NCBI GenBank assembly: GCA_020718205.1
Contig: DYSN01000003.1
Coordinates: forward strand, 1-64,000
Source: Draconibacterium orientale
GTDB lineage: Bacteria > Bacteroidota > Bacteroidia > Bacteroidales > UBA12170
Reading direction: 5' to 3'
DNA length: 64,000 nt
Shown: piece by piece, positions 1 through 64,000 of the stretch
Layout of the letters: every line of letters begins with the position of its first letter
Position numbering within the stretch: position 1 is the stretch's first letter
Notes under the pieces: generated by a model
Seen by the model: the letters and a program-made list of their open reading frames with translations, nothing else
Told to the model about the DNA's origin: nothing
Database searches by the model: none
Made by a program: the position numbers and the translations under genes

Positions 1-230
1 ATTCAACTGATTTTCACGTATATTTGAAAATCGGAAGATGCTGGTTTTTTGAAAAATACACCTTTCTTACCCCACCTTTTCCTTGTCTTGGACGTAAAGG
101 TAGGTAAATGAATAGATTTGTCGGTTGGGCCGTTTGGTCGGTTTTGAATTCATCAGGGTGTTGGCAGGCTTGAAGAATTTGTTCATCACCATAAAAACTA
201 TAGCAGTCTTTCTAAACTCAAAATTCTAAT

Positions 231-2501
231 ATGATGCGAATTACAAATTTACTACTGGTCTTTTTTATCTTTATTTCGGCTCTGGTGCGGGCTCAGGGAT
301 TCTACGACATCAATAGCGTGAATACCATAGAAATAACATTTGCCGAATCCAATTGGGACGCCATAATGGATCAAATGGTGGCCGATGGCAACGAGGAAAG
401 GCTCATGGGAAGTGTGAGCATTAATGGGGTGGTTTTCGACAGTGTGGGCGTGCGCTACAAGGGAAACAGCACCTATCAGGCCAACCGCGTTAAAAATCCG
501 CTGAACATCAAACTCGATTATATCATCAACGACCAAACTATGGAAGGCTACGGAACCATAAAATTGGCCAACGGATTTAAAGACCCCACTTTTATCCGCG
601 AAGTTCTGGGCTACGAGATTGCCCGAAAATATTTCCCCGCCGGCTTAGCCAACTATTCCGATGTCTATATCAACGGGACCCATCTGGGGCTTTATACCAA
701 CGACCAAAGCGTGGATAAGCTTTTTGCCCAAACCCATTATGGCAGCGATGAAAATGCTTTCTTCAAGGGCGAACTCAACGAAGGGAAAGTGCCCACCGGC
801 AGCGTTTGGGAGTATTTTGGCACCGATTCGACCGATTATTTTGACTATTATACTCAGGAATCCGACCAGGGCTGGGACCGTTTAATTCACTTTCTCGATA
901 CGCTGAACAACCATAACGCCTACACCCCCGAAGTGCTGAATATCGACCGTCATTTGTGGTTTCTGGCTTTCTCCAACCTTACCGTCAATCTCGACGGACC
1001 CATCAACAACCCGCAAAACTACTATGTTTATCAGGACAATAACGGGCGATTTAACCCAAGTCCCTGGGATTTGAACGAATGTTTTGGGGTTTTTACCATG
1101 CATCAAACGCTGGGGCCTTTGGGCACAGTGCAATTGCAGCAGATGAGCCCCTTTGCCAATCAAAACGAAGCCGATTTTCCGGTGGTGAGTAAAATATTGA
1201 GCAATGCGACCTATAAAAAAATGTATGTGGCCCACATGAAAACCATGATAGAAGAGAATTTTGCCGATGGTCAGTATGAAAGCAGAGCTCTTGAAATTCA
1301 GGATATGATAGATGCCTATGTTCAGGGCGACCCCAATAAATTCTTTACATACAACGATTTCATCAGCAATCTGTACACCCAATTGGGGGGAGGACCACAG
1401 GCTATTATCGGGGTTGTTCAGCTCATGGATGCCAGAGTTACCTACTTGATGGGACTCACCGAGTTTGAGTATGAATCGCCTTCCATTCAAGCCGTAACAC
1501 ATAGCCCCGAATCCGCTGTTCCCGGGCAGGAAATCGTGGTAAATGCTCAGGTGAGCAATGCCAGCATGGTTAAATTGGCCTATCGTTACAGTCCCTTTGG
1601 CGTGTTCGAAAAAGTGGATATGTTCGACGATGGCCAACACGATGAAGGGGCAGCCGGCGATGGAAATTATGGTGCTTCACTTGTGGCAGGATCCACCAAC
1701 ACCCAATATTATGTTTATGCGGAAAATGCTCAGGCAGCGGCCTTTAGCCCTGTGCGTGCAGAATACGAGTTCTATGAGATTGAAGTTAGTAATCCACTGG
1801 TAATTAACGAGTTTATGGCCGATAACGAGAGCACCATAGCCGATCAGGATGGGGAGTTTGAAGATTGGATTGAGATTTACAATAACAGCACCGAAGCCAT
1901 CAATCTGGCAGGATATTATCTTTCGGACGATCCCAACGAACCCGCCAAATGGGCATTCCCCGATACCACCCTTATGGCCGATGGATATTTGATAGTTTGG
2001 GCCGACAAGGATTTGGATCAGGCGGGGCTTCATGCCGATATAAAACTCTCTGCCGACGGCGAAACCATCATCCTCTCCGATCAAAATTTGAATCTGCTCG
2101 ATTTGGTGAGTTTTGGACTTCAAAAAGCCGACACCACCACAGGCCGCTATCCCAATGGAACAGGCGATTTTACCGAAATGCTCCCTACTTTTGGCGCAGA
2201 AAATCAGAATGCCTTATTGGTTCAGAACGAAACTCCATTTTCTTTCAGCCTTAATTTACGTAACTATCCCAACCCTTTCAGCCAATCGACTCAAATAGCC
2301 TTTAATTTGCCCGCTGAGAGCCCAGTGGTTCTGGAAATCTACAATCTCTTTGGTCAGAAAACCGATAAGCTGGTATCGCAAAGCCTTAGAGCCGGCTCAC
2401 ATGAATATTCCTGGAACAGGGGAAATGCTCCATCCGGGGTTTATATTTGCCGTTTGATTGTTGGGAATCAGACCAGCAGTTTAAAGATATTGGTTGAGTG
2501 A
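231..2501 (+). CDS. Secreted CotH-like protein with lamin-tail-like domain and T9SS type A sorting domain
   Basis: Signal peptide; CotH-like N-terminal region (RYKGNSTYQ, YTNDQSVDKLF, PWDLNECFG); lamin-tail-like LVINEFMADNESTIADQDGEFEDWIEIYNNS; C-terminal NYPNPFSQSTQIAF...GVYICRLIVGNQTSSLKILVE. Confidence 0.85.
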   Translation: MMRITNLLLVFFIFISALVRAQGFYDINSVNTIEITFAESNWDAIMDQMVADGNEERLMGSVSINGVVFDSVGVRYKGNSTYQANRVKNPLNIKLDYIINDQTMEGYGTIKLANGFKDPTFIREVLGYEIARKYFPAGLANYSDVYINGTHLGLYTNDQSVDKLFAQTHYGSDENAFFKGELNEGKVPTGSVWEYFGTDSTDYFDYYTQESDQGWDRLIHFLDTLNNHNAYTPEVLNIDRHLWFLAFSNLTVNLDGPINNPQNYYVYQDNNGRFNPSPWDLNECFGVFTMHQTLGPLGTVQLQQMSPFANQNEADFPVVSKILSNATYKKMYVAHMKTMIEENFADGQYESRALEIQDMIDAYVQGDPNKFFTYNDFISNLYTQLGGGPQAIIGVVQLMDARVTYLMGLTEFEYESPSIQAVTHSPESAVPGQEIVVNAQVSNASMVKLAYRYSPFGVFEKVDMFDDGQHDEGAAGDGNYGASLVAGSTNTQYYVYAENAQAAAFSPVRAEYEFYEIEVSNPLVINEFMADNESTIADQDGEFEDWIEIYNNSTEAINLAGYYLSDDPNEPAKWAFPDTTLMADGYLIVWADKDLDQAGLHADIKLSADGETIILSDQNLNLLDLVSFGLQKADTTTGRYPNGTGDFTEMLPTFGAENQNALLVQNETPFSFSLNLRNYPNPFSQSTQIAFNLPAESPVVLEIYNLFGQKTDKLVSQSLRAGSHEYSWNRGNAPSGVYICRLIVGNQTSSLKILVE

Positions 2502-2535
2502 AGTTTGTGACGTTTGGTCTTTAGGCAGTTGAAGG

Positions 2536-3669
2536 CTAATTATCCGCCAAAATCCGGTATAGCTCCTGATTGAGGTAATAATGATGGCCATCCACTTGTT
2601 TTTTCTCTAAGACTTGCAAATCACACAATTGGTTTAAATAATTCCGGGCAGTATTTTCAGAGTAAATGCCCGCATCCACCAAATGTTTAACCTTAGTAAA
2701 GGGTTGAGTGAAAATGGCTTCAACGAGTTTATCCGGATTTCTGAAATTGTCTTTTTGACTTGAGATAAAGCGGAGAATTGAGTCACGGGTTTCAACAATA
2801 TCGTTGATTTTATGGAAGGTAATATTCGAAGTTTCTTCAATAGCCCGCAGCATAAAAAGTATCCAGAATTTCCAGTTGCCTTTTTGTGAAACGCCATTCA
2901 AGCCATAATAGTAATCATCTTTATGATCTAAAATATATCGGCTGAGGAACAAAATCGGGTAATCGAGCAAGCCCTTATTGGTTAAATAGTGAATATTAAA
3001 CACCCTGCCTGCCCGGCCATTACCATCGCGAAACGGATGAATGGCTTCGAACTGATAGTGGGCAATGGCCATTTTCAGCAAATGATCGATTTTGAAAGAT
3101 TTATCGTCGTTTACAAAACGGATTAAATTTTGGAGTTTCTCTTCAATTATTTTCTGACCATAGGGAGGCGTATACACAGTTTTGCCCGCGTTGGGTCCCG
3201 TCCCGCCCGCTTTAATTCTGGTATTGATAAAATCGGGCCTTATGCCATCGGAGGTTTGCTTGATTTCGTTGTAAATCCTGATAAAATAGTCCATGTCGAA
3301 GCGCTCTTTTTCATTGAGATATTGAAACCCCGACCAAAGCGCTTCGCGATATTTCAGCACTTCCTTCGATTTTGGATTCATCAATTTGGCTTCATCGCTA
3401 AAAGCTTTGTATAAATCGTCGTCGGTGGTAAAGATATTTTCAATTTCGCTCGATAGTTTAGCCTCCTGCAGGCTAATGGTATTGATGAGCAGGCCCTGAT
3501 TGGGAATAACAGCACTTCGGCCATGCAGCCGCGCCAGAGCAGCTCTGGCATCAGCCAGTTTTTCCAATATTTCTACCTGAGAATATAATTCTGCATGAAT
3601 GGGCAGCAAAGGCAAATCATTCCACGGAAGATTTCTATCTGGGTTGATGGGATACATTAATTCAGACAT
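2536..3669 (-). CDS. Fic family protein (probable AMP-transferase) with C-terminal winged-helix-like region
   Basis: Canonical Fic motif HPFRDGNGRAGR; N-terminal SSEIEN fits the inhibitory [S/T]xxxE[G/N] motif; C-terminal wHTH-like TKVKHLVDAGIYSENTARNYLNQLCDLQVLEKK. Confidence 0.92.
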   Translation of the reverse strand: MSELMYPINPDRNLPWNDLPLLPIHAELYSQVEILEKLADARAALARLHGRSAVIPNQGLLINTISLQEAKLSSEIENIFTTDDDLYKAFSDEAKLMNPKSKEVLKYREALWSGFQYLNEKERFDMDYFIRIYNEIKQTSDGIRPDFINTRIKAGGTGPNAGKTVYTPPYGQKIIEEKLQNLIRFVNDDKSFKIDHLLKMAIAHYQFEAIHPFRDGNGRAGRVFNIHYLTNKGLLDYPILFLSRYILDHKDDYYYGLNGVSQKGNWKFWILFMLRAIEETSNITFHKINDIVETRDSILRFISSQKDNFRNPDKLVEAIFTQPFTKVKHLVDAGIYSENTARNYLNQLCDLQVLEKKQVDGHHYYLNQELYRILADN

Positions 3670-3765
3670 TAATTATCTTTATTTTTAATGTTTACATTGA
3701 ATTCAGGCATCAAATATACCAGGAAATTTCATACAAACATTAATTATTTCATATATTAATGTCTG
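3663..3765. promoter_or_regulatory. Putative fic promoter/operator with two CATTAA-N12-TTAATG palindromes
   Basis: CATTAATTATCTTTATTTTTAATG (3667-3690, overlapping the fic start codon) and CATTAATTATTTCATATATTAATG (3738-3761); outer inverted repeat CAGACATTAAT (3663-3673)/ATTAATGTCTG (3755-3765); minus-strand TATATTTG (-7-like) at 3711-3718 between them. Confidence 0.5.
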
Positions 3766-3947
3766 CTATATCTTTTGACCTTAAAATCAGGTTTTGCAAT
3801 TCGCGTTTTGGATGGTCGAATTTTAAGAATTCAGCGCCTTTTGTAGGTTAATATTTCATAGATTCCGGGGTAAAAAAAATAAATTAATCTGCTCATTATA
3901 AACACATTTCGACTATTTTTGAAAGGCTAATTCAAACACATAAAATC

Positions 3948-4133
3948 ATGGCCGAAAACAATTGCGAAAGCTGCCCCATGAGGGCAAAATACGATGCAAA
4001 ACCCAAATCATTCGTTGGCCGTTTCCGGCGGTGGCATATTAAATTTAGTCCCGGTTGGAAAGCCTACATAAAATCGCTCGACGAGACTAAGCGGATGGAG
4101 GTTGTGGAGAAATATCAACTGGCGAAACCCTGA
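3948..4133 (+). CDS. Small conserved-looking protein, 61 aa, N-terminal CxxC
   Basis: ORF MAENNCESCPMRAKYDAKPKSFVGRFRRWHIKFSPGWKAYIKSL; no competing strong ORF. Confidence 0.6.
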   Translation: MAENNCESCPMRAKYDAKPKSFVGRFRRWHIKFSPGWKAYIKSLDETKRMEVVEKYQLAKP

Positions 4134-4224
4134 ACCTTTGGTTTGTGATTTGGAAATATAATCCATGAATGAGCTTTCTAATCCGGATGGTTCATTGAGA
4201 TTTTCGTTATGGTTATACCAGGAG

Positions 4225-5241
4225 CTATTCAGCGGGCTTTTCAAACCGCAATTTCATTACAATCTCAACACTGATTAAGTGTTCATATTTGAATTCCACA
4301 GAGGGGTTTATTCTAAGTAAAGAGGGTCGATATATCATTCCAACAAGAAAGAGCTTGTTAAATTGATGGTATCCATTAAGTTGAAAGCCTATGGACTCTG
4401 TTTTTTTCTTTATGGGTTCTCTGCCAGGTTGTTGCGGGTCAAACTGCTCATAATATCTTAAATCCCAGATGTTTCTGGAATAGCTTAGGCCATACCCCAG
4501 TGAAAAACGATTTAAAGCATAATTTTGAGTTAAGCTAACAAACAGCGAGCTCATAAGTTCATACTCTCCACTGATATCAATGGCTCCAATGAAGGGGGCA
4601 AAGAAATCAGATGCAGCATAGGCTTTCAAACTAATAAACCTCGAATCCCGATAAAAATATTCTAAACCTGCAGATAGTCCCCAAAAACCTAAATTTCTCT
4701 TGGTTGGTTCGTTGGGCGGTTGAAGAAAGAAAACATTGATATAGGGTAGGCCAATGGTTAAATTTACGACTCCCTTATGTGACGGAAATTTTTTGCCAAA
4801 ATAATCGTAATAAAATTTTGATACGGGGGGCCTGATTATTCTAATACTATCGTCCTGGTTGAGAAACACATGACGGCCATAATAAAACCTTTTTTGGTTG
4901 GTGAAATCTATCAGATAGCCAGCAGGGGCAAAATGCATGAAAATGAGATTACCATACAAAAATGGAGCGTTTGGTGATGATTTTACTGTGTAATTTGTTT
5001 CGACCGAGTCGGTAATCAGTAGAATCTCTAAATCATCTTTCGATCGGGCTAATTTCACCTTCGCTGGTAAATTATAAGAGCTGTCAGCAATTCTAATTTT
5101 CGCGTTTGCGGCGTTCGATTTTATATTCACATTATAAAGCCTGCGGGTTGAAATAGTGGCACACGATGACGTGATTAAAGCTAAAATAAGAATGAAGGTG
5201 AAGCTTTTTAAATATTGCGCAATGCTTTTAGAATACATCAT
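4225..5241 (-). CDS. Hypothetical lipoprotein
   Basis: 338-aa ORF with lipobox-like ALITSSCATIS; aromatic, beta-strand-rich C-terminal half. Confidence 0.75.
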   Translation of the reverse strand: MMYSKSIAQYLKSFTFILILALITSSCATISTRRLYNVNIKSNAANAKIRIADSSYNLPAKVKLARSKDDLEILLITDSVETNYTVKSSPNAPFLYGNLIFMHFAPAGYLIDFTNQKRFYYGRHVFLNQDDSIRIIRPPVSKFYYDYFGKKFPSHKGVVNLTIGLPYINVFFLQPPNEPTKRNLGFWGLSAGLEYFYRDSRFISLKAYAASDFFAPFIGAIDISGEYELMSSLFVSLTQNYALNRFSLGYGLSYSRNIWDLRYYEQFDPQQPGREPIKKKTESIGFQLNGYHQFNKLFLVGMIYRPSLLRINPSVEFKYEHLISVEIVMKLRFEKPAE

Positions 5242-5303
5242 AATATTAATTATAGAAATATAGAAATATAGCCTTGATATGTTTTAGATACTCCAATGGC
5301 TCT

Positions 5304-5599
5304 TTATACATACTCGACTTCTTTTAAAATGGAAGGCCCAATATATGGGCTTAATCCATTTTTGGTTACCAACTCAAGTTTTTCGTTAACAAATAGGATT
5401 TCAAACAAATCAAAGACCGCCATAAAATTATCGAAATTCTCTTTATCCGGCTCAAAATCAATAAGAATATCGATATCGCTTTTATCCGATTGCTCATTTC
5501 AACATAAGATCCAAACAATCCAATATTCTGAACTCCATATTTTGTAAACTCCGATTTGTGAGTTCTGATTGTGTTTAATATAAATTCTCTCGAAACCAT
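5304..5599 (-). pseudogene. Frameshifted MNT-type nucleotidyltransferase (MntA-like) domain protein
   Basis: MVSREFILNTIRTHKSEFTKYGVQNIGLFGSYV in one frame; SDKSDIDILIDFEPDKENFDNFMAVFDLFEILFVNEKLELVTKNGLSPYIGPSILKEVEYV* in the next; junction near 5500. Confidence 0.75.
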
Positions 5600-5721
5600 A
5601 CTTTTTAATATAATTTCAAAGATACAAATCTTTCTGCTTTCCAATAAGTGTCTTTTTCCTTGTTCGGGATTTTATAAGTATTCATATAGACTAAATCTAT
5701 CAGTCTATCAATATTATTGAT

Positions 5722-5752
5722 TTGACATATATCTCTTTTGGCTATAGTTTTG
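5722..5752 (+). promoter_or_regulatory. Putative ahpC promoter, TTG-N20-TAGTTTTG
   Basis: Matches the Bacteroidota -33 TTG / -7 TAnnTTTG pattern, 55 nt upstream of the ahpC ATG. Confidence 0.45.
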
Positions 5753-5807
5753 CCGAAAAATTAGAAAATTCAACAAATAAATAAATCATTCATAAAAACG
5801 AATAACT

Positions 5808-6371
5808 ATGTCACAAATTGGAAAACAGATTGTCGATTTCAAAGTTCAGGCTTTTGCCAACAACGATTTTAAAACAGTAACAAAACAAGATGTTCTTGGA
5901 AAATGGTCCATCTTTTTCTTCTATCCCGCCGATTTTACTTTTGTCTGCCCCACCGAGCTCGAAGACTTAGCCAACATGTACGACCAGTTCAAAGCCACCG
6001 GAACTGAAATTTACTCGGTTTCTACCGATACTCATTTCGTTCACAAGGCATGGCACGACACCTCCGATACCATCAAGAAAATCAAATATCCCATGCTGGC
6101 CGACCCAACAGGTGTTTTGAGCCGTGGATTCGATGTGATGATTGAAGAAGCAGGATTGGCCGAAAGAGGTACCTTCATCGTAAACCCACAGGGCGAAATT
6201 GTTGCCTATGAAGTTATTGCAGGAAATGTGGGCCGTAACGCTGACGAGTTGCTGCGCCGATTGAAAGCTCTGCAATTTGTGGCCGCTCACCCAGCAGAAG
6301 TTTGTCCCGCCAAATGGGAAGAAGGCAAAAAGACCCTGAAACCAGGAATTGATTTAGTTGGAGTCATTTAA
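5808..6371 (+). CDS. ahpC: Alkyl hydroperoxide reductase subunit C (peroxiredoxin)
   Basis: DFTFVCPTELEDLA and C-terminal AEVCPAKWEEGKKTLKPGIDLVGVI. Confidence 0.96.
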   Translation: MSQIGKQIVDFKVQAFANNDFKTVTKQDVLGKWSIFFFYPADFTFVCPTELEDLANMYDQFKATGTEIYSVSTDTHFVHKAWHDTSDTIKKIKYPMLADPTGVLSRGFDVMIEEAGLAERGTFIVNPQGEIVAYEVIAGNVGRNADELLRRLKALQFVAAHPAEVCPAKWEEGKKTLKPGIDLVGVI

Positions 6372-6448
6372 TCACGTTAAACACTTTTGGGAGGCTGATT
6401 TGGTCCATTGCAACCACCTTCAGCTTCCTTTTTTAAAACCAGATAAAC

Positions 6449-8006
6449 ATGTTGGAACAAGCTATAAAAGAACAAGTTACCGGAATTTTTTGAATCACTC
6501 AAAAACCAATATACCTTTAAAATTCAAACCCATCCACAACATCCGCAGGCTCAGGAGCTGAAAGATTTGCTGGAAGATGTAGCAGGCTGCTCCCCATATA
6601 TGGAGGATCAAATGGCGGGGGATGAAGGTTTTTCGTTCGAAATATTGAAAAACGGAAACCCTGCGAACATTGTTTTTAAAGCCGTTCCAACAGGTCATGA
6701 GTTCTCAAGCCTTTTGGCTGCAATTCTCAATCTCGATGGCATTGGGAAAAATCTTCCCGATGAGATGCTCAGCCGCCGCATTCAAAACCTGCGGGGGAAT
6801 ATTGAGCTGAAAAGCTATATTTCGCTCACTTGTACCAATTGCCCCGAAGTGGTGAAAGCCCTGAATGTCATCACCATACTCAATCAAAATATCCGCAACG
6901 AGATTATAGATGGAGGCATTTTCTGCGAAGAAATTGAAAAGCTGAACATTCAGGCGGTTCCAACGGTCTATGCCAATGGACAGGTGCTGCATATTGGTCG
7001 CTCCTCTTTGGGCGAATTGCTCGAAAAACTCGAAACATTGGTTGGTTCCAACTTTCAGGCGAGCTCTGAAATCAGTAATTTTGATGTGGTGGTAGCAGGT
7101 GGAGGTCCCGCCGGAGTTTCTGCAGCCATCTATTCAGCCCGTAAAGGATTCTCAGTGGCTTTAGTGGCCGAGACCATTGGCGGACAAGTGGCTGAAACCG
7201 TGGGAATTGAAAACATGATTTCCATAGCCCAAACCACCGGCAAGGAACTCTCCGCAAATCTGAAGAAGCATTTGCAGGACTATCCCGTTCATATTTTCGA
7301 TAACCGCAGAATCGCCTCCTCCGAAATAGTGGATGGCATAAAATATATTACCACCACTTCGGGGGAAAAATTTTCGGCCCCCGCACTCATCATTGCCACA
7401 GGTGCCAGTTGGCGCCGGCTGGGAGTTCCCGGCGAAAAGGAATATATGGGCTCCGGGGTGGCTTTTTGCGCCCATTGCGACGGCCCTTTCTACAAAGGCA
7501 AAAAAGTAGTGGTGATTCGCGGAGGAAATTCCGGTCTCGAAGCCGCCATCGATCTGTCAAATCTGGCTTCGCATGTTACCGTTCTCGAGTTTTTGGAAGA
7601 GCTGAAAGGCGATCAGATTTTGCAGGACAAGTTGAAAAGCATGTCCAATGTGGAGTTTATTCCGGGCGCCGCCACCACAGCCATATTGGGCGATGGCAGC
7701 AAGGTAAATGCGCTTCAATATTCCGAAATAGCCACAGGTGAAAGTAAAACCATTGTTACCGACGGGGTTTTTGTGCAAATTGGGCTGATTTCCAATAGCT
7801 CCGTTTTCAAGGATATGGTCGATACCAACCGAATGGGCGAGATAGCCATAGATGCGCACTGCCGCACCCGCGAAGCTGGAGTTTATGCTGCAGGCGATGT
7901 TTCGGTGGTGCCCTAAAAGCAAATCGTCATTGCCATGGGCGAAGGCTCCAAAGCAGCACTATCGGCCTTCGAAGACAAAATTAAAATCCGCCTGCTAAAA
8001 AGATAA
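6449..8006 (+). pseudogene. ahpF: Alkyl hydroperoxide reductase subunit F, disrupted by a frameshift and an in-frame stop
   Basis: MLEQAIKEQVTGIF | T6 frameshift | ESLKNQYTFKIQTHPQHPQAQELKDLLEDVAG...SLTCTNCP...CAHCDGPF...AGDVSVVP TAA KQIVIAMGEGSKAALSAFEDKI; the longest intact frame is 6567-7916. Confidence 0.85.
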
Positions 8007-8125
8007 AAATCGATTTCCAATACTGACATATTTAGAAATCACCGGCTTCTGTGGACCTCTCTGCGGACGCCTTTTTTGCAAGATTTCATGATGTTTTAGG
8101 TAAAAGGATAATATCCGGTAAAAAT

Positions 8126-8154
8126 AAAAAACCCACTCAAATAAGTGGGTTTTT
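8126..8154. terminator. Hairpin terminator between ahpF and the tRNA cluster
   Basis: AAAAACCCACT-caaata-AGTGGGTTTTT with A/T tracts on both sides. Confidence 0.7.
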
Positions 8155-8157
8155 GTG

Positions 8158-8230
8158 AGCGAAAGACGAGGCTCGAACTCGCGACCCTGACCTTGGGAAG
8201 GTCATGCTCTACCAACTGAGCTACTTTCGC
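8158..8230 (-). tRNA. tRNA-Gly (CCC)
   Basis: Minus strand GCGAAAGTAGCTCAGTTGGTAGAGCATGACCTTCCCAAGGTCAGGGTCGCGAGTTCGAGCCTCGTCTTTCGCT; loop TTCCCAA. Confidence 0.92.
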
Positions 8231-8384
8231 TTAGACACCGCAATATTACTAAGAATTTTCAAAATATAATCGGGTTATCGTGCTGTTTTTTTAGGTAATT
8301 CTAAGTAAATCCCCTTTTTGTTAACGGTGGTAATTAGCTAACGCCCACAAACAAAAAAAGCCTACTCCAATGAGTAAGCTTTTG

Positions 8385-8457
8385 AGCGAAAGACGAGATT
8401 CGAACTCGCGACCCTGACCTTGGCAAGGTCATGCTCTACCAACTGAGCTACTTTCGC
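8385..8457 (-). tRNA. tRNA-Gly (GCC)
   Basis: Cloverleaf with loop TTGCCAA and T discriminator. Confidence 0.95.
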
Positions 8458-8461
8458 AAAG

Positions 8462-8546
8462 TACCCGGGGCGGGACTTGAACCCGCACGATCGCAATGAT
8501 CATTGGATTTTAAGTCCAACGTGTCTACCAATTCCACCACCTGGGC
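8462..8546 (-). tRNA. tRNA-Leu (TAA)
   Basis: Class II tRNA GCCCAGGTGGTGGAATTGGTAGACACG...TTGGACTTAAAATCCAA...GCGGGTTCAAGTCCCGC. Confidence 0.93.
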
Positions 8547-8568
8547 AACTACCCTTAAGAACTTCTTG

Positions 8569-8641
8569 AGCGAAAGACGAGATTCGAACTCGCGACCCTG
8601 ACCTTGGCAAGGTCATGCTCTACCAACTGAGCTACTTTCGC
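8569..8641 (-). tRNA. tRNA-Gly (GCC)
   Basis: Body identical to the copy at 8385-8457. Confidence 0.95.
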
Positions 8642-8698
8642 TTTTTGCGGATGCAAATATACATATTAATTAAACTAAAAAACAAAAGTTTTTTTACA

Positions 8699-11287
8699 TT
8701 ATTTTCCCAGCAGTTTTTTAATCTCATTGAGCTTCATCAAAGCTTCTACCGGCGTCAGGGTGTTGATGTTAGTGTTCAAAATATCTTCCTTTATCTGATA
8801 CAAAAGCGGATCGTCCAGCTGAATAAAACTCAATTGATAGTCATCTTGACGGGTTTTTTTTGCCATGGATTTTTTGGGTGTGGCTTCCAAAGCTCCCTGT
8901 TTTCGGGTTTCTTCCAACTGGCCCAAAATCTCATTACTTCGCTCCAAAACCCAACTGGGCATTCCGGCCATACGTGCCACATGGATTCCAAAACTATGCT
9001 CGCTTCCGCCAACCTTCAACTTGCGCAAAAATAGCACATTATTCTGTACTTCCTTCACTGTAACATGATAGTTTTTAATACGGCGCATGGTCTGTGCCAT
9101 CTCATTGAGCTCATGGTAGTGGGTGGCAAACAATACCTTGGGATGATACAGCGGATGCTCATGCAAAAACTCGGCAATGGCCCACGCAATGCTAATTCCA
9201 TCATAGGTACTTGTTCCACGTCCTATTTCGTCGAGCAAAATTAAACTCCGGTTGCTGATGTTATTGAGAATACTGGCCGTCTCATTCATCTCTACCATAA
9301 ATGTCGATTCTCCCGAAGAAATATTGTCGGAAGCTCCAACACGGGTAAATATCTTGTCAACTAAGCCAATACGTGCCGATTGTGCCGGAACAAAACTGCC
9401 CATTTGAGCCATCAGGGTAATCAAAGCGGTTTGGCGTAAAAAGGCTGACTTCCCACTCATATTGGGTCCGGTTATGATAATGATTTGCTGGTGCTCGTTG
9501 TCTAAAAATACATCGTTGGCCACATATTCATCCCCAATTTTGAGCTGCTGCTCTATCACAGGGTGTCGTCCATCTTTTATGTCGATGCTCATCGACTGAT
9601 TAATCTCTGGTTTGCAATAATTATTCTCTTCGGCTATCTGGGCAAACGACAGCAAAACATCGAGTTGAGCCAGCAAAAACGCATTGTGCTGAATGGGTTG
9701 AATATAGTCGTGCAAGGCCAAAACCAGATTTTGATACATGGCCTGCTCAATAACCAGCATTTTGTCTTCGGCCTGCAAAATCTTTTGCTCCAATACTTTC
9801 AATTCCTCTGTAATATATCTTTCTGAACCGGTGAGGGTTTGTTTGCGGTGCCAGTCGGCGGGGACTTTATCTTTGTGGGTATTGGTAACTTCCAGATAAT
9901 ATCCAAACACATTGTTAAAACTGATTTTCAGGCTTGGAATTCCTGTGCGCTCGCTTTCCCGCTGCTGAATTGTCCGCAAAACATCTTTGCTGCTATAGGC
10001 CAGCTGCCGGTACTCGTCGAGCTCCGGATTCACACCATCGGCAATCACATTTCCCTTGACAATCAGTGTGGAAGGCTCCGCTTTTATCTCTCTCGAAATT
10101 CTGTCTCTAATGGTTTGACAAAAGTTGAGCTGTTCTCTGGTTTTTTCCAGGGCTTCTAAAGGAATTCCTTTTATCAGGTTTTGAATCTTTTCTACAATCA
10201 CCAAACCATTTCTCACCTGAAGCATTTCGCGGGGATGGATTTTTCCTGTGGATGCCTTTCCCACAAGACGTTCCAAATCGCCCAACTGATTGATTTCGTG
10301 AAATAACTGATTGCGAAGCTGGGAGTTTTTAAAGAAAAAATCCACAATTTTCAGGCGCTCTTCAATGGGTTGCTGATTTTTTAAGGGCAACACCAGCCAC
10401 CGTTTCAGCATTCGGGCACCCATGGGCGAGACAGTTCTGTCAATCACATCGAGTAAGGTCCGGGCATTTTCGTTGGGCGAATGAATGAGCTCCAGATTTC
10501 TGATGGTAAACCTGTCGAGCCACACATAGTGATCCTCTTCAATGCGGGTTATTTTATTGATATGCTCCACATCGTGGTGGTGGGTTTCGAAAAGATAGTG
10601 CAATGCAGCTCCGGCAGCAACAATGCCCTGCTGCAATCCTTCGATTCCAAATCCCTTGAACGAAGATATTTTGAAATGCTTGAGCAATATATCCTGGGCA
10701 AATTCGGTGGTAAAAACCCAATCGTCGAAGGTGCTGGTATAAAACTTGGCACCAAATTGCAGTTGAAAGTCCTTAACTCTGTTTTTCTGAACAATAATTT
10801 CGTTGGGTTGAAAACTCTGAAGCAATTTGTCGATATAATCGTTTTGCCCCTGAGCCACAAAAAATTCTCCTGTACTCACATCGAGAAAGGAGACCCCGCT
10901 GGTTTTTGCCTGAAAATCTATACTGGCTAAGAAATTGTTTTTCTTGTTATCCAACACCTGGTCATTGTAGGAAACGCCCGGCGTAATAAGCTCTGTAACA
11001 CCCCGTTTCACAATGGTTTTGGTGGTTTTGGGGTCTTCCAGCTGATCGCAAATGGCTACTTTCTCGCCAGCTTTAACCAATTTGGGGAGATAAGTGTCGA
11101 GTGAATGGTGAGGAAAACCAGCCAAATCTACATAAGATGCCGACCCATTGGCTCTTTTGGTGAGCACAATTCCCAAAATCCGCGATGCTTTTACAGCATC
11201 TTCGTCAAATGTTTCATAAAAATCGCCCACTCTAAACAATAGCAATGCCGTTGGGTGTTTGGCCTTAATGCTGTTGTATTGCTTCAT
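8699..11287 (-). CDS. mutS: DNA mismatch repair protein MutS (ORF extends to 11371; start likely at [27 protein letters not shown])
   Basis: RVGDFYETF mismatch-binding motif; [14 protein letters not shown] Walker [15 protein letters not shown] Walker B. Confidence 0.96.
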
Positions 11288-11417
11288 TAATGGGGTTTCT
11301 GCAATATTCTTCGACAATTTTCCTCCCAGTTTTTTCGCCCATAAAAATACAGATTTGTATGAGATTATCAATTATAAATTGAATCAATTACATTTGCAGA
11401 AATTTAATCGAAGCCCT

Positions 11418-12056
11418 ATGCACCTTATAGATTTAACCCACCCCATCGAAACCAATATGCCTGTTTTTCCCGGTACTCCGCAAGTTAAAATACTACAGTT
11501 TTCAACGGTGGCTAAGGAAGGGTTTGCCGAAAAAGAGCTGTTTCTGGGTACTCATGTGGGCACGCATATGGATGCCCCGGCTCATATGCTGGAGAATGGG
11601 AAAACGCTTGACCAGTTTTTTGTGTCTAAATTTAGCGGACAAGCCTGCATTATTCCCTTTTCGCACGATGATTTGGACGGTAAGAATCAGGCCGATTATT
11701 TTGCCGATTTCGAAGATGTAATCCGAGAAAGTGATTTTATTATCCTTCGCACGGGTTGGTCAGAGAAATGGGGTTCGGATGATTATTATTCCGGCTTTCC
11801 TGCTTTGGATAAAGCCGGAGCTCAGTTTTTGGGCGGGTTCAGGTTAAATGGTATTGGCACCGACGCCATCTCCATCGATAAGCACAACTCCACAACCTAC
11901 GATACTCATTATGAGCTACTTAAAAATGAAATCCTGATTATCGAAAATCTAACCGGACTGGAGCAAATACGAACTCAAAAGTTTCGATTTATTGCCCTTC
12001 CTCTAAAAATTGCTCAGGCCGATGGCTCTCCGGTGAGGGCTGTTGCAGAGTACTAA
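11418..12056 (+). CDS. Cyclase family protein (kynurenine formamidase-like)
   Basis: LTHPIETNMPVFPGTP and HVGTHMDAPAHM motifs. Confidence 0.88.
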   Translation: MHLIDLTHPIETNMPVFPGTPQVKILQFSTVAKEGFAEKELFLGTHVGTHMDAPAHMLENGKTLDQFFVSKFSGQACIIPFSHDDLDGKNQADYFADFEDVIRESDFIILRTGWSEKWGSDDYYSGFPALDKAGAQFLGGFRLNGIGTDAISIDKHNSTTYDTHYELLKNEILIIENLTGLEQIRTQKFRFIALPLKIAQADGSPVRAVAEY

Positions 12057-12214
12057 AAAAGCCATCCTTTAATATCTGACGCTATATCAATTGTGGCAAT
12101 AAATTGTTGTTCAACTATTCGCTATCTCAAATGTATGCAGTAGTTAGGAAAGCTTCAACGAACAAATAGATTCGTATTTGCTATAACACTTTTCGCCAAT
12201 GGCTTTAGTAATAT

Positions 12215-13825
12215 CTATCTGCCTCTATTTAGTCGTCTTGAAGAAAGTTTTTTCCAAATGTTATGTGCTAAATCTATCTCTTGTTGCGACATTCCAAAAT
12301 GATCTTTCAATATTATTTGATTGGTAATTTTTAAAATACCTTCAATATCGGTTTTTTCTCGAATTAGATTGTCAATCTGTTGAAGCAATGAAGCATTGTT
12401 TATATGATAGGGTAGTAAAACTTTTTCTGCTTCATTTGGCATTAACTCTAAAACACCTCCTCCGTGGCTTCGACCTGAAACTTCCGTAAATGCAAGTGAG
12501 AGTGAATTGTAGTAACTTGCGGTCAGAGCTTTTATGTTTGTGTTTGGTCGGACAAATACTCGGTGCATTGTATCAGTTGTATATGCTTCAGCTTGATTAA
12601 TTATCAATCTTGGGTACAAATTGTTTCTACGAATGAAAAGAGCATCTGAAATTTTCAACGATGGTACCACAAACCAATCATCACGAATTCCGGTTTTATA
12701 CCCTTTGTTGATTCCTAAGTTTTCTCCATGAGCGATATATTTTATAGCACCATTTTTTTTGTTTAAATTATTTCTGTCAGGAAATACAAGCAGATGTGCT
12801 TTGGCCTTAGAATACTTATTTATTTTCCAATCTTCTTCAGTGAAAATTACAGAATTTACCTGAACACTTCTGCCTACCATGGGCTTTGCATAATCTTGTA
12901 ATTCGTATTCTTCTACGGTTGTTAGTGGAACTGTGAAGAAATCATTTGAACCTGTTGTAATTCCGACTTCAACTCTTGCAAATTTTTCAAGCGTAGGAAT
13001 GTTTCTTCTCTTTGCAATATTTTCTAGAAAATCAATTTCGTCTTGCTCCAAAAAATAGAATGTCCATTTGTTGCTTTTAAAATCAATTTTCTTTTTAGAG
13101 CTTTTCAACCGTGATACATCAAGTGTTTGCAATTCGCTTGCATCTCTCAACTCTATGTGTTCAATATTGTGTTCTTTAGAATTATTTTTTTCACAAAGAA
13201 GCAAAACAACCTCTTGCTGAATGTTTGGGAAAACTAGTTTCTCAAATGAAATGATGTTGATTTTGTTATAAAAGTGTGCAATGAAATTCCTTAATTGCTG
13301 GGCAAAAGAGACTTGTAAAATTTCTGCTGGTAAAACAAATCCAATTTTACCGCCTTTGTCTTTGAGTAATAGTGATGACCCAACTACAAAAGAAACCCAA
13401 GCGTTCGTCAATTTTGAGTAAGTCAAGCCGGCTCTAATAAAAATATCTCCAGCTTCAATTTGTTGTTCTCTATTGAAAAATTGATAACGGATATAGGGAG
13501 GATTACCAACAACAAGATCAAAACGTTTTTCAGTATGATTGCAATAAGTGTGAAAATCACCTATGATGATTTGTTTATTTTTCAAATTTATAATTTCAGC
13601 TTTCTTGGCTTCGACCGAATCCAGCTCAACCGCTGTAATTGATTTATAATCTAGTTGATATTTTGCCATTTGATCCAAAAAAACGCCATCACCACAGCTT
13701 GGTTCAAGTATATCTAAGTCTTTACTACCATTTATACCCCATCGCAAAACAAATTCTGCTATGGGTTCAGGTGTATAAAAACCACCTCTCAACTTTTCTG
13801 CTGATGCCTCAGTGATTAATTTCAT
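12215..13825 (-). CDS. N6-adenine DNA methyltransferase of a type II-like R-M system
   Basis: FYTPEPIAEFVLRW, ILEPSCGDGVFL (SAM motif), VVGNPPYIRYQF (NPPY), and C-terminal SGRSHGGGVLELMPNE. Confidence 0.9.
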   Translation of the reverse strand: MKLITEASAEKLRGGFYTPEPIAEFVLRWGINGSKDLDILEPSCGDGVFLDQMAKYQLDYKSITAVELDSVEAKKAEIINLKNKQIIIGDFHTYCNHTEKRFDLVVGNPPYIRYQFFNREQQIEAGDIFIRAGLTYSKLTNAWVSFVVGSSLLLKDKGGKIGFVLPAEILQVSFAQQLRNFIAHFYNKINIISFEKLVFPNIQQEVVLLLCEKNNSKEHNIEHIELRDASELQTLDVSRLKSSKKKIDFKSNKWTFYFLEQDEIDFLENIAKRRNIPTLEKFARVEVGITTGSNDFFTVPLTTVEEYELQDYAKPMVGRSVQVNSVIFTEEDWKINKYSKAKAHLLVFPDRNNLNKKNGAIKYIAHGENLGINKGYKTGIRDDWFVVPSLKISDALFIRRNNLYPRLIINQAEAYTTDTMHRVFVRPNTNIKALTASYYNSLSLAFTEVSGRSHGGGVLELMPNEAEKVLLPYHINNASLLQQIDNLIREKTDIEGILKITNQIILKDHFGMSQQEIDLAHNIWKKLSSRRLNRGR

Positions 13826-14142
13826 TGATTGGGTTTTTTAGTTTTCATATACTTAACTTTTTTCTCAGCTACTTTAAATACTTCGGAAGATAATTCTTCT
13901 ACATCCATTATTTGATAAGCAACTGTATCACTCAAGAAAGCTATCAGTAAGTCTTTGTCACTTACCTTGAAATAATCCGCAAATTTTTCTATAAGTTGTT
14001 TGGTTGGTTTGCGATTGTTCTTCTCAATCTTCCCCAGCATTGAAGTATCAATTTGCAATGCTTCTGCTACCTCACGCAAAGGAAGATTTTTTTTCTTGCG
14101 AAGTTTTTTAATCGTATCACCGAAAGTTGATTCTAATTTCAT
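13822..14142 (-). CDS. XRE-family HTH regulator (controller-like)
   Basis: IKKLRKKKNLPLREVAEALQIDTSMLGKIEKNNRKPTKQLIEKFADYF; 4-nt ATGA overlap with the methyltransferase start. Confidence 0.88.
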   Translation of the reverse strand: MKLESTFGDTIKKLRKKKNLPLREVAEALQIDTSMLGKIEKNNRKPTKQLIEKFADYFKVSDKDLLIAFLSDTVAYQIMDVEELSSEVFKVAEKKVKYMKTKKPNQ

Positions 14143-14143
14143 T

Positions 14144-14168
14144 TTTGGACAAATTCAGTCCAAAGATA
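14144..14168 (-). promoter_or_regulatory. Putative operator/promoter of the XRE-methyltransferase operon
   Basis: Palindrome TTTGGAC-N7-GTCCAAA (14144-14164) overlapping minus-strand TATCTTTG (14161-14168), ending 1 nt before the ATG. Confidence 0.55.
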
Positions 14169-14190
14169 GGTTTATATTATGAACAAACAA

Positions 14191-14200
14191 GGGGGGGGGG
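14191..14200. repeat. Mononucleotide tract G10 (C10 on the coding strand of the R-M genes)
   Basis: gaacaaacaa gggggggggg ttagg, intergenic between the nuclease gene and the XRE gene. Confidence 0.95.
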
Positions 14201-14261
14201 TTAGGAAAAAAGTTTTCAACAAGTTTATTCAAATGAGTTTTACAGAATTTCAAAAATAAAT

Positions 14262-15425
14262 TCACCTTGTCTTTTGGGTTTTATATAAAGTTGCATTCTT
14301 GCCAATAAGGTTGTCTTGGGCAATTACCTTTTTAGCTTCTCCCCAACTAATTGAAGTCATTGAGTTATTCTGTTGGTATGAACGGGTATTTGTTAGTGGG
14401 TTATGAGTGAGGGTAAGTTTATAACGGCCAGCTGCTTTGCCATCAATTATAATAAAAAAAATAGCTACTGCCCTCTCTAGATGTGATGTTTCAGGTTTTG
14501 TATCTCGTTTCCATTTAAGAGAGGAAAAAACTACGTCTCTGAAATAGTGCCGTTGGTCAATATCTTTGGTCTTTCCTTTTTTAAAAAGCATAGATCCGGT
14601 TGGATTGGTTGTAGATCCTTTGGGAATATTCAAATCTCTTTCCGATAGTTTGCCACTTTCCCAAACCAACCTATCCTTTTTTGAACTTACAGTAACGACA
14701 TTAGCATCAGATGCTGTTTTTTTAATGGTTGAGTTTTTCGCGCTTCTAAATTCGGTAGGAATTTTTGCAATTGCTCTTTTAGGAAATATTTTACTGATTA
14801 TATTTTCAGTTTCAGTTCTTTCAGTTTTCTCTGCTTTATCATTCGATGCTTTTCGCTCTGCTTCGGTTGGGACAATTTTAGCTTTTACTAAGTCAGTTAT
14901 TATTTTTTTGGATAGTTTTTTAAGGTTCGGATCAGTGAAGTCAAAGAGGCCATTATAATAATCTTTGAGTTGTTTAACAATTTTCTTGTCCGACTCTATA
15001 TTGTTATCAATGCTAATTAGCAATGATGCTTCAACATTAGTAAAAAGTCCTTGAGAAGTTAAATTAGAAGAACCGATAATCAACTCAGATCTGTTATCAC
15101 CTTCAAATAAATAAATTTTTGGATGGAAGATTGTGAATGAAGGTTGATAAAAGATATATGCTTTTATTTTTAAATTTAAAAGTGCTAATAATGCTTCCTG
15201 GGAAGTTCCTTTTTGGTCAACTCCAGTAATTATTGTAATATTTTTAAGATGTTTTTTAGATGATGTTAGGTGTTTTGAAAGCCCATTAACACCTGCTTGG
15301 CTAGCAAATGCTGTAATGCCCGTAAAAGTGTGAAAGCCCTTGTCTGAAAAGAATTTTATCAATTGATTTCCTACTGAATTCTTTGATGTTACTTCATATC
15401 CCTGGCCTAATAACCCAATTTTCAT
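14262..15425 (-). CDS. PLD-family (NgoFVII/BfiI-like) restriction endonuclease candidate
   Basis: HPKIYLFEGDNRSELIIGSSNLTSQGLFTNVEAS is a HxK...GSxNxT PLD-nuclease signature; adjacent to methyltransferase and XRE genes. Confidence 0.8.
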   Translation of the reverse strand: MKIGLLGQGYEVTSKNSVGNQLIKFFSDKGFHTFTGITAFASQAGVNGLSKHLTSSKKHLKNITIITGVDQKGTSQEALLALLNLKIKAYIFYQPSFTIFHPKIYLFEGDNRSELIIGSSNLTSQGLFTNVEASLLISIDNNIESDKKIVKQLKDYYNGLFDFTDPNLKKLSKKIITDLVKAKIVPTEAERKASNDKAEKTERTETENIISKIFPKRAIAKIPTEFRSAKNSTIKKTASDANVVTVSSKKDRLVWESGKLSERDLNIPKGSTTNPTGSMLFKKGKTKDIDQRHYFRDVVFSSLKWKRDTKPETSHLERAVAIFFIIIDGKAAGRYKLTLTHNPLTNTRSYQQNNSMTSISWGEAKKVIAQDNLIGKNATLYKTQKTR

Positions 15426-15648
15426 TTAGCTCCAAATTTGTAACAGATATAATAATTAAGTTTTAGGAATTTTCCCATATTTTGTTTGTCTCAATTGTTT
15501 GAAATGGAATTTTCCCGTAAAATTATTAGGTTCTCTGCTCATCGGCTTTAAAATATGTTAAATCCCGCAATGGTTTCTCTGGGGCTATTAAACCATTTTG
15601 TCTGCCATCTATCGAAGAGATAAAATGTTTAATTAAAATATAGAAAAA

Positions 15649-16197
15649 ATGAAAACACAAAAATTGATTGCCCCGGTTCTGCTCATAGCCCTTTTCTTTG
15701 CTACCAGCGCGATCATGGCACAGCCACGTACCTTCAACGACCAAAATCCTGACAAACCCCAACATTTCAGAAATCTTGATTTAAACGATGAACAGCAAGA
15801 CAAGGTGGATGTATTTTTTACTGAAATGCAAAAGCAGATAAATCCAATAAAAGCCGATTTGGATGAAAAAGAAGCTCAGCTCAATAAATTAATGATAGCC
15901 GATAAGCCCGACAATCAAGCTATTGTAGCCAAAGTGAAAGAGATTGGCGATCTTAAAACTAAAATACAGATTGCAAGAGTCGAGAACAGAATGAAAGTAA
16001 GAAGCATTCTCGACGAAAATCAAAAAACCAGATTCGATGCCATGGAAATGAATGATGGTCCGCGAAAAGGTGGAAAACAGGGGAGAGGCCAAAGAGGCAC
16101 TGGTTTCGGTCCTGAAGGCGATGGCCCAAAAGCCGATGGCAATGGCCCTTATGGTGCTGGAAGAGGCCCAAACAGTGGAAACTGCATCTATCGCTAA
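15649..16197 (+). CDS. Spy/CpxP-like periplasmic protein
   Basis: Signal peptide; LDLNDEQQDKVDVFFTEMQKQINPIKADLDEKEAQLNKLM resembles Spy/CpxP LTxxQ helices; Gly/Pro-rich tail. Confidence 0.72.
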   Translation: MKTQKLIAPVLLIALFFATSAIMAQPRTFNDQNPDKPQHFRNLDLNDEQQDKVDVFFTEMQKQINPIKADLDEKEAQLNKLMIADKPDNQAIVAKVKEIGDLKTKIQIARVENRMKVRSILDENQKTRFDAMEMNDGPRKGGKQGRGQRGTGFGPEGDGPKADGNGPYGAGRGPNSGNCIYR

Positions 16198-16213
16198 TCG
16201 AAGATAAAAGCAT

Positions 16214-16249
16214 AAAAAATGCGGACTCTACAAAGGGTCCGCATTTTTT
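16214..16249. terminator. Bidirectional terminator between convergent genes
   Basis: AAAAAATGCGGAC / GTCCGCATTTTTT, 13-bp arms. Confidence 0.85.
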
Positions 16250-18129
16250 ATGTCGTCAAAATCCTTTCGAAGGGTTCTAAAGGCTTTTCGCGCCTCGGCA
16301 GCATAAATGCTCGACGGGTAATTGGTGAGAATTTTCTTGTACGACTCGCTGGCAGCGGCTTCATTGTTAAACTCATTCAGTTCAATATCTGCCAGTTGCA
16401 TCATAGCATCGTCGGCTAATAAACCATCGGGGTATTGTTCCACAATTTTTTCCAGATAGATTTTTGCCTGACTGTATTGATGATTTTCGGTATAAATAGT
16501 TGCCTTTTTAAACCACACATCGTCAAAAACTTCGTGATATAAACTCAACATGAAGATGCTGTCTAAGGTTTCCAGAGCCATACTGTCGCGATGCTGCAAT
16601 GTTAGCAAATCGGCCCGGCCATAGAGCTCAAGGGCTCTTGTACTGCTGTCGGCATCTAAGTTTTCTGCGATAAACAAAGAAAGCGTCATGGCATCGTTGG
16701 CAATTTTTTTGCCGGTTGCGGCTTTTAACACGTCGAGCTGAGCTTTGGCCCAATCAAATTCGCCAATATAAAACGAGAGTCTGGCATTGCGAAGGCGGGC
16801 TTCAAATCCAATTTCATCGTTTTTAAAATCCTTTTCAACCTGCGAAAAAAGCAAGGTTGCTTCCCAGGGATTGTCGTTGAGCAGATATATATTCCCCAGA
16901 AGCAATTTTGCGGGCGCCACGTCGGCCTTGGGTATTCCGGGAATCTGAATCAGGCTGTCTAAAGTTTCCATTGCCTGAGTGGGCTTTTGCTGATAAAAAC
17001 TTTGTATTTCGGCCAGATTCATCACGGTTTTTACGGTGTATTTTTGGTAACCCAACGATTTTAGGGCTAATTCATAATCTGTTGCTAACTCATTAACCTG
17101 CTGTTGGTTAATGGTTTGATGAGATTTTAAAAAGCCAAATCGAGCTTCCAGAATCGCCTGAACAGCATCGGTATAATAGATTTGGTTTTTGGCTTCGGGA
17201 TATTTGAGAATAAAATCAAGAGCCTCGATGCTTTCCTTGTAGTGGCCGTTTTTCGCCATCACCAAAGCCAAATCGTAAACCCGAAAAAACTCTTTTCCCT
17301 CACGTTTGTCTAAAGCTTTAGCCTGAATGACTGCAATGGTGAAATCTTTCCGCTGAATGCTAAGCCACAAAAGCAACTCGCTGAATGTTTGTGAATTATC
17401 ATTGTTTTTGATGCGCTTGAGCAATTCCTGTTTTAAATAGGGATAGATAATATCTTCGCTGGCTGTTCTAAAGGCATTCTGAATTCGATATTGAATGGTT
17501 TTTAGCTGGTCGGGGTTCCGTTGTAATAAATCGAGGTAGGCATCGGTCATTTTATCGTATTGCTCCAAAAAGAAATACAAATAACCCAGCTCGCTCTCAA
17601 AGCCGTAGCTGTTGCCCACCAGCTTTTTCCCCTGAATATAGGTTTTTTCGGCCCACTCGTTTTGACCCCGGTTTCTAAAATCGCCGGCCAACTCATTTAC
17701 AGCCCCCTGATTGGCAGGAAGTAATTCTATAGCTTCCTTAAACATCTCTTCAGCCTGCGTGTTTTCGCCCTTTTTCAACCGCAAATAGCCTAAATCGGCA
17801 ATTTCCTTATAGGGTTTCCCCTGGTCTTTCGATGCTTTTTTTATGAGTCGTTCGGCTTTTTTATACTCATCCAGATTCAAATAGCAATAGAGCAAATATT
17901 GATAAAAAAAGGAGGTGGGGCTTTCTTCATAAAGCTCTTCGAACAGAAGTGCAGCTTTTTCAAAATCTCTGGATGAATAATACTCCAAAGCCAGGTTTTG
18001 CTTGCTTTTGGGCACAGCAGGAGTTCCGGTTTTGGAAGGGTCAAAAGTTTTTAATTGCTGGGCAACAGAAATAGATGCTGTGCCCATCAACAAGCCAAGA
18101 ATAAATAAGATTTTAGCGAATGATTTCAT
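16228..18129 (-). CDS. TPR-repeat protein, secreted/periplasmic (ORF extends to 18177)
   Basis: Signal peptide MKSFAKILFILGLLMGTASISVAQ and multiple TPR-like helices. Confidence 0.82.
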   Translation of the reverse strand: MKSFAKILFILGLLMGTASISVAQQLKTFDPSKTGTPAVPKSKQNLALEYYSSRDFEKAALLFEELYEESPTSFFYQYLLYCYLNLDEYKKAERLIKKASKDQGKPYKEIADLGYLRLKKGENTQAEEMFKEAIELLPANQGAVNELAGDFRNRGQNEWAEKTYIQGKKLVGNSYGFESELGYLYFFLEQYDKMTDAYLDLLQRNPDQLKTIQYRIQNAFRTASEDIIYPYLKQELLKRIKNNDNSQTFSELLLWLSIQRKDFTIAVIQAKALDKREGKEFFRVYDLALVMAKNGHYKESIEALDFILKYPEAKNQIYYTDAVQAILEARFGFLKSHQTINQQQVNELATDYELALKSLGYQKYTVKTVMNLAEIQSFYQQKPTQAMETLDSLIQIPGIPKADVAPAKLLLGNIYLLNDNPWEATLLFSQVEKDFKNDEIGFEARLRNARLSFYIGEFDWAKAQLDVLKAATGKKIANDAMTLSLFIAENLDADSSTRALELYGRADLLTLQHRDSMALETLDSIFMLSLYHEVFDDVWFKKATIYTENHQYSQAKIYLEKIVEQYPDGLLADDAMMQLADIELNEFNNEAAASESYKKILTNYPSSIYAAEARKAFRTLRKDFDDIKNADPL

Positions 18130-18314
18130 TTGATGGCAAAGGTAAAAATATACACGGGATATTGTTTTTTTAAACACCTCTTAACTTTTTCTTTTGGTGC
18201 TTTAACGGCTAAATATCTGTGGAATTTCAAATCAGTTGGTTTTCTTATTTTTTTATTTCCGCCGATTGAAAATAAATATTATTTTTATAAAGAAGATAAT
18301 TTAAATATAAGGAT

Positions 18315-19019
18315 ATGAAATTCAACAGAATACTACTTAAATTGAGCGGAGAAGCCTTGATGGGTGACCAGCAATATGGTATCGATCCCGAACGGTTGGC
18401 CATGTATGCGGAAGAAGTGAAACAGGTGGTGGACGCTGGTAAACAGGTGGGAATAGTTATTGGCGGGGGAAATATTTATCGCGGATTGTCGGGAGCCAGC
18501 GAAGGCATGGACAGGGTTCAGGGCGATTATATGGGCATGTTGGCCACCCTCATCAACTCAATGGCCATACAGGGAGCCATGGAAAAAACCGGACTCAAAG
18601 TCAAATTGTTGTCAACCCTCACCTTTCAACCCATGTCGGAGCCCATGAGTCGTAAAAACGCATTGAACTACCTCAATCAGGGATATGTGGTGGTGATTGC
18701 CGGTGGAACCGGAAACCCGTTTTTTACCACCGATACGGCTTCGGCACTTAGAGCCGTTGAGATAGAAGCTGACGTAATCATGAAAGGAACACGGGTGGAT
18801 GGCGTTTATACTGCAGACCCCGAAAAGGATCCTACAGCCACCAAATACAGCGAAATTTCTTTTGCTGAAGCCTATGAGAAAAAGCTCAAAATCATGGATT
18901 TAACTTCTTTCACCCTCTGTCAGGAAAACAACCTGCCCATCTATGTTTTCGATATGAACACCAAAGGAAACCTGCTCAGAATTGTCAATGGCGAACATTT
19001 GGGTACCATAGTGAAATAG
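18315..19019 (+). CDS. pyrH: UMP kinase
   Basis: RILLKLSGEALMG, GIVIGGGNIYRG, GTRVDGVYTADPEKDPTA. Confidence 0.96.
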   Translation: MKFNRILLKLSGEALMGDQQYGIDPERLAMYAEEVKQVVDAGKQVGIVIGGGNIYRGLSGASEGMDRVQGDYMGMLATLINSMAIQGAMEKTGLKVKLLSTLTFQPMSEPMSRKNALNYLNQGYVVVIAGGTGNPFFTTDTASALRAVEIEADVIMKGTRVDGVYTADPEKDPTATKYSEISFAEAYEKKLKIMDLTSFTLCQENNLPIYVFDMNTKGNLLRIVNGEHLGTIVK

Positions 19020-19043
19020 AAACCGAAGTTTTGTAGCAAAAGT

Positions 19044-19080
19044 AAAAGAGAGAAACCTGTGGCTTCTCTCTTTTGTTTTT
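19044..19080 (+). terminator. pyrH terminator hairpin
   Basis: AAAAGAGAGAA / TTCTCTCTTTT followed by GTTTTT. Confidence 0.8.
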
Positions 19081-19227
19081 AAGGCCTTGTCAATTTTTTT
19101 TTAGACAAATCTGTCCTGATTGCCAATATTTTCTGTTCAGCCAAAAATTGTCTGAAATTTGATTAAGTAGTTATATATCAGTTATTAATAGCATTTTCTC
19201 TTAATAAAACTTTTTCGTAAGTGAAAA

Positions 19228-19314
19228 AGTTTCTTGAAAATCATACAAATAGTATTGATATTGTCTTGGAAAAAAAGAAACTATGATGTAAATTTGTATG
19301 GAAATCAAGAAACT
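19228..19314. repeat. Imperfect 22-nt inverted repeat upstream of the AAA ATPase
   Basis: AGTTTCTTGA-AAAT-CATACAAA (19228-19249) / TTTGTATG-GAAA-TCAAGAAACT (19293-19314). Confidence 0.7.
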
Positions 19315-19356
19315 ATTTGATTTTTTTTAATGCGATACAAGAAAGGTTAAAATAAA

Positions 19357-20676
19357 ATGAATAAGAAAGAAACCATAAAACTGATTATAAACAGATTTCA
19401 GGAGACCAATTTACCCACAGTGATTTCCAGAACTGTTCAATTGCCCATAAACAGTGGCAAGATAATATCAGTAATAGGACCGCGGCGATGCGGAAAGACT
19501 TATTTGCTCTTCGACACCATAGCGAAATTAATCGCAGGCGGAATTGCAAAATCGAATATCCTCATGATAAACTTTGAGGATGAGCGGCTGCAACTTGATA
19601 CTGATGAGTTGGATTTGATTCTCCAAACCTGGCGCGAAATGCATCAGGGGATTGAACTTGGTGAGCATTATTTCTTCTTCGATGAGATTCAGAATATCAG
19701 GGGGTGGGAAAAATTTGTTCGCAGAATATACGATAACGAGTCGCGAAATATCTTTATTTCAGGTTCCAATTCAGCCTTTCTATCTTCTGAAATAGCCACA
19801 TCGCTTCGTGGCAGGTCGGTGCCTTATGAAATATTCCCTTTTTCATTCAAAGAATATCTCAATTTTAAAAATTTGAGTATTAACTACAATTCTGAAATGA
19901 ATAGACCATTCATAATCAATGAGTTAAAAAAGTTTTTGCAGGAAGGGGGCTATCCTGAGACGCTACAAATGACTTCTATCCAGCAATCGGATATACTTCG
20001 TACCTATTATTATGTTATGATTTATAAAGATCTCATTGAGCGTTATGAAATCAATGCAGTTTCCACTGTTAAATACTTTATCGAAAAGTTGGCCGATAAT
20101 GTGACGAAACATTTTTCTCTGAATAATATTTATAATCAGTTGCGCTCGCAAGGCATTAAACTCGATAAAAATCTCATATATCAGTTGGTTGAATACATTC
20201 AGAATATCTATTTGGCTTTCAGCATACAAAGACACGATTACTCCCTTGCCGCCAGATCCAAATCGGATAAAAAGGCTTATTTTATTGATAATGGACTCCT
20301 GAATATACTCACTCACAGTTTCTCGGATAATATGGGCAAATTGCTCGAAAATGCCGTGTTTATTTTTCTAAAAACCAACTACGGTAACATTTACGAAAGC
20401 AATATTTTCTATTATAAAGATAAGTCAGAATGCGATTTTGTTGTTTTTGAAAAAAATCAGGCAATGGCCTGCATTCAAGTGAGCTATGATATTTCGGACG
20501 CTCAAACACTGCTGTGGGAGCAAAAAGGCCTTCTGCAAGCCATGAATCATTATGGTTTAAAAGAAGGATTCATAATCACTTTGGAGCAAGAACGGGAGAT
20601 TGATGTAGAAGACAAGAAGATTTTTGTGCGGCCTGCTTTTAAAGTATTGATTGATATGAGTTTAAAAGGGGGATAG
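19357..20676 (+). CDS. AAA ATPase with DUF4143-like C-terminal domain
   Basis: VIGPRRCGKTYLLF Walker A; YFFFDEIQNIRGWEKFVRRIYD; ISGSNSAFLSSEIATSLRGRSVPYEIFPFSFKEYL; LENAVFIFLKTNYG. Confidence 0.92.
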   Translation: MNKKETIKLIINRFQETNLPTVISRTVQLPINSGKIISVIGPRRCGKTYLLFDTIAKLIAGGIAKSNILMINFEDERLQLDTDELDLILQTWREMHQGIELGEHYFFFDEIQNIRGWEKFVRRIYDNESRNIFISGSNSAFLSSEIATSLRGRSVPYEIFPFSFKEYLNFKNLSINYNSEMNRPFIINELKKFLQEGGYPETLQMTSIQQSDILRTYYYVMIYKDLIERYEINAVSTVKYFIEKLADNVTKHFSLNNIYNQLRSQGIKLDKNLIYQLVEYIQNIYLAFSIQRHDYSLAARSKSDKKAYFIDNGLLNILTHSFSDNMGKLLENAVFIFLKTNYGNIYESNIFYYKDKSECDFVVFEKNQAMACIQVSYDISDAQTLLWEQKGLLQAMNHYGLKEGFIITLEQEREIDVEDKKIFVRPAFKVLIDMSLKGG

Positions 20677-20691
20677 GATTTACTACTAAAA

Positions 20692-20724
20692 CAAAAGAGA
20701 GAAACCATCAGTTTCTCTCTTTTG
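20692..20724. terminator. Bidirectional hairpin terminator between the AAA ATPase gene and lysS
   Basis: CAAAAGAGAGAAAC-catca-GTTTCTCTCTTTTG, 14-bp perfect arms. Confidence 0.8.
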
Positions 20725-20751
20725 CAAAATGCAATCAAAAAATTAATTTTC

Positions 20752-22452
20752 TTAACCCACTAGCTCCACAATTAATCCGTCGTCGGTTTTAATCACAGAA
20801 GCAATTTTATTTTTGGTGAGGCCTTTAATGGCTGTGTCCCATTTCTTATTGCTTAAAGCGGCTTTTTCCTTTAGATCGTTCAGGTTGATGGGCGATTGTG
20901 CTTTTAAGTGGTCGAAAACAATTTTCTCATCCTCGGTGAGCTCAATTTTCTTCTTCTCTGGTTTCATTTGGGGGAAGAAAAGAACCTCCTGAATGGAAGT
21001 ATTGTTGGTCATAAACATGACCAATCGGTCTATTCCAATGCCCATTCCCGAGGTGGGTGGCATTCCATATTCCAGCGATCGCACAAAATCCATATCAATA
21101 AACATGGCTTCATCATCGCCACGCTCCGAGAGTTTCATCTGTTCTTCGAAACGCTCCAGCTGGTCAATGGGGTCGTTGAGCTCCGAATAGGCATTGGCCA
21201 GCTCTTTTCCATTGACCATCAGCTCAAATCGCTCGGTCAACTCAGGATTCTCGCGATGACGCTTGCAAAGTGGCGACATCTCCACCGGATAATCGGTTAT
21301 AAAGGTGGGCTGAATGTAGTTGTGCTCACATTTTTCGCCAAATATTTCATCAATAAGCTTGCCTTTACCCATAAAATCGTCCACAGCAATGCCTAAAAGT
21401 TTAGCAACCTGTCTTATTTCTTCCTCAATCTTTCCATTCAAATCGTGGCCAGTATGTGTTTTTATGGCTTCCAATATCGGAACCCTGGCATAGGGTGCTT
21501 TAAAGCTGATTTCGTTCTCACCAAAACGAACCGTTGTGGTTCCATGTACTTCGGTGGCAATGGTTTCCAGCATTTTTTCGGTGAATTCCATCATCCATTT
21601 GTAGTCTTTGTAGGCCACATAGATTTCCATCTGTGTAAATTCAGGGTTATGGGTTCTGTCCATACCTTCGTTTCTGAAATCTTTGGCAAATTCAAAAACA
21701 CCATCATAACCACCCACTATCAGGCGTTTCAAATACAACTCGTTGGCCACGCGCAAATACATCGGAATATCGAGACTGTTGTGATGGGTAATAAAAGGTC
21801 GTGCCGATGCGCCGCCAGGAATTGCCTGAAGGATTGGGGTTTCCACTTCCAGATATCCGTGCGACAACAGAAAGCTTCTCATGCTTTGAATGATTTTGCT
21901 CCTTTTTACAAACAAATCGCTCACATGGTCGTTAACAATTAAATCTACATAACGCTGACGATAGCGCATTTCGGGATCGGTGAAGGCATCGAAGGTTACT
22001 CCATCTTTTTCCTTTACAATGGGCAGCGGGCGCAAAGCTTTTGATAGCAGTTTAAACTCTTTAACATGTATGCTGATTTCGCCCATTTTGGTCACAAAAA
22101 CATAGCCTTTAACTCCCACAATGTCGCCAATATCGGTTAAACGCTTAAAAACATCGTTGTAAAGCGAGCTGTCGTCGCCTGTGCAAATATCGTCGCGCTT
22201 GATATAGGCCTGAATTCGTGCGGTGGAGTCTTTGATTTCGATAAACGAAGCAGCCCCCATAATTCTCCGGCTCATGATACGCCCCGCCAAACTAACATCC
22301 TGATATAGTGAAGAATCCTTAGGAAAGTTTTCTAAAATTTCGGCTGCTGTGGCATTCACCGCATAGGCTTCTGCCGGATAGGGATCGATTCCCAGGTTTC
22401 TAAGTTCATTTAACGAATTACGTCTGATTTGTTCCTGTTCGCTTAAGGCCAT
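20752..22452 (-). CDS. lysS: Lysyl-tRNA synthetase (class II)
   Basis: [44 protein letters not shown]. Confidence 0.96.
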
Positions 22453-22787
22453 ATATCAAATTTTGCTGGTTTCAAATTTTTTGCAAAGATAGTTTTTATA
22501 ATAAAATAACCCACTATTCAGCCCAAAGCTAATTTTTAATCCGTTGATTTCTTGGGAAATTCAGCTGGATTTTTCAATTGGAGAATAATTCAACGGCGGG
22601 GAGAAAAACAAGTATATGGGTTATATAAGAAGACCAATGTCAAGAAGTTGTAAATTCCATAACAAATTCCAACCTAAACGAAACAAAACCCAATCATATT
22701 GGTATAAAAGATTTAAGTCGTAGTGACTTGCTTTTTAAACTGAAAAAAGAATACTTTTATTGTTAGAAATTCAATAACCAATATATT

Positions 22788-24305
22788 ATGAAACGATTAT
22801 TACCCATTTTATTTGCAATGCTTTCTGTTTTTGGCTGGGCTCAGGCACCCGAAGCCTTTAACTATCAAACCATTGTGCGCCAGGATAATGGCAATCCATA
22901 CGTTTTTCAACAAATGGACTTTCGCATTTCCATACTTCAGGGGAGTGCTACAGGAAATACGGTTTATGCCGAAGAGCACAGTTTAACTACCAATGCCAAT
23001 GGGCAGGCTTCCTTTAAAATTGGTTTGGGAATGGTAACAAATGGTGTATTCTCGAACATCGATTGGGGTATCGATACTTATTTCATCAAAATAGAAGCCC
23101 GCGAAAATGGGTCACCCACTTTTGTTTTAATGGGAATAGAGCCTTTTGCATCGGTGCCCTACGCCTTGTTTGCGAAAAATACTTCATCCAACATCACTCT
23201 GTGGCAACAAGATGGCAACAATGTGTACTATATGGGCGGAAATGTTGGAATAAAAACTACCCAACCCACCGAAGCGTTAACCCTTGGGGTCGATAATAGA
23301 ATAAAATTGAGCACTGTTAAGAATTCACTCACATATGGTGCGTTAATCAACCTCCGCTGGAATGCAGAGGATGCCAAGCCGGGAATTCATTTTAAAGATG
23401 CATCCGGTGCTTCGAAAGTGGCGCTCTCAGCCTATAAATACCAGACTTTTCCAAATATTCTTTCCAATAAATTCTCCATTGCTACCACAAATGCTGCGGG
23501 TACTCTGGTCGAAAGATTTAATGTTCCTTTTGGAGCCAATGAAGTAGATATAACAGTTACCGATGCCAATTTAAAAATATTGGGTGGCAACACATTTCAG
23601 GTGGGCACCGACCAAAGCAGCGGACTGGCCATGTACTATGGCGATGTTTTCATTAATGGCACCAGGAAACTGGGTATTGGCGATAAAGACTGGATAACCG
23701 AAGGAACCTACGGAAATGCTCAGTTTGAGTTGTATCGTGCTGATAGCGATGTGGAATTCCTGATTCACGACGATGCTGGTGTTAATACAGTGGGGCTGCA
23801 CCTTCGCAATGGTGAAGTAGATTGGAAAATAGCCCACAATGGCGATTTTAGAGTTAAACACGAAGAAGCAACCTTTATGAAAATAGATGCCGACGGAAAT
23901 GTGGGCATCGATGTGGAGAGTCCCATTGCCAAACTCGATGTGAATGGAAATATCAATGTTTCTGCGGGTTTTGCCTATTTGGTGGGCGGACAAGGCAAAG
24001 GAGCCTATTTACCTGTTCAAAATCCCGTTGCGGCAGGCGATGCAGTAGGAATGAACCCCGATAATGGCCAGATTGGGAAATATACACCTGGCGATGTCTT
24101 TCTGGGAATTGCAGTGGATAAAGCTGCGTTCGTAGAAAACTATGTGGCTGGACGCGAAAAAGATGCAAGCTTCGCCCTTGTAGTTTCCAAAGGTCAGATT
24201 CAAGGCGATTTGAGTCAGTTTCAGCTCAATGGCAGATTGGTGAATACCACCGATGGACAGCAAGTGGGAATCCTGTTAAGCAATGGTCAAATTTTCCTAA
24301 AATAG
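22788..24305 (+). CDS. Secreted tail-fibre-like surface protein (paralogue A)
   Basis: Signal peptide; FNYQTIVRQDNGNP...SVPYALFAKN module; NVGIKTTQPTEALTL and NVGIDVESPIAKLDVNGNI repeats; C-terminal VNTTDGQQVGILLSNGQIFLK. Confidence 0.72.
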   Translation: MKRLLPILFAMLSVFGWAQAPEAFNYQTIVRQDNGNPYVFQQMDFRISILQGSATGNTVYAEEHSLTTNANGQASFKIGLGMVTNGVFSNIDWGIDTYFIKIEARENGSPTFVLMGIEPFASVPYALFAKNTSSNITLWQQDGNNVYYMGGNVGIKTTQPTEALTLGVDNRIKLSTVKNSLTYGALINLRWNAEDAKPGIHFKDASGASKVALSAYKYQTFPNILSNKFSIATTNAAGTLVERFNVPFGANEVDITVTDANLKILGGNTFQVGTDQSSGLAMYYGDVFINGTRKLGIGDKDWITEGTYGNAQFELYRADSDVEFLIHDDAGVNTVGLHLRNGEVDWKIAHNGDFRVKHEEATFMKIDADGNVGIDVESPIAKLDVNGNINVSAGFAYLVGGQGKGAYLPVQNPVAAGDAVGMNPDNGQIGKYTPGDVFLGIAVDKAAFVENYVAGREKDASFALVVSKGQIQGDLSQFQLNGRLVNTTDGQQVGILLSNGQIFLK

Positions 24306-24311
24306 AAGGCT

Positions 24312-25826
24312 ATGCGACGAAGAACTTTATTCATATTATTCTTGTTTGCGAGCCTGCTCCTTAGAGCTCAGGTTCCGGAATATATCAACTTTCAAACGGT
24401 AATTCATTACTCCAACGGCTCCGTTATTCCTCAGCAAAATGTAAGCATTATCGTAAATATTATTGCTCAATCAGCCGACGGCGATATTGTTTATCGCGAA
24501 TCTCATATGGTTGAGAGCAATCAATTTGGGCTTATCAACTTCAAAATTGGCGAAGGGTCTGTTTTATATGGTCATTGGGCCGAATTACTTTGGAGCCGGA
24601 AAGACTATTATCTCATGCTCGAATTGGACACATCCGGAACCGGAAACAACTATATAGACATGGGAATTGCACAGCTTTTATCGGTTCCCTATGCCCTTTT
24701 TGCCCAAAGCTCGAGTCAGGCTGCCATTTGGCAAACCAATGATTTGGGAATTCACATCGATGGCGATTTAGGTATTCAAACCAGCGAGCCATCCGAAGCT
24801 TTGGAAATGGGGGAGGATGCCGAAATTACACTTTCTTCTTCCATGCCCGGTCTTGGTGATAACAGTTTGATTCAAATTGTTATGAGTGCCGATACGGCCA
24901 ACCCAAATATCAATTGGGCCGATTCAAATGACATATTCGCGGCATCTTTTTCTGCCCAGCAATACAATACCGACCCGTTAACTCTAGAAAACAGGTTTCA
25001 ATTGGCTACTTCAGGCGAGAATAATAACAGACGATACCGCATTGATTTTCAATTTGATAAAAATATTGCCGACATTTCATTCAACCAAAGCAATTTGATT
25101 GTAGAAGGTGATTTTTTTGCCGGTGACGAAACAGAGGCTCCCACATCCATTATGTGGGGACATCAATGGGTAAACAATTTGAACGAGTTTGGTATTGGTA
25201 ATAAAGACTGGACAACCCAGGGAGTCTATGGAAACTCTAACGCAGAATTATTCTCTCATCAAACCAATAACTTTCTATTGCTTAATGCCTTCAATGTAGA
25301 AAACAGGTGTCAGTTGGTGCTTAGGCGTGGAAACTCGGAATGGTCATGCGGAAACGATAGCGTGTTCTACTTCAAGCGAAACGACGCCAAACGGTTGGTT
25401 ATAACCCCCGAAGGCAATGTAAAAATAGGCTCAAGCACTCCCATGTATAAACTCGATGTTTATGGCGATGTGAACATTCCCGACGGAGCTTCCTATTTAA
25501 TTGGCGGGGGAAAAAATGGGGGGAAATACGCCGAGTTTTTTGAAGCCGAACAAGTAATGCAAGTAGGACAGGTAGCAGGAGTAAATCCGCAAAGCGGAAA
25601 ATTGAGAAGCTATGAGCCAGGCGATATGCTGGTAGGTATTGTTTGCGAACCCACTGGTTTTATTGCCAATGCGCAACATGCCCATGATAAAAATTTTGTG
25701 TTGGTGGCTCTCGAAGGACTATGCAACTATTCTCCAAATAAAACAATAACTCAGGGACAAACCATAAAAACCACCGATGGTCAGTTGATAGGAATTAAAA
25801 TAAACAATCAGGTTTTACTAAAATAG
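24312..25826 (+). CDS. Secreted tail-fibre-like surface protein (paralogue B)
   Basis: Same architecture as the upstream gene: INFQTVIHYSNGS...SVPYALFAQS; TSEPSEALEMGEDAEITLSS; C-terminal KTTDGQLIGIKINNQVLLK. Confidence 0.72.
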   Translation: MRRRTLFILFLFASLLLRAQVPEYINFQTVIHYSNGSVIPQQNVSIIVNIIAQSADGDIVYRESHMVESNQFGLINFKIGEGSVLYGHWAELLWSRKDYYLMLELDTSGTGNNYIDMGIAQLLSVPYALFAQSSSQAAIWQTNDLGIHIDGDLGIQTSEPSEALEMGEDAEITLSSSMPGLGDNSLIQIVMSADTANPNINWADSNDIFAASFSAQQYNTDPLTLENRFQLATSGENNNRRYRIDFQFDKNIADISFNQSNLIVEGDFFAGDETEAPTSIMWGHQWVNNLNEFGIGNKDWTTQGVYGNSNAELFSHQTNNFLLLNAFNVENRCQLVLRRGNSEWSCGNDSVFYFKRNDAKRLVITPEGNVKIGSSTPMYKLDVYGDVNIPDGASYLIGGGKNGGKYAEFFEAEQVMQVGQVAGVNPQSGKLRSYEPGDMLVGIVCEPTGFIANAQHAHDKNFVLVALEGLCNYSPNKTITQGQTIKTTDGQLIGIKINNQVLLK

Positions 25827-25852
25827 AATAATCAAAATCAATTCAACTCAGG

Positions 25853-25875
25853 GCCCGGTTTTTAATCGGGCTTTT
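25853..25875. terminator. Bidirectional terminator hairpin between convergent genes
   Basis: GCCCG-N9-CGGGC followed by TTTTTC. Confidence 0.55.
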
Positions 25876-27169
25876 TCTTTTTATAGGTTAAGTTAAGGAA
25901 TAGCAAACCTGCTATGGCAGCAATAATCGAAGCCGAGAAAATCCCCACTTTCGCCATCTGAATAAGCTTATCGTCGCTAAAGGCCAGCTCAGCCACAAAA
26001 ATACTCATGGTGAAACCAATACCACCGAGCATCGAAACCCCAAAGATTTCTTTCCATTTTGTCCCTTGGGGCAATGTGGCTATTTTCATTTTAACTGCAA
26101 GCCACGATAGTCCTGTGATACCAATAGTTTTTCCCAAAACCAAACCCCCAATAATACCCAGTGATACTGAACTAAAAAGTAAATCAGTAATTTTTCCTTC
26201 AATCCGTATTCCGGCATTGGCAAGGGCAAACAACGGCAAGATAAAAAACGAAGTGATGGGATGAAGTGCATGCTCCAGCTTCTGGAGCGGAGTATGAGCG
26301 TCGTCGGCTATTTTATCTATATCGTCAATACAATGAGCTTGTTTATCGGTAAGCAAGGAAATATCGTTGGGCTCTTGTTTTGCAAATTTGTCTATTTTAA
26401 TTTTTACAAGACTAATAAATTGCGACTCATTAATTTTTGGGCGGGCTGGAATGGTGAGTGCAATTAATACTCCCGCAATTGTAGCATGTACTCCCGAAAA
26501 TAAAAATGAAATCCAAACGCCAAACAGCCCAACAAGGGCATAGAAAGCTGTTTTGCGAACGCCAAGCTTATTGGCCAAAATAAGAATTCCGATAAGCCCT
26601 CCTGCAATAAAAAGAAGCTCAGTTCTAATGCTTTCGGTATAAAAAATGGCAATAACAAGTATGGCTCCCAAATCGTCGGCAATGGCCAAAGCGGTTAGAA
26701 AGATTTTGATATTCACATTCACTTTTTCGCCCAGTAATGCCAATAATCCCAGTGCAAAAGCAATATCTGTAGCCATGGGAATTCCCCAGCCGGCACTGTA
26801 ACCGGCATTCGATGCATTAAAAATACTATAGATGATTGCAGGAACCAGCATTCCGCCAATGGCTGCAATAATGGGCAACGAAGCTTTTTTCATGCTCGAC
26901 AATTCGCCACCCATAATCTCCCGTTTAATTTCAAGCCCCACCGTGAAGAAAAAAATGGCCATTAACCCATCGTTGATCCAATGGGCAATGCTATGCGACA
27001 AAACGAAATCTCCTGCTGAGAAACCTATTTTTAAATCGTGCCAGAAATGATGATACGATTCCGACGAATTGGCCCAAACCAAGGCTGCAATAGTCGAAAT
27101 GATTAAAAGTATTCCCCCAAGGCTTTCTTCCTTTATATAGTTTTTAATGCTAAAATTGTTCTGGCTCAT
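25862..27169 (-). CDS. nhaA: Na+/H+ antiporter NhaA
   Basis: INDGLMAIFFFTVGLEIKREIMGGELSS; GWGIPMATDIAFALGLLALLG; LTALAIADDLGAILVIAIFYT. Confidence 0.96.
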   Translation of the reverse strand: MSQNNFSIKNYIKEESLGGILLIISTIAALVWANSSESYHHFWHDLKIGFSAGDFVLSHSIAHWINDGLMAIFFFTVGLEIKREIMGGELSSMKKASLPIIAAIGGMLVPAIIYSIFNASNAGYSAGWGIPMATDIAFALGLLALLGEKVNVNIKIFLTALAIADDLGAILVIAIFYTESIRTELLFIAGGLIGILILANKLGVRKTAFYALVGLFGVWISFLFSGVHATIAGVLIALTIPARPKINESQFISLVKIKIDKFAKQEPNDISLLTDKQAHCIDDIDKIADDAHTPLQKLEHALHPITSFFILPLFALANAGIRIEGKITDLLFSSVSLGIIGGLVLGKTIGITGLSWLAVKMKIATLPQGTKWKEIFGVSMLGGIGFTMSIFVAELAFSDDKLIQMAKVGIFSASIIAAIAGLLFLNLTYKKKKPD

Positions 27170-27221
27170 TGTTATTTTGTTTAAATCTGCCTATTATTGC
27201 AAAAAAACAAAAATAGGTTTT

Positions 27222-27935
27222 ATGAGATTAATTTCAACTATATTTAATGTTATTTTATTAGGACTGAGTCTGTCATCATGCTACAAAGAAGAATCAGTGG
27301 CGTTGGATGAGTACGATGTCACCCTCACATATTACGATACCGATTTCGATTTTAAAAGCTATAAAACATTTACTGTCAGGGATTCGGTTATGCTTTATTC
27401 CGATTATCTCACCGAAAGCCAAATCAATGGTTTCTATACCCAGGGAGTATCGAATTCCGTAAGGCAAGAAATTGTTAACAAGTTTAAAAGCATGGGTTAT
27501 AGCGAGGTTTTAGAGAGTGAAAATCCTGATTTTATGATAAATCCTACCATTTCGCTTCTCGAACAGACCAATGTGTATTATAATTGGTGGTGGGATTATC
27601 CTGGTTATTGGGGCTGGTACGGCGACTGGTATTATAAAAATTCGACTTATTATTATCCACCATACTGGGGTTGGTATCCCGGCTTTACTGTTTCTTATTA
27701 TAGCTATAGAACAGGTTCATTAGTTATGGAAATGGTTGATGGAGAAAGTGTTGAAACCTATAGAACATGGCTCGAAAATGGAGGCCCCGAAACAAATAGC
27801 GAAGCCCCCGAGATTATTTTCCGCTGGATTGCCCAAATTGATGGAATAGTGGATGAGTCCACCAATTACAACGGAGAAAGAACTCAAAGAGGTTTTAATG
27901 AAGCATTTAATCAATCACCCTATTTGCAGAAATAG
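27222..27935 (+). CDS. DUF4136-like lipoprotein
   Basis: Lipobox LGLSLSSCYKE; VTLTYYDTDFDFKSYKTFTV; NPDFMINPTISLLEQTNVYYNWWW. Confidence 0.75.
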   Translation: MRLISTIFNVILLGLSLSSCYKEESVALDEYDVTLTYYDTDFDFKSYKTFTVRDSVMLYSDYLTESQINGFYTQGVSNSVRQEIVNKFKSMGYSEVLESENPDFMINPTISLLEQTNVYYNWWWDYPGYWGWYGDWYYKNSTYYYPPYWGWYPGFTVSYYSYRTGSLVMEMVDGESVETYRTWLENGGPETNSEAPEIIFRWIAQIDGIVDESTNYNGERTQRGFNEAFNQSPYLQK

Positions 27936-27948
27936 ATAAATTTTAACA

Positions 27949-28599
27949 ATGAAAAAATCAATAGCACTTTTATTCATCATTATAGCTTTAGCCTGGGTGA
28001 ATCCAGTAGATGCCCAGGAGCCTGACAAAAGCGGTTTTATTAGAACCTATGCTAAGCCAGGCGGCCTTTTATCGTTCGAATGGATTATCTCTATGCCTTC
28101 TGGCGACATGAAAAAGGAGTTTATAAGCAAAACTTCTACCCGCGGATTTGCTATCGAGTATCGATATATGTTCGATTCGCCAATTAGTGTGGGAGCTGGC
28201 TTCAGTTGGCAGGCATTCTATGAGAAAAAAGAACGAGCCACCTATGAATTCGAAGGAGGTGCCATGACTACCACGCGTTTCAACTATCTCTATAGCTTCC
28301 CCATTTTTGTTAATGCTCATTACTATCCAATTAAGAACGAGATATTTCTGCCATTTGTCGGTATCAATTTAGGTATGTTTAATTTGGATAAAAAAGATCA
28401 GGTAGGCCAGTTTACAGTAGACGACAACAGTTGGCAATTTGGTTTTCAACCGGAAATTGGTACAGTAATTCAGCTGAGCCCGGGCTCCGGTCTGGGGTTT
28501 ATTGTGAAAGGCAAATACACTTACATTCTCTACAACGAAGGAATCTATAACAATATCAGCCACTTTGATATTCATGTTGGCGCAACTTTTGTATTCTAA
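27949..28599 (+). CDS. Outer membrane beta-barrel protein
   Basis: Signal peptide, alternating aromatic strands, C-terminal ISHFDIHVGATFVF. Confidence 0.75.
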   Translation: MKKSIALLFIIIALAWVNPVDAQEPDKSGFIRTYAKPGGLLSFEWIISMPSGDMKKEFISKTSTRGFAIEYRYMFDSPISVGAGFSWQAFYEKKERATYEFEGGAMTTTRFNYLYSFPIFVNAHYYPIKNEIFLPFVGINLGMFNLDKKDQVGQFTVDDNSWQFGFQPEIGTVIQLSPGSGLGFIVKGKYTYILYNEGIYNNISHFDIHVGATFVF

Positions 28600-28798
28600 T
28601 TGAATAGAAGCGACTGACTACTGTGAGTCATTTTGAGCCCTTTTTTGTTCATTATGAGTTCCATCAGGTTGGTATTCGTCAAGTTTTACTAAATTTGTTG
28701 GGAATCAATTGCTCTGACAGGCATATGATTTCAATTATGATATAATATAGCCATAGTGGTTAAAACAAATGGGCAAAACAAGAGAGAAAAGCGATTAG

Positions 28799-31700
28799 AT
28801 GAAAATAAACCTGAGTAAATATCAATCTATATTCTTAGCGATTATCTTTATTTCCATCACCATTACTTATTTCATTTTGGGGGCTGGAATCAATTTGCCC
28901 AATCGGCAAGCCGCTGCCAATATAGAACAAACTCTCGCACAGGATAAAACTGTAGTTGAAGGAATTCTGAAGGATTTACAGGAGTTGCTGCTCACCAACG
29001 GCGAAAAAGCCCTTCTCTACAAAGCCATTGAATATCAAAATAAGTACGATTCGCGCTTTGCCTTTGCTCTATACAAATCGGGGGAGTTGAAAAGCTGGAC
29101 CAACAATCATATTGCTTTCCCATCGCATTTGAGCGACTTGAAATATAACCAGTTACAAAAATTGGGCTCGGCTCAGGTAATAAACAACCAGCAATCTTTT
29201 ATCCATTTTACTTTGGTGGGGGCTCAAATCGTTGGTAATCAATATCCCTGGGAGAATGAGTTTTTACAGTCGGGTTTGGCTTCATATTTTCAAATACCGG
29301 GCGAAGTGCATATTACCGAAACGCAGGGACAAGCCGTTAACGATTCCAGCGGAAAATGCCTTTTTTATGTTGAACCAGCTCAGGGACAGCCTTTTAAAAG
29401 TAAAAACTTCTGGACATTCTTTTTGTTTCTTGGATCGGTTTATTTTCTTTCTCTATGGCTCACAAGTCTGCTTAAACCCCGGAGTTCGAAAAAGATATAT
29501 AGAAAACTATTCATTTTTCTGTTGGCAATGGTAGGTTGGTATTTACTTCATTTCTTGTTCAAAACACCAATGCTCCTTTTTCAGAATCAGATTTTTTCTC
29601 CTCTCACCTATGCCCTCTATTCTCATGATATTAACCTGGGAAATATTGTAGTTTGGAGTTGGATATTGCTCATTATCACCATATTCTATGTCCGCCATAT
29701 TCCAATAAGTCGCCCCAGATACTGGATGATGATAATCTATGTATCCATTCTTTTTATGGTTTATTATGGAATCATTTATCTGGTCGAAAGCTTAGTTTTC
29801 GATTCTCAGATTGTTTTCAATCTGTATGAGCCGGCATCTTTAAATCTATTGAGCTTTATGGTTTTAGGGGTTATCTTTATCCTTTTTCTTGTTTGGATAT
29901 TGGTGGCAAATCGCTGGATAGGCCAGTTTACTGTAATCCGAAAAGCTTCGCAGATATTTTGGACACTGATGGTTTTTGGGTTTTTATTGGCTCCGGCTCT
30001 TTTTGATCTTGATTCCGACAGATTTTGGCTGATTCAGCTCACTTTTAACGGGGTTTTGATTTTGGTTTTTTATCTTCAAAAAAGCAGCCGGAATCAGCGT
30101 TTTTTATGGGAAGCTTTGGCCTATCTGGCTCTTATGACGATTTCACTAACGCTACTCATGAACCAGCTGATCGATGTCCGTGAAAAAAGAATCAGAGAAA
30201 CTGCCGCTTTAAAACTCAATCTCATCAACGATCCTTTGCTCGAAGAGCATTTTATTTCGAGTATTCCCGCACTTCAAAAGGATGAAAAACTGCTGGCACT
30301 CACCAAAGGAGAAAACGCTGAAATGCCCGACGATAGCCTGGTTCAGCATATCACTTCTAAGTATTTCAGGTCGTTTTTGCATCAATACAATGTCAATCTC
30401 ATTCATTGTAACCAGGAAAGTGTAATAACTGTGTTGCCCGATAATTTTGAAACATCTTGCTACGCGTATTTCGACCACAGAGCCGACAGCGCCCTGGTAA
30501 CCATAAAACCCGACACGCTTTTCCTGCTCGAATCTTCTTTTCAATATCATAATTATGTGGGACGAATATCGCTCAACGACCGCGAAGGAAACACTTCAAG
30601 CATCTTTATAGAGTTTGTGACCAAGCTCAAATCGAAAGAAAAAGGGCTTCCTGCTTTACTCGAAAAAAATGCTGGCGCCGAAAGCAATCTCAAGCGCAAT
30701 TGTAGCTGGGCTTCCTATAGCGATGGGGTGTTGGCAGAGCGCTTTGGCAAATTCGACTATAAACAGAAATTTAAAGACTATAACTTCCCCCAATCCACCA
30801 ACGATTTTACCGAATACAATAACTACAATCATTATATTTTTTCTGTTAGCCGGGAAAGCGCATTTATTTTAAGTCTCGAGAATCCAAATCTCCTTCAAAA
30901 GCTCTCTTCTTTCGCATTCATCATGTTGTATTTCAGCCTTCTGGCTTTTGTTTTTTATGCGCTTTTTAATCTTCAGGCTCTGCTGCTTTCCATCAGCAAT
31001 TTTCAGGGAAGGCTTCAGTATTCCATGATTTTATTGTTGCTGTTTTCGTTCATTTTAATAGGAATTTCGAGCCTCTATTATATCCGCTATCTTAATCAAA
31101 CTAAAAACTACGATAACCTTATGGAGAAAGCCCATTCGGTATTGATTGAGCTGGAACATAAACTGGGTGGCAAGAAACAGTTTACCCCCGACGATTTATT
31201 GATGATAGAAGGGTTGCTTTTTAAGTTTTCCGACGTCTTTTTTACCGATATTATTCTCTACAATCAAAAGGGGGAGATGATAGCCAGCAGCCGGCCCGAA
31301 ATTTTCGAAACAGGCCTTCTTGCTGAACGAATGAATGCGGAAGCTTACTACGATTTGAGCGCACTCAAAAACTCTTTCTTTATTCAGGAAGAGTCTATAG
31401 GATCGCAGAAATATCTTTCGGCCTATCTACCCTTTCAAAATCAGGGCAATATGGCTTTTGCTTATCTCAATTTGCCCTATTTCACTAAACAATATGAGCT
31501 CGAAAATGAGTTTTCGGGGTTCATTGTTACTTTTTTGAATATCTATATTTTTCTTCTCATCATAGCAATAACTACTACAGTTCTCATTAGCAGATATTTA
31601 AGTAAGCCGCTGAAAATGATTAAAGAGAAAATCAAGCAGTTGAATTTACAAAATCAAAACGAGAAAATTGAGTGGAATAAGCAGGATGAAATAGGGGAGC

Positions 31701-32437
31701 TGATAAAGGAGTACAATCGAATGGTCGACGAGTTGAGCCGCAGTGCGCAGGAATTGGCTCTCAATCAGCGCGAATCGGCCTGGCGCGAAATGGCTCAACA
31801 GATTGCCCACGAAATAAAAAACCCACTCACGCCCATGAAGCTGAATGTTCAATACTTAGTGAAAGCCTGGGATGACAAAGTGGATGATTATGAATGGAGA
31901 ATGAAGAAAATAGCCCGGGGGCTGGAAGAGCAAATAGACGTTCTAACTCAGATTTCGGGCCAGTTTAGCACTTTTGCAGCCATCGATCGCATTCAACCCG
32001 AGTTACTCCCGCTGCAATCTGTTATAAACGATGTGGAATTCATTTTTCACAACGAGGGAAGCATAGTTTTTATTCAGGATTTCCCATCGAAGGATATCTT
32101 GGTTCTTGCTGATAAAAGTCAGATAATCAGAGTATTCAATAATTTGTATAAAAATGCAGTTCAAGCCATTTCGCCCGACCAGAAGGGGGAAATAATATCC
32201 AAAATAACCATCTCCGGACCCGATGTTGAAATCTCCATAACCGATAATGGCTGTGGCATGGCCGACGATGCGCTGTTGAGAATATTTGAGCCCAGATTCA
32301 CTACCAAAACCGGAGGTATGGGTCTTGGCCTGGCTTTGGTGAAAAAAATGCTCGAAAATGCCAATAGTAAAATATCGGTTCAATCAATAAAAGGAAGTGG
32401 TACTACTTTTACCATCAAACTTCCAATGGCAAAATAG
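28799..32437 (+). CDS. Large membrane sensor histidine kinase (NtrY-like C-terminal half)
   Basis: Many TM segments; HAMP-like YLSKPLKMIKEKIKQLN; H-box AHEIKNPLTPMKLNVQYL; ATPase DNGCGMADDALLRIFEPRFTTKTGGMGLGLALVKKM. Confidence 0.9.
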   Translation: MKINLSKYQSIFLAIIFISITITYFILGAGINLPNRQAAANIEQTLAQDKTVVEGILKDLQELLLTNGEKALLYKAIEYQNKYDSRFAFALYKSGELKSWTNNHIAFPSHLSDLKYNQLQKLGSAQVINNQQSFIHFTLVGAQIVGNQYPWENEFLQSGLASYFQIPGEVHITETQGQAVNDSSGKCLFYVEPAQGQPFKSKNFWTFFLFLGSVYFLSLWLTSLLKPRSSKKIYRKLFIFLLAMVGWYLLHFLFKTPMLLFQNQIFSPLTYALYSHDINLGNIVVWSWILLIITIFYVRHIPISRPRYWMMIIYVSILFMVYYGIIYLVESLVFDSQIVFNLYEPASLNLLSFMVLGVIFILFLVWILVANRWIGQFTVIRKASQIFWTLMVFGFLLAPALFDLDSDRFWLIQLTFNGVLILVFYLQKSSRNQRFLWEALAYLALMTISLTLLMNQLIDVREKRIRETAALKLNLINDPLLEEHFISSIPALQKDEKLLALTKGENAEMPDDSLVQHITSKYFRSFLHQYNVNLIHCNQESVITVLPDNFETSCYAYFDHRADSALVTIKPDTLFLLESSFQYHNYVGRISLNDREGNTSSIFIEFVTKLKSKEKGLPALLEKNAGAESNLKRNCSWASYSDGVLAERFGKFDYKQKFKDYNFPQSTNDFTEYNNYNHYIFSVSRESAFILSLENPNLLQKLSSFAFIMLYFSLLAFVFYALFNLQALLLSISNFQGRLQYSMILLLLFSFILIGISSLYYIRYLNQTKNYDNLMEKAHSVLIELEHKLGGKKQFTPDDLLMIEGLLFKFSDVFFTDIILYNQKGEMIASSRPEIFETGLLAERMNAEAYYDLSALKNSFFIQEESIGSQKYLSAYLPFQNQGNMAFAYLNLPYFTKQYELENEFSGFIVTFLNIYIFLLIIAITTTVLISRYLSKPLKMIKEKIKQLNLQNQNEKIEWNKQDEIGELIKEYNRMVDELSRSAQELALNQRESAWREMAQQIAHEIKNPLTPMKLNVQYLVKAWDDKVDDYEWRMKKIARGLEEQIDVLTQISGQFSTFAAIDRIQPELLPLQSVINDVEFIFHNEGSIVFIQDFPSKDILVLADKSQIIRVFNNLYKNAVQAISPDQKGEIISKITISGPDVEISITDNGCGMADDALLRIFEPRFTTKTGGMGLGLALVKKMLENANSKISVQSIKGSGTTFTIKLPMAK

Positions 32438-32441
32438 ACAG

Positions 32442-33893
32442 TTAATTCTCGAAAAACTCTTCTTTAAAATTCATCAGATATACTTTTCTTGTGGCTCGTG
32501 TAAGTGCTGTGTAAAGCCATCGCCCATATTCCACATCCAAGGTGTCGTTGGGTATCCAGGGCTGTTCCAGAAATACCACATCCCACTGTCCGCCCTGCGT
32601 TTTGTGGCAGGTTAGGGCATTGGCATATTTTACCTGAAGGGCGTTAAAATAGCTATTGTTCTTCACCGCATCAACTCGGGCCTTTTTTGTGGTGAGGTCC
32701 TCGTAGTCTTTCATAATTTCATAAAAGAGCTCATTGTTTTTTTCATAGGTTAGCGATGGCCCTTCGGAGGTGAGGGTGTCTAAGAGTAAAACAACTTCAA
32801 TGGCCATTTCGTCGGGATAATCTACCATGCGCATTTCCACCTTCGCAAACTCAAATCCATAAAGCTCAATATACGATTTAACCTGTTGTATTTCAATAAT
32901 ATCGCCATTGGCAATAAACCCTGCCTGCGATTTCTCATCGAGCCAAAAATAGTTGTTTCGAACCACCATCAACAGGTCGCCTGCTTCAAGACGGCTTTCT
33001 TTAAAAAGGATTCTGTTCCTGATTTCGCGGTTAAAGATATTTGCGCGTTTATTGCTCCGGGTGATGGTGACCACATTTTCTTCGCCAAATTCCGAAATGC
33101 TCGAGTTTAATGCATCTTCCAGCTCAAATCCATCGAGCCTAACAATATCGCTAAAGCCTCTGAGTTCGAATAGGGGTTTGGTAATTTCCTGGCTGCGAAT
33201 CATATCTCTCAGCTTGGTGGCATTGTATAATATCCCCGATTCGGCTGCTTGTCTCACCACTTCTTTCAATTCATGCTCATAAAAAACAAATGGGATAAAA
33301 GAGAGTAGCTCATCTTTATTTAAAGCCGGACTCATGCTGATTCCAACAGGCGGAAGCTGCGCCACATCGCCAATGAGCATGAGTTGACAGTTTTGACCCG
33401 AATACACATACTCAATCAAATCCGACAGAATATCCTGATTTTGAAATACTTCATCGACCCCCGATCCCGAAATCATGGAGGCCTCATCCACAATAAACAA
33501 TGTGTTCACATGCAGATTTTCTTTCAGTCGGGTGGTCATGAATCCGCCCTTATCCATGGCAGTGAAGTAGATTTTTTTGTGAATGGTGAAGGCGGGTTTT
33601 TGGGCATAGGCCGATAACACTTTTGCAGCCCGACCCGTTGGTGCCAGTAATACCGTTCTTGATAGCAACAGCGGTAGCGTGACCACAAGCGATTGTACAA
33701 AACTAGTTTTTCCAGTTCCCGCATACCCCTTTAAAAGAAAGATTTTATCGGGAGATTGTTCTAAAGCAAAAAGAGCAAACTTTTCAAACAAAACCCTTTG
33801 ATCGTCAGTGGGTTGGTGAGGAAAGTTCTGAATTAAACTTTGTAAAACGTTTTGAAAATTATTCGATATGTTTTGCATAGCTGTTGATGGCAT
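32442..33893 (-). CDS. ATP-dependent DNA helicase, RecD2/Dda-like (SF1B)
   Basis: LLKGYAGTGKTSFVQSL Walker A; LFIVDEASMI; LMLIGDVAQLPPVG; ALTCHKTQGGQWDVVFLEQP. Confidence 0.88.
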   Translation of the reverse strand: MPSTAMQNISNNFQNVLQSLIQNFPHQPTDDQRVLFEKFALFALEQSPDKIFLLKGYAGTGKTSFVQSLVVTLPLLLSRTVLLAPTGRAAKVLSAYAQKPAFTIHKKIYFTAMDKGGFMTTRLKENLHVNTLFIVDEASMISGSGVDEVFQNQDILSDLIEYVYSGQNCQLMLIGDVAQLPPVGISMSPALNKDELLSFIPFVFYEHELKEVVRQAAESGILYNATKLRDMIRSQEITKPLFELRGFSDIVRLDGFELEDALNSSISEFGEENVVTITRSNKRANIFNREIRNRILFKESRLEAGDLLMVVRNNYFWLDEKSQAGFIANGDIIEIQQVKSYIELYGFEFAKVEMRMVDYPDEMAIEVVLLLDTLTSEGPSLTYEKNNELFYEIMKDYEDLTTKKARVDAVKNNSYFNALQVKYANALTCHKTQGGQWDVVFLEQPWIPNDTLDVEYGRWLYTALTRATRKVYLMNFKEEFFEN

Positions 33894-34065
33894 CAGTGGT
33901 GCAAGGTATTAATTTGCACAAATAGAACGGTTTCTTCCGAAATAATTTTCTTAACCCATTGGTTTTTCTAAATTCTTGAAAATCATTATAAAAACTGGGT
34001 GTTGATAAATAACAATAGCTTCTGTTGCATTTTTTTTTATCTTGCAGGCTGATAAAAACAGCGGA

Positions 34066-34599
34066 ATGCAAGTTCAAATTAAAAGAGAAAAGCCGAAGGA
34101 AATTGAGGAGATGAATTTGCTGTTCAGGATAGCTTTTGGACAGGCCACCCTTGGTCAACTGATTACTGAATTTCGAAATACAAATCAGTATATACCGGAG
34201 TTGTCGCGTATTGCACATATAAACGATCAGGTGATAGGGTCGGTAATTTGTTCCAGAGCCGAAATTACCAAAGGCCGCCGAATAATTCCATCAATCATTT
34301 TTGTTTCATTGGCTGTTTTACCTTCCTACCAAAATTTGGGTATAGGTATTCAACTGGTTTCCAATGCGCTGGCCAAAGCCGAGGAATTGGGCTATCAGTC
34401 GGTTTTTGTGTTAGGCCCCGAGTCTTATTTTGGTAGGTTTGGGTTTAAAAAGGCTTCCGGATTTGGTATCCTGAGTGGTTTGCCCTATCCGGAAGAAGAT
34501 TTTTTAGCCATGGAAATAATTTCTGGAGCATTGCAAAATGCATCGGGAAAGTTAAAAAGCAACCCACTCCTGCAAAAATTTCTCGCTTTTCACATGTAG
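34066..34599 (+). CDS. GNAT family N-acetyltransferase
   Basis: SLAVLPSYQNLGIGIQLVSNALAKAEELGYQSVFVLGPESYFGRFGF. Confidence 0.88.
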   Translation: MQVQIKREKPKEIEEMNLLFRIAFGQATLGQLITEFRNTNQYIPELSRIAHINDQVIGSVICSRAEITKGRRIIPSIIFVSLAVLPSYQNLGIGIQLVSNALAKAEELGYQSVFVLGPESYFGRFGFKKASGFGILSGLPYPEEDFLAMEIISGALQNASGKLKSNPLLQKFLAFHM

Positions 34600-34601
34600 C
34601 T

Positions 34602-36647
34602 CTAAAACTTTCCGGCTTTTTCTGCCAAAAACTCATAGGTTTTTATTTGCGATTGAAATGGTGCTTCCTCCAATGTTTTTTTGTATTCATTGATATGAGG
34701 GAATTGCAAATTTCTGGCTTTCACATTGTCTCTCAGCTGAATATCAATTATACTTTGTATCTCTGCCTGGTTTTCGGGCGAAAGTATAGGGCATATCACT
34801 TCAATTCTGTGATCCAGGTTACGGGGCATTAAATCGGCCGAAGAAATATAATATTCTGGCTTTCCGGCATTTTCGAAAATAAAAATCCTTGAATGTTCTA
34901 AAAACCTGTCCACCACACCAATGGCCTCTATATTGCAATGATTCTGCCTGGCCTTGAGTACACAAATTCCTCTCACAATCAATTTTATCTTAACGCCCAT
35001 ATCGGCGGCCTGATAAATCTTTTTAATGATTACCTCGTCCACAAGGCTGTTAACTTTAATGGTAACACCCGAACTTAATCCCAGTTTATGGTTTTTAATT
35101 TCGTGGGCTATCTTGGTAACTATCAGAGTACGGGCTCCAAAGGGTGCTACCTTTAGTTTTTTAAAATTGGGCAGATTAAAACTGCTTTCGAATAAATGAA
35201 ACAAATCGTTCACATCGCTGCAAATGGCTTGATTGCTGGTGAGCAAACTGATATCGCTATAAACCCTGGCAGTAGCTTCGTGGAAATTTCCTGTGCTGAT
35301 ATTGGAATAATATACATTCTGCCCATGCTCCTTGCGGCGAATAAGCAATAATTTGGCATGAACTTTATAGCCAGGAAGTGTTGGTATAATTTTTACGCCT
35401 TCTTCCTGAAGTTTCTCAGTCCAAAAGATATTGTCTTCCTCGTCGAAGCGGGCCTGAAGCTCCATAAAAACGGTTACCGATTTGCCATTACGTGCTGCAT
35501 TGATGAGCCCTTTCATCACCGTGCTATGTCTTGAAACTCTGTAAAATGTCATTTTAATGGCGCGCACATCGGGGTCTAAGGCGGCTTCCCAAATCAAACT
35601 GGTTAAATGGCCAAAGGAATGATACGGAAAATGAATGAGAATATCTTTATGCCTAATGACTTCGAACTTGTTCACTCCTTCGGGCAAATCGGGGTGCCGA
35701 AGTGGAGGTAGTGCAGGAAATTGCAGCGAAGCATCGCGAACCGGGAAGTTCATAAAATCTTTTAAATTGCTATAGCGGCTTCCTGGTCGCAGGCTATCGG
35801 AAGTTGTTATTCCCAACAAATTCAATACTTCTTTTAGCAGATTTGGGGTAATATTTTTATCGTAAACAAACCTGATTGGGGGGGCTTTTTTACGCTTTTT
35901 TACACTTTCGGTCATAATTTCCAGAAAGCTTTTCAATACATCGTTATCTATATCGAGCTCGGCGTCGCGGGTAATTTTAATCAGGTAAGCATCAAACTTA
36001 TTATATCCCAACATGGAGAAAATGACATCTAAATTGGCTCTTACAATATCTTCCAGAAATATAAGATACCTTTTCTGGCCAATATTCGGCAGGTTATAAA
36101 ACCGTGGCAAATCGGCGGTGGGTAGTTCTATGATCGAATGACAATTTGCTTTTCGGCCTGTCTGATCCTTAAGCTCAACGGCCAGATAAACCGACTGATC
36201 CTTGAAATTATTGTAATTCAGGGTGTCGCCCAGCATCAATGGAAATATATGTTTTCGAACTTCGTTGTTAAAATAGGCTTTCACATGCAGTTTTTGATCT
36301 TCGTTGAGCTCCTTTTCCGTAATTAGAAAAATGTCGTTTTCGCGGGCTTCTTCTATAAGTGATTGATAAACACTCGTATAGATATGTTCCTGTTCAGCTA
36401 CTTTTTTGTGTACATTGTTGATGATGCGGGTTAGATTTTTCTTCTCAAAATCTTTCACAATCTTGTGGTTGCGCATGCGGTTCAGGGTGGCTACCCGAAC
36501 TCGAAAAAATTCGTCGCGATTACTGCTGAAAATCCCCAGAAATTTAAAGCGTTCAAGCAATGGATTGCTTTTGTCTAAGGCCTCCTGCAATACTCTTCCG
36601 TTGAAATCGAGCCAGCTGAGTTCCCGGTTTAAATAGGATTTAATCAT
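34602..36647 (-). CDS. ppk1: Polyphosphate kinase 1
   Basis: NRELSWLDFNGRVLQEA; YKVHAKLLLIRRKEHGQNVYYSNISTGNFHEATARVYSDISLLT; FLEHSRIFIFENAGKPEYYISSADLMPRNLDHRIEV. Confidence 0.95.
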   Translation of the reverse strand: MIKSYLNRELSWLDFNGRVLQEALDKSNPLLERFKFLGIFSSNRDEFFRVRVATLNRMRNHKIVKDFEKKNLTRIINNVHKKVAEQEHIYTSVYQSLIEEARENDIFLITEKELNEDQKLHVKAYFNNEVRKHIFPLMLGDTLNYNNFKDQSVYLAVELKDQTGRKANCHSIIELPTADLPRFYNLPNIGQKRYLIFLEDIVRANLDVIFSMLGYNKFDAYLIKITRDAELDIDNDVLKSFLEIMTESVKKRKKAPPIRFVYDKNITPNLLKEVLNLLGITTSDSLRPGSRYSNLKDFMNFPVRDASLQFPALPPLRHPDLPEGVNKFEVIRHKDILIHFPYHSFGHLTSLIWEAALDPDVRAIKMTFYRVSRHSTVMKGLINAARNGKSVTVFMELQARFDEEDNIFWTEKLQEEGVKIIPTLPGYKVHAKLLLIRRKEHGQNVYYSNISTGNFHEATARVYSDISLLTSNQAICSDVNDLFHLFESSFNLPNFKKLKVAPFGARTLIVTKIAHEIKNHKLGLSSGVTIKVNSLVDEVIIKKIYQAADMGVKIKLIVRGICVLKARQNHCNIEAIGVVDRFLEHSRIFIFENAGKPEYYISSADLMPRNLDHRIEVICPILSPENQAEIQSIIDIQLRDNVKARNLQFPHINEYKKTLEEAPFQSQIKTYEFLAEKAGKF

Positions 36648-38101
36648 AATTGCTTTTCCTCCTGATTTGCTTTTCGTTTATAGATTTTTTCAAAAATATT
36701 CTTGTAAGTTTCGGCATCGAACAATGGGGCATCGGAGGTGGCTTTATAGGTTAGAAATATTCCTATCGGTAAAAATACCGCCGATGCCATCCAAACGCCT
36801 ACCCATAAATTCAACGATCCTGCCTTCACTGCTCTTTCGCCCGTCATGGTGAGAATGTGGTAGGCAATAAAAAATAAAGTCGACATAACCACCGGCAAAC
36901 CTAATCCCCCTTTTCGAATGATAGCTCCCAGCGGTGCTCCCACAAAAAACAAAATGAGACAGGCTATCGAAAGGGTGAATTTTTTATGAAAGGCAATATC
37001 GTGATTTCTAATGACTTCGGCTCTGGTTAGGGTTTCCTCTTTCATATTTCCCACGGCTTCGTGAGCGTTTCGGGCTTTGGCAAGTGCTGCCTCCATAATA
37101 TCGGCCCTGCGGTGTTCATGAATCTGAAACAGGATGCTGGTGACCGAATTATTTGGAAGTGAATCGGTTAAAGTAATTTGCTTTGCCATCTCCAATGAGT
37201 CGGTGGTTTGAAAATGTTTGTATTTCTGCATAAGGCTTTTGCCAAAGTCGGTATTCCTTCGCTCGAGTAGTTGGTTGAGCGAGTCTTTCGATTTTTGAAG
37301 CTGCGAAAGATCCATCATATGGTAGCTGTGTTTAAACAAGTCTTCGTCTGTGCGATTGAGTTCATTATCAATGCGGAAAAGAACTTTCTCTTCCGAAAAT
37401 TTGGTGGTTTGAAACGGGTGCGTAACTCTATGATTCTGCTGATCGGTTTTTTCCTCGTAGTTATACCCATCATAAAGCACAAATTCAATGGCATCGCCGT
37501 TGGGGGTTTGGCGCATATGGCCCGACTTGGCCACACTCACTTTTGTATTTCCATCCTTGGCCGAGTGATCGTAAATCATCACATCGTAAATGGTTTCTCC
37601 ATCTTCCCCTTTTCCGCCAATTCGTAGGGTATAATCCCCTAGGTCGGTATTGAAAATGCCATCTTTCACCTTGAAAGCCAGCTTCTTTTGCTGAACATCG
37701 TAGAGAAGGCTTTTGAATTTTAAATTGGCAACAGGCAACACATTATTCGAAAATAAAAATGCAAGCATACTAATGAAAACCGAAAGAATTATGAGCGGAC
37801 GCATCACCCTTTTCAACGATATTCCGGATGCTTTAATAGCTACCAACTCGTAATGCTCGCCCAGATTGCCAAATGTCATGAGCGAACTGAGTAAAATGGC
37901 TAATGGAAGTGCCATGGGGACAAAGGTAGACGAAGCATAAAACAACAATCTCAACAAAACATGCCATTCCAATCCCTTGCCAACCAAATCGTCAACATAC
38001 AACCACAAGAATTGCATGAGCAGAATAAACAAAGCAATGAAAAAAGTGAGTACCAATGGCCCCACATAGGAACGAGTTATGAATAAGTCGATTTTTTTCA
38101 A
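36644..38101 (-). CDS. LptF/LptG-family (YjgP/YjgQ) permease
   Basis: Long N-terminal TM region, VPMALPLAILLSSLMTFGNLGEHYELVAIKASGISLKRVMRPL, and three C-terminal TMs. Confidence 0.88.
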   Translation of the reverse strand: MKKIDLFITRSYVGPLVLTFFIALFILLMQFLWLYVDDLVGKGLEWHVLLRLLFYASSTFVPMALPLAILLSSLMTFGNLGEHYELVAIKASGISLKRVMRPLIILSVFISMLAFLFSNNVLPVANLKFKSLLYDVQQKKLAFKVKDGIFNTDLGDYTLRIGGKGEDGETIYDVMIYDHSAKDGNTKVSVAKSGHMRQTPNGDAIEFVLYDGYNYEEKTDQQNHRVTHPFQTTKFSEEKVLFRIDNELNRTDEDLFKHSYHMMDLSQLQKSKDSLNQLLERRNTDFGKSLMQKYKHFQTTDSLEMAKQITLTDSLPNNSVTSILFQIHEHRRADIMEAALAKARNAHEAVGNMKEETLTRAEVIRNHDIAFHKKFTLSIACLILFFVGAPLGAIIRKGGLGLPVVMSTLFFIAYHILTMTGERAVKAGSLNLWVGVWMASAVFLPIGIFLTYKATSDAPLFDAETYKNIFEKIYKRKANQEEKQL

Positions 38102-38209
38102 GAAAGCTAAATTTGAGCAAAGATAAAACTTTGACCCCTTTTTGAAGTTAAAATAATCTAAAGTTTAAGAATTAATCAGCATAGGTTTATTTACAACTTT
38201 CACTAAGGA

Positions 38210-39637
38210 TTATTGGTGAAGAATTTTTACCGATCGCACCTCACTGGTATAGATTTTTAGCATCAGCACTCCATGGGGCATTTCGGACAAATCGATGCGG
38301 TAATATCCAGTTGCTAAACTTCGGGAAAACGATTGCTCACCTAAAATCTGACCCTGTAGATTTATGATTTGTATTTTCACATTCTTTTGATTATCAATTC
38401 CCTGGTCATGAATCAAACAATAGCTGCGGGCTGGATTTGGGAAAACATTGGCCGAAGTTTCTATCTCTGCCGATTTAATATCTGGCCTGTTAAAATCAAT
38501 ACTTAACAACTTACTGCGTGATGGTAATCCGGTAAAATCGGCTGTTAAAATATAATGGCCCTTTTCGAGATTTTCGAAACTAAAATCGCCATATTCATCA
38601 GCCACTGTTAAGTTGATTAATTGATTTTCAGTGTTGTATAAATAGATATATGGATTTATCAGATTTTCCGAAACTTCCATTAAATCATCCACATGACCCC
38701 TAAAGTCAAGTGTTCCGCTTTGTTTATTTTGTTTTTTAACCATAAATATGTCTTCGCGATATTTATCCTGTGCCAGATTAACTATTTGGGCTTCATCCCA
38801 TTGGGTGGTATTTCCACTATAGGTTGTGGCATACAACTGGCCATGACCCGAAAACTCAGTCAGACTCACTTTTACCAGATAATGTGCTTTTAGTTTTTGA
38901 TAAAACCAAAAATAGCCGAGCTCAGTAAAAAAGTTTGTATCCACAGGAATAAGCTGGTCGTAGTCCATTCTGTATAACACAGCAATTCCGGTATCGCCAG
39001 TGGGGTAGGGGTTGTTCATGAGGCTGTCGCCCAGAAAAATTTGCCCTCCTAAATCCATATAACGTGCTGTGGTTAAGCCTTTAGCTATAGCTTTTATAAG
39101 CCTTGAAGTATCGTTGAAAGTGTAAATAGCCGATAAAGTAACCTGATAATCATGATCTTCCAGGGCAAAGGAGTGAATGGTATCTTTAACGTCGGCAATC
39201 ACCTCTTTGCCAAATTTCCAAATCAACTGATCGTAGGGTCCTAAAACCGTACTGCTGAAAATGAATGTATTCGGAACCACATTGTTGGTGTCGAGTTTAA
39301 AGCTAAAATCCACACTCAGACTGATAGAAACGGAAATTGTTTTGGTGATTTCGTCCGACGACAGATTGTTGCTAACGCGAAGCAACACCTCATAGTTGCC
39401 ATTGGCCGGAAAATAATGCAATGGGTTGGATTCTGCCGAAGTGCTTCCATCGCCAAAATCCCAATGAACAGCAGTTATTTCACCCTCCGATAGATTTTCG
39501 AATTTTATAATGCTTGGTTTGCCATAGGATTCCGCTATTTCATAATTAAAATTAGCTATGCAGGTGGTATCGGTTGCCGATTGAATATAGCTTCCAAACA
39601 CTAATATCAAACCAAGTATAAGTATCAGTTTTTTCAT
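38210..39637 (-). CDS. Secreted PKD-domain protein with T9SS sorting domain (sigma module 1)
   Basis: AVHWDFGDGSTSAESNPLHYFPANGNYEVLLRV (PKD); C-terminal ANVFPNPARSYCLIH...GVLMLKIYTSEVRSVKILHQ. Confidence 0.85.
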   Translation of the reverse strand: MKKLILILGLILVFGSYIQSATDTTCIANFNYEIAESYGKPSIIKFENLSEGEITAVHWDFGDGSTSAESNPLHYFPANGNYEVLLRVSNNLSSDEITKTISVSISLSVDFSFKLDTNNVVPNTFIFSSTVLGPYDQLIWKFGKEVIADVKDTIHSFALEDHDYQVTLSAIYTFNDTSRLIKAIAKGLTTARYMDLGGQIFLGDSLMNNPYPTGDTGIAVLYRMDYDQLIPVDTNFFTELGYFWFYQKLKAHYLVKVSLTEFSGHGQLYATTYSGNTTQWDEAQIVNLAQDKYREDIFMVKKQNKQSGTLDFRGHVDDLMEVSENLINPYIYLYNTENQLINLTVADEYGDFSFENLEKGHYILTADFTGLPSRSKLLSIDFNRPDIKSAEIETSANVFPNPARSYCLIHDQGIDNQKNVKIQIINLQGQILGEQSFSRSLATGYYRIDLSEMPHGVLMLKIYTSEVRSVKILHQ

Positions 39638-39647
39638 TTCTTGCCTC

Positions 39648-40949
39648 CTACAATTTATATTTTAAACCTATTTGAATTCCAAAACTCACCGGGCCTTTTC
39701 GGCTTCCATTTAAAGTAAAGCTATTGTTTAAATAGTAATTCACTTTGGGCTCGGCATAAATCCACCAATGGGGCAACAAATTGAAACTATTCTCAAGCCC
39801 CAATCCCATTTGAATATAATAGGGGTTGGGTGTTGGGGTTATATCTTTAATGATGTAACTGGATGATAAAGAGTATGTTTCGTCTTTTTTTCTGTCATTG
39901 GTCAGGAAACCAAATTGAGCATTGAGTTGACCATTAAGCTCGTATTTACCCAATTTGATAAATCTATAACCAATTTCGAGGGGAATAATAATCCATTCTC
40001 TGGTTTTGTCCTGGCCTTGCATTTCTGCGGTTTGTGCTACTGAGTCGAAAATGGCAACTGTGGTATAATGAATGATTACTGAGTCGGGGTAACCCGGAAC
40101 CACCTCAAAATAGTCTATATCGTAAAAAAAACCTACACTGTCAAAGGTGCTGTATTCGTTTAGATATTTGGTGGGAGTTTTTCCCCATTGATAGCCTATT
40201 CCAATATTGGCATTCCATCGGTTGTACTCCACGCCTGCTTTCAGTCCAATCTGATTGGTAGTATTGTAATTTTCAGCGTTACTTACAGGCCATTCGGGCT
40301 GATAAAATCCGGAAAGAACCCAATTCGTATTTTGATTTGTGGTATTTAAACCCGAACTTTCTAAACCGGCAGAATCATCAGATTTCTGCGGATTTTCAAT
40401 CATAGTCTTCTCTTTTTCTGGTAAATATCCTATTTCTCTCCGCATCAGAGGTTGGCCTTTAAAATAGAGCCTTTCACCGGAAGTTAACAGTTTAGATTCC
40501 TCGTTTATAGTTGTCAGGGCCAGATTGGCTTTATTTTGCATTCCTGTTTTCTGCACTGAATGGTAAGTTTTATTGGAACTTGCTTGTGGCGAAGATTCAG
40601 TTTCAATTTCTTCAGGGTTGGTAATTATTTTCAACGATGCAATGGGTTCAGTAACTGAGTTGTCAATGGTTGCATTCTGTGAAATAGTTATTTCTGTTGA
40701 CTGGCTGGTTTGTTGGATATCGTTAGATTTATTCAAAAAGTTATAATAAGTAATTCCGCCAATGGTTGCAACCACAGCAAGCCCCGAAAAAAACCAGATT
40801 TTTCCGAAATTGGTGAAGTTAAATCTAATTAGCTCCAATATGATCAACTGTTTGGAAATATTTTTCCAAACATTCTGAGAGGGTTTTATCTCCACATGTT
40901 CCAGAGATTCTCTCAAAAAATTGTCCATATTTAGTTTGTTCTTTGTCAT
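39648..40949 (-). CDS. Single-TM protein with beta-barrel-like C-terminus, possible anti-sigma/transducer (sigma module 1)
   Basis: Cytosolic-like N-terminus FLRESLEHVEIKPSQNVWKNI, TM IWFFSGLAVVATIGGITYY, barrel-like strands; 4-nt overlap with the sigma gene. Confidence 0.7.
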   Translation of the reverse strand: MTKNKLNMDNFLRESLEHVEIKPSQNVWKNISKQLIILELIRFNFTNFGKIWFFSGLAVVATIGGITYYNFLNKSNDIQQTSQSTEITISQNATIDNSVTEPIASLKIITNPEEIETESSPQASSNKTYHSVQKTGMQNKANLALTTINEESKLLTSGERLYFKGQPLMRREIGYLPEKEKTMIENPQKSDDSAGLESSGLNTTNQNTNWVLSGFYQPEWPVSNAENYNTTNQIGLKAGVEYNRWNANIGIGYQWGKTPTKYLNEYSTFDSVGFFYDIDYFEVVPGYPDSVIIHYTTVAIFDSVAQTAEMQGQDKTREWIIIPLEIGYRFIKLGKYELNGQLNAQFGFLTNDRKKDETYSLSSSYIIKDITPTPNPYYIQMGLGLENSFNLLPHWWIYAEPKVNYYLNNSFTLNGSRKGPVSFGIQIGLKYKL

Positions 40950-41500
40950 ATACGATTGCCTTCCGATGCGCTTTGAAATTTTAATTTGAGTTTTTTTCGT
41001 GCTTTTAGCAGCTGAGTTTTCGATGTGTTTACAGAAATGCTTAGTTCTTCTGCTATTTCGTTATGCGAAAAACCATCAAACACATACATATTGAGTACCA
41101 TCCTATATCCTTCGGGAAGTTCCTGAATATAGTTCATCACCATTTGGGGTGATACATTGGGCATATAGTCTATTTTTTCCTCAATACCTTCCTCCACAAA
41201 TACCTCATCAATATCTTGATTAACGTTGAATTTCAGGTTTTTATGATAAGAGTTTATTGCCGTATTAATCATGATCCGTTTCATCCAGGGTTCTAATGAA
41301 CTGTTTTTTTCGAGAGAGTGTATCTTATTGAAGATTTTTATAAATCCCTCCTGAAGAACATCCTCCGCCTCATCTCTCGATTTACTATACCTCATGCACA
41401 ATCCAAGTAGTCGCGAGGCATACTTTTTATAAAGAATAGCCTGTGCCTTACGCTTACCAATTTTGCAATCGTTGATTAGTTCATCTAAAGATTCCATCAT
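40946..41500 (-). CDS. ECF RNA polymerase sigma factor (module 1)
   Basis: AEDVLQEGFIKIFNKIHSLEKNSSLEPWMKRIMINTAINSY; LPEGYRMVLNMYVFDGFSHNEIAEELSISVNTSKTQLLKARKKLK. Confidence 0.93.
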   Translation of the reverse strand: MMESLDELINDCKIGKRKAQAILYKKYASRLLGLCMRYSKSRDEAEDVLQEGFIKIFNKIHSLEKNSSLEPWMKRIMINTAINSYHKNLKFNVNQDIDEVFVEEGIEEKIDYMPNVSPQMVMNYIQELPEGYRMVLNMYVFDGFSHNEIAEELSISVNTSKTQLLKARKKLKLKFQSASEGNRI

Positions 41501-41789
41501 TCAAATTCACCCTTATGACCTCACCATCCCGGCAAAGTTGCCTGAACTGCTTCATTAGTCTGTTTTTACTCTCCTTCGCTTTGCCCTTTTTGGTGGAATA
41601 CAAACCGAAAAAATACCTTCGTCTTTTTGTTGTGGAAATATGGCGAAAAACATAACATACAATAAATCAATGATATAATTAATTATTTTTTGGTCAGTTT
41701 TTCTAAACTGTAAAGATAGAATTTTGTCGTTGACTATGAAGAAGGGATATAAAATAAAAGTAGTTAATATTGATAATTGGGGATAGGGT

Positions 41790-42149
41790 TTAAAAATTCC
41801 CGTCAATTTCTGATGTCAATTGCTTAGATATTGAAATAAAATCTTCCAAAAACTGGGGTTGATTGAAGCGTGATTGAAACCAGGGCATCATTTTTTCCAT
41901 TTGGTCTGGTAAATTCACCAGGGCTTCATTGGGTTTTAGTTCCCGCTGAAGCTCTTTTTCTTTCTTCACTTCTATCACATAAGCATCAACCCACTTTTTA
42001 TATTCGGCCAAAAGCTCGTCATTGGTTAATTTTTCTATGAGATTTGAGTCTGTAATTTCCTGATTAAAAATAGATTGGCTCAGGCCAACAGCTGGGGCAA
42101 CAATTCCGGCGGCTAACGCTTGTTTTAGAAAAATTCTTCGGGTATTCAT
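41790..42149 (-). CDS. Small protein with Tat-like signal (ORF extends to 42188)
   Basis: MNTRRIFLKQALAAGIVAPAVGLSQS. Confidence 0.6.
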   Translation of the reverse strand: MNTRRIFLKQALAAGIVAPAVGLSQSIFNQEITDSNLIEKLTNDELLAEYKKWVDAYVIEVKKEKELQRELKPNEALVNLPDQMEKMMPWFQSRFNQPQFLEDFISISKQLTSEIDGNF

Positions 42150-42240
42150 ATTCCATTGTTTTGCACAAAAATATACTGCCAAAGCCAAATGCAGTGAGTA
42201 AGAAAATAAAAGAAAATGTTAAGGGAATTCGGGGGTTGGC

Positions 42241-43209
42241 TTATCTTATAATCACCAATTTTTGCTGAATTGCCATTTCGCCGTCAATATAAACTTCAAC
42301 CAAATACATGCCCAATGGCCATTCAGAAGTATTGATATTGCCGGAATATAGTTCGTTGTGGAAAATATCGCTGTTCTCGAGCAACATTCTTCCATTCAAA
42401 TCATAAATTTTGGTGGTGATTTCACCAAATCGGTAGGTTATGAATTGCAGATTGATATTGTTTGAGGCAGGATTTGGGAACAGCTTGAAAGAATTTTTCT
42501 GAATGATGGTTTCGTTGATAGAGCTACTTATCATCCCATTTTTTATTTCTATAGCGATGTCGGTGTGTTGTGAATTTTCGTCGGAAATAGTAATAAAAAT
42601 GGGCTCGGTAGTCATTCCGGTTATTTGAGGGTATAATATATAAGAGCCTGTTTCTATTTTGTCAAATAAAAACTGACCATTTGAATTGGTCAAAACATGG
42701 GTGATGGATTCCATTTCGTTCGAGAAAAGAATAACATCCACATTCTCAGCCATGGGCTTAGCATCAGTATTTGTCACAATTCCGGAAATCTTGCCATTTC
42801 CTTGTCCAAGCCCATCTTCTTCCTGATTGATGAGTTTGATATCATATTCCCAACTGGTAGCTTGTATTTCAATAATTTCGGCATCTTCCCAGATGGCCGA
42901 TTTGGGGTAATAGGTGAACGCAAATTGTCCAAAATTAGGATCATCGAGGGTAAGACCGGCATAGACTAAGTATTGTCCTGCGGGTTTTCTGTAGAAATAA
43001 TAATATCCCAGAGTATCAATGGCTTCTTGGTCAACAAGCGTTAAGTCTGGGTAGGAATAAAGATATACATAACCATGCTCAATAGGAAAAAATTCTGAGA
43101 AAACATGACCTCCAAAGCTAAAACTGTCTTTACTATCATCTTGGGCAACAAGTACTTGATTACCCAATAAACTCATAAGGAAAACTGCAATTATGTAAAT
43201 TTTTCTCAT
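42241..43209 (-). CDS. Secreted protein with carboxypeptidase-regulatory-like domain and T9SS sorting domain (sigma module 2)
   Basis: Signal peptide; GKISGIVTNTDAKPMAENVDVILFSNEMESITHVLTNSNGQFLFDKIETGSYIL; C-terminal LFPNPASNNINLQF...GMYLVEVYIDGEMAIQQKLVIIR. Confidence 0.83.
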   Translation of the reverse strand: MRKIYIIAVFLMSLLGNQVLVAQDDSKDSFSFGGHVFSEFFPIEHGYVYLYSYPDLTLVDQEAIDTLGYYYFYRKPAGQYLVYAGLTLDDPNFGQFAFTYYPKSAIWEDAEIIEIQATSWEYDIKLINQEEDGLGQGNGKISGIVTNTDAKPMAENVDVILFSNEMESITHVLTNSNGQFLFDKIETGSYILYPQITGMTTEPIFITISDENSQHTDIAIEIKNGMISSSINETIIQKNSFKLFPNPASNNINLQFITYRFGEITTKIYDLNGRMLLENSDIFHNELYSGNINTSEWPLGMYLVEVYIDGEMAIQQKLVIIR

Positions 43210-43222
43210 CGTTCCATCCCCT

Positions 43223-44560
43223 CTATTTTATAATGTATTTAAATCCAATTTTTACTCCAAAACCATTAGGATTTCCCCCATTATTAGGTTCCACAAGCGA
43301 TTTGATATAATATCGGGCATTTGGTTCAATTCCAAACAGGAACTTGTCTGTGATTCTATAATCAAGACCCATGTTTAACTGAGCCTGCAAATGCCAGGGC
43401 GTTCTTTCGAAGTACAGGGGAGTTATTTTAATAATGGAAGTGTTATCTCCGTCGACAGTGGGTGTTGGAATGCTTTCATAAACCTTGAAGCTTGCTATGA
43501 CTCCTCCTTTAAAATATAAGGTAAATCTGTTACCTAAATCCCGTGAATAGCCTATGTTTAAAGGAATATTCAGGTAGGCGTAGGTGTTTTTCTCTTCCTT
43601 TACAATGACTTTGTCCATGGTATCATAAACATTAACCAGCTTGGTATAATAGATAGGAACCGGAGCTCCGCTGCTGGTATCGAAACCAACTTCATAAACA
43701 TCCTGATATGAACCTTTATAAACAGATTCCTGATAATCTACTTGATAAATCCCGTCATCTTTGCTTATGGCAATACCTAATCCGCTTTCAACGAACCAGT
43801 TACCCCAAAAATATTTTCCAGATAAATCTAAACCAAAAGAGCGGATATTGTTGTCATTTTCGGGAATTGTAATCCATTCGGGTGAAAATTCAAGACCCAG
43901 TTTCCAATAGTTTTCATTTTCATGGCCCTGAGTCATTTTTTCAATGGCATCGTCATCAAAGAAATCACGTCCGGCTTTTGAAGCATTCGAAGCAGTATTG
44001 TCGTTTTTATCAAAGGAAACCACAGAGTTTATTGTTTCGCCCGTTACTTCATTTTCAAAAATAAGCTCCATTTCCTCTATAATAATAGTTTTATTATCAG
44101 GAGTATTAACTTCAGTAAGTATTGTTGGAGATTTTTCAATTATCTGGTGGGGAACAAATTCATCATCAATTATTATTGATGGCTCAGATGCATTAACTGC
44201 AAGAGATGCTTGTTTTTTAGGCTGAGTTTCTTTAGTAATTTTGGTAATATTCGTTGTGTTTTCAGTACCTGCAGGAGTTTCCGGAGTTATTGATATGGTT
44301 TTTGAAGCTTCTTCAGAAGGATTAAGCGAAGGCAACTCCGAAGGCATTTCTTCGGAAGCAAAATAGAAGTAGGCACCTACCGAAAGCAGGGCAACAACAG
44401 AAGCAGCAGCCCACCATCTCCATGAGGAGGATCGACCCTGAGCAACATCCAGGCTTTGATCCTGAATGCCTTGCCAAATATTCTCAGGGGGAGTAACTTC
44501 GTAATCGTGAAGCCTCTCTTTAAAAATCTGGTCAAAATCTGTATGTTTATTAACTTCCAT
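43223..44560 (-). CDS. Single-TM protein with beta-barrel-like C-terminus, possible anti-sigma/transducer (sigma module 2)
   Basis: FKERLHDYEVTPPENIWQGI N-terminus, TM WWAAASVVALLSVGAYFYF, C-terminal NGFGVKIGFKYIIK. Confidence 0.72.
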   Translation of the reverse strand: MEVNKHTDFDQIFKERLHDYEVTPPENIWQGIQDQSLDVAQGRSSSWRWWAAASVVALLSVGAYFYFASEEMPSELPSLNPSEEASKTISITPETPAGTENTTNITKITKETQPKKQASLAVNASEPSIIIDDEFVPHQIIEKSPTILTEVNTPDNKTIIIEEMELIFENEVTGETINSVVSFDKNDNTASNASKAGRDFFDDDAIEKMTQGHENENYWKLGLEFSPEWITIPENDNNIRSFGLDLSGKYFWGNWFVESGLGIAISKDDGIYQVDYQESVYKGSYQDVYEVGFDTSSGAPVPIYYTKLVNVYDTMDKVIVKEEKNTYAYLNIPLNIGYSRDLGNRFTLYFKGGVIASFKVYESIPTPTVDGDNTSIIKITPLYFERTPWHLQAQLNMGLDYRITDKFLFGIEPNARYYIKSLVEPNNGGNPNGFGVKIGFKYIIK

Positions 44561-45088
44561 TTATTTGTTTGTAATTCGTTTTTGCAGATAAGCACGTGCT
44601 CGTGCTAACTGCGATTTGCTCGTATTTTCTGAAATATTCAACAATTCACCAATTTCATTATGTTGATAACCCTCAATAACATAAAGGTTAAAAACAGCTC
44701 TGTAGCCATCGGGCAATTCGGAGATGAGTTTCATGAGTTCTCCAGCCGAAAGCTGGTCAATAGCCGAAACATCATCGCTTTTTTCGTAGATGACAATTTT
44801 GTCAATATCAGCATTGCTTCGGTGTTTCAGATTTTTCTTGTAGTAGTTGATGGCGGTATTGATAATGGTTCGCCGAACCCAACCTTCAAGGCTTCCTTCG
44901 TTTCTATAGCTGCTTAGATTTGAAAAAACCTTTACAAAACCTTCCTGCAATATATCTCCGGCTTCTTCTCTGTCATGTGCAAAACGTAAGGCAACTCCAT
45001 ACATTCTGGATGCAAATCGGTCGTAAAAGATTTTTTGCGCCTGAGTGTTGCCCGCCAGTACTTTTTGTATGAGTTGTTCTTCCTCCAT
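44561..45088 (-). CDS. ECF RNA polymerase sigma factor (module 2)
   Basis: EEAGDILQEGFVKVFSNLSSYRNEGSLEGWVRRTIINTAINYYKK; LPDGYRAVFNLYVIEGYQHNEIGELLNISENTSKSQLARARAYLQK. Confidence 0.93.
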   Translation of the reverse strand: MEEEQLIQKVLAGNTQAQKIFYDRFASRMYGVALRFAHDREEAGDILQEGFVKVFSNLSSYRNEGSLEGWVRRTIINTAINYYKKNLKHRSNADIDKIVIYEKSDDVSAIDQLSAGELMKLISELPDGYRAVFNLYVIEGYQHNEIGELLNISENTSKSQLARARAYLQKRITNK

Positions 45089-45116
45089 GAAGTTATTTTA
45101 CAGCCTGTGTGTTTTG

Positions 45117-45164
45117 GCGGGTAAAATTAACTATTATTCATTTATAGAAAAACGCTTTACCCGC
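45117..45164. repeat. Inverted repeat GCGGGTAAA / TTTACCCGC upstream of sigma module 2
   Basis: 9-bp perfect arms at 45117-45125 and 45156-45164. Confidence 0.7.
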
Positions 45165-45470
45165 TAAACAAGGTAATTTGGTAAAAATTCCAAAAAATAA
45201 ATCAAAGAACTCGATACGATTCTAAGTGATAAAACAACAAGTCTACGTGAAAAGGATAGACATTTTAATGTTTGAATTAGTTGCATTGTTGCAATAATTT
45301 ATCTTAATTCTCAAACATTTAATCCTTTTTTAGCGAACCAATTGCTGTGTTTAAGACTTCAAAACAAAAAGAATAGTTGCAGGAGGAAATAATTATTTCT
45401 GAAAATAAGTGAAATCAACAGAAAATGTCACTTCAAAATATTGTGAATCAGCTAAATAATAGATGCGGAT

Positions 45471-45926
45471 TTATTTTTCGATTGCCATAATTTTTAATCC
45501 GGCAAAGCCATAATTGTCTAGATATTGTGAATGATTGCTGATTACCAATTTTAAAGTCCCCGATTCCTTTATCAATAGGTTCGATTTGACATTTATTGGC
45601 AAAATAAATTCTCCATTCATATTTTTTCCTAGGGGATTTAAATCGTAATCGAGTACTTTTATCGATTTATCTTCCAGTCGTTCGCTACCATCGGGTAAAT
45701 ACAAATAAAATCCCACTTCTATTTTTCGCTGCCGGAAAGTAGAGTCTGTATGAAGTTCCCCCAAAATGGTGTATTCTTTACCAGCTTCCACCTGGAAACT
45801 GTATTCCAAATCATTAAATTTAACCCAGTTATGGTCTTTAAAACGATCAGATTGTTCAAAATGATAGTTGCTGGTGCAAGATAACAGGTTAAATATCAGC
45901 AGTATTATAAAAATTTGCCTGAACAT
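45471..45926 (-). CDS. Hypothetical lipoprotein
   Basis: MFRQIFIILLIFNLLSCTSNY lipobox. Confidence 0.65.
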   Translation of the reverse strand: MFRQIFIILLIFNLLSCTSNYHFEQSDRFKDHNWVKFNDLEYSFQVEAGKEYTILGELHTDSTFRQRKIEVGFYLYLPDGSERLEDKSIKVLDYDLNPLGKNMNGEFILPINVKSNLLIKESGTLKLVISNHSQYLDNYGFAGLKIMAIEK

Positions 45927-45951
45927 AAACTATGGAATTTTTTGCAAATAT

Positions 45952-45983
45952 AAAAAAAGACGGACTGGTGAGGCCAGTCCGTC
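45952..45983 (-). terminator. Intrinsic terminator of the 46007-48721 gene
   Basis: Minus strand GACGGACTGG-CCTCA-CCAGTCCGTC-TTTTTTT. Confidence 0.9.
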
Positions 45984-46006
45984 CGATGAACAAAACAGAT
46001 ACAATC

Positions 46007-48721
46007 TTACAAAATTGTAATCGTCTTAGAGTAGTGGTTTTTAGAAGTCTTTAATTCCAAGACATAATTTCCCGGCGAATAGTTGCTTAAATCGATGAAA
46101 CTTTTTTCTCCGGATATTTCTGTTTCCAATATTTTTTTACCATCAAGAGAGCTAACAGTCAAAGTTGACTGGATGTTCAATGGGTTTTTAAATGTGATAT
46201 TAATCTTTCCATTGGAAGGATTTGGCCAAACCTGAAAATCTGACATTTCCTGTAAATCGCTGATGCCAACAGTGTTATAATGATAGGTGGCAGTGAATAA
46301 TCCCCTTCCATGAGTGGCAGCCAAAACAGTTAAATCATTTTCACGAATGCGAAGCATATCTACCCTCACATTGGCCATTCCTTCTATGGTGGGAATCCAT
46401 TCCGGATCAGATTGTCGCAAATCTACACATTCCCAAACCCCCAATTCTGTAGCAATAATTGCTTGCTTGCTGTTGTAAGGATGATAAATGGCCCAACGAA
46501 CGGGCATATCGGGCAAATTCCCTTCTGCTTCACGCCAGCTTCCTCCGCCATCGTAAGTTTGCCAGATAGAGCTAACTCCATAGTTGCTAAAAGTAACCAA
46601 AAGCGTATCCTCCGAACCCCCAATGGCTATGGAACTGATAGCACCTGTGGGAAAATCGGGAGAACCAATTTCTTCGGACTGTGGGCTTGCCTGAGCATCT
46701 GTTACTTTGAATAAATGCCCGGCATTGCTACCAACAAACAAGGTTGATTTTCCGGGGGCGGAATGGGGTGAATAAGTCACATTGGTAAACCAGGTCATCA
46801 CATTTGTACCAATATCTATCATGTCTTCGTTGGTGGGATAGGGAAGGCCCGAGGCTTTAAAAAGCGTATTGGCATTGTCAATAAAGAAAGATACCCCATT
46901 GGCATAAAGAATATTGTCATCATAATCTAATGCAGCTGGGCTGACGAAAGTTCCTGTTTCGTCGCTTCCCAGATAATTCACAGTGTTCCCATTTTCATAA
47001 ATGGTATATCTGTTATAATAGTAGGAGGCTATTGAAATATCACCATCATCCTTATCGAAAAAGCAATATGCTCCATCACCACCGTTAATCATATCGTTGA
47101 TGTCTAGAGAGCTGCCTGTATATAAAAGGGTTCCGTTGTCTTGCAAACCCCCAATATATTCTGCAGTTCCCATTTCTGGATGAATATCGCAGGTATAGAA
47201 CTGAAGGCTTGAATAGTTTCTGTTCATTTCCTGAAACACCGGAAAAGTATTGTCACCATTGTTGGTATAAAATACACCGCCATCGGAACCAAAAATAATT
47301 TCTGTTGATGAGCCCGGTTTGAATTTAATAACATGTTGATCGGCATGGATATATTCGTCGCCACCACCATAATACATAAGCGACCAATCACTCACATGTT
47401 TATACGAACCTCCCCCCGTTAGACTGTGATATTGGTCTAAACCCCCAACATAGAAATGCTCCGGATTGTTTGGATCCACTTCAATGGAAAAGGCATGCCA
47501 GCTTAAACTTGCCCAGTTTGCAGCGTTGTCTGGTATATTTTTCTGTTCCCATGTTTCTCCCTTGTCGGTTGATTTTAGAACAAAAGGACCATGATAATAC
47601 CCAAACCCGTTTAAGTAACCGGCTCCAACTATCGCATACACTATATTTTCGTCCGATGGTGCTGATGAAATCATCACACGACCCGGTAAATAGTATTGAC
47701 CGTATCCATTTTCAATGATGGTTTTATATTCTTCATTTTTTGTCCAGCTTCCTGCAGTTCCTTCATCGGAGTATAGAATTGTTGCTCCGCCTTCGCCATC
47801 GATATTTCGCATGGTCCCAATATAAATCCTGCCATCGGTCCCTATTTCAATGTCGGCAGGTGCATAAGGAATATCGAGGTCGGTGATGTTGGGCAAAACC
47901 TGTTCCCAGCTTTCACCGCCATCTGTTGAACGATAAAGACCATCGGTGGGTTGAGAATTATAGTCTTCGCCCATATATTTTCCCGAGGCTACTGCGGCAT
48001 AAATTACTGAGTTGCCATTTTCGTTCCTTACCTCAATATCGTTGACATAGGCAAATTCCTGAGTTGATGGAATGATATCCCAGGATTCCCCTCCATTGAT
48101 TGATTTCCAGATTCCTACGCCACGTCCTGATGATTCACGATAGGTGATGATAGCCGTTGGAGCCTCGCCAGTTCCAGCGTAAAAAATCTGGGTATTGTTT
48201 GGATCATGGGATATTACACTAACCGATAAGGAGGCCATAAAATCATCAACAGGTTGCCATGAAGATAATGGATCAGTTATGTCGTTGTTGAACCAGATTC
48301 CGCCCGTTACCGAGCCCGCCCAGACCTTGTTTCCTGTGGCAGAGTTTGGATCCCACATTAAAGCCCGGGTGCGGCCACCCATATTGCTCGAGATATTATC
48401 CCAACGGATATTGTCGGAAAATCTGGTGCGGCTATTCTGGAGAATGTCGGTCATTTTTCGCTGAGCCGCAAATAGACGTTCCCGGGGAACCCGTTTTTCC
48501 TTTGGGTCCATTACCTGATAATATTCTTGCAAAGCCGCCATATCGGGCTGTCCCAAAGCCTTCTTGTCAGAAGTGTCTTTGGGAGGATTTTCGTAAAATT
48601 GCTTTAATTCAATATTGATGAACTTTTGGTAAGCTTCGCGGGAGTCCTGCTTGTTATAGAGACTGACCGCCAGAGCAACTATCAGTATCACTGAAGCAGC
48701 AGAATAATAAAACTTTTTCAT
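46007..48721 (-). CDS. Secreted BNR/VPS10-sortilin-like beta-propeller protein with T9SS sorting domain
   Basis: Asp-box-like repeats (SINGGESWDIIP, STDGGESWEQV, STDKGETWEQK, TYDGGGSWREA); C-terminal VWPNPSNGKINITF...GNYVLELKTSKNHYSKTITIL. Confidence 0.87.
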   Translation of the reverse strand: MKKFYYSAASVILIVALAVSLYNKQDSREAYQKFINIELKQFYENPPKDTSDKKALGQPDMAALQEYYQVMDPKEKRVPRERLFAAQRKMTDILQNSRTRFSDNIRWDNISSNMGGRTRALMWDPNSATGNKVWAGSVTGGIWFNNDITDPLSSWQPVDDFMASLSVSVISHDPNNTQIFYAGTGEAPTAIITYRESSGRGVGIWKSINGGESWDIIPSTQEFAYVNDIEVRNENGNSVIYAAVASGKYMGEDYNSQPTDGLYRSTDGGESWEQVLPNITDLDIPYAPADIEIGTDGRIYIGTMRNIDGEGGATILYSDEGTAGSWTKNEEYKTIIENGYGQYYLPGRVMISSAPSDENIVYAIVGAGYLNGFGYYHGPFVLKSTDKGETWEQKNIPDNAANWASLSWHAFSIEVDPNNPEHFYVGGLDQYHSLTGGGSYKHVSDWSLMYYGGGDEYIHADQHVIKFKPGSSTEIIFGSDGGVFYTNNGDNTFPVFQEMNRNYSSLQFYTCDIHPEMGTAEYIGGLQDNGTLLYTGSSLDINDMINGGDGAYCFFDKDDGDISIASYYYNRYTIYENGNTVNYLGSDETGTFVSPAALDYDDNILYANGVSFFIDNANTLFKASGLPYPTNEDMIDIGTNVMTWFTNVTYSPHSAPGKSTLFVGSNAGHLFKVTDAQASPQSEEIGSPDFPTGAISSIAIGGSEDTLLVTFSNYGVSSIWQTYDGGGSWREAEGNLPDMPVRWAIYHPYNSKQAIIATELGVWECVDLRQSDPEWIPTIEGMANVRVDMLRIRENDLTVLAATHGRGLFTATYHYNTVGISDLQEMSDFQVWPNPSNGKINITFKNPLNIQSTLTVSSLDGKKILETEISGEKSFIDLSNYSPGNYVLELKTSKNHYSKTITIL

Positions 48722-48837
48722 TTCTTTTGGGGTTTATGATGTACAAATCTAATCCAAATTTGAGTTTAGAAGCGAACTGAAAATAAAAAAACCCTCACCA
48801 TTTTATGGCAAGGGCTCTAAGAGTCTAAAATTTTAAA

Positions 48838-50166
48838 TTACCCCAGAAAGCTTAATAATATACCGGCAGCCACTGCCGATCCGATAACACCCGATACATT
48901 GGGCGCCATGGCATGCATAAGCAAGTGATTTTTAGGGTCATATCTCAATCCTTCAATTTGAGAAACCCTGGCACTATCCGGTACAGCACTAACTCCTGCT
49001 GAACCTATCAGGGGGTTAATTTTATTGTTTTCGGAAAGAAAAAGATTCATAAACTTGGCAAAAAGGATTCCTCCTGCAGTAGCCACAATGAACGAAGCTG
49101 CACCAAGTCCAAAAATCATCAGCGAAGTATCTTTTAGAAAAACGGTAGCTTGAGTTGAAGCCCCCACAGTAATTCCAAGAATAATGGTAACCGTATCAAT
49201 CATCGATGTTCGGGCTGTTTCGGCCAATCGTTTGGTTACACCACTTTCGCGAAGTAAATTTCCAAAGAAAAGCATTCCAAGCAATGGTAAAGAACTCGGA
49301 GATATAAAGCCGGTTAATATCAAGCCTAAAATTGGAAATAATATCTTTTCGAATTTTGGTACCACACGGGGAGGACGCATTCTGATAAGTCGTTCCTTTT
49401 TTGTGGTTAGTAATCGCATAACCGGAGGTTGTATCACAGGTACGAGTGCCATATAAGAGTATGCTGCAATAGCGATTGGGCCAATTAGATTCATAACAGG
49501 TTTTCCCTCGTAAAGGGTTATCCCATTGGCTAATTTGGAAGATAAAAAGATAGCAGTTGGACCATCAGCACCTCCAATAATCCCAATAGATGCAGCTTCA
49601 AGGGGGTTAAAGCCAAGCGCAATAGCCCCGAGAAATGTGGCAAAGATTCCAATCTGAGCAGCTGCTCCCAAAAGCATTAGTTTCGGATTTGAAATGAGTG
49701 ATGAAAAGTCAGTCATTGCTCCAATACCCAGAAATATTAGTGGAGGGTAAATACCGGCAGTGACACCATAATACAAATAATTCATCACACTGCCTGTCTC
49801 GTAAATACCCAGTTTGAGCCCGGCACCTTCAAGAAAGGGGATATTTCCTATAAGTATTCCGGTTCCAATTGGAATCAAAAGTAAGGGCTCATAGTCGTAT
49901 TTTATGGCTAGAAAAATAAAGAACAGACCAACAGCAATCATTATAAAATGGCCTGATGTAGCATTTCTAAACCCAGAATACATTAAAAATTTTTCAACCC
50001 CGGCCAAACCCTGATTTGTCTCTTCCGGAACATCTTGCGAAAGTGAGGTGGTAGTGGTCGTTGAAGTTGATGCAGAATCTGCTGATTCGTGCATTCTAAA
50101 GCTACTGGAAACCATGACTATAATGGCTATGGCACCAATAATTGTGAAGAGTTTTCTTAGAGCCAT
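48838..50166 (-). CDS. Na+-translocating decarboxylase beta subunit (OadB/GcdB/MmdB family)
   Basis: PLIFLGIGAMTDFSSLISNPKLMLLGAAAQIGIF; AASIGIIGGADGPTAIFLSSKLA; INPLIGSAGVSAVPDSARV. Confidence 0.94.
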   Translation of the reverse strand: MALRKLFTIIGAIAIIVMVSSSFRMHESADSASTSTTTTTSLSQDVPEETNQGLAGVEKFLMYSGFRNATSGHFIMIAVGLFFIFLAIKYDYEPLLLIPIGTGILIGNIPFLEGAGLKLGIYETGSVMNYLYYGVTAGIYPPLIFLGIGAMTDFSSLISNPKLMLLGAAAQIGIFATFLGAIALGFNPLEAASIGIIGGADGPTAIFLSSKLANGITLYEGKPVMNLIGPIAIAAYSYMALVPVIQPPVMRLLTTKKERLIRMRPPRVVPKFEKILFPILGLILTGFISPSSLPLLGMLFFGNLLRESGVTKRLAETARTSMIDTVTIILGITVGASTQATVFLKDTSLMIFGLGAASFIVATAGGILFAKFMNLFLSENNKINPLIGSAGVSAVPDSARVSQIEGLRYDPKNHLLMHAMAPNVSGVIGSAVAAGILLSFLG

Positions 50167-50167
50167 T

Positions 50168-50584
50168 TTATTTGATTTGCATAATTAATTGATCCTGAAT
50201 AATTGTATCACCAAGGTTTACTTTAATCGAAGATATAGTTCCGCTTTTTTCTGCAGTTAAAATATTCTCCATTTTCATGGCTTCGTACTTTATGAGCTGA
50301 TCGCCGGCCTTTACCTGATCCCCCTCTTTTACGAATATATTTAAAATGATACCTGGGAGCGGACATTTAACATCTGATGCGCCGCTGCCTTCAGTTTTTT
50401 CAATTACCTTATGCGTTGCCACAGCACTACGAACCAATGTTGGGGTTTTGGTTTGTTTGATTTCTCTATCAAGCTCAACAGTGTAAGGTGTTCCATTGAC
50501 TTCTATATCAAAAATATTCCCCTCAGTGTTTTTAATTTCCACTTCGTATTCGTGACCCTGAATTTTGAATTTATATGATTTCAT
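50168..50584 (-). CDS. Biotinyl carrier protein of the decarboxylase
   Basis: Biotinylation motif IKYEAMKMENILTAEKSGTI. Confidence 0.93.
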   Translation of the reverse strand: MKSYKFKIQGHEYEVEIKNTEGNIFDIEVNGTPYTVELDREIKQTKTPTLVRSAVATHKVIEKTEGSGASDVKCPLPGIILNIFVKEGDQVKAGDQLIKYEAMKMENILTAEKSGTISSIKVNLGDTIIQDQLIMQIK

Positions 50585-50595
50585 ACGTTTTTATT

Positions 50596-50967
50596 TTAAA
50601 ATCTGGAATTTAAACCTCCCATGATGGTATATATTTTCGAACTCCAGGGAGAATAGCGTTTCGAAAGTTTTTTAGCGGTTATTTTACCGCTCTCTATATC
50701 ATGATTTTCGTGCATAAAGAGCATAATGGCCATGCCAATGGCTGCGTTTACGTTGCCCGAAAGATTTAAGGTACTGGTTTCTGCACATTTTTTTCCTTGC
50801 CTGCGTAGCCTGGCTCTGGTGTATAAATCCAGTGCTTTTGGAATGAACAGGTAGGTTAAAAACAGAAACAGAAGTGCAATAAAAACTATTGAGAACCCTA
50901 CATAGGTTACTGTTATTGCAAAATCCCAATTGGTTACATTCAGGAGTATTAAATTATTTGCTATCAT
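50596..50967 (-). CDS. OadG-family decarboxylase gamma subunit
   Basis: Single N-terminal TM, small protein within the decarboxylase operon, KRYSPWSSKIYTI. Confidence 0.75.
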   Translation of the reverse strand: MIANNLILLNVTNWDFAITVTYVGFSIVFIALLFLFLTYLFIPKALDLYTRARLRRQGKKCAETSTLNLSGNVNAAIGMAIMLFMHENHDIESGKITAKKLSKRYSPWSSKIYTIMGGLNSRF

Positions 50968-50978
50968 AGTTTTTGTTG

Positions 50979-52535
50979 TTATAATGGGATATTTCCATGC
51001 TTTTTAGGAGGGTTCATATCTTTCTTGTTGGTGAGTGTTCTAAAGGCACGAATAACTCTAAAGCGGGTATTTCTGGGCTCAATGATATCGTCAATATATC
51101 CGAAACGGGCAGCATTATATGGATTTGCAAATTTCTCTACATATTCAACTTCTCTTTTCTGAATAAATTCGGCGGCTTCTTCGGGTGAAAGTGAAGCTAT
51201 TTTCTTGCCTTCCAATACTTCAATGGCTCCTTTGGCTCCCATTACTGCAATTTCGGCTGTTGGCCATGCGTAGTTTACATCGCCTCTCAGTTGTTTAGAA
51301 CTCATTACATCATGAGCACCACCATACGATTTGCGCAGAGTTACAGTTACTTTTGGAACTGTTGCCTCGCCATAGGCAAACATAAGTTTGGCGCCATGGG
51401 TAATAATACCGGCATGTTCCTGATTGCTACCGGGTAAAAATCCGGGAACGTCGACCAAAGTTAGAATGGGCACATTAAAGGCGTCGCAGAATCTGACAAA
51501 TCGTGCTGCTTTTCGGCTGGCGTTAATATCGAGAACCCCTGCCAAATAGTTGGGTTGATTGGCTACTATACCTGTTGGAACGCCGTTAAACTTGGCAAAC
51601 CCTGTAATTATATTTTTGGCATAATGCCTTTGAAACTCAAAAAATTCGTGGTCATCAACAATGCTCCAGATTACGTCTTTCATTTCGTAGGGCTGGTTGG
51701 AGTTTTCGGGAATTATCTCATTTAAATTGTCGTCGCGACGGTCCAATGGATCGTTGCAAGTGGTTTGAATGGGTTCTTCCATATTGTTGTTGGGTAAATA
51801 CTCCAGCATTTTTCTAATGAGCATGAGACCTTCTTCCTCACTCTCGGCTTTAAAATGAGCAACCCCCGATTTCATGGTATGAACATCGGCACCACCTAAA
51901 TCATTGATGGATATATCTTCTCCGGTTACAGTTTTTGTTACTTTCGGACCAGTTACAAACATATAGCTGGAGTTCTCACTCATAATAATAACATCGGTCA
52001 AGGCTGGAGAATATACAGCTCCGCCAGCGCAAGGGCCAAAAATGGCACTGATTTGAGGAACAACCCCGGATGCCATAATATTCCGCTGAAAAATTTCTGC
52101 ATAACCAGCCAAGCTGTTTACACCTTCCTGAATACGGGCGCCACCACTGTCATTTATGCCAATAATGGGGGCTCCAATTTTCATGGCCATGTCCATAACT
52201 TTGCAAATTTTCAGGGCGAATGTTTCGGATAATGATCCGCCAAAAACAGTAAAATCCTGAGAATAAACATAAACTACTCTACCGTCGATAGTCCCGTGCC
52301 CGGTGATAACTCCATCGCCCAGATAAAGCTGTTTATCCATGTCGAAGTTGGTGCTACGATGGGTTACAAACATGTCAATCTCTTCGAAACTTCCTTCGTC
52401 GAGCAATACTTCAATTCGTTCGCGGGCTGTTAATTTCCCTTTTGCATGTTGCGATGCAATTCTTGCTTCTCCTCCTCCAAGGGCAGCCTGCTGCCTCATT
52501 TGGATGAGTTGATTAATTTTTTCCTGAATGGCCAT
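50979..52535 (-). CDS. mmdA: Methylmalonyl-CoA decarboxylase alpha subunit / acyl-CoA carboxyltransferase
   Basis: [74 protein letters not shown]. Confidence 0.93.
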
Positions 52536-52559
52536 TATTATTTTATTTTCAATATTTAA

Positions 52560-52967
52560 TTATTTCTTTTTAGCACAAAATTCGGTCAAAACACCACCTG
52601 TTGATTTGGGGTGCATAAATCCAATCATTAAACCTTCGGCGCCTGGTCTTGGTTGTTTATCAATAAGTTGTATTCCTTTGCCCTCTGCATGAGTCAATGC
52701 TTCAGCCACGTCTTCCATGGCAAAGGCCAGATGATGAATGCCTTCGCCTTTTTTCTCAATAAATTTAGCTATCGGACTCTCTTCGCTGGTGGCTTCCAAC
52801 AGTTCAATCTTTGTTTGTCCAACCATGAAAAAAGCTGTCTTAACTTTCTGATCGACCACTTCTTCAACCGAATAACATTTCAATCCCAGTACTTCCTCGT
52901 AATAAGGAATACTGTCGTTCAGGCTTTTTACTGCAATTCCAATATGTTCAATGTGTGTTGGTTTCAT
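52560..52967 (-). CDS. mce: Methylmalonyl-CoA epimerase
   Basis: HIEHIGIAVKSLNDSIPYYEEVLGL; GEGIHHLAFAMEDV; FMHPKSTGGVLTEFCAKK. Confidence 0.95.
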   Translation of the reverse strand: MKPTHIEHIGIAVKSLNDSIPYYEEVLGLKCYSVEEVVDQKVKTAFFMVGQTKIELLEATSEESPIAKFIEKKGEGIHHLAFAMEDVAEALTHAEGKGIQLIDKQPRPGAEGLMIGFMHPKSTGGVLTEFCAKKK

Positions 52968-53252
52968 TGTCTAATCTGTTTTTTAGTGATTATTAAAAAC
53001 GGTTGCAAAATTATCTCATTCATTGTTAATTAAAAAACAATGGATATAAAAAGAAAAAATACTTTAAGGGGTTAAATTACAATTTTTTGATGATAAAACT
53101 GCTTTGATTGTGAAGTAAATAGAAAGCTAATTTGAGGGAGTTTTAAATAAACCCCGGGCAAATTAGATTACATTAAAGCAAAATCCTTACTTTTATTTAT
53201 GCTTGCATAATAACAAAAGTCTAATAATTGGCTTAATTCGGATTTTTACGAT

Positions 53253-53441
53253 CTATTTTTTCGTCACCGGGTTGCTTTTTGTTTTGGACGTGAGCAATAC
53301 AACCATTCCAATGGCCGGGGTTAAAAAGAGACTGATGATAAATACCCACCAAAAACCAAGTTTTGTGTTTTTTCCTATCATACCAAATACAACGCAGAGC
53401 ATGATATAAGTTCCCCAAAAATATAGACTTACATTTTCCAT
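53253..53441 (-). CDS. Small two-TM membrane protein
   Basis: MENVSLYFWGTYIMLCVVFGMIGKNTKLGFWWVFIISLFLTPAIGMVVLLTSK. Confidence 0.5.
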   Translation of the reverse strand: MENVSLYFWGTYIMLCVVFGMIGKNTKLGFWWVFIISLFLTPAIGMVVLLTSKTKSNPVTKK

Positions 53442-53573
53442 AGTGATAATATTTAGGCTAATGTAGATATTTATTGATTACGATGGAGTAACCCGATAAA
53501 AAACAAATATAGTTTTCACTGGGCAGATAATAATTATGAGAAGCCATTTAGTACTTTTGTAAAAAAACACAAT

Positions 53574-54626
53574 ATGTTCGAAAAGAGAGCCAACAGAACC
53601 GAAATTTCTGATCTTGGGGAGTTTAAATTAATCGATTTAATTACAGAAGGAATTGAAATTCAGCAGGAAACAACCCAATATGGTGTCGGAGACGATGCGG
53701 CTGTACTGCAATTTAATGGCAACGAACAGGTTCTGGTTTCAACCGATTTGCTGGTCGAAGGCGTGCATTTTCACCTGGACTATGTGCCGCTCAGGCATTT
53801 GGGCTATAAAGCCGTGATGGTAAATTTGTCCGATATAGCCGCCATGAACGCTCAGCCTACCCAAATCACAGTAAGTTTGGCCATTAGCAACCGGTTTTCG
53901 TTCGAAGCCATTCAGGAACTCTACGAAGGCATTAAGCTTGCTTGTAAAAAACATAAGATCGACCTGATTGGTGGCGATACCACAAGCAGCACCAGTGGTT
54001 TAATTATTTCGATTACGGTTTTGGGCAAGGCTCTTCCCGAAAAAATTGTGAAAAGAAATGGTGCTCGTGAAAACGATTTAATTGTAACAACCGGCGATTT
54101 GGGGTCGGCTTATGCCGGGTTGCTTTTGCTCGAACGAGAAAGAAAGGTGTTTGAGAAAACCCCCGAAGTTCAGCCCGATTTTTCCGGGTTCGAATATCTC
54201 CTCGAAAGACAGCTTAAGCCCGAAGCCAGATTAGACATTGTGAGCAAGCTTCACGATTTGAATATCATACCAACTTCAATGATTGATATCAGCGATGGGT
54301 TGGGATCGGAGATACTTCACATTTGCCATCAATCGAAAGTTGGGTGTCATATCTACGAAAGCAAAATCCCCATTGATATTGTTACAAATCAGGTAGCGGA
54401 AGATTTTCGTATTCACCCTATTACTTTTGCCCTAAATGGTGGCGAAGACTATCAGCTGCTATTTACCATAAATCCAACGGATTACGATAAAATTAAAGAC
54501 GACGACTCTTTTATAGTGATTGGTCATATTATGGATGAAGCAACAGGAGCTCAGTTAATTACAACTGCCGATACTGCAATTCCAATTACAGCTCAGGGCT
54601 GGGATGGCTTTAGAAATAATCAATAA
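53574..54626 (+). CDS. thiL: Thiamine-monophosphate kinase
   Basis: GVGDDAAVLQ; STDLLVEGVHFHLDYVPLRHLGYKAVMVNLSDIAAMNAQP; GGDTTSS. Confidence 0.95.
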   Translation: MFEKRANRTEISDLGEFKLIDLITEGIEIQQETTQYGVGDDAAVLQFNGNEQVLVSTDLLVEGVHFHLDYVPLRHLGYKAVMVNLSDIAAMNAQPTQITVSLAISNRFSFEAIQELYEGIKLACKKHKIDLIGGDTTSSTSGLIISITVLGKALPEKIVKRNGARENDLIVTTGDLGSAYAGLLLLERERKVFEKTPEVQPDFSGFEYLLERQLKPEARLDIVSKLHDLNIIPTSMIDISDGLGSEILHICHQSKVGCHIYESKIPIDIVTNQVAEDFRIHPITFALNGGEDYQLLFTINPTDYDKIKDDDSFIVIGHIMDEATGAQLITTADTAIPITAQGWDGFRNNQ

Positions 54627-54632
54627 TTGCCC

Positions 54633-56468
54633 ATGACAGGGAATTCATCCATTACCGACCAAATTAAGTTATTACCCGACCAACCCGGGGTTTATCAGTA
54701 TTATGATAAAAACGATGAGATTATCTATGTGGGGAAAGCCAAAAGCCTAAAGAAAAGAGTCTCATCCTATTTTACAGGCCTTCAAAACCAATCGGGGAAA
54801 CTCAAAGTGCTGGTAAAGAAGATAGAGCGGCTGAGCTATATTGTGGTTGAAACTGAAATGGACGCGCTTCTTTTGGAGAATAACCTAATTAAAAAGTATC
54901 AACCGCGATATAATATCCTTCTCAAAGACGACAAAACCTATCCGTGGATAACCATATATAACGAAGATTTTCCGCGGGTGACTTCAACCCGAAACCGTAT
55001 AAAAAACGGTGCCCAATATTATGGCCCTTATGCATCCGGAAGAATGATGAAAACCATTCTGGAGCTCATTCACCAGCTTTATCCACTCAGATCGTGCGGC
55101 TATGTGCTTTCCTCCAAAAACATCGAAACAGGGAAATTTAAAGTTTGCCTCGATTATCATATTGGCAAATGCCTTGGGCCATGTATTGGAAAGCAATCAG
55201 TGACTGACTATTCCGATAATATTAAAGATATTGAACGGATATTAAAGGGGAATATCACCACCTTGATACAAGAATTGAAACAACGAATGATGGGATTTGC
55301 TGACCAAATGGAATTTGAAAAGGCTCAAATGGTTAAGGAAAAACTGGAAATACTCACCAATTATCGAAGCAAATCGCTGGTGGTGAATCCCAAAATTAAA
55401 AATGTGGATGTGTTTTCGTTCATTGAGGATGAAGAATCCGCGTATGTGAATTTTCTGAAAGTGATAGATGGTGCTATTGTTCAAACACTTACCATCGAGC
55501 TTAAAAAGAAACTCGACGAAACTCCCGTTCAACTGCTCGAAATGGGGATAGCCGAAATACGCTCCATGTACAATCTCGAATCGCCCGAAATGATTCTCCC
55601 CTTTGGGCTGGAATTTACCTTCCCCAATACACAAATCACCATCCCCAAAATAGGCGACAAGAAGCAGCTTTTAGAACTTTCCGAGCGAAATGCAGCATAT
55701 TATCAGCTCGAAAAAAAGAAGAAAAAGGATTTGGTTGATCCAGAGCGGCATGTAAAAAGAATTCTGGAAACAATGAAAGAGGACTTGAGAATGAATGAGT
55801 TGCCCCGCCAAATTGAATGCTTCGACAATTCAAACTTTCAGGGGGATTATCCGGTTGCAGCCATGGTTCAGTTTGTAAATGCCAAACCAAATAAAAGTGG
55901 CTACAGGCATTTCAATATAAAGACTGTTGAAGGCCCCAACGATTTTGCATCCATGGAGGAAGTAATTATGCGTCGTTATAGCCGGTTGATAGAAGAGGAA
56001 AGTCCACTACCGCAACTCATAGTTATTGATGGAGGAAAAGGACAGTTAAGCTCGGCGGTTAAGAGCCTGGAGCAGCTTGGGTTGAGAGGGAAAATAACAG
56101 TTATTGGAGTGGCTAAAAAACTCGAAGAGATATATTTTCCCGACGATTCACTCCCGCTTTATATCGACAAGAAATCGGAGAGTTTAAAGATAATTCAGCA
56201 GCTTCGCGACGAAGCCCATAGGTTTGGTATTACCCACCACCGTTCCAAAAGAGACAAGGGAACCCTAAAAACTGAGCTCACTGATATTAAGGGCATTGGC
56301 CCCCAAACTGCAGAAATATTGCTCAAAAAATTCAAATCGGTTAAAAAAATAAAGCAGGTTGAACTCCAGGAGCTTATCGAGGTCATTGGGCAATCGAAAG
56401 CAGAAATTCTCGTCAAACATTTTGACCCATCCTCCGCGTTAACCCTTTCATCTTCCCCTGATTTTTAA
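54633..56468 (+). CDS. uvrC: Excinuclease ABC subunit C
   Basis: GIY-YIG region QPGVYQYYDKNDEIIYVGKAKSLKKRVSSYF; IECFDNSNFQGDYPVAAMVQF; IDGGKGQLSSAV; C-terminal HhH. Confidence 0.95.
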   Translation: MTGNSSITDQIKLLPDQPGVYQYYDKNDEIIYVGKAKSLKKRVSSYFTGLQNQSGKLKVLVKKIERLSYIVVETEMDALLLENNLIKKYQPRYNILLKDDKTYPWITIYNEDFPRVTSTRNRIKNGAQYYGPYASGRMMKTILELIHQLYPLRSCGYVLSSKNIETGKFKVCLDYHIGKCLGPCIGKQSVTDYSDNIKDIERILKGNITTLIQELKQRMMGFADQMEFEKAQMVKEKLEILTNYRSKSLVVNPKIKNVDVFSFIEDEESAYVNFLKVIDGAIVQTLTIELKKKLDETPVQLLEMGIAEIRSMYNLESPEMILPFGLEFTFPNTQITIPKIGDKKQLLELSERNAAYYQLEKKKKKDLVDPERHVKRILETMKEDLRMNELPRQIECFDNSNFQGDYPVAAMVQFVNAKPNKSGYRHFNIKTVEGPNDFASMEEVIMRRYSRLIEEESPLPQLIVIDGGKGQLSSAVKSLEQLGLRGKITVIGVAKKLEEIYFPDDSLPLYIDKKSESLKIIQQLRDEAHRFGITHHRSKRDKGTLKTELTDIKGIGPQTAEILLKKFKSVKKIKQVELQELIEVIGQSKAEILVKHFDPSSALTLSSSPDF

Positions 56469-56512
56469 TCAAATTGCTCTCAATATATCAGCTATTTTAT
56501 AAATAATAGAAT

Positions 56513-57457
56513 ATGAAAAAAGTACTATTTATCGATACCACCCATCCAATTTTACCCGCACAACTGGAAGAGTTGGGGTTCGAATGTCATCATTTTCCCA
56601 GTTATAATTATAGCGATTATTTATCTGTAATTCAAGAGTATACTGGAGTTGTTATTCGGAGTAAAATCAAAATTGATGAGAGATTTCTAATGCAGGCAAC
56701 TCAGCTTAAATTTATTGCCAGAGTGGGGGCAGGGATGGAAAATATTGATGTGGCTAAAGCCGAATCGCTGGGAATTAAGTGTTTAAACTCGCCCGAAGGC
56801 AACCGCGATGCCCTGGCAGAACATGCTGTGGGTATGATTCTCGCTTTGCGCAATCATTTAATCAGGGTAGATGCCGAAGTGAGGCTCGGAATTTGGCGAA
56901 GAGAAGAAAACAGGGGATTTGAAATGATGGGAAAAACCATTGGTCTCGTTGGTTATGGATTTATGGGACAGGCATTTGCTCAGCGTCTCATGGGTTTCGG
57001 AATGAAAATTCTGGTGTATGATAAATATAAAGCCAATTTCAACCATCCTTTCATTACGGAAGTTTCGCTCGAAGCGATATTTAAACAGTCCGATATAGTG
57101 AGTTTTCATGTTCCGTTAACGCCTGAAACCCACTATATGTTCCATAAAAAATGGATTCAGGAAATGGCGAAACCCTTTTATCTCATCAATACTTCGCGTG
57201 GTTTGGTGGTAAATACCAATGATCTGATGGATGGATTGGATGAAGGCAAAGTGCTTGGTGCCGCCTTAGACGTTTTGGAATTTGAAGAAACATCGTTCGA
57301 AAATCTCAATGGCTCTAACCTTCCCGAAGCTTATCAGCGACTCATAAAATCGGATAAAGTTATTTTGAGTCCGCATATAGCAGGCTGGTCGGTAGAGTCG
57401 AATATAAAACTTTCTACATTCCTTGTGGACAAAATTGCGGCATTACGATTGACTTAG
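56513..57457 (+). CDS. NAD(P)-dependent 2-hydroxyacid dehydrogenase (SerA-like)
   Basis: RVGAGMENIDVAKAESLGIKCLNSPEGNRDALAEHAVGMIL; GKTIGLVGYGFMGQAFAQRL; LINTSRGLVVNTNDL. Confidence 0.9.
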   Translation: MKKVLFIDTTHPILPAQLEELGFECHHFPSYNYSDYLSVIQEYTGVVIRSKIKIDERFLMQATQLKFIARVGAGMENIDVAKAESLGIKCLNSPEGNRDALAEHAVGMILALRNHLIRVDAEVRLGIWRREENRGFEMMGKTIGLVGYGFMGQAFAQRLMGFGMKILVYDKYKANFNHPFITEVSLEAIFKQSDIVSFHVPLTPETHYMFHKKWIQEMAKPFYLINTSRGLVVNTNDLMDGLDEGKVLGAALDVLEFEETSFENLNGSNLPEAYQRLIKSDKVILSPHIAGWSVESNIKLSTFLVDKIAALRLT

Positions 57458-57575
57458 CTCAAGAGATCCATGTATCACAGAAAAAGTTCATCATAATGTT
57501 TGGTCATATTGGCCATATGTCGAAAAAAATTACTTTTGCTTGTTTCATCATTAATAAACTTAAACTACACAAATT

Positions 57576-59309
57576 ATGAAGAAGATTATAATCCTTGCTT
57601 TTATGGGGTTGGCAATTTTCGCCGGCTCACAAAAGGCGGTAGCCTGCACCAATTATTTGATTACCAAAGGTGCATCGGTTGATGGTTCCACCATGATTAG
57701 TTATGCTGCCGACAGCCATGTGCTCTATGGCGAGCTCTACCATTGGCCTGCAGCAACATGGGCCAACGATGCCATGCTCGATGTTTATGAGTGGGATACT
57801 GGTAAATATCTGGGCCAGATAAAACAAGCAGCACAAACATATAATGTGGTTGGAAATATGAACGAATTTCAATTGGCCATAGGCGAAACCACTTATGGTG
57901 GCCGTTCAGAACTAATTGACCCAAAAGCGATAGTTGATTATGGTAGCTTGATTTACATTACCCTTCAGAGAGCAAAAAATGCCAGAGAAGCCATAAAAAT
58001 AATGGCAGGTCTTGTTGAAGAATATGGATATTTGAGCAGCGGAGAATCCTTTTCTATAGCCGATGCCAACGAAGTGTGGATTTTGGAAATGATTAGCAAA
58101 GGTCCGGAAAATAAAGGGGCTGTTTGGGTAGCCCGCAGAATTCCAGATGGTTATGTTTCTGGCCATGCCAATCAGGCTCGTATTACTACCTTCCCTTTAA
58201 GCAATGGCAAAACCTCTATTTCATCCACCGAAATGGATAAAATTTTTAATCCCGAAGTGGAGAATGTGTATGCAGCCGATGTGATTTCATTTGCCCGCAG
58301 TAAAAATTATTATAAGGGTAAAGACGAGAATTTTAGCTTTTCCGATACCTATGCACCTGTGGAATTTGGTGGTGCTCGATTCTGCGAAATAAGGGTCTGG
58401 AGTATGTTTAATAAGGTTTCTGATGATATGAATAATCATTGGGATTATGTAAAAGGCAATATTCATCACGATAAAAAGCTTGCCAATGGCGACGAAAATA
58501 CCGACTCCTACTCAACCAATCGTATGCCGCTTTGGGTTAAACCCAATAGAAAAGTTTCTGTTCAGGATATGATGGATTTTATGCGCGATCATCTCGAAGA
58601 TACCGAGCTCGATATGAGCAAGGATTTAGGTGCTGGGCCTTATGGAAACCCTTACCGCTGGCGACCCTTATCATTTAAAGTGGATGGAAAAAGCTATTGC
58701 AACGAACGCGTTACTGCAACTCAGCAAACCGGATTCTCTTTCGTAACACAAAGCCGCAGCTGGTTACCCAACACCATTGGTGGTATTTTCTGGTTTGGTG
58801 TAGACGATGCGTCAAGCACCGTTTATATGCCCATGTATTGCAGCATTACCAAAGCTCCCCGAACCGTAGAAAGAGGAAACGGCGCCATGATGGAATGGTC
58901 GGACGATGCAGCCTTTTGGGCTTTTAATCAGGTTACAAATTTTGCCTATACCCGCTATAATGCCATCCATCCCGAGATTGCCAAAAAGCAAAAAATGTTC
59001 GAAGACCAATTTGTTATGCATACAGCCTCAGTTGATGAGAAGGCTGGCATTTTATATGCCAAAAGCCCCTATGCGGCTGCTGAATATCTCACCCATTACT
59101 CTTGTTCACAAGCCGACATGGTAGTTCATTCCTGGAAAGATTTCTACAAATATCTGTTTATGAAATACATGGATGGTAATGTAAAAACTCCACAACCCGG
59201 CCAGCAAAATCCCGATGTAAAATTTCCCGGTTATGGCGAAAAATGGCAAAAACGTATTGTTGAAGATACTGGCGAAAAGCTATTGATGCCCGATGGAGGA
59301 GGACATTAA
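57576..59309 (+). CDS. C69 family dipeptidase
   Basis: Signal peptide followed by candidate nucleophile Cys in AVACTNYLITKGASVDGSTMISYAADSH; GETTYGGR; SSGESFSIADANEVWILEMISKGP. Confidence 0.9.
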   Translation: MKKIIILAFMGLAIFAGSQKAVACTNYLITKGASVDGSTMISYAADSHVLYGELYHWPAATWANDAMLDVYEWDTGKYLGQIKQAAQTYNVVGNMNEFQLAIGETTYGGRSELIDPKAIVDYGSLIYITLQRAKNAREAIKIMAGLVEEYGYLSSGESFSIADANEVWILEMISKGPENKGAVWVARRIPDGYVSGHANQARITTFPLSNGKTSISSTEMDKIFNPEVENVYAADVISFARSKNYYKGKDENFSFSDTYAPVEFGGARFCEIRVWSMFNKVSDDMNNHWDYVKGNIHHDKKLANGDENTDSYSTNRMPLWVKPNRKVSVQDMMDFMRDHLEDTELDMSKDLGAGPYGNPYRWRPLSFKVDGKSYCNERVTATQQTGFSFVTQSRSWLPNTIGGIFWFGVDDASSTVYMPMYCSITKAPRTVERGNGAMMEWSDDAAFWAFNQVTNFAYTRYNAIHPEIAKKQKMFEDQFVMHTASVDEKAGILYAKSPYAAAEYLTHYSCSQADMVVHSWKDFYKYLFMKYMDGNVKTPQPGQQNPDVKFPGYGEKWQKRIVEDTGEKLLMPDGGGH

Positions 59310-59324
59310 GAAATAGCAAAAGAA

Positions 59325-59362
59325 AAGGGTTGTCACTTTAATCATCAGACAGCCCTTTTTTT
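59325..59362 (+). terminator. Terminator of the C69 dipeptidase gene
   Basis: AAAGGGTTGTC / GACAGCCCTTT, 11 bp with one G-U, plus T-tract. Confidence 0.8.
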
Positions 59363-59381
59363 ATTATTTATCAGGTCAGGT

Positions 59382-59984
59382 TTATTTCCAGAAACTCGAG
59401 ATAAGTATGACCAGGATTGCAATAATGATAAGAATGGTACCAAGTGTGGCAACATAGGGAAAGAGCCTGTATTCTCTGAATTCGGAAATGTCTTCAAATT
59501 CAAGGGTAGAGTCGGTTGATTCCAGATTGATATTGTCGAATTGTTTTTGGATTTTTAAATAATCCTCGCTCATGGCTTGAATAACAGTGCTCAAGGATTT
59601 TTCCTGTAAGTTGGCTTTGCTGCGCTTTACCAGAATCAAATACTCATCCAGATTTTCCTTTTTTAAAATCATTGCCACATTCCCGAAATACACAATATTG
59701 AAAAGCAACTCCTGAACTCCATCGTTAATAAGCATAGAGTTTGAGAGAATCAGTGTTTCCCAATGACCTTTTTTTACCACTCCTTCTTTCACTACCAAAA
59801 GTTCTTGTTTTTCTTCCCTAAAAATGAAAGTAGTAGGTTTGTCCTGTAATTGTGGGGTATAGCTTATCCAGCTAAAACCCAGAAGTTTTACAGGGTCAAC
59901 GCTGTTGTGATTTAGAAATTGAATTGAATTAAAAGCTTCAATAGTTTCCTTTGATTGGCTGATAAATGATTGATTTATATACAT
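59382..59984 (-). CDS. Hypothetical C-tail-anchored membrane protein
   Basis: 200-aa ORF; only hydrophobic segment is C-terminal LFPYVATLGTILIIIAILVILISSFWK. Confidence 0.65.
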   Translation of the reverse strand: MYINQSFISQSKETIEAFNSIQFLNHNSVDPVKLLGFSWISYTPQLQDKPTTFIFREEKQELLVVKEGVVKKGHWETLILSNSMLINDGVQELLFNIVYFGNVAMILKKENLDEYLILVKRSKANLQEKSLSTVIQAMSEDYLKIQKQFDNINLESTDSTLEFEDISEFREYRLFPYVATLGTILIIIAILVILISSFWK

Positions 59985-60065
59985 TTGTTAATTAAAATTA
60001 GCCTGCACAAATATAATTATTTATTTATGTTTTGAAAGGTTATTTATAATATAACAAAAACTTTA

Positions 60066-61037
60066 TCAAGCCCTGAATTCGTCGTTTTTAAGCTTTTCAT
60101 AAATAGATGATGGGTCTGGGTGATCCTTTACCAGATTTTCAATAGTTTGTTGAGGTGATTTAGTTAAATCCATAAGCATTAACGCGTCGAGGCAGTTGTT
60201 AAAAAGCGGATCGACATTAAAGCCTAAAACTTTTGTTCCCAGTAAACTAATATATTGTCTCACCAAAATGGGTGTGTGAAAACCGGGGTCAAAAGTTTGA
60301 ATATACTTATCCAATTTATTGAAATCGTTGCCAATTTCTTCTGCAAACCATTTTTCGTTAAATTCTTTTGGTAACGATAATTGATAGCTATTCACCGGAT
60401 GAATAAAAGCAGCGGTTTCATGGTCGAAGAAATAATTGTGCAGAAAGTAGAAAATCAGAGATTTAGCCTCTTCGGTATACATGCCACTGATGCTCACTGG
60501 TCCAATTAGATAACGGGCATCGCTGTTTAACACCGAGAAGAGTAGTGCTTTCCACAGAAGAAACAAAGGGGTTGGGCGTTTTTGGTATTCATGAACAATA
60601 AAAGAGCGCCCCAATTCAAGGGATTTCCATAAAATAGGTTCTACTTCCTTGTCTAAATCGAACAGTGTATTTATATAGAACCCCGAAACGCCTTTTTCTT
60701 CCATTATTTTTTTTCCGGGTAGTAGTCTATAGGCTCCAACGATTCTGGTATTCTCTTTATCCCAGATAAATATATGATCGCAAAATTCATCAAATTCATC
60801 CAAATCAATTGATTTTCCTGTACCCTCGCCAACTTCGCGGTAGGTAATTTCGCGCAATCGACCTATTTCGCGAATGGTATACGGTATCTGAGACGATTTG
60901 GCGGTGAAAGCCTGAAATTTCTTTAATTCCACCAATAGCTGACCTGAAAGAAGCCCTATTTCATTTGCAATTAATAACGGGTCTACAGGTTCTATAATAT
61001 TCTCTTGCATCATTTCGATTTCAACAACATTGCACAA
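60066..61037 (-). CDS. GNAT-like N-acyltransferase, OlsB/GlsB-like (aminolipid synthesis)
   Basis: REITYREVGEGTGKSIDLDEFDEFCDHIFIWDKENTRIVGAYRLLPG; ELGRSFIVHEYQKRPTPLFLLWKAL. Confidence 0.85.
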   Translation of the reverse strand: MCNVVEIEMMQENIIEPVDPLLIANEIGLLSGQLLVELKKFQAFTAKSSQIPYTIREIGRLREITYREVGEGTGKSIDLDEFDEFCDHIFIWDKENTRIVGAYRLLPGKKIMEEKGVSGFYINTLFDLDKEVEPILWKSLELGRSFIVHEYQKRPTPLFLLWKALLFSVLNSDARYLIGPVSISGMYTEEAKSLIFYFLHNYFFDHETAAFIHPVNSYQLSLPKEFNEKWFAEEIGNDFNKLDKYIQTFDPGFHTPILVRQYISLLGTKVLGFNVDPLFNNCLDALMLMDLTKSPQQTIENLVKDHPDPSSIYEKLKNDEFRA

Positions 61038-61039
61038 AT

Positions 61040-61864
61040 TTATAAATTCTTTTCTCCAAGTCTGTAAGTAGAATCCCTTAGATGTTTGGTATAATCTTCA
61101 AGGTTTACGAATCTGCCTTGCTCATCAACTGATATGGGCGTTCCAATTTTTATTCGAATTGTTTTTTTATCTCTATTCAAAATTTCTGTTGGAAGTTTTA
61201 GGGTTCTTAGCATTGGATGAATTTTTCCAAGCCAGTGGAAAAGACGTGAGTTTGTTCCTTCGTAAAAAATGGGAACTACAGTTACTTGCTGAGCTCTTAT
61301 AAATTTCATAATGGACTTGGGCCAGGGTTTGTCGGCAATCATTCCTAAATCCTTTCGATAGGTAGAAACTTCACCAGCCGGAAAGATTCCCAATGGACTC
61401 CTATTTTGCAAATGCAAAGAAGCTTTTTTAAGGCCCGAGTAACTGCTTCGCAAGTGCTGCATAGTCTCAAATGGATTCACCGGAATAAAATAACCTTCAA
61501 GATTGGTTATTTTTTGAAGTAAAAAATTAGCCATATATTTGAAGTCAGGACTTCTCTCTGCAATAAATTCAATAGTAATAATGGCTTCGGCAGCTCCAAA
61601 AGGATGATTCCCAATTAAAATAAAAGGCCCGTCCGAAGGGATATTTTCTAAGTCCTGGTCAGATATTTCGTAGCAAATTCCCAGGTCTTTTATAATTCCG
61701 TGGATAAAGTCAATAGGCGAAAGGTGGTGGTTGTCCTGGTATATTTTGTTTATTCTATTGAAACCGAGAATATACAATATGAGTCTGGCCAAGGGCTTTC
61801 CCCCAAATTTTCTCAGGATATTTGAAGCATTCAATAAATCTTCGGGTTTAACTAAACTCACCAT
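61040..61864 (-). CDS. Lysophospholipid acyltransferase family protein, OlsA/GlsA-like (ORF extends to 61945)
   Basis: FILIGNHPFGAAEAI (HPFG variant of the PlsC box); LGIFPAGEVST; VVPIFYEGTNS. Confidence 0.85.
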   Translation of the reverse strand: MVSLVKPEDLLNASNILRKFGGKPLARLILYILGFNRINKIYQDNHHLSPIDFIHGIIKDLGICYEISDQDLENIPSDGPFILIGNHPFGAAEAIITIEFIAERSPDFKYMANFLLQKITNLEGYFIPVNPFETMQHLRSSYSGLKKASLHLQNRSPLGIFPAGEVSTYRKDLGMIADKPWPKSIMKFIRAQQVTVVPIFYEGTNSRLFHWLGKIHPMLRTLKLPTEILNRDKKTIRIKIGTPISVDEQGRFVNLEDYTKHLRDSTYRLGEKNL

Positions 61865-62011
61865 CGGACAACAATCTTTTGCTGACAAAAATACAGGAAA
61901 TTTAATAACCCTTGATATACTTTTAATACAGCTCAAATCTTGCAAACTCGATTCACAACATTTATTGCCGAATCTATGGTTCGTTACTTGTTTTATCTAA
62001 TTTTGCCTTTA

Positions 62012-63907
62012 ATGAGTAATGAACTTTATCATATTCTTTCGAAAATCGATTATCCGGCTGATTTAAAAAAACTATCGGAGGAGGAGCTTGTATTACTGGC
62101 TTCAGAAATACGCAATTTTATTGTTCAGGTGGTTTCTTCTCAACATGGACATCTGGCTTCAAGTCTTGGAGTTGTGGAGCTGAGCATAGCAATTCACTAT
62201 GTTTTCAACGCTCCTTATGATAAAATTATCTGGGATGTTGGTCATCAGGCCTATCCTCACAAAATTCTCACCGGACGAAAACATGTCTTTCATACAAACA
62301 GAAAGCTCTATGGAATTTCAGGATTCCCAAAAATGAGCGAAAGCGAATATGATGCTTTTGGCGTAGGACACTCATCTACCAGTATTTCTGCTGCTTTGGG
62401 CATGGCCGAAGCCTCCCGGATTAAAGGAGAGACCGACAGACAACATGTAGCAGTTATTGGCGATGGAGCCATGACTGCGGGAATGGCCATTGAAGCACTC
62501 AATAATGCAGGTGTTAGCCACAGCAATCTTCTCGTTATTCTCAACGACAACGGTATTGCTATTGATCCCAACGTGGGCGCCATCCATAAATATCTAACCA
62601 ATATTTCTACTTCGCAGACTTACAATAAAATTAAAGATGATCTGTGGAATCTACTGGGGAAATTTGATAAACTGGGGAGTAGGTCGCAATGGCTGGCCAG
62701 TAAAATAGAAGCTGCGCTTAAAACAGCTCTGCTGAAAAACAGCAATATGTTCGAATCGTTAAATTTTAGATACTTTGGACCCATCGATGGACACGATATC
62801 CCCAGATTGGTGAAGGTTCTCAACGATTTGAAAAAAATTAACGGGCCTAAAGTTCTCCACATTATTACCAAAAAGGGCAAAGGACTTCCCGCTGCAGAAA
62901 ATGACCCTGTGACCTATCATGCTCCCGGTACTTTTGACAAAGAAACGGGTTTGCTGGAGAGCAATGAGCAGATTTTATCAACGCCATATAAGTTTCAGGA
63001 TGTATTTGGATTAACATTACTCGAATTAGCTGAACAGGATAAACGGGTTGTGGGAATTACACCTGCTATGTCTTCCGGCTCATCCTTCCATTTTATGAAG
63101 GAAAAATTCCCCGGACGAGTCTTTGACGTGGGAATTGCAGAGCAACATGCTGTAACATTTTCCGCGGGACTTGCTTCGGCTGGTCTGATACCTTTTTGCA
63201 ATATCTACTCCACGTTTATGCAAAGAGCCTACGATCAGGTAATTCATGACGTAGCACTTCAAAGTATTCCGGTAATTTTTTGTTTGGACAGGGCCGGACT
63301 GGTTGGAGAAGATGGTCCTACACATCATGGGGCTTTCGATTTGGCTTATTTTAGAAATATACCAAACATGATAATTGCGGCTCCACTCAACGAGTGCGAG
63401 TTGCGACACATGATGCTAACGGCAAAAAATTATGGAAAGGGACCTATCTCTATCAGATTCCCCCGTGGATTGGGTTATTGGAAAAGAGAGCTTTGCCCAT
63501 TGAAGATGATTCCCATTGGCAAAGCACGTCAGATTTTTTGGGGAGAAAAAATCGCCATTTTGAGTCTGGGAACAGTTGGCAACGACGTTTTAGCTGCTTT
63601 GAATTTATTAGAAGGAAAAGCAAAACCTTCAGTGTACGATATGCGTTTTCTAAAACCACTGGATGAAGAGCTTATTCAAAGGATATTCGCTGAATACTCT
63701 TCCATTCTAACAATCGAAGATGGGAATTTAATAGGTGGTCTTGCCTCAGCTATTGCAGAAATGAAAGTAAAGTATAGTTTTACCGGAAATATAAAAAATC
63801 TGGGCATTCCCGATAGTTTTGTTGAACATGGAAGCACCAGTGAGTTAAAGAAAATATGTGGGTTTGATAAAGATGCCATCATCAATGCGATAAAATATTT
63901 AATTTAA
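62012..63907 (+). CDS. dxs: 1-deoxy-D-xylulose-5-phosphate synthase (ORF extends upstream to 61940)
   Basis: GHLASSLGVVELSIAIHYVFNAPYDKIIWDVGHQAYPHKILTGR; VIGDGAMTAGMAIEALNNAG; DVGIAEQHAVTFSAGLA; LDRAGLVGEDGPTHHGAFDLAYFR. Confidence 0.96.
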   Translation: MSNELYHILSKIDYPADLKKLSEEELVLLASEIRNFIVQVVSSQHGHLASSLGVVELSIAIHYVFNAPYDKIIWDVGHQAYPHKILTGRKHVFHTNRKLYGISGFPKMSESEYDAFGVGHSSTSISAALGMAEASRIKGETDRQHVAVIGDGAMTAGMAIEALNNAGVSHSNLLVILNDNGIAIDPNVGAIHKYLTNISTSQTYNKIKDDLWNLLGKFDKLGSRSQWLASKIEAALKTALLKNSNMFESLNFRYFGPIDGHDIPRLVKVLNDLKKINGPKVLHIITKKGKGLPAAENDPVTYHAPGTFDKETGLLESNEQILSTPYKFQDVFGLTLLELAEQDKRVVGITPAMSSGSSFHFMKEKFPGRVFDVGIAEQHAVTFSAGLASAGLIPFCNIYSTFMQRAYDQVIHDVALQSIPVIFCLDRAGLVGEDGPTHHGAFDLAYFRNIPNMIIAAPLNECELRHMMLTAKNYGKGPISIRFPRGLGYWKRELCPLKMIPIGKARQIFWGEKIAILSLGTVGNDVLAALNLLEGKAKPSVYDMRFLKPLDEELIQRIFAEYSSILTIEDGNLIGGLASAIAEMKVKYSFTGNIKNLGIPDSFVEHGSTSELKKICGFDKDAIINAIKYLI

Positions 63908-63916
63908 AAAAGGCTT

Positions 63917-64000
63917 ATGAATCAGTACATTAGGTTTTGCCGGGGTGGTATGTTTTTGGTTATTTTGGCCATTTTTATTTTGCCCTTCCGCAGCTTTTCC
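63917..64000 (+). CDS. Start of a secreted protein, truncated by the window edge
   Basis: MNQYIRFCRGGMFLVILAIFILPFRSFS signal-peptide-like start. Confidence 0.5.
   Translation, partial: MNQYIRFCRGGMFLVILAIFILPFRSFS

Follow-up and report, generated by a model that had tools for sequence, protein, structure and literature searches.

Tandem Das/Dma-type sigma factor modules with a type IX-secreted third gene in the Bacteroidales

Our analysis of the window, a 64,000-nucleotide stretch of a Draconibacterium orientale genome, identifies two tandem modules that we regard as a variant of the Das/Dma sigma factor system coupled to type IX secretion (T9SS). Each module consists of genes for an ECF sigma factor, a Dma-type protein with a membrane barrel, and a protein with a T9SS sorting domain. 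All six open reading frames lie on the minus strand with the ends and order given by the initial annotation, copy A at 45088-42241 and copy B at 41500-38210 (Table 1), and the copies are homologous gene by gene: the sigma factors share 46% identity (E 2e-52), the T9SS proteins 28% (E 2e-19), and the Dma proteins 22% over their whole length (E 6e-14). The close packing of the sigma and Dma genes described earlier is also confirmed; sigma A and Dma A abut (44561/44560, a gap of 0 nt) and sigma B shares 4 nt with Dma B (40946-40949, a gap of -4 nt), spacings that fit translational coupling, and the T9SS gene starts 13 nt past Dma A and 10 nt past Dma B. Pfam searches recover ECF sigma regions 2 and 4; the barrel protein of copy A matches OMP_b-brl, and the products of the two third genes carry Por_Secre_tail.

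The genome is a 4.1-Mb draft in 393 contigs with an estimated contamination of around 6%, and our conclusions therefore rest mainly on what is conserved across other genomes. The assembly also contains a third module of this make, away from the first two (contig C311, locus L010:3376-7356). A scan of genome contigs with Dma A alone as the query gave no match; matches were recovered when the sigma alignment was used as the query.

Table 1. Genes and predicted regulatory features of the two modules.
Feature	Position	Strand	Basis
sigma A (Das-type ECF sigma factor, 175 aa)	44561..45088	-	Pfam Sigma70_r2 + r4_2
Dma A (445 aa)	43223..44560	-	AlphaFold2 model; Foldseek, OmpA-like; hhalign to Dma2 orthologues
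T9SS protein A (322 aa)	42241..43209	-	core E 2e-39 at 42772-43122; Por_Secre_tail, sorting domain residues 243-320
sigma B (Das-type ECF sigma factor, 184 aa)	40946..41500	-	Pfam; 46% identity to sigma A
Dma B (433 aa)	39648..40949	-	homology to Dma A over whole length; alignments A1 + A8
T9SS protein B (475 aa)	38210..39637	-	Pfam; PKD; core E 1e-36 at 38687-39058; sorting domain residues 398-469
predicted ECF promoter, module A	45258..45285	-	TGCAACT-N-GTCT, 170 nt before ATG; similar place in other type A modules
second promoter-like site upstream of sigma A	45354..45381	-	TGCAACT-N-GTCT, 266 nt before ATG
predicted ECF promoter, module B	41516..41542	-	GGCAACT-N-GTCA, 16 nt before ATG
5' leader, module A (~165 nt)	45089..45253	-	promoter-to-ATG distance; long leader recurs in type A; fold z -2.15

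The sigma factor and barrel protein as a Das/Dma pair

In the gut bacterium Bacteroides thetaiotaomicron the Dma proteins are dual membrane-spanning anti-sigma factors, in which a sigma-binding domain at the N-terminus and a transmembrane helix are joined by a long disordered tether to a C-terminal barrel, and the dma genes adjoin genes of ECF21 sigma factors named Das (PMC13088901). The systems described in that species are Das1-Dma1, Das2-Dma2 and Dma3, and a neighbouring gene, BT_1556, encodes a DUF4858 protein (PMC13088901). For comparison with the middle protein of our modules, orthologues of Dma2 were picked not by name but through a DUF4943 (PF16301) neighbour, joined at locus L100 by DUF4858. 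The two loci obtained, L100 and L101, come from one family. In both, a sigma gene is followed by a Dma-like gene, a DUF4943 gene and one more gene, which Pfam assigns to DUF4858 in L100.

The profile comparison of the middle protein proposed in the initial annotation gives a full-length match: an alignment of 19 barrel proteins matches the two Dma2 orthologues in hhalign with 98.2% probability (E 5.5e-14), and a smaller alignment already matched them over residues 1-68. In the AlphaFold2 model of Dma A, helices at residues 7-18 and 26-37 are followed by a membrane helix (46-68), a disordered region (69-202) and a barrel (218-444); pLDDT is mostly above 90 in the barrel and around 50-70 in the N-terminal helices. 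The barrel is 8-stranded and its best PDB matches in Foldseek are OmpA-type barrels. As modeled, Dma A shows the defining four-part Dma architecture, and Dma B is predicted to share it by homology to Dma A. Neither Pfam nor NCBIfam holds a model that matches the N-terminal part of the Dma proteins. Sigma A is 38% identical to the Das2 orthologue in L100, the sequence of which is incomplete.

On the strength of the full-length homology to Dma2 and the four-part model, we assign the sigma factor and barrel protein to the Das/Dma type. The initial annotation, which did not recognize a characterized system here, is to be corrected on this point, as the two genes correspond to the Das/Dma pair of B. 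thetaiotaomicron (PMC13088901). With this assignment an anti-sigma factor is the best interpretation of the middle protein, and by analogy its N-terminal helices would bind the sigma factor. A sigma gene stands in front of 53 of the 55 Dma-type genes found in 40 neighbourhoods and in the genus of the window, and in the other two cases a contig end may hide it. Across the phylum (sigma set L111-L190), the anti-sigma-like N-terminal domain and transmembrane helix are kept beside the same sigma group, with many different C-terminal parts and a third gene that also varies.

The modules resemble the B. thetaiotaomicron systems in their adjacent sigma and Dma genes, the four-part Dma, the full-length Dma2 homology, and a three-gene operon with an exported third protein (PMC13088901). 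They differ in the identity of the third gene, which is DUF4943 or NigD-like in B. thetaiotaomicron (PMC13088901), whereas here it encodes a T9SS-secreted protein with a conserved core; they also differ in standing in tandem and in occurring in T9SS-bearing Bacteroidales.

The third gene and its conserved core

Both third genes score above cut-off for the sorting domain, with 45.8 and 42.3 bits against 27 for Por_Secre_tail and 41.6 and 33.2 bits against 23 for TIGR04183. The model of T9SS protein A is all-beta (mean pLDDT 82.9), and the cargo resembles a multi-domain beta-sandwich protein of the adhesin or pilin type.

A Dma-type gene was found by profile in 95 of the 149 genomes of the order, and 40 neighbourhoods were taken from the top of this list, ranked by Dma similarity alone. 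Downstream of these closer Dmas and those of the window's own genus, 50 of 52 proteins carry a T9SS sorting domain, 45 carry CarboxypepD_reg and 42 carry PKD. Among control genes on the far side of sigma, the sorting domain is present in 4 of 36 (Fisher p 3e-17, which is nominal since the loci are related). In an HMM search of 20 loci with weaker, distant Dma matches, none of the 20 had a downstream gene with a sorting domain or core. On the far-side control and the distant set we rejected a generic habit of T9SS genes as neighbours. Co-occurrence of the three families in this order, which the initial annotation had suggested looking for, extends to many families of the Bacteroidales. Several of the distant Dmas are followed by NigD-like lipoproteins, a third gene reported for Dma1 of B. 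thetaiotaomicron (PMC13088901), and two are followed by lytic transglycosylases with an SLT domain (L198:2893-3858 and L209:3759-4733).

Most of the third-gene proteins share a core of around 115 residues, with the consensus GGxVFxGxFPxDxGxAYLY...GYYxFY...YxPTYYGxxxxWxxA...DIxL...GxGxIxG. Strong matches to this core number 47 in 22 genomes; 43 of these follow a Dma gene in the same orientation, 41 within 4.5 kb, and the other four have no linked Dma gene, some of them being at contig ends. Core T9SS proteins with neither an adjoining Dma gene nor a nearby promoter motif are encoded at L225:1270-2904, on contig C126 of the genome under study, and at L224:1368-3974.

Of the 149 genomes, 52 contain the core. 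It occurs in 47 of the 95 that have a Dma match, compared with 5 of the 54 that lack one. SprA is found in 140 of the 149, so that T9SS is near-universal in the order and its presence alone cannot explain this pattern. A search of 396 genomes from the phylum at E 1e-12 found the core in one genome besides that of the window; outside the order it is almost missing. Loci bearing the T9SS label group strongly together on the tree of sigma factors, with 7 changes where shuffles give 18.9; the deep branches of this tree are weak. Given that distant Dmas differ in their third gene, and that the N-terminal domain and sigma factor are kept phylum-wide, we consider the modules to represent a T9SS-coupled variant, mostly of the Bacteroidales, of a wider Das/Dma family.

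Predicted promoters and inheritance of the modules

The sequence GCAAC is enriched upstream of the sigma genes (35 of 47, against 6.6 expected). A two-part motif, defined as GCAAC followed after 16-19 nt by at least three of the four letters of GTCT, is found upstream of 26 of the 47 and is missing from some modules; shuffled sequences give 0.9 matches and the opposite strand 1. The phylum-wide sigma set, which was fetched independently and shares a few loci with the first, contains the motif in 37 of 80 cases against 1.4. The pattern KGCAACY, 15-17 nt, GTCT or GTCA has three matches in the window, two before sigma A and one before sigma B, where 0.2 are expected. The restriction of the motif within the window to the regions before the two sigma genes supports autoregulation, and we infer from these sequences that the modules are controlled by their own sigma factors. 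Genome-wide, a strict promoter pattern gave 5 matches against 6 in a reversed control, and we therefore make no claim of a regulon beyond the modules.

Type A promoters mostly lie around 150-260 nt before the start codon across families, and type B promoters around 45 nt. Type A modules thus keep a long 5' leader and type B modules are nearly leaderless; the type A leaders align poorly with one another. The leader of module A folds slightly better than shuffled sequences (z -2.15). The only RNA family match, to the L20 leader, lies outside this leader at 45946-46057 and below threshold (E 0.042; 27.5 bits, gathering score 58.7), and was taken as chance.

Consideration of other genomes gives insight into the age of the tandem. 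The window, its genus-mate L026 and the loci L060, L061, L064 and L068 all carry a type A module followed by a type B module, making six genomes from five families; a further tandem is present in the named metagenome record L112. The type A and type B sigma factors fall in separate parts of the sigma tree, and the B-type cores share an insertion, NNPxxTGDTG, that is absent from the A-type cores. As the two positions correspond to separate sigma clades whose order is kept across families, the duplication is old and we rejected a recent event. The earlier description of a tandem duplicate accordingly holds for the layout and not for a recent duplication: these are two old paralogous types, which arose before several families split. 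Distances co-vary between sigma and Dma (r 0.72), sigma and core (0.53), and Dma and core (0.64), as would be expected if the module is passed on as a unit.

The third module type forms arrays, with three modules in a row at L227:1399-17131 (genus-mate G003), two at L228:850-9976 (genus-mate G002) and one, L010, in the genome of the window. Some of its third genes encode a sorting domain without the core.

A proposed switch and its alternatives

We propose, with good though not full confidence, that each module is an autoregulated switch of the Das/Dma type with the T9SS protein as its dedicated operon partner. The protein families, synteny, co-inheritance and promoter conservation behind this proposal were computed here, and the architecture is taken from the model; sigma capture and release are carried over by analogy from B. 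thetaiotaomicron, and these steps, like autoregulation and any contact between barrel and cargo, are ones that we infer. At rest, the cytosolic N-terminal helices of Dma would hold the sigma factor, and Dma would span the envelope by means of one inner-membrane helix, a disordered periplasmic tether of around 130 residues and an OmpA-like outer-membrane barrel. A change at the outer membrane or cell surface, sensed by the barrel, would lead to release of the sigma factor, which would then transcribe its own operon from the KGCAACY...GTCT promoter. This would yield more sigma factor, more anti-sigma factor to reset the switch, and more T9SS protein for export to the surface. The T9SS protein would be the dedicated output and possibly also the surface partner of the barrel, in which case its amount or engagement would feed back on the switch. 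The surface-signalling cassette suggested in the initial annotation, with a secreted protein coupled to a dedicated sigma factor, finds good support in the synteny across the order, the co-inheritance and the shared promoter of autoregulatory type; that the T9SS protein itself signals is a conjecture.

The T9SS protein may instead be an output only, such as an adhesin or coat component of the cell surface that is produced when needed, with Dma sensing a glycan or outer-membrane stress and never touching the cargo. We regard this as a serious contender, little short of evenly balanced. It suits the adhesin- or pilin-like, multi-domain beta-sandwich appearance of the cargo, and in B. thetaiotaomicron third genes in the vicinity of dma2 are strongly up-regulated yet dispensable for the vesicle phenotype, the authors proposing glycan sensing (PMC13088901). 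Two arguments against it, both weak, are that the core is almost confined to Dma neighbourhoods, while a pure output would be more easily swapped, and that the core co-varies with the barrel beyond the share of the sigma factor (partial correlation 0.41). The partial correlation of barrel and core is 0.54, compared with 0.20 for the N-terminal part and core, a difference that alignment length could produce; taken with the tight linkage of the core to Dma, it hints at contact between barrel and cargo. We consider direct contact less likely than not. With similar reserve we suggest that the cargo could act at the cell surface as a ligand or lid for the Dma barrel; a single polypeptide crossing two membranes would then report the secretion of the cargo, or its state at the surface, to the sigma factor of the same module, a reading that we think somewhat doubtful. 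If true, it would constitute a direct trans-envelope feedback loop on a type IX-secreted protein.

It is highly improbable that no functional module lies behind the gene order and that it reflects chance, or a general tendency of T9SS genes to be placed after genes for membrane proteins; T9SS cargo genes are indeed common (sorting domain on 40 of 824 ORFs at the phylum-wide loci, in addition to the wide distribution of SprA), but this does not account for 50 of 52 downstream proteins against 4 of 36 control genes, one shared core domain, none of the 20 distant Dma loci, and an order kept in many families. A cell-surface signalling system of the FecI/FecR/FecA type, to which we give next to no credence, would likewise combine an ECF sigma factor, an inner-membrane regulator and a surface component in surface-to-cytosol signalling, but we rejected this identity, as Pfam finds no FecR domain or TonB-dependent receptor in either module, and here one protein is predicted to cross both membranes, with the 8-stranded, OmpA-like barrel forming part of the regulator itself.

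For a Das/Dma-type switch with a T9SS partner, the PorA-PorXY-SigP pathway of Porphyromonas gingivalis offers a functional precedent by a different route. PorA is a T9SS-CTD surface protein upstream of an ECF sigma factor, and the pairing is thus alike (PMC7712824). In that pathway, however, the signal passes through a two-component system, SigP controls genes of the T9SS machine, and the route is described without a Dma; PorA has a FimH-like domain and is reported from Porphyromonas only (PMC7712824). No two-component gene lies inside either of our modules.

The Das/Dma kind of system is already known from the recent work on B. thetaiotaomicron. Full-text literature searches returned no paper joining Dma or ECF21 with T9SS, although priority is not certain; the T9SS-coupled three-gene variant, the core domain and the old tandem appear to be new as far as these searches reach. 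In many of the other Bacteroidales families sampled, the closest Dma relatives are accompanied by a dedicated secreted protein, always from a single family. This association links trans-envelope sigma control to type IX secretion and offers a concrete candidate for what Dma encounters at its outer-membrane end. The conserved promoter motif gives a direct handle on autoregulation.

Two further reading frames adjoin the modules. Between them, at 41790-42188, lies a gene for a 132-aa protein with a twin-arginine-like N-terminus and no family match, which occupies the same place in two genus-mates. Before module A, at 45471-45926, a lipoprotein with weak similarity to the gliding motility protein GldH is encoded (NCBIfam E 9e-5, below cut-off), and this gene precedes module A in three genus-mates as well.
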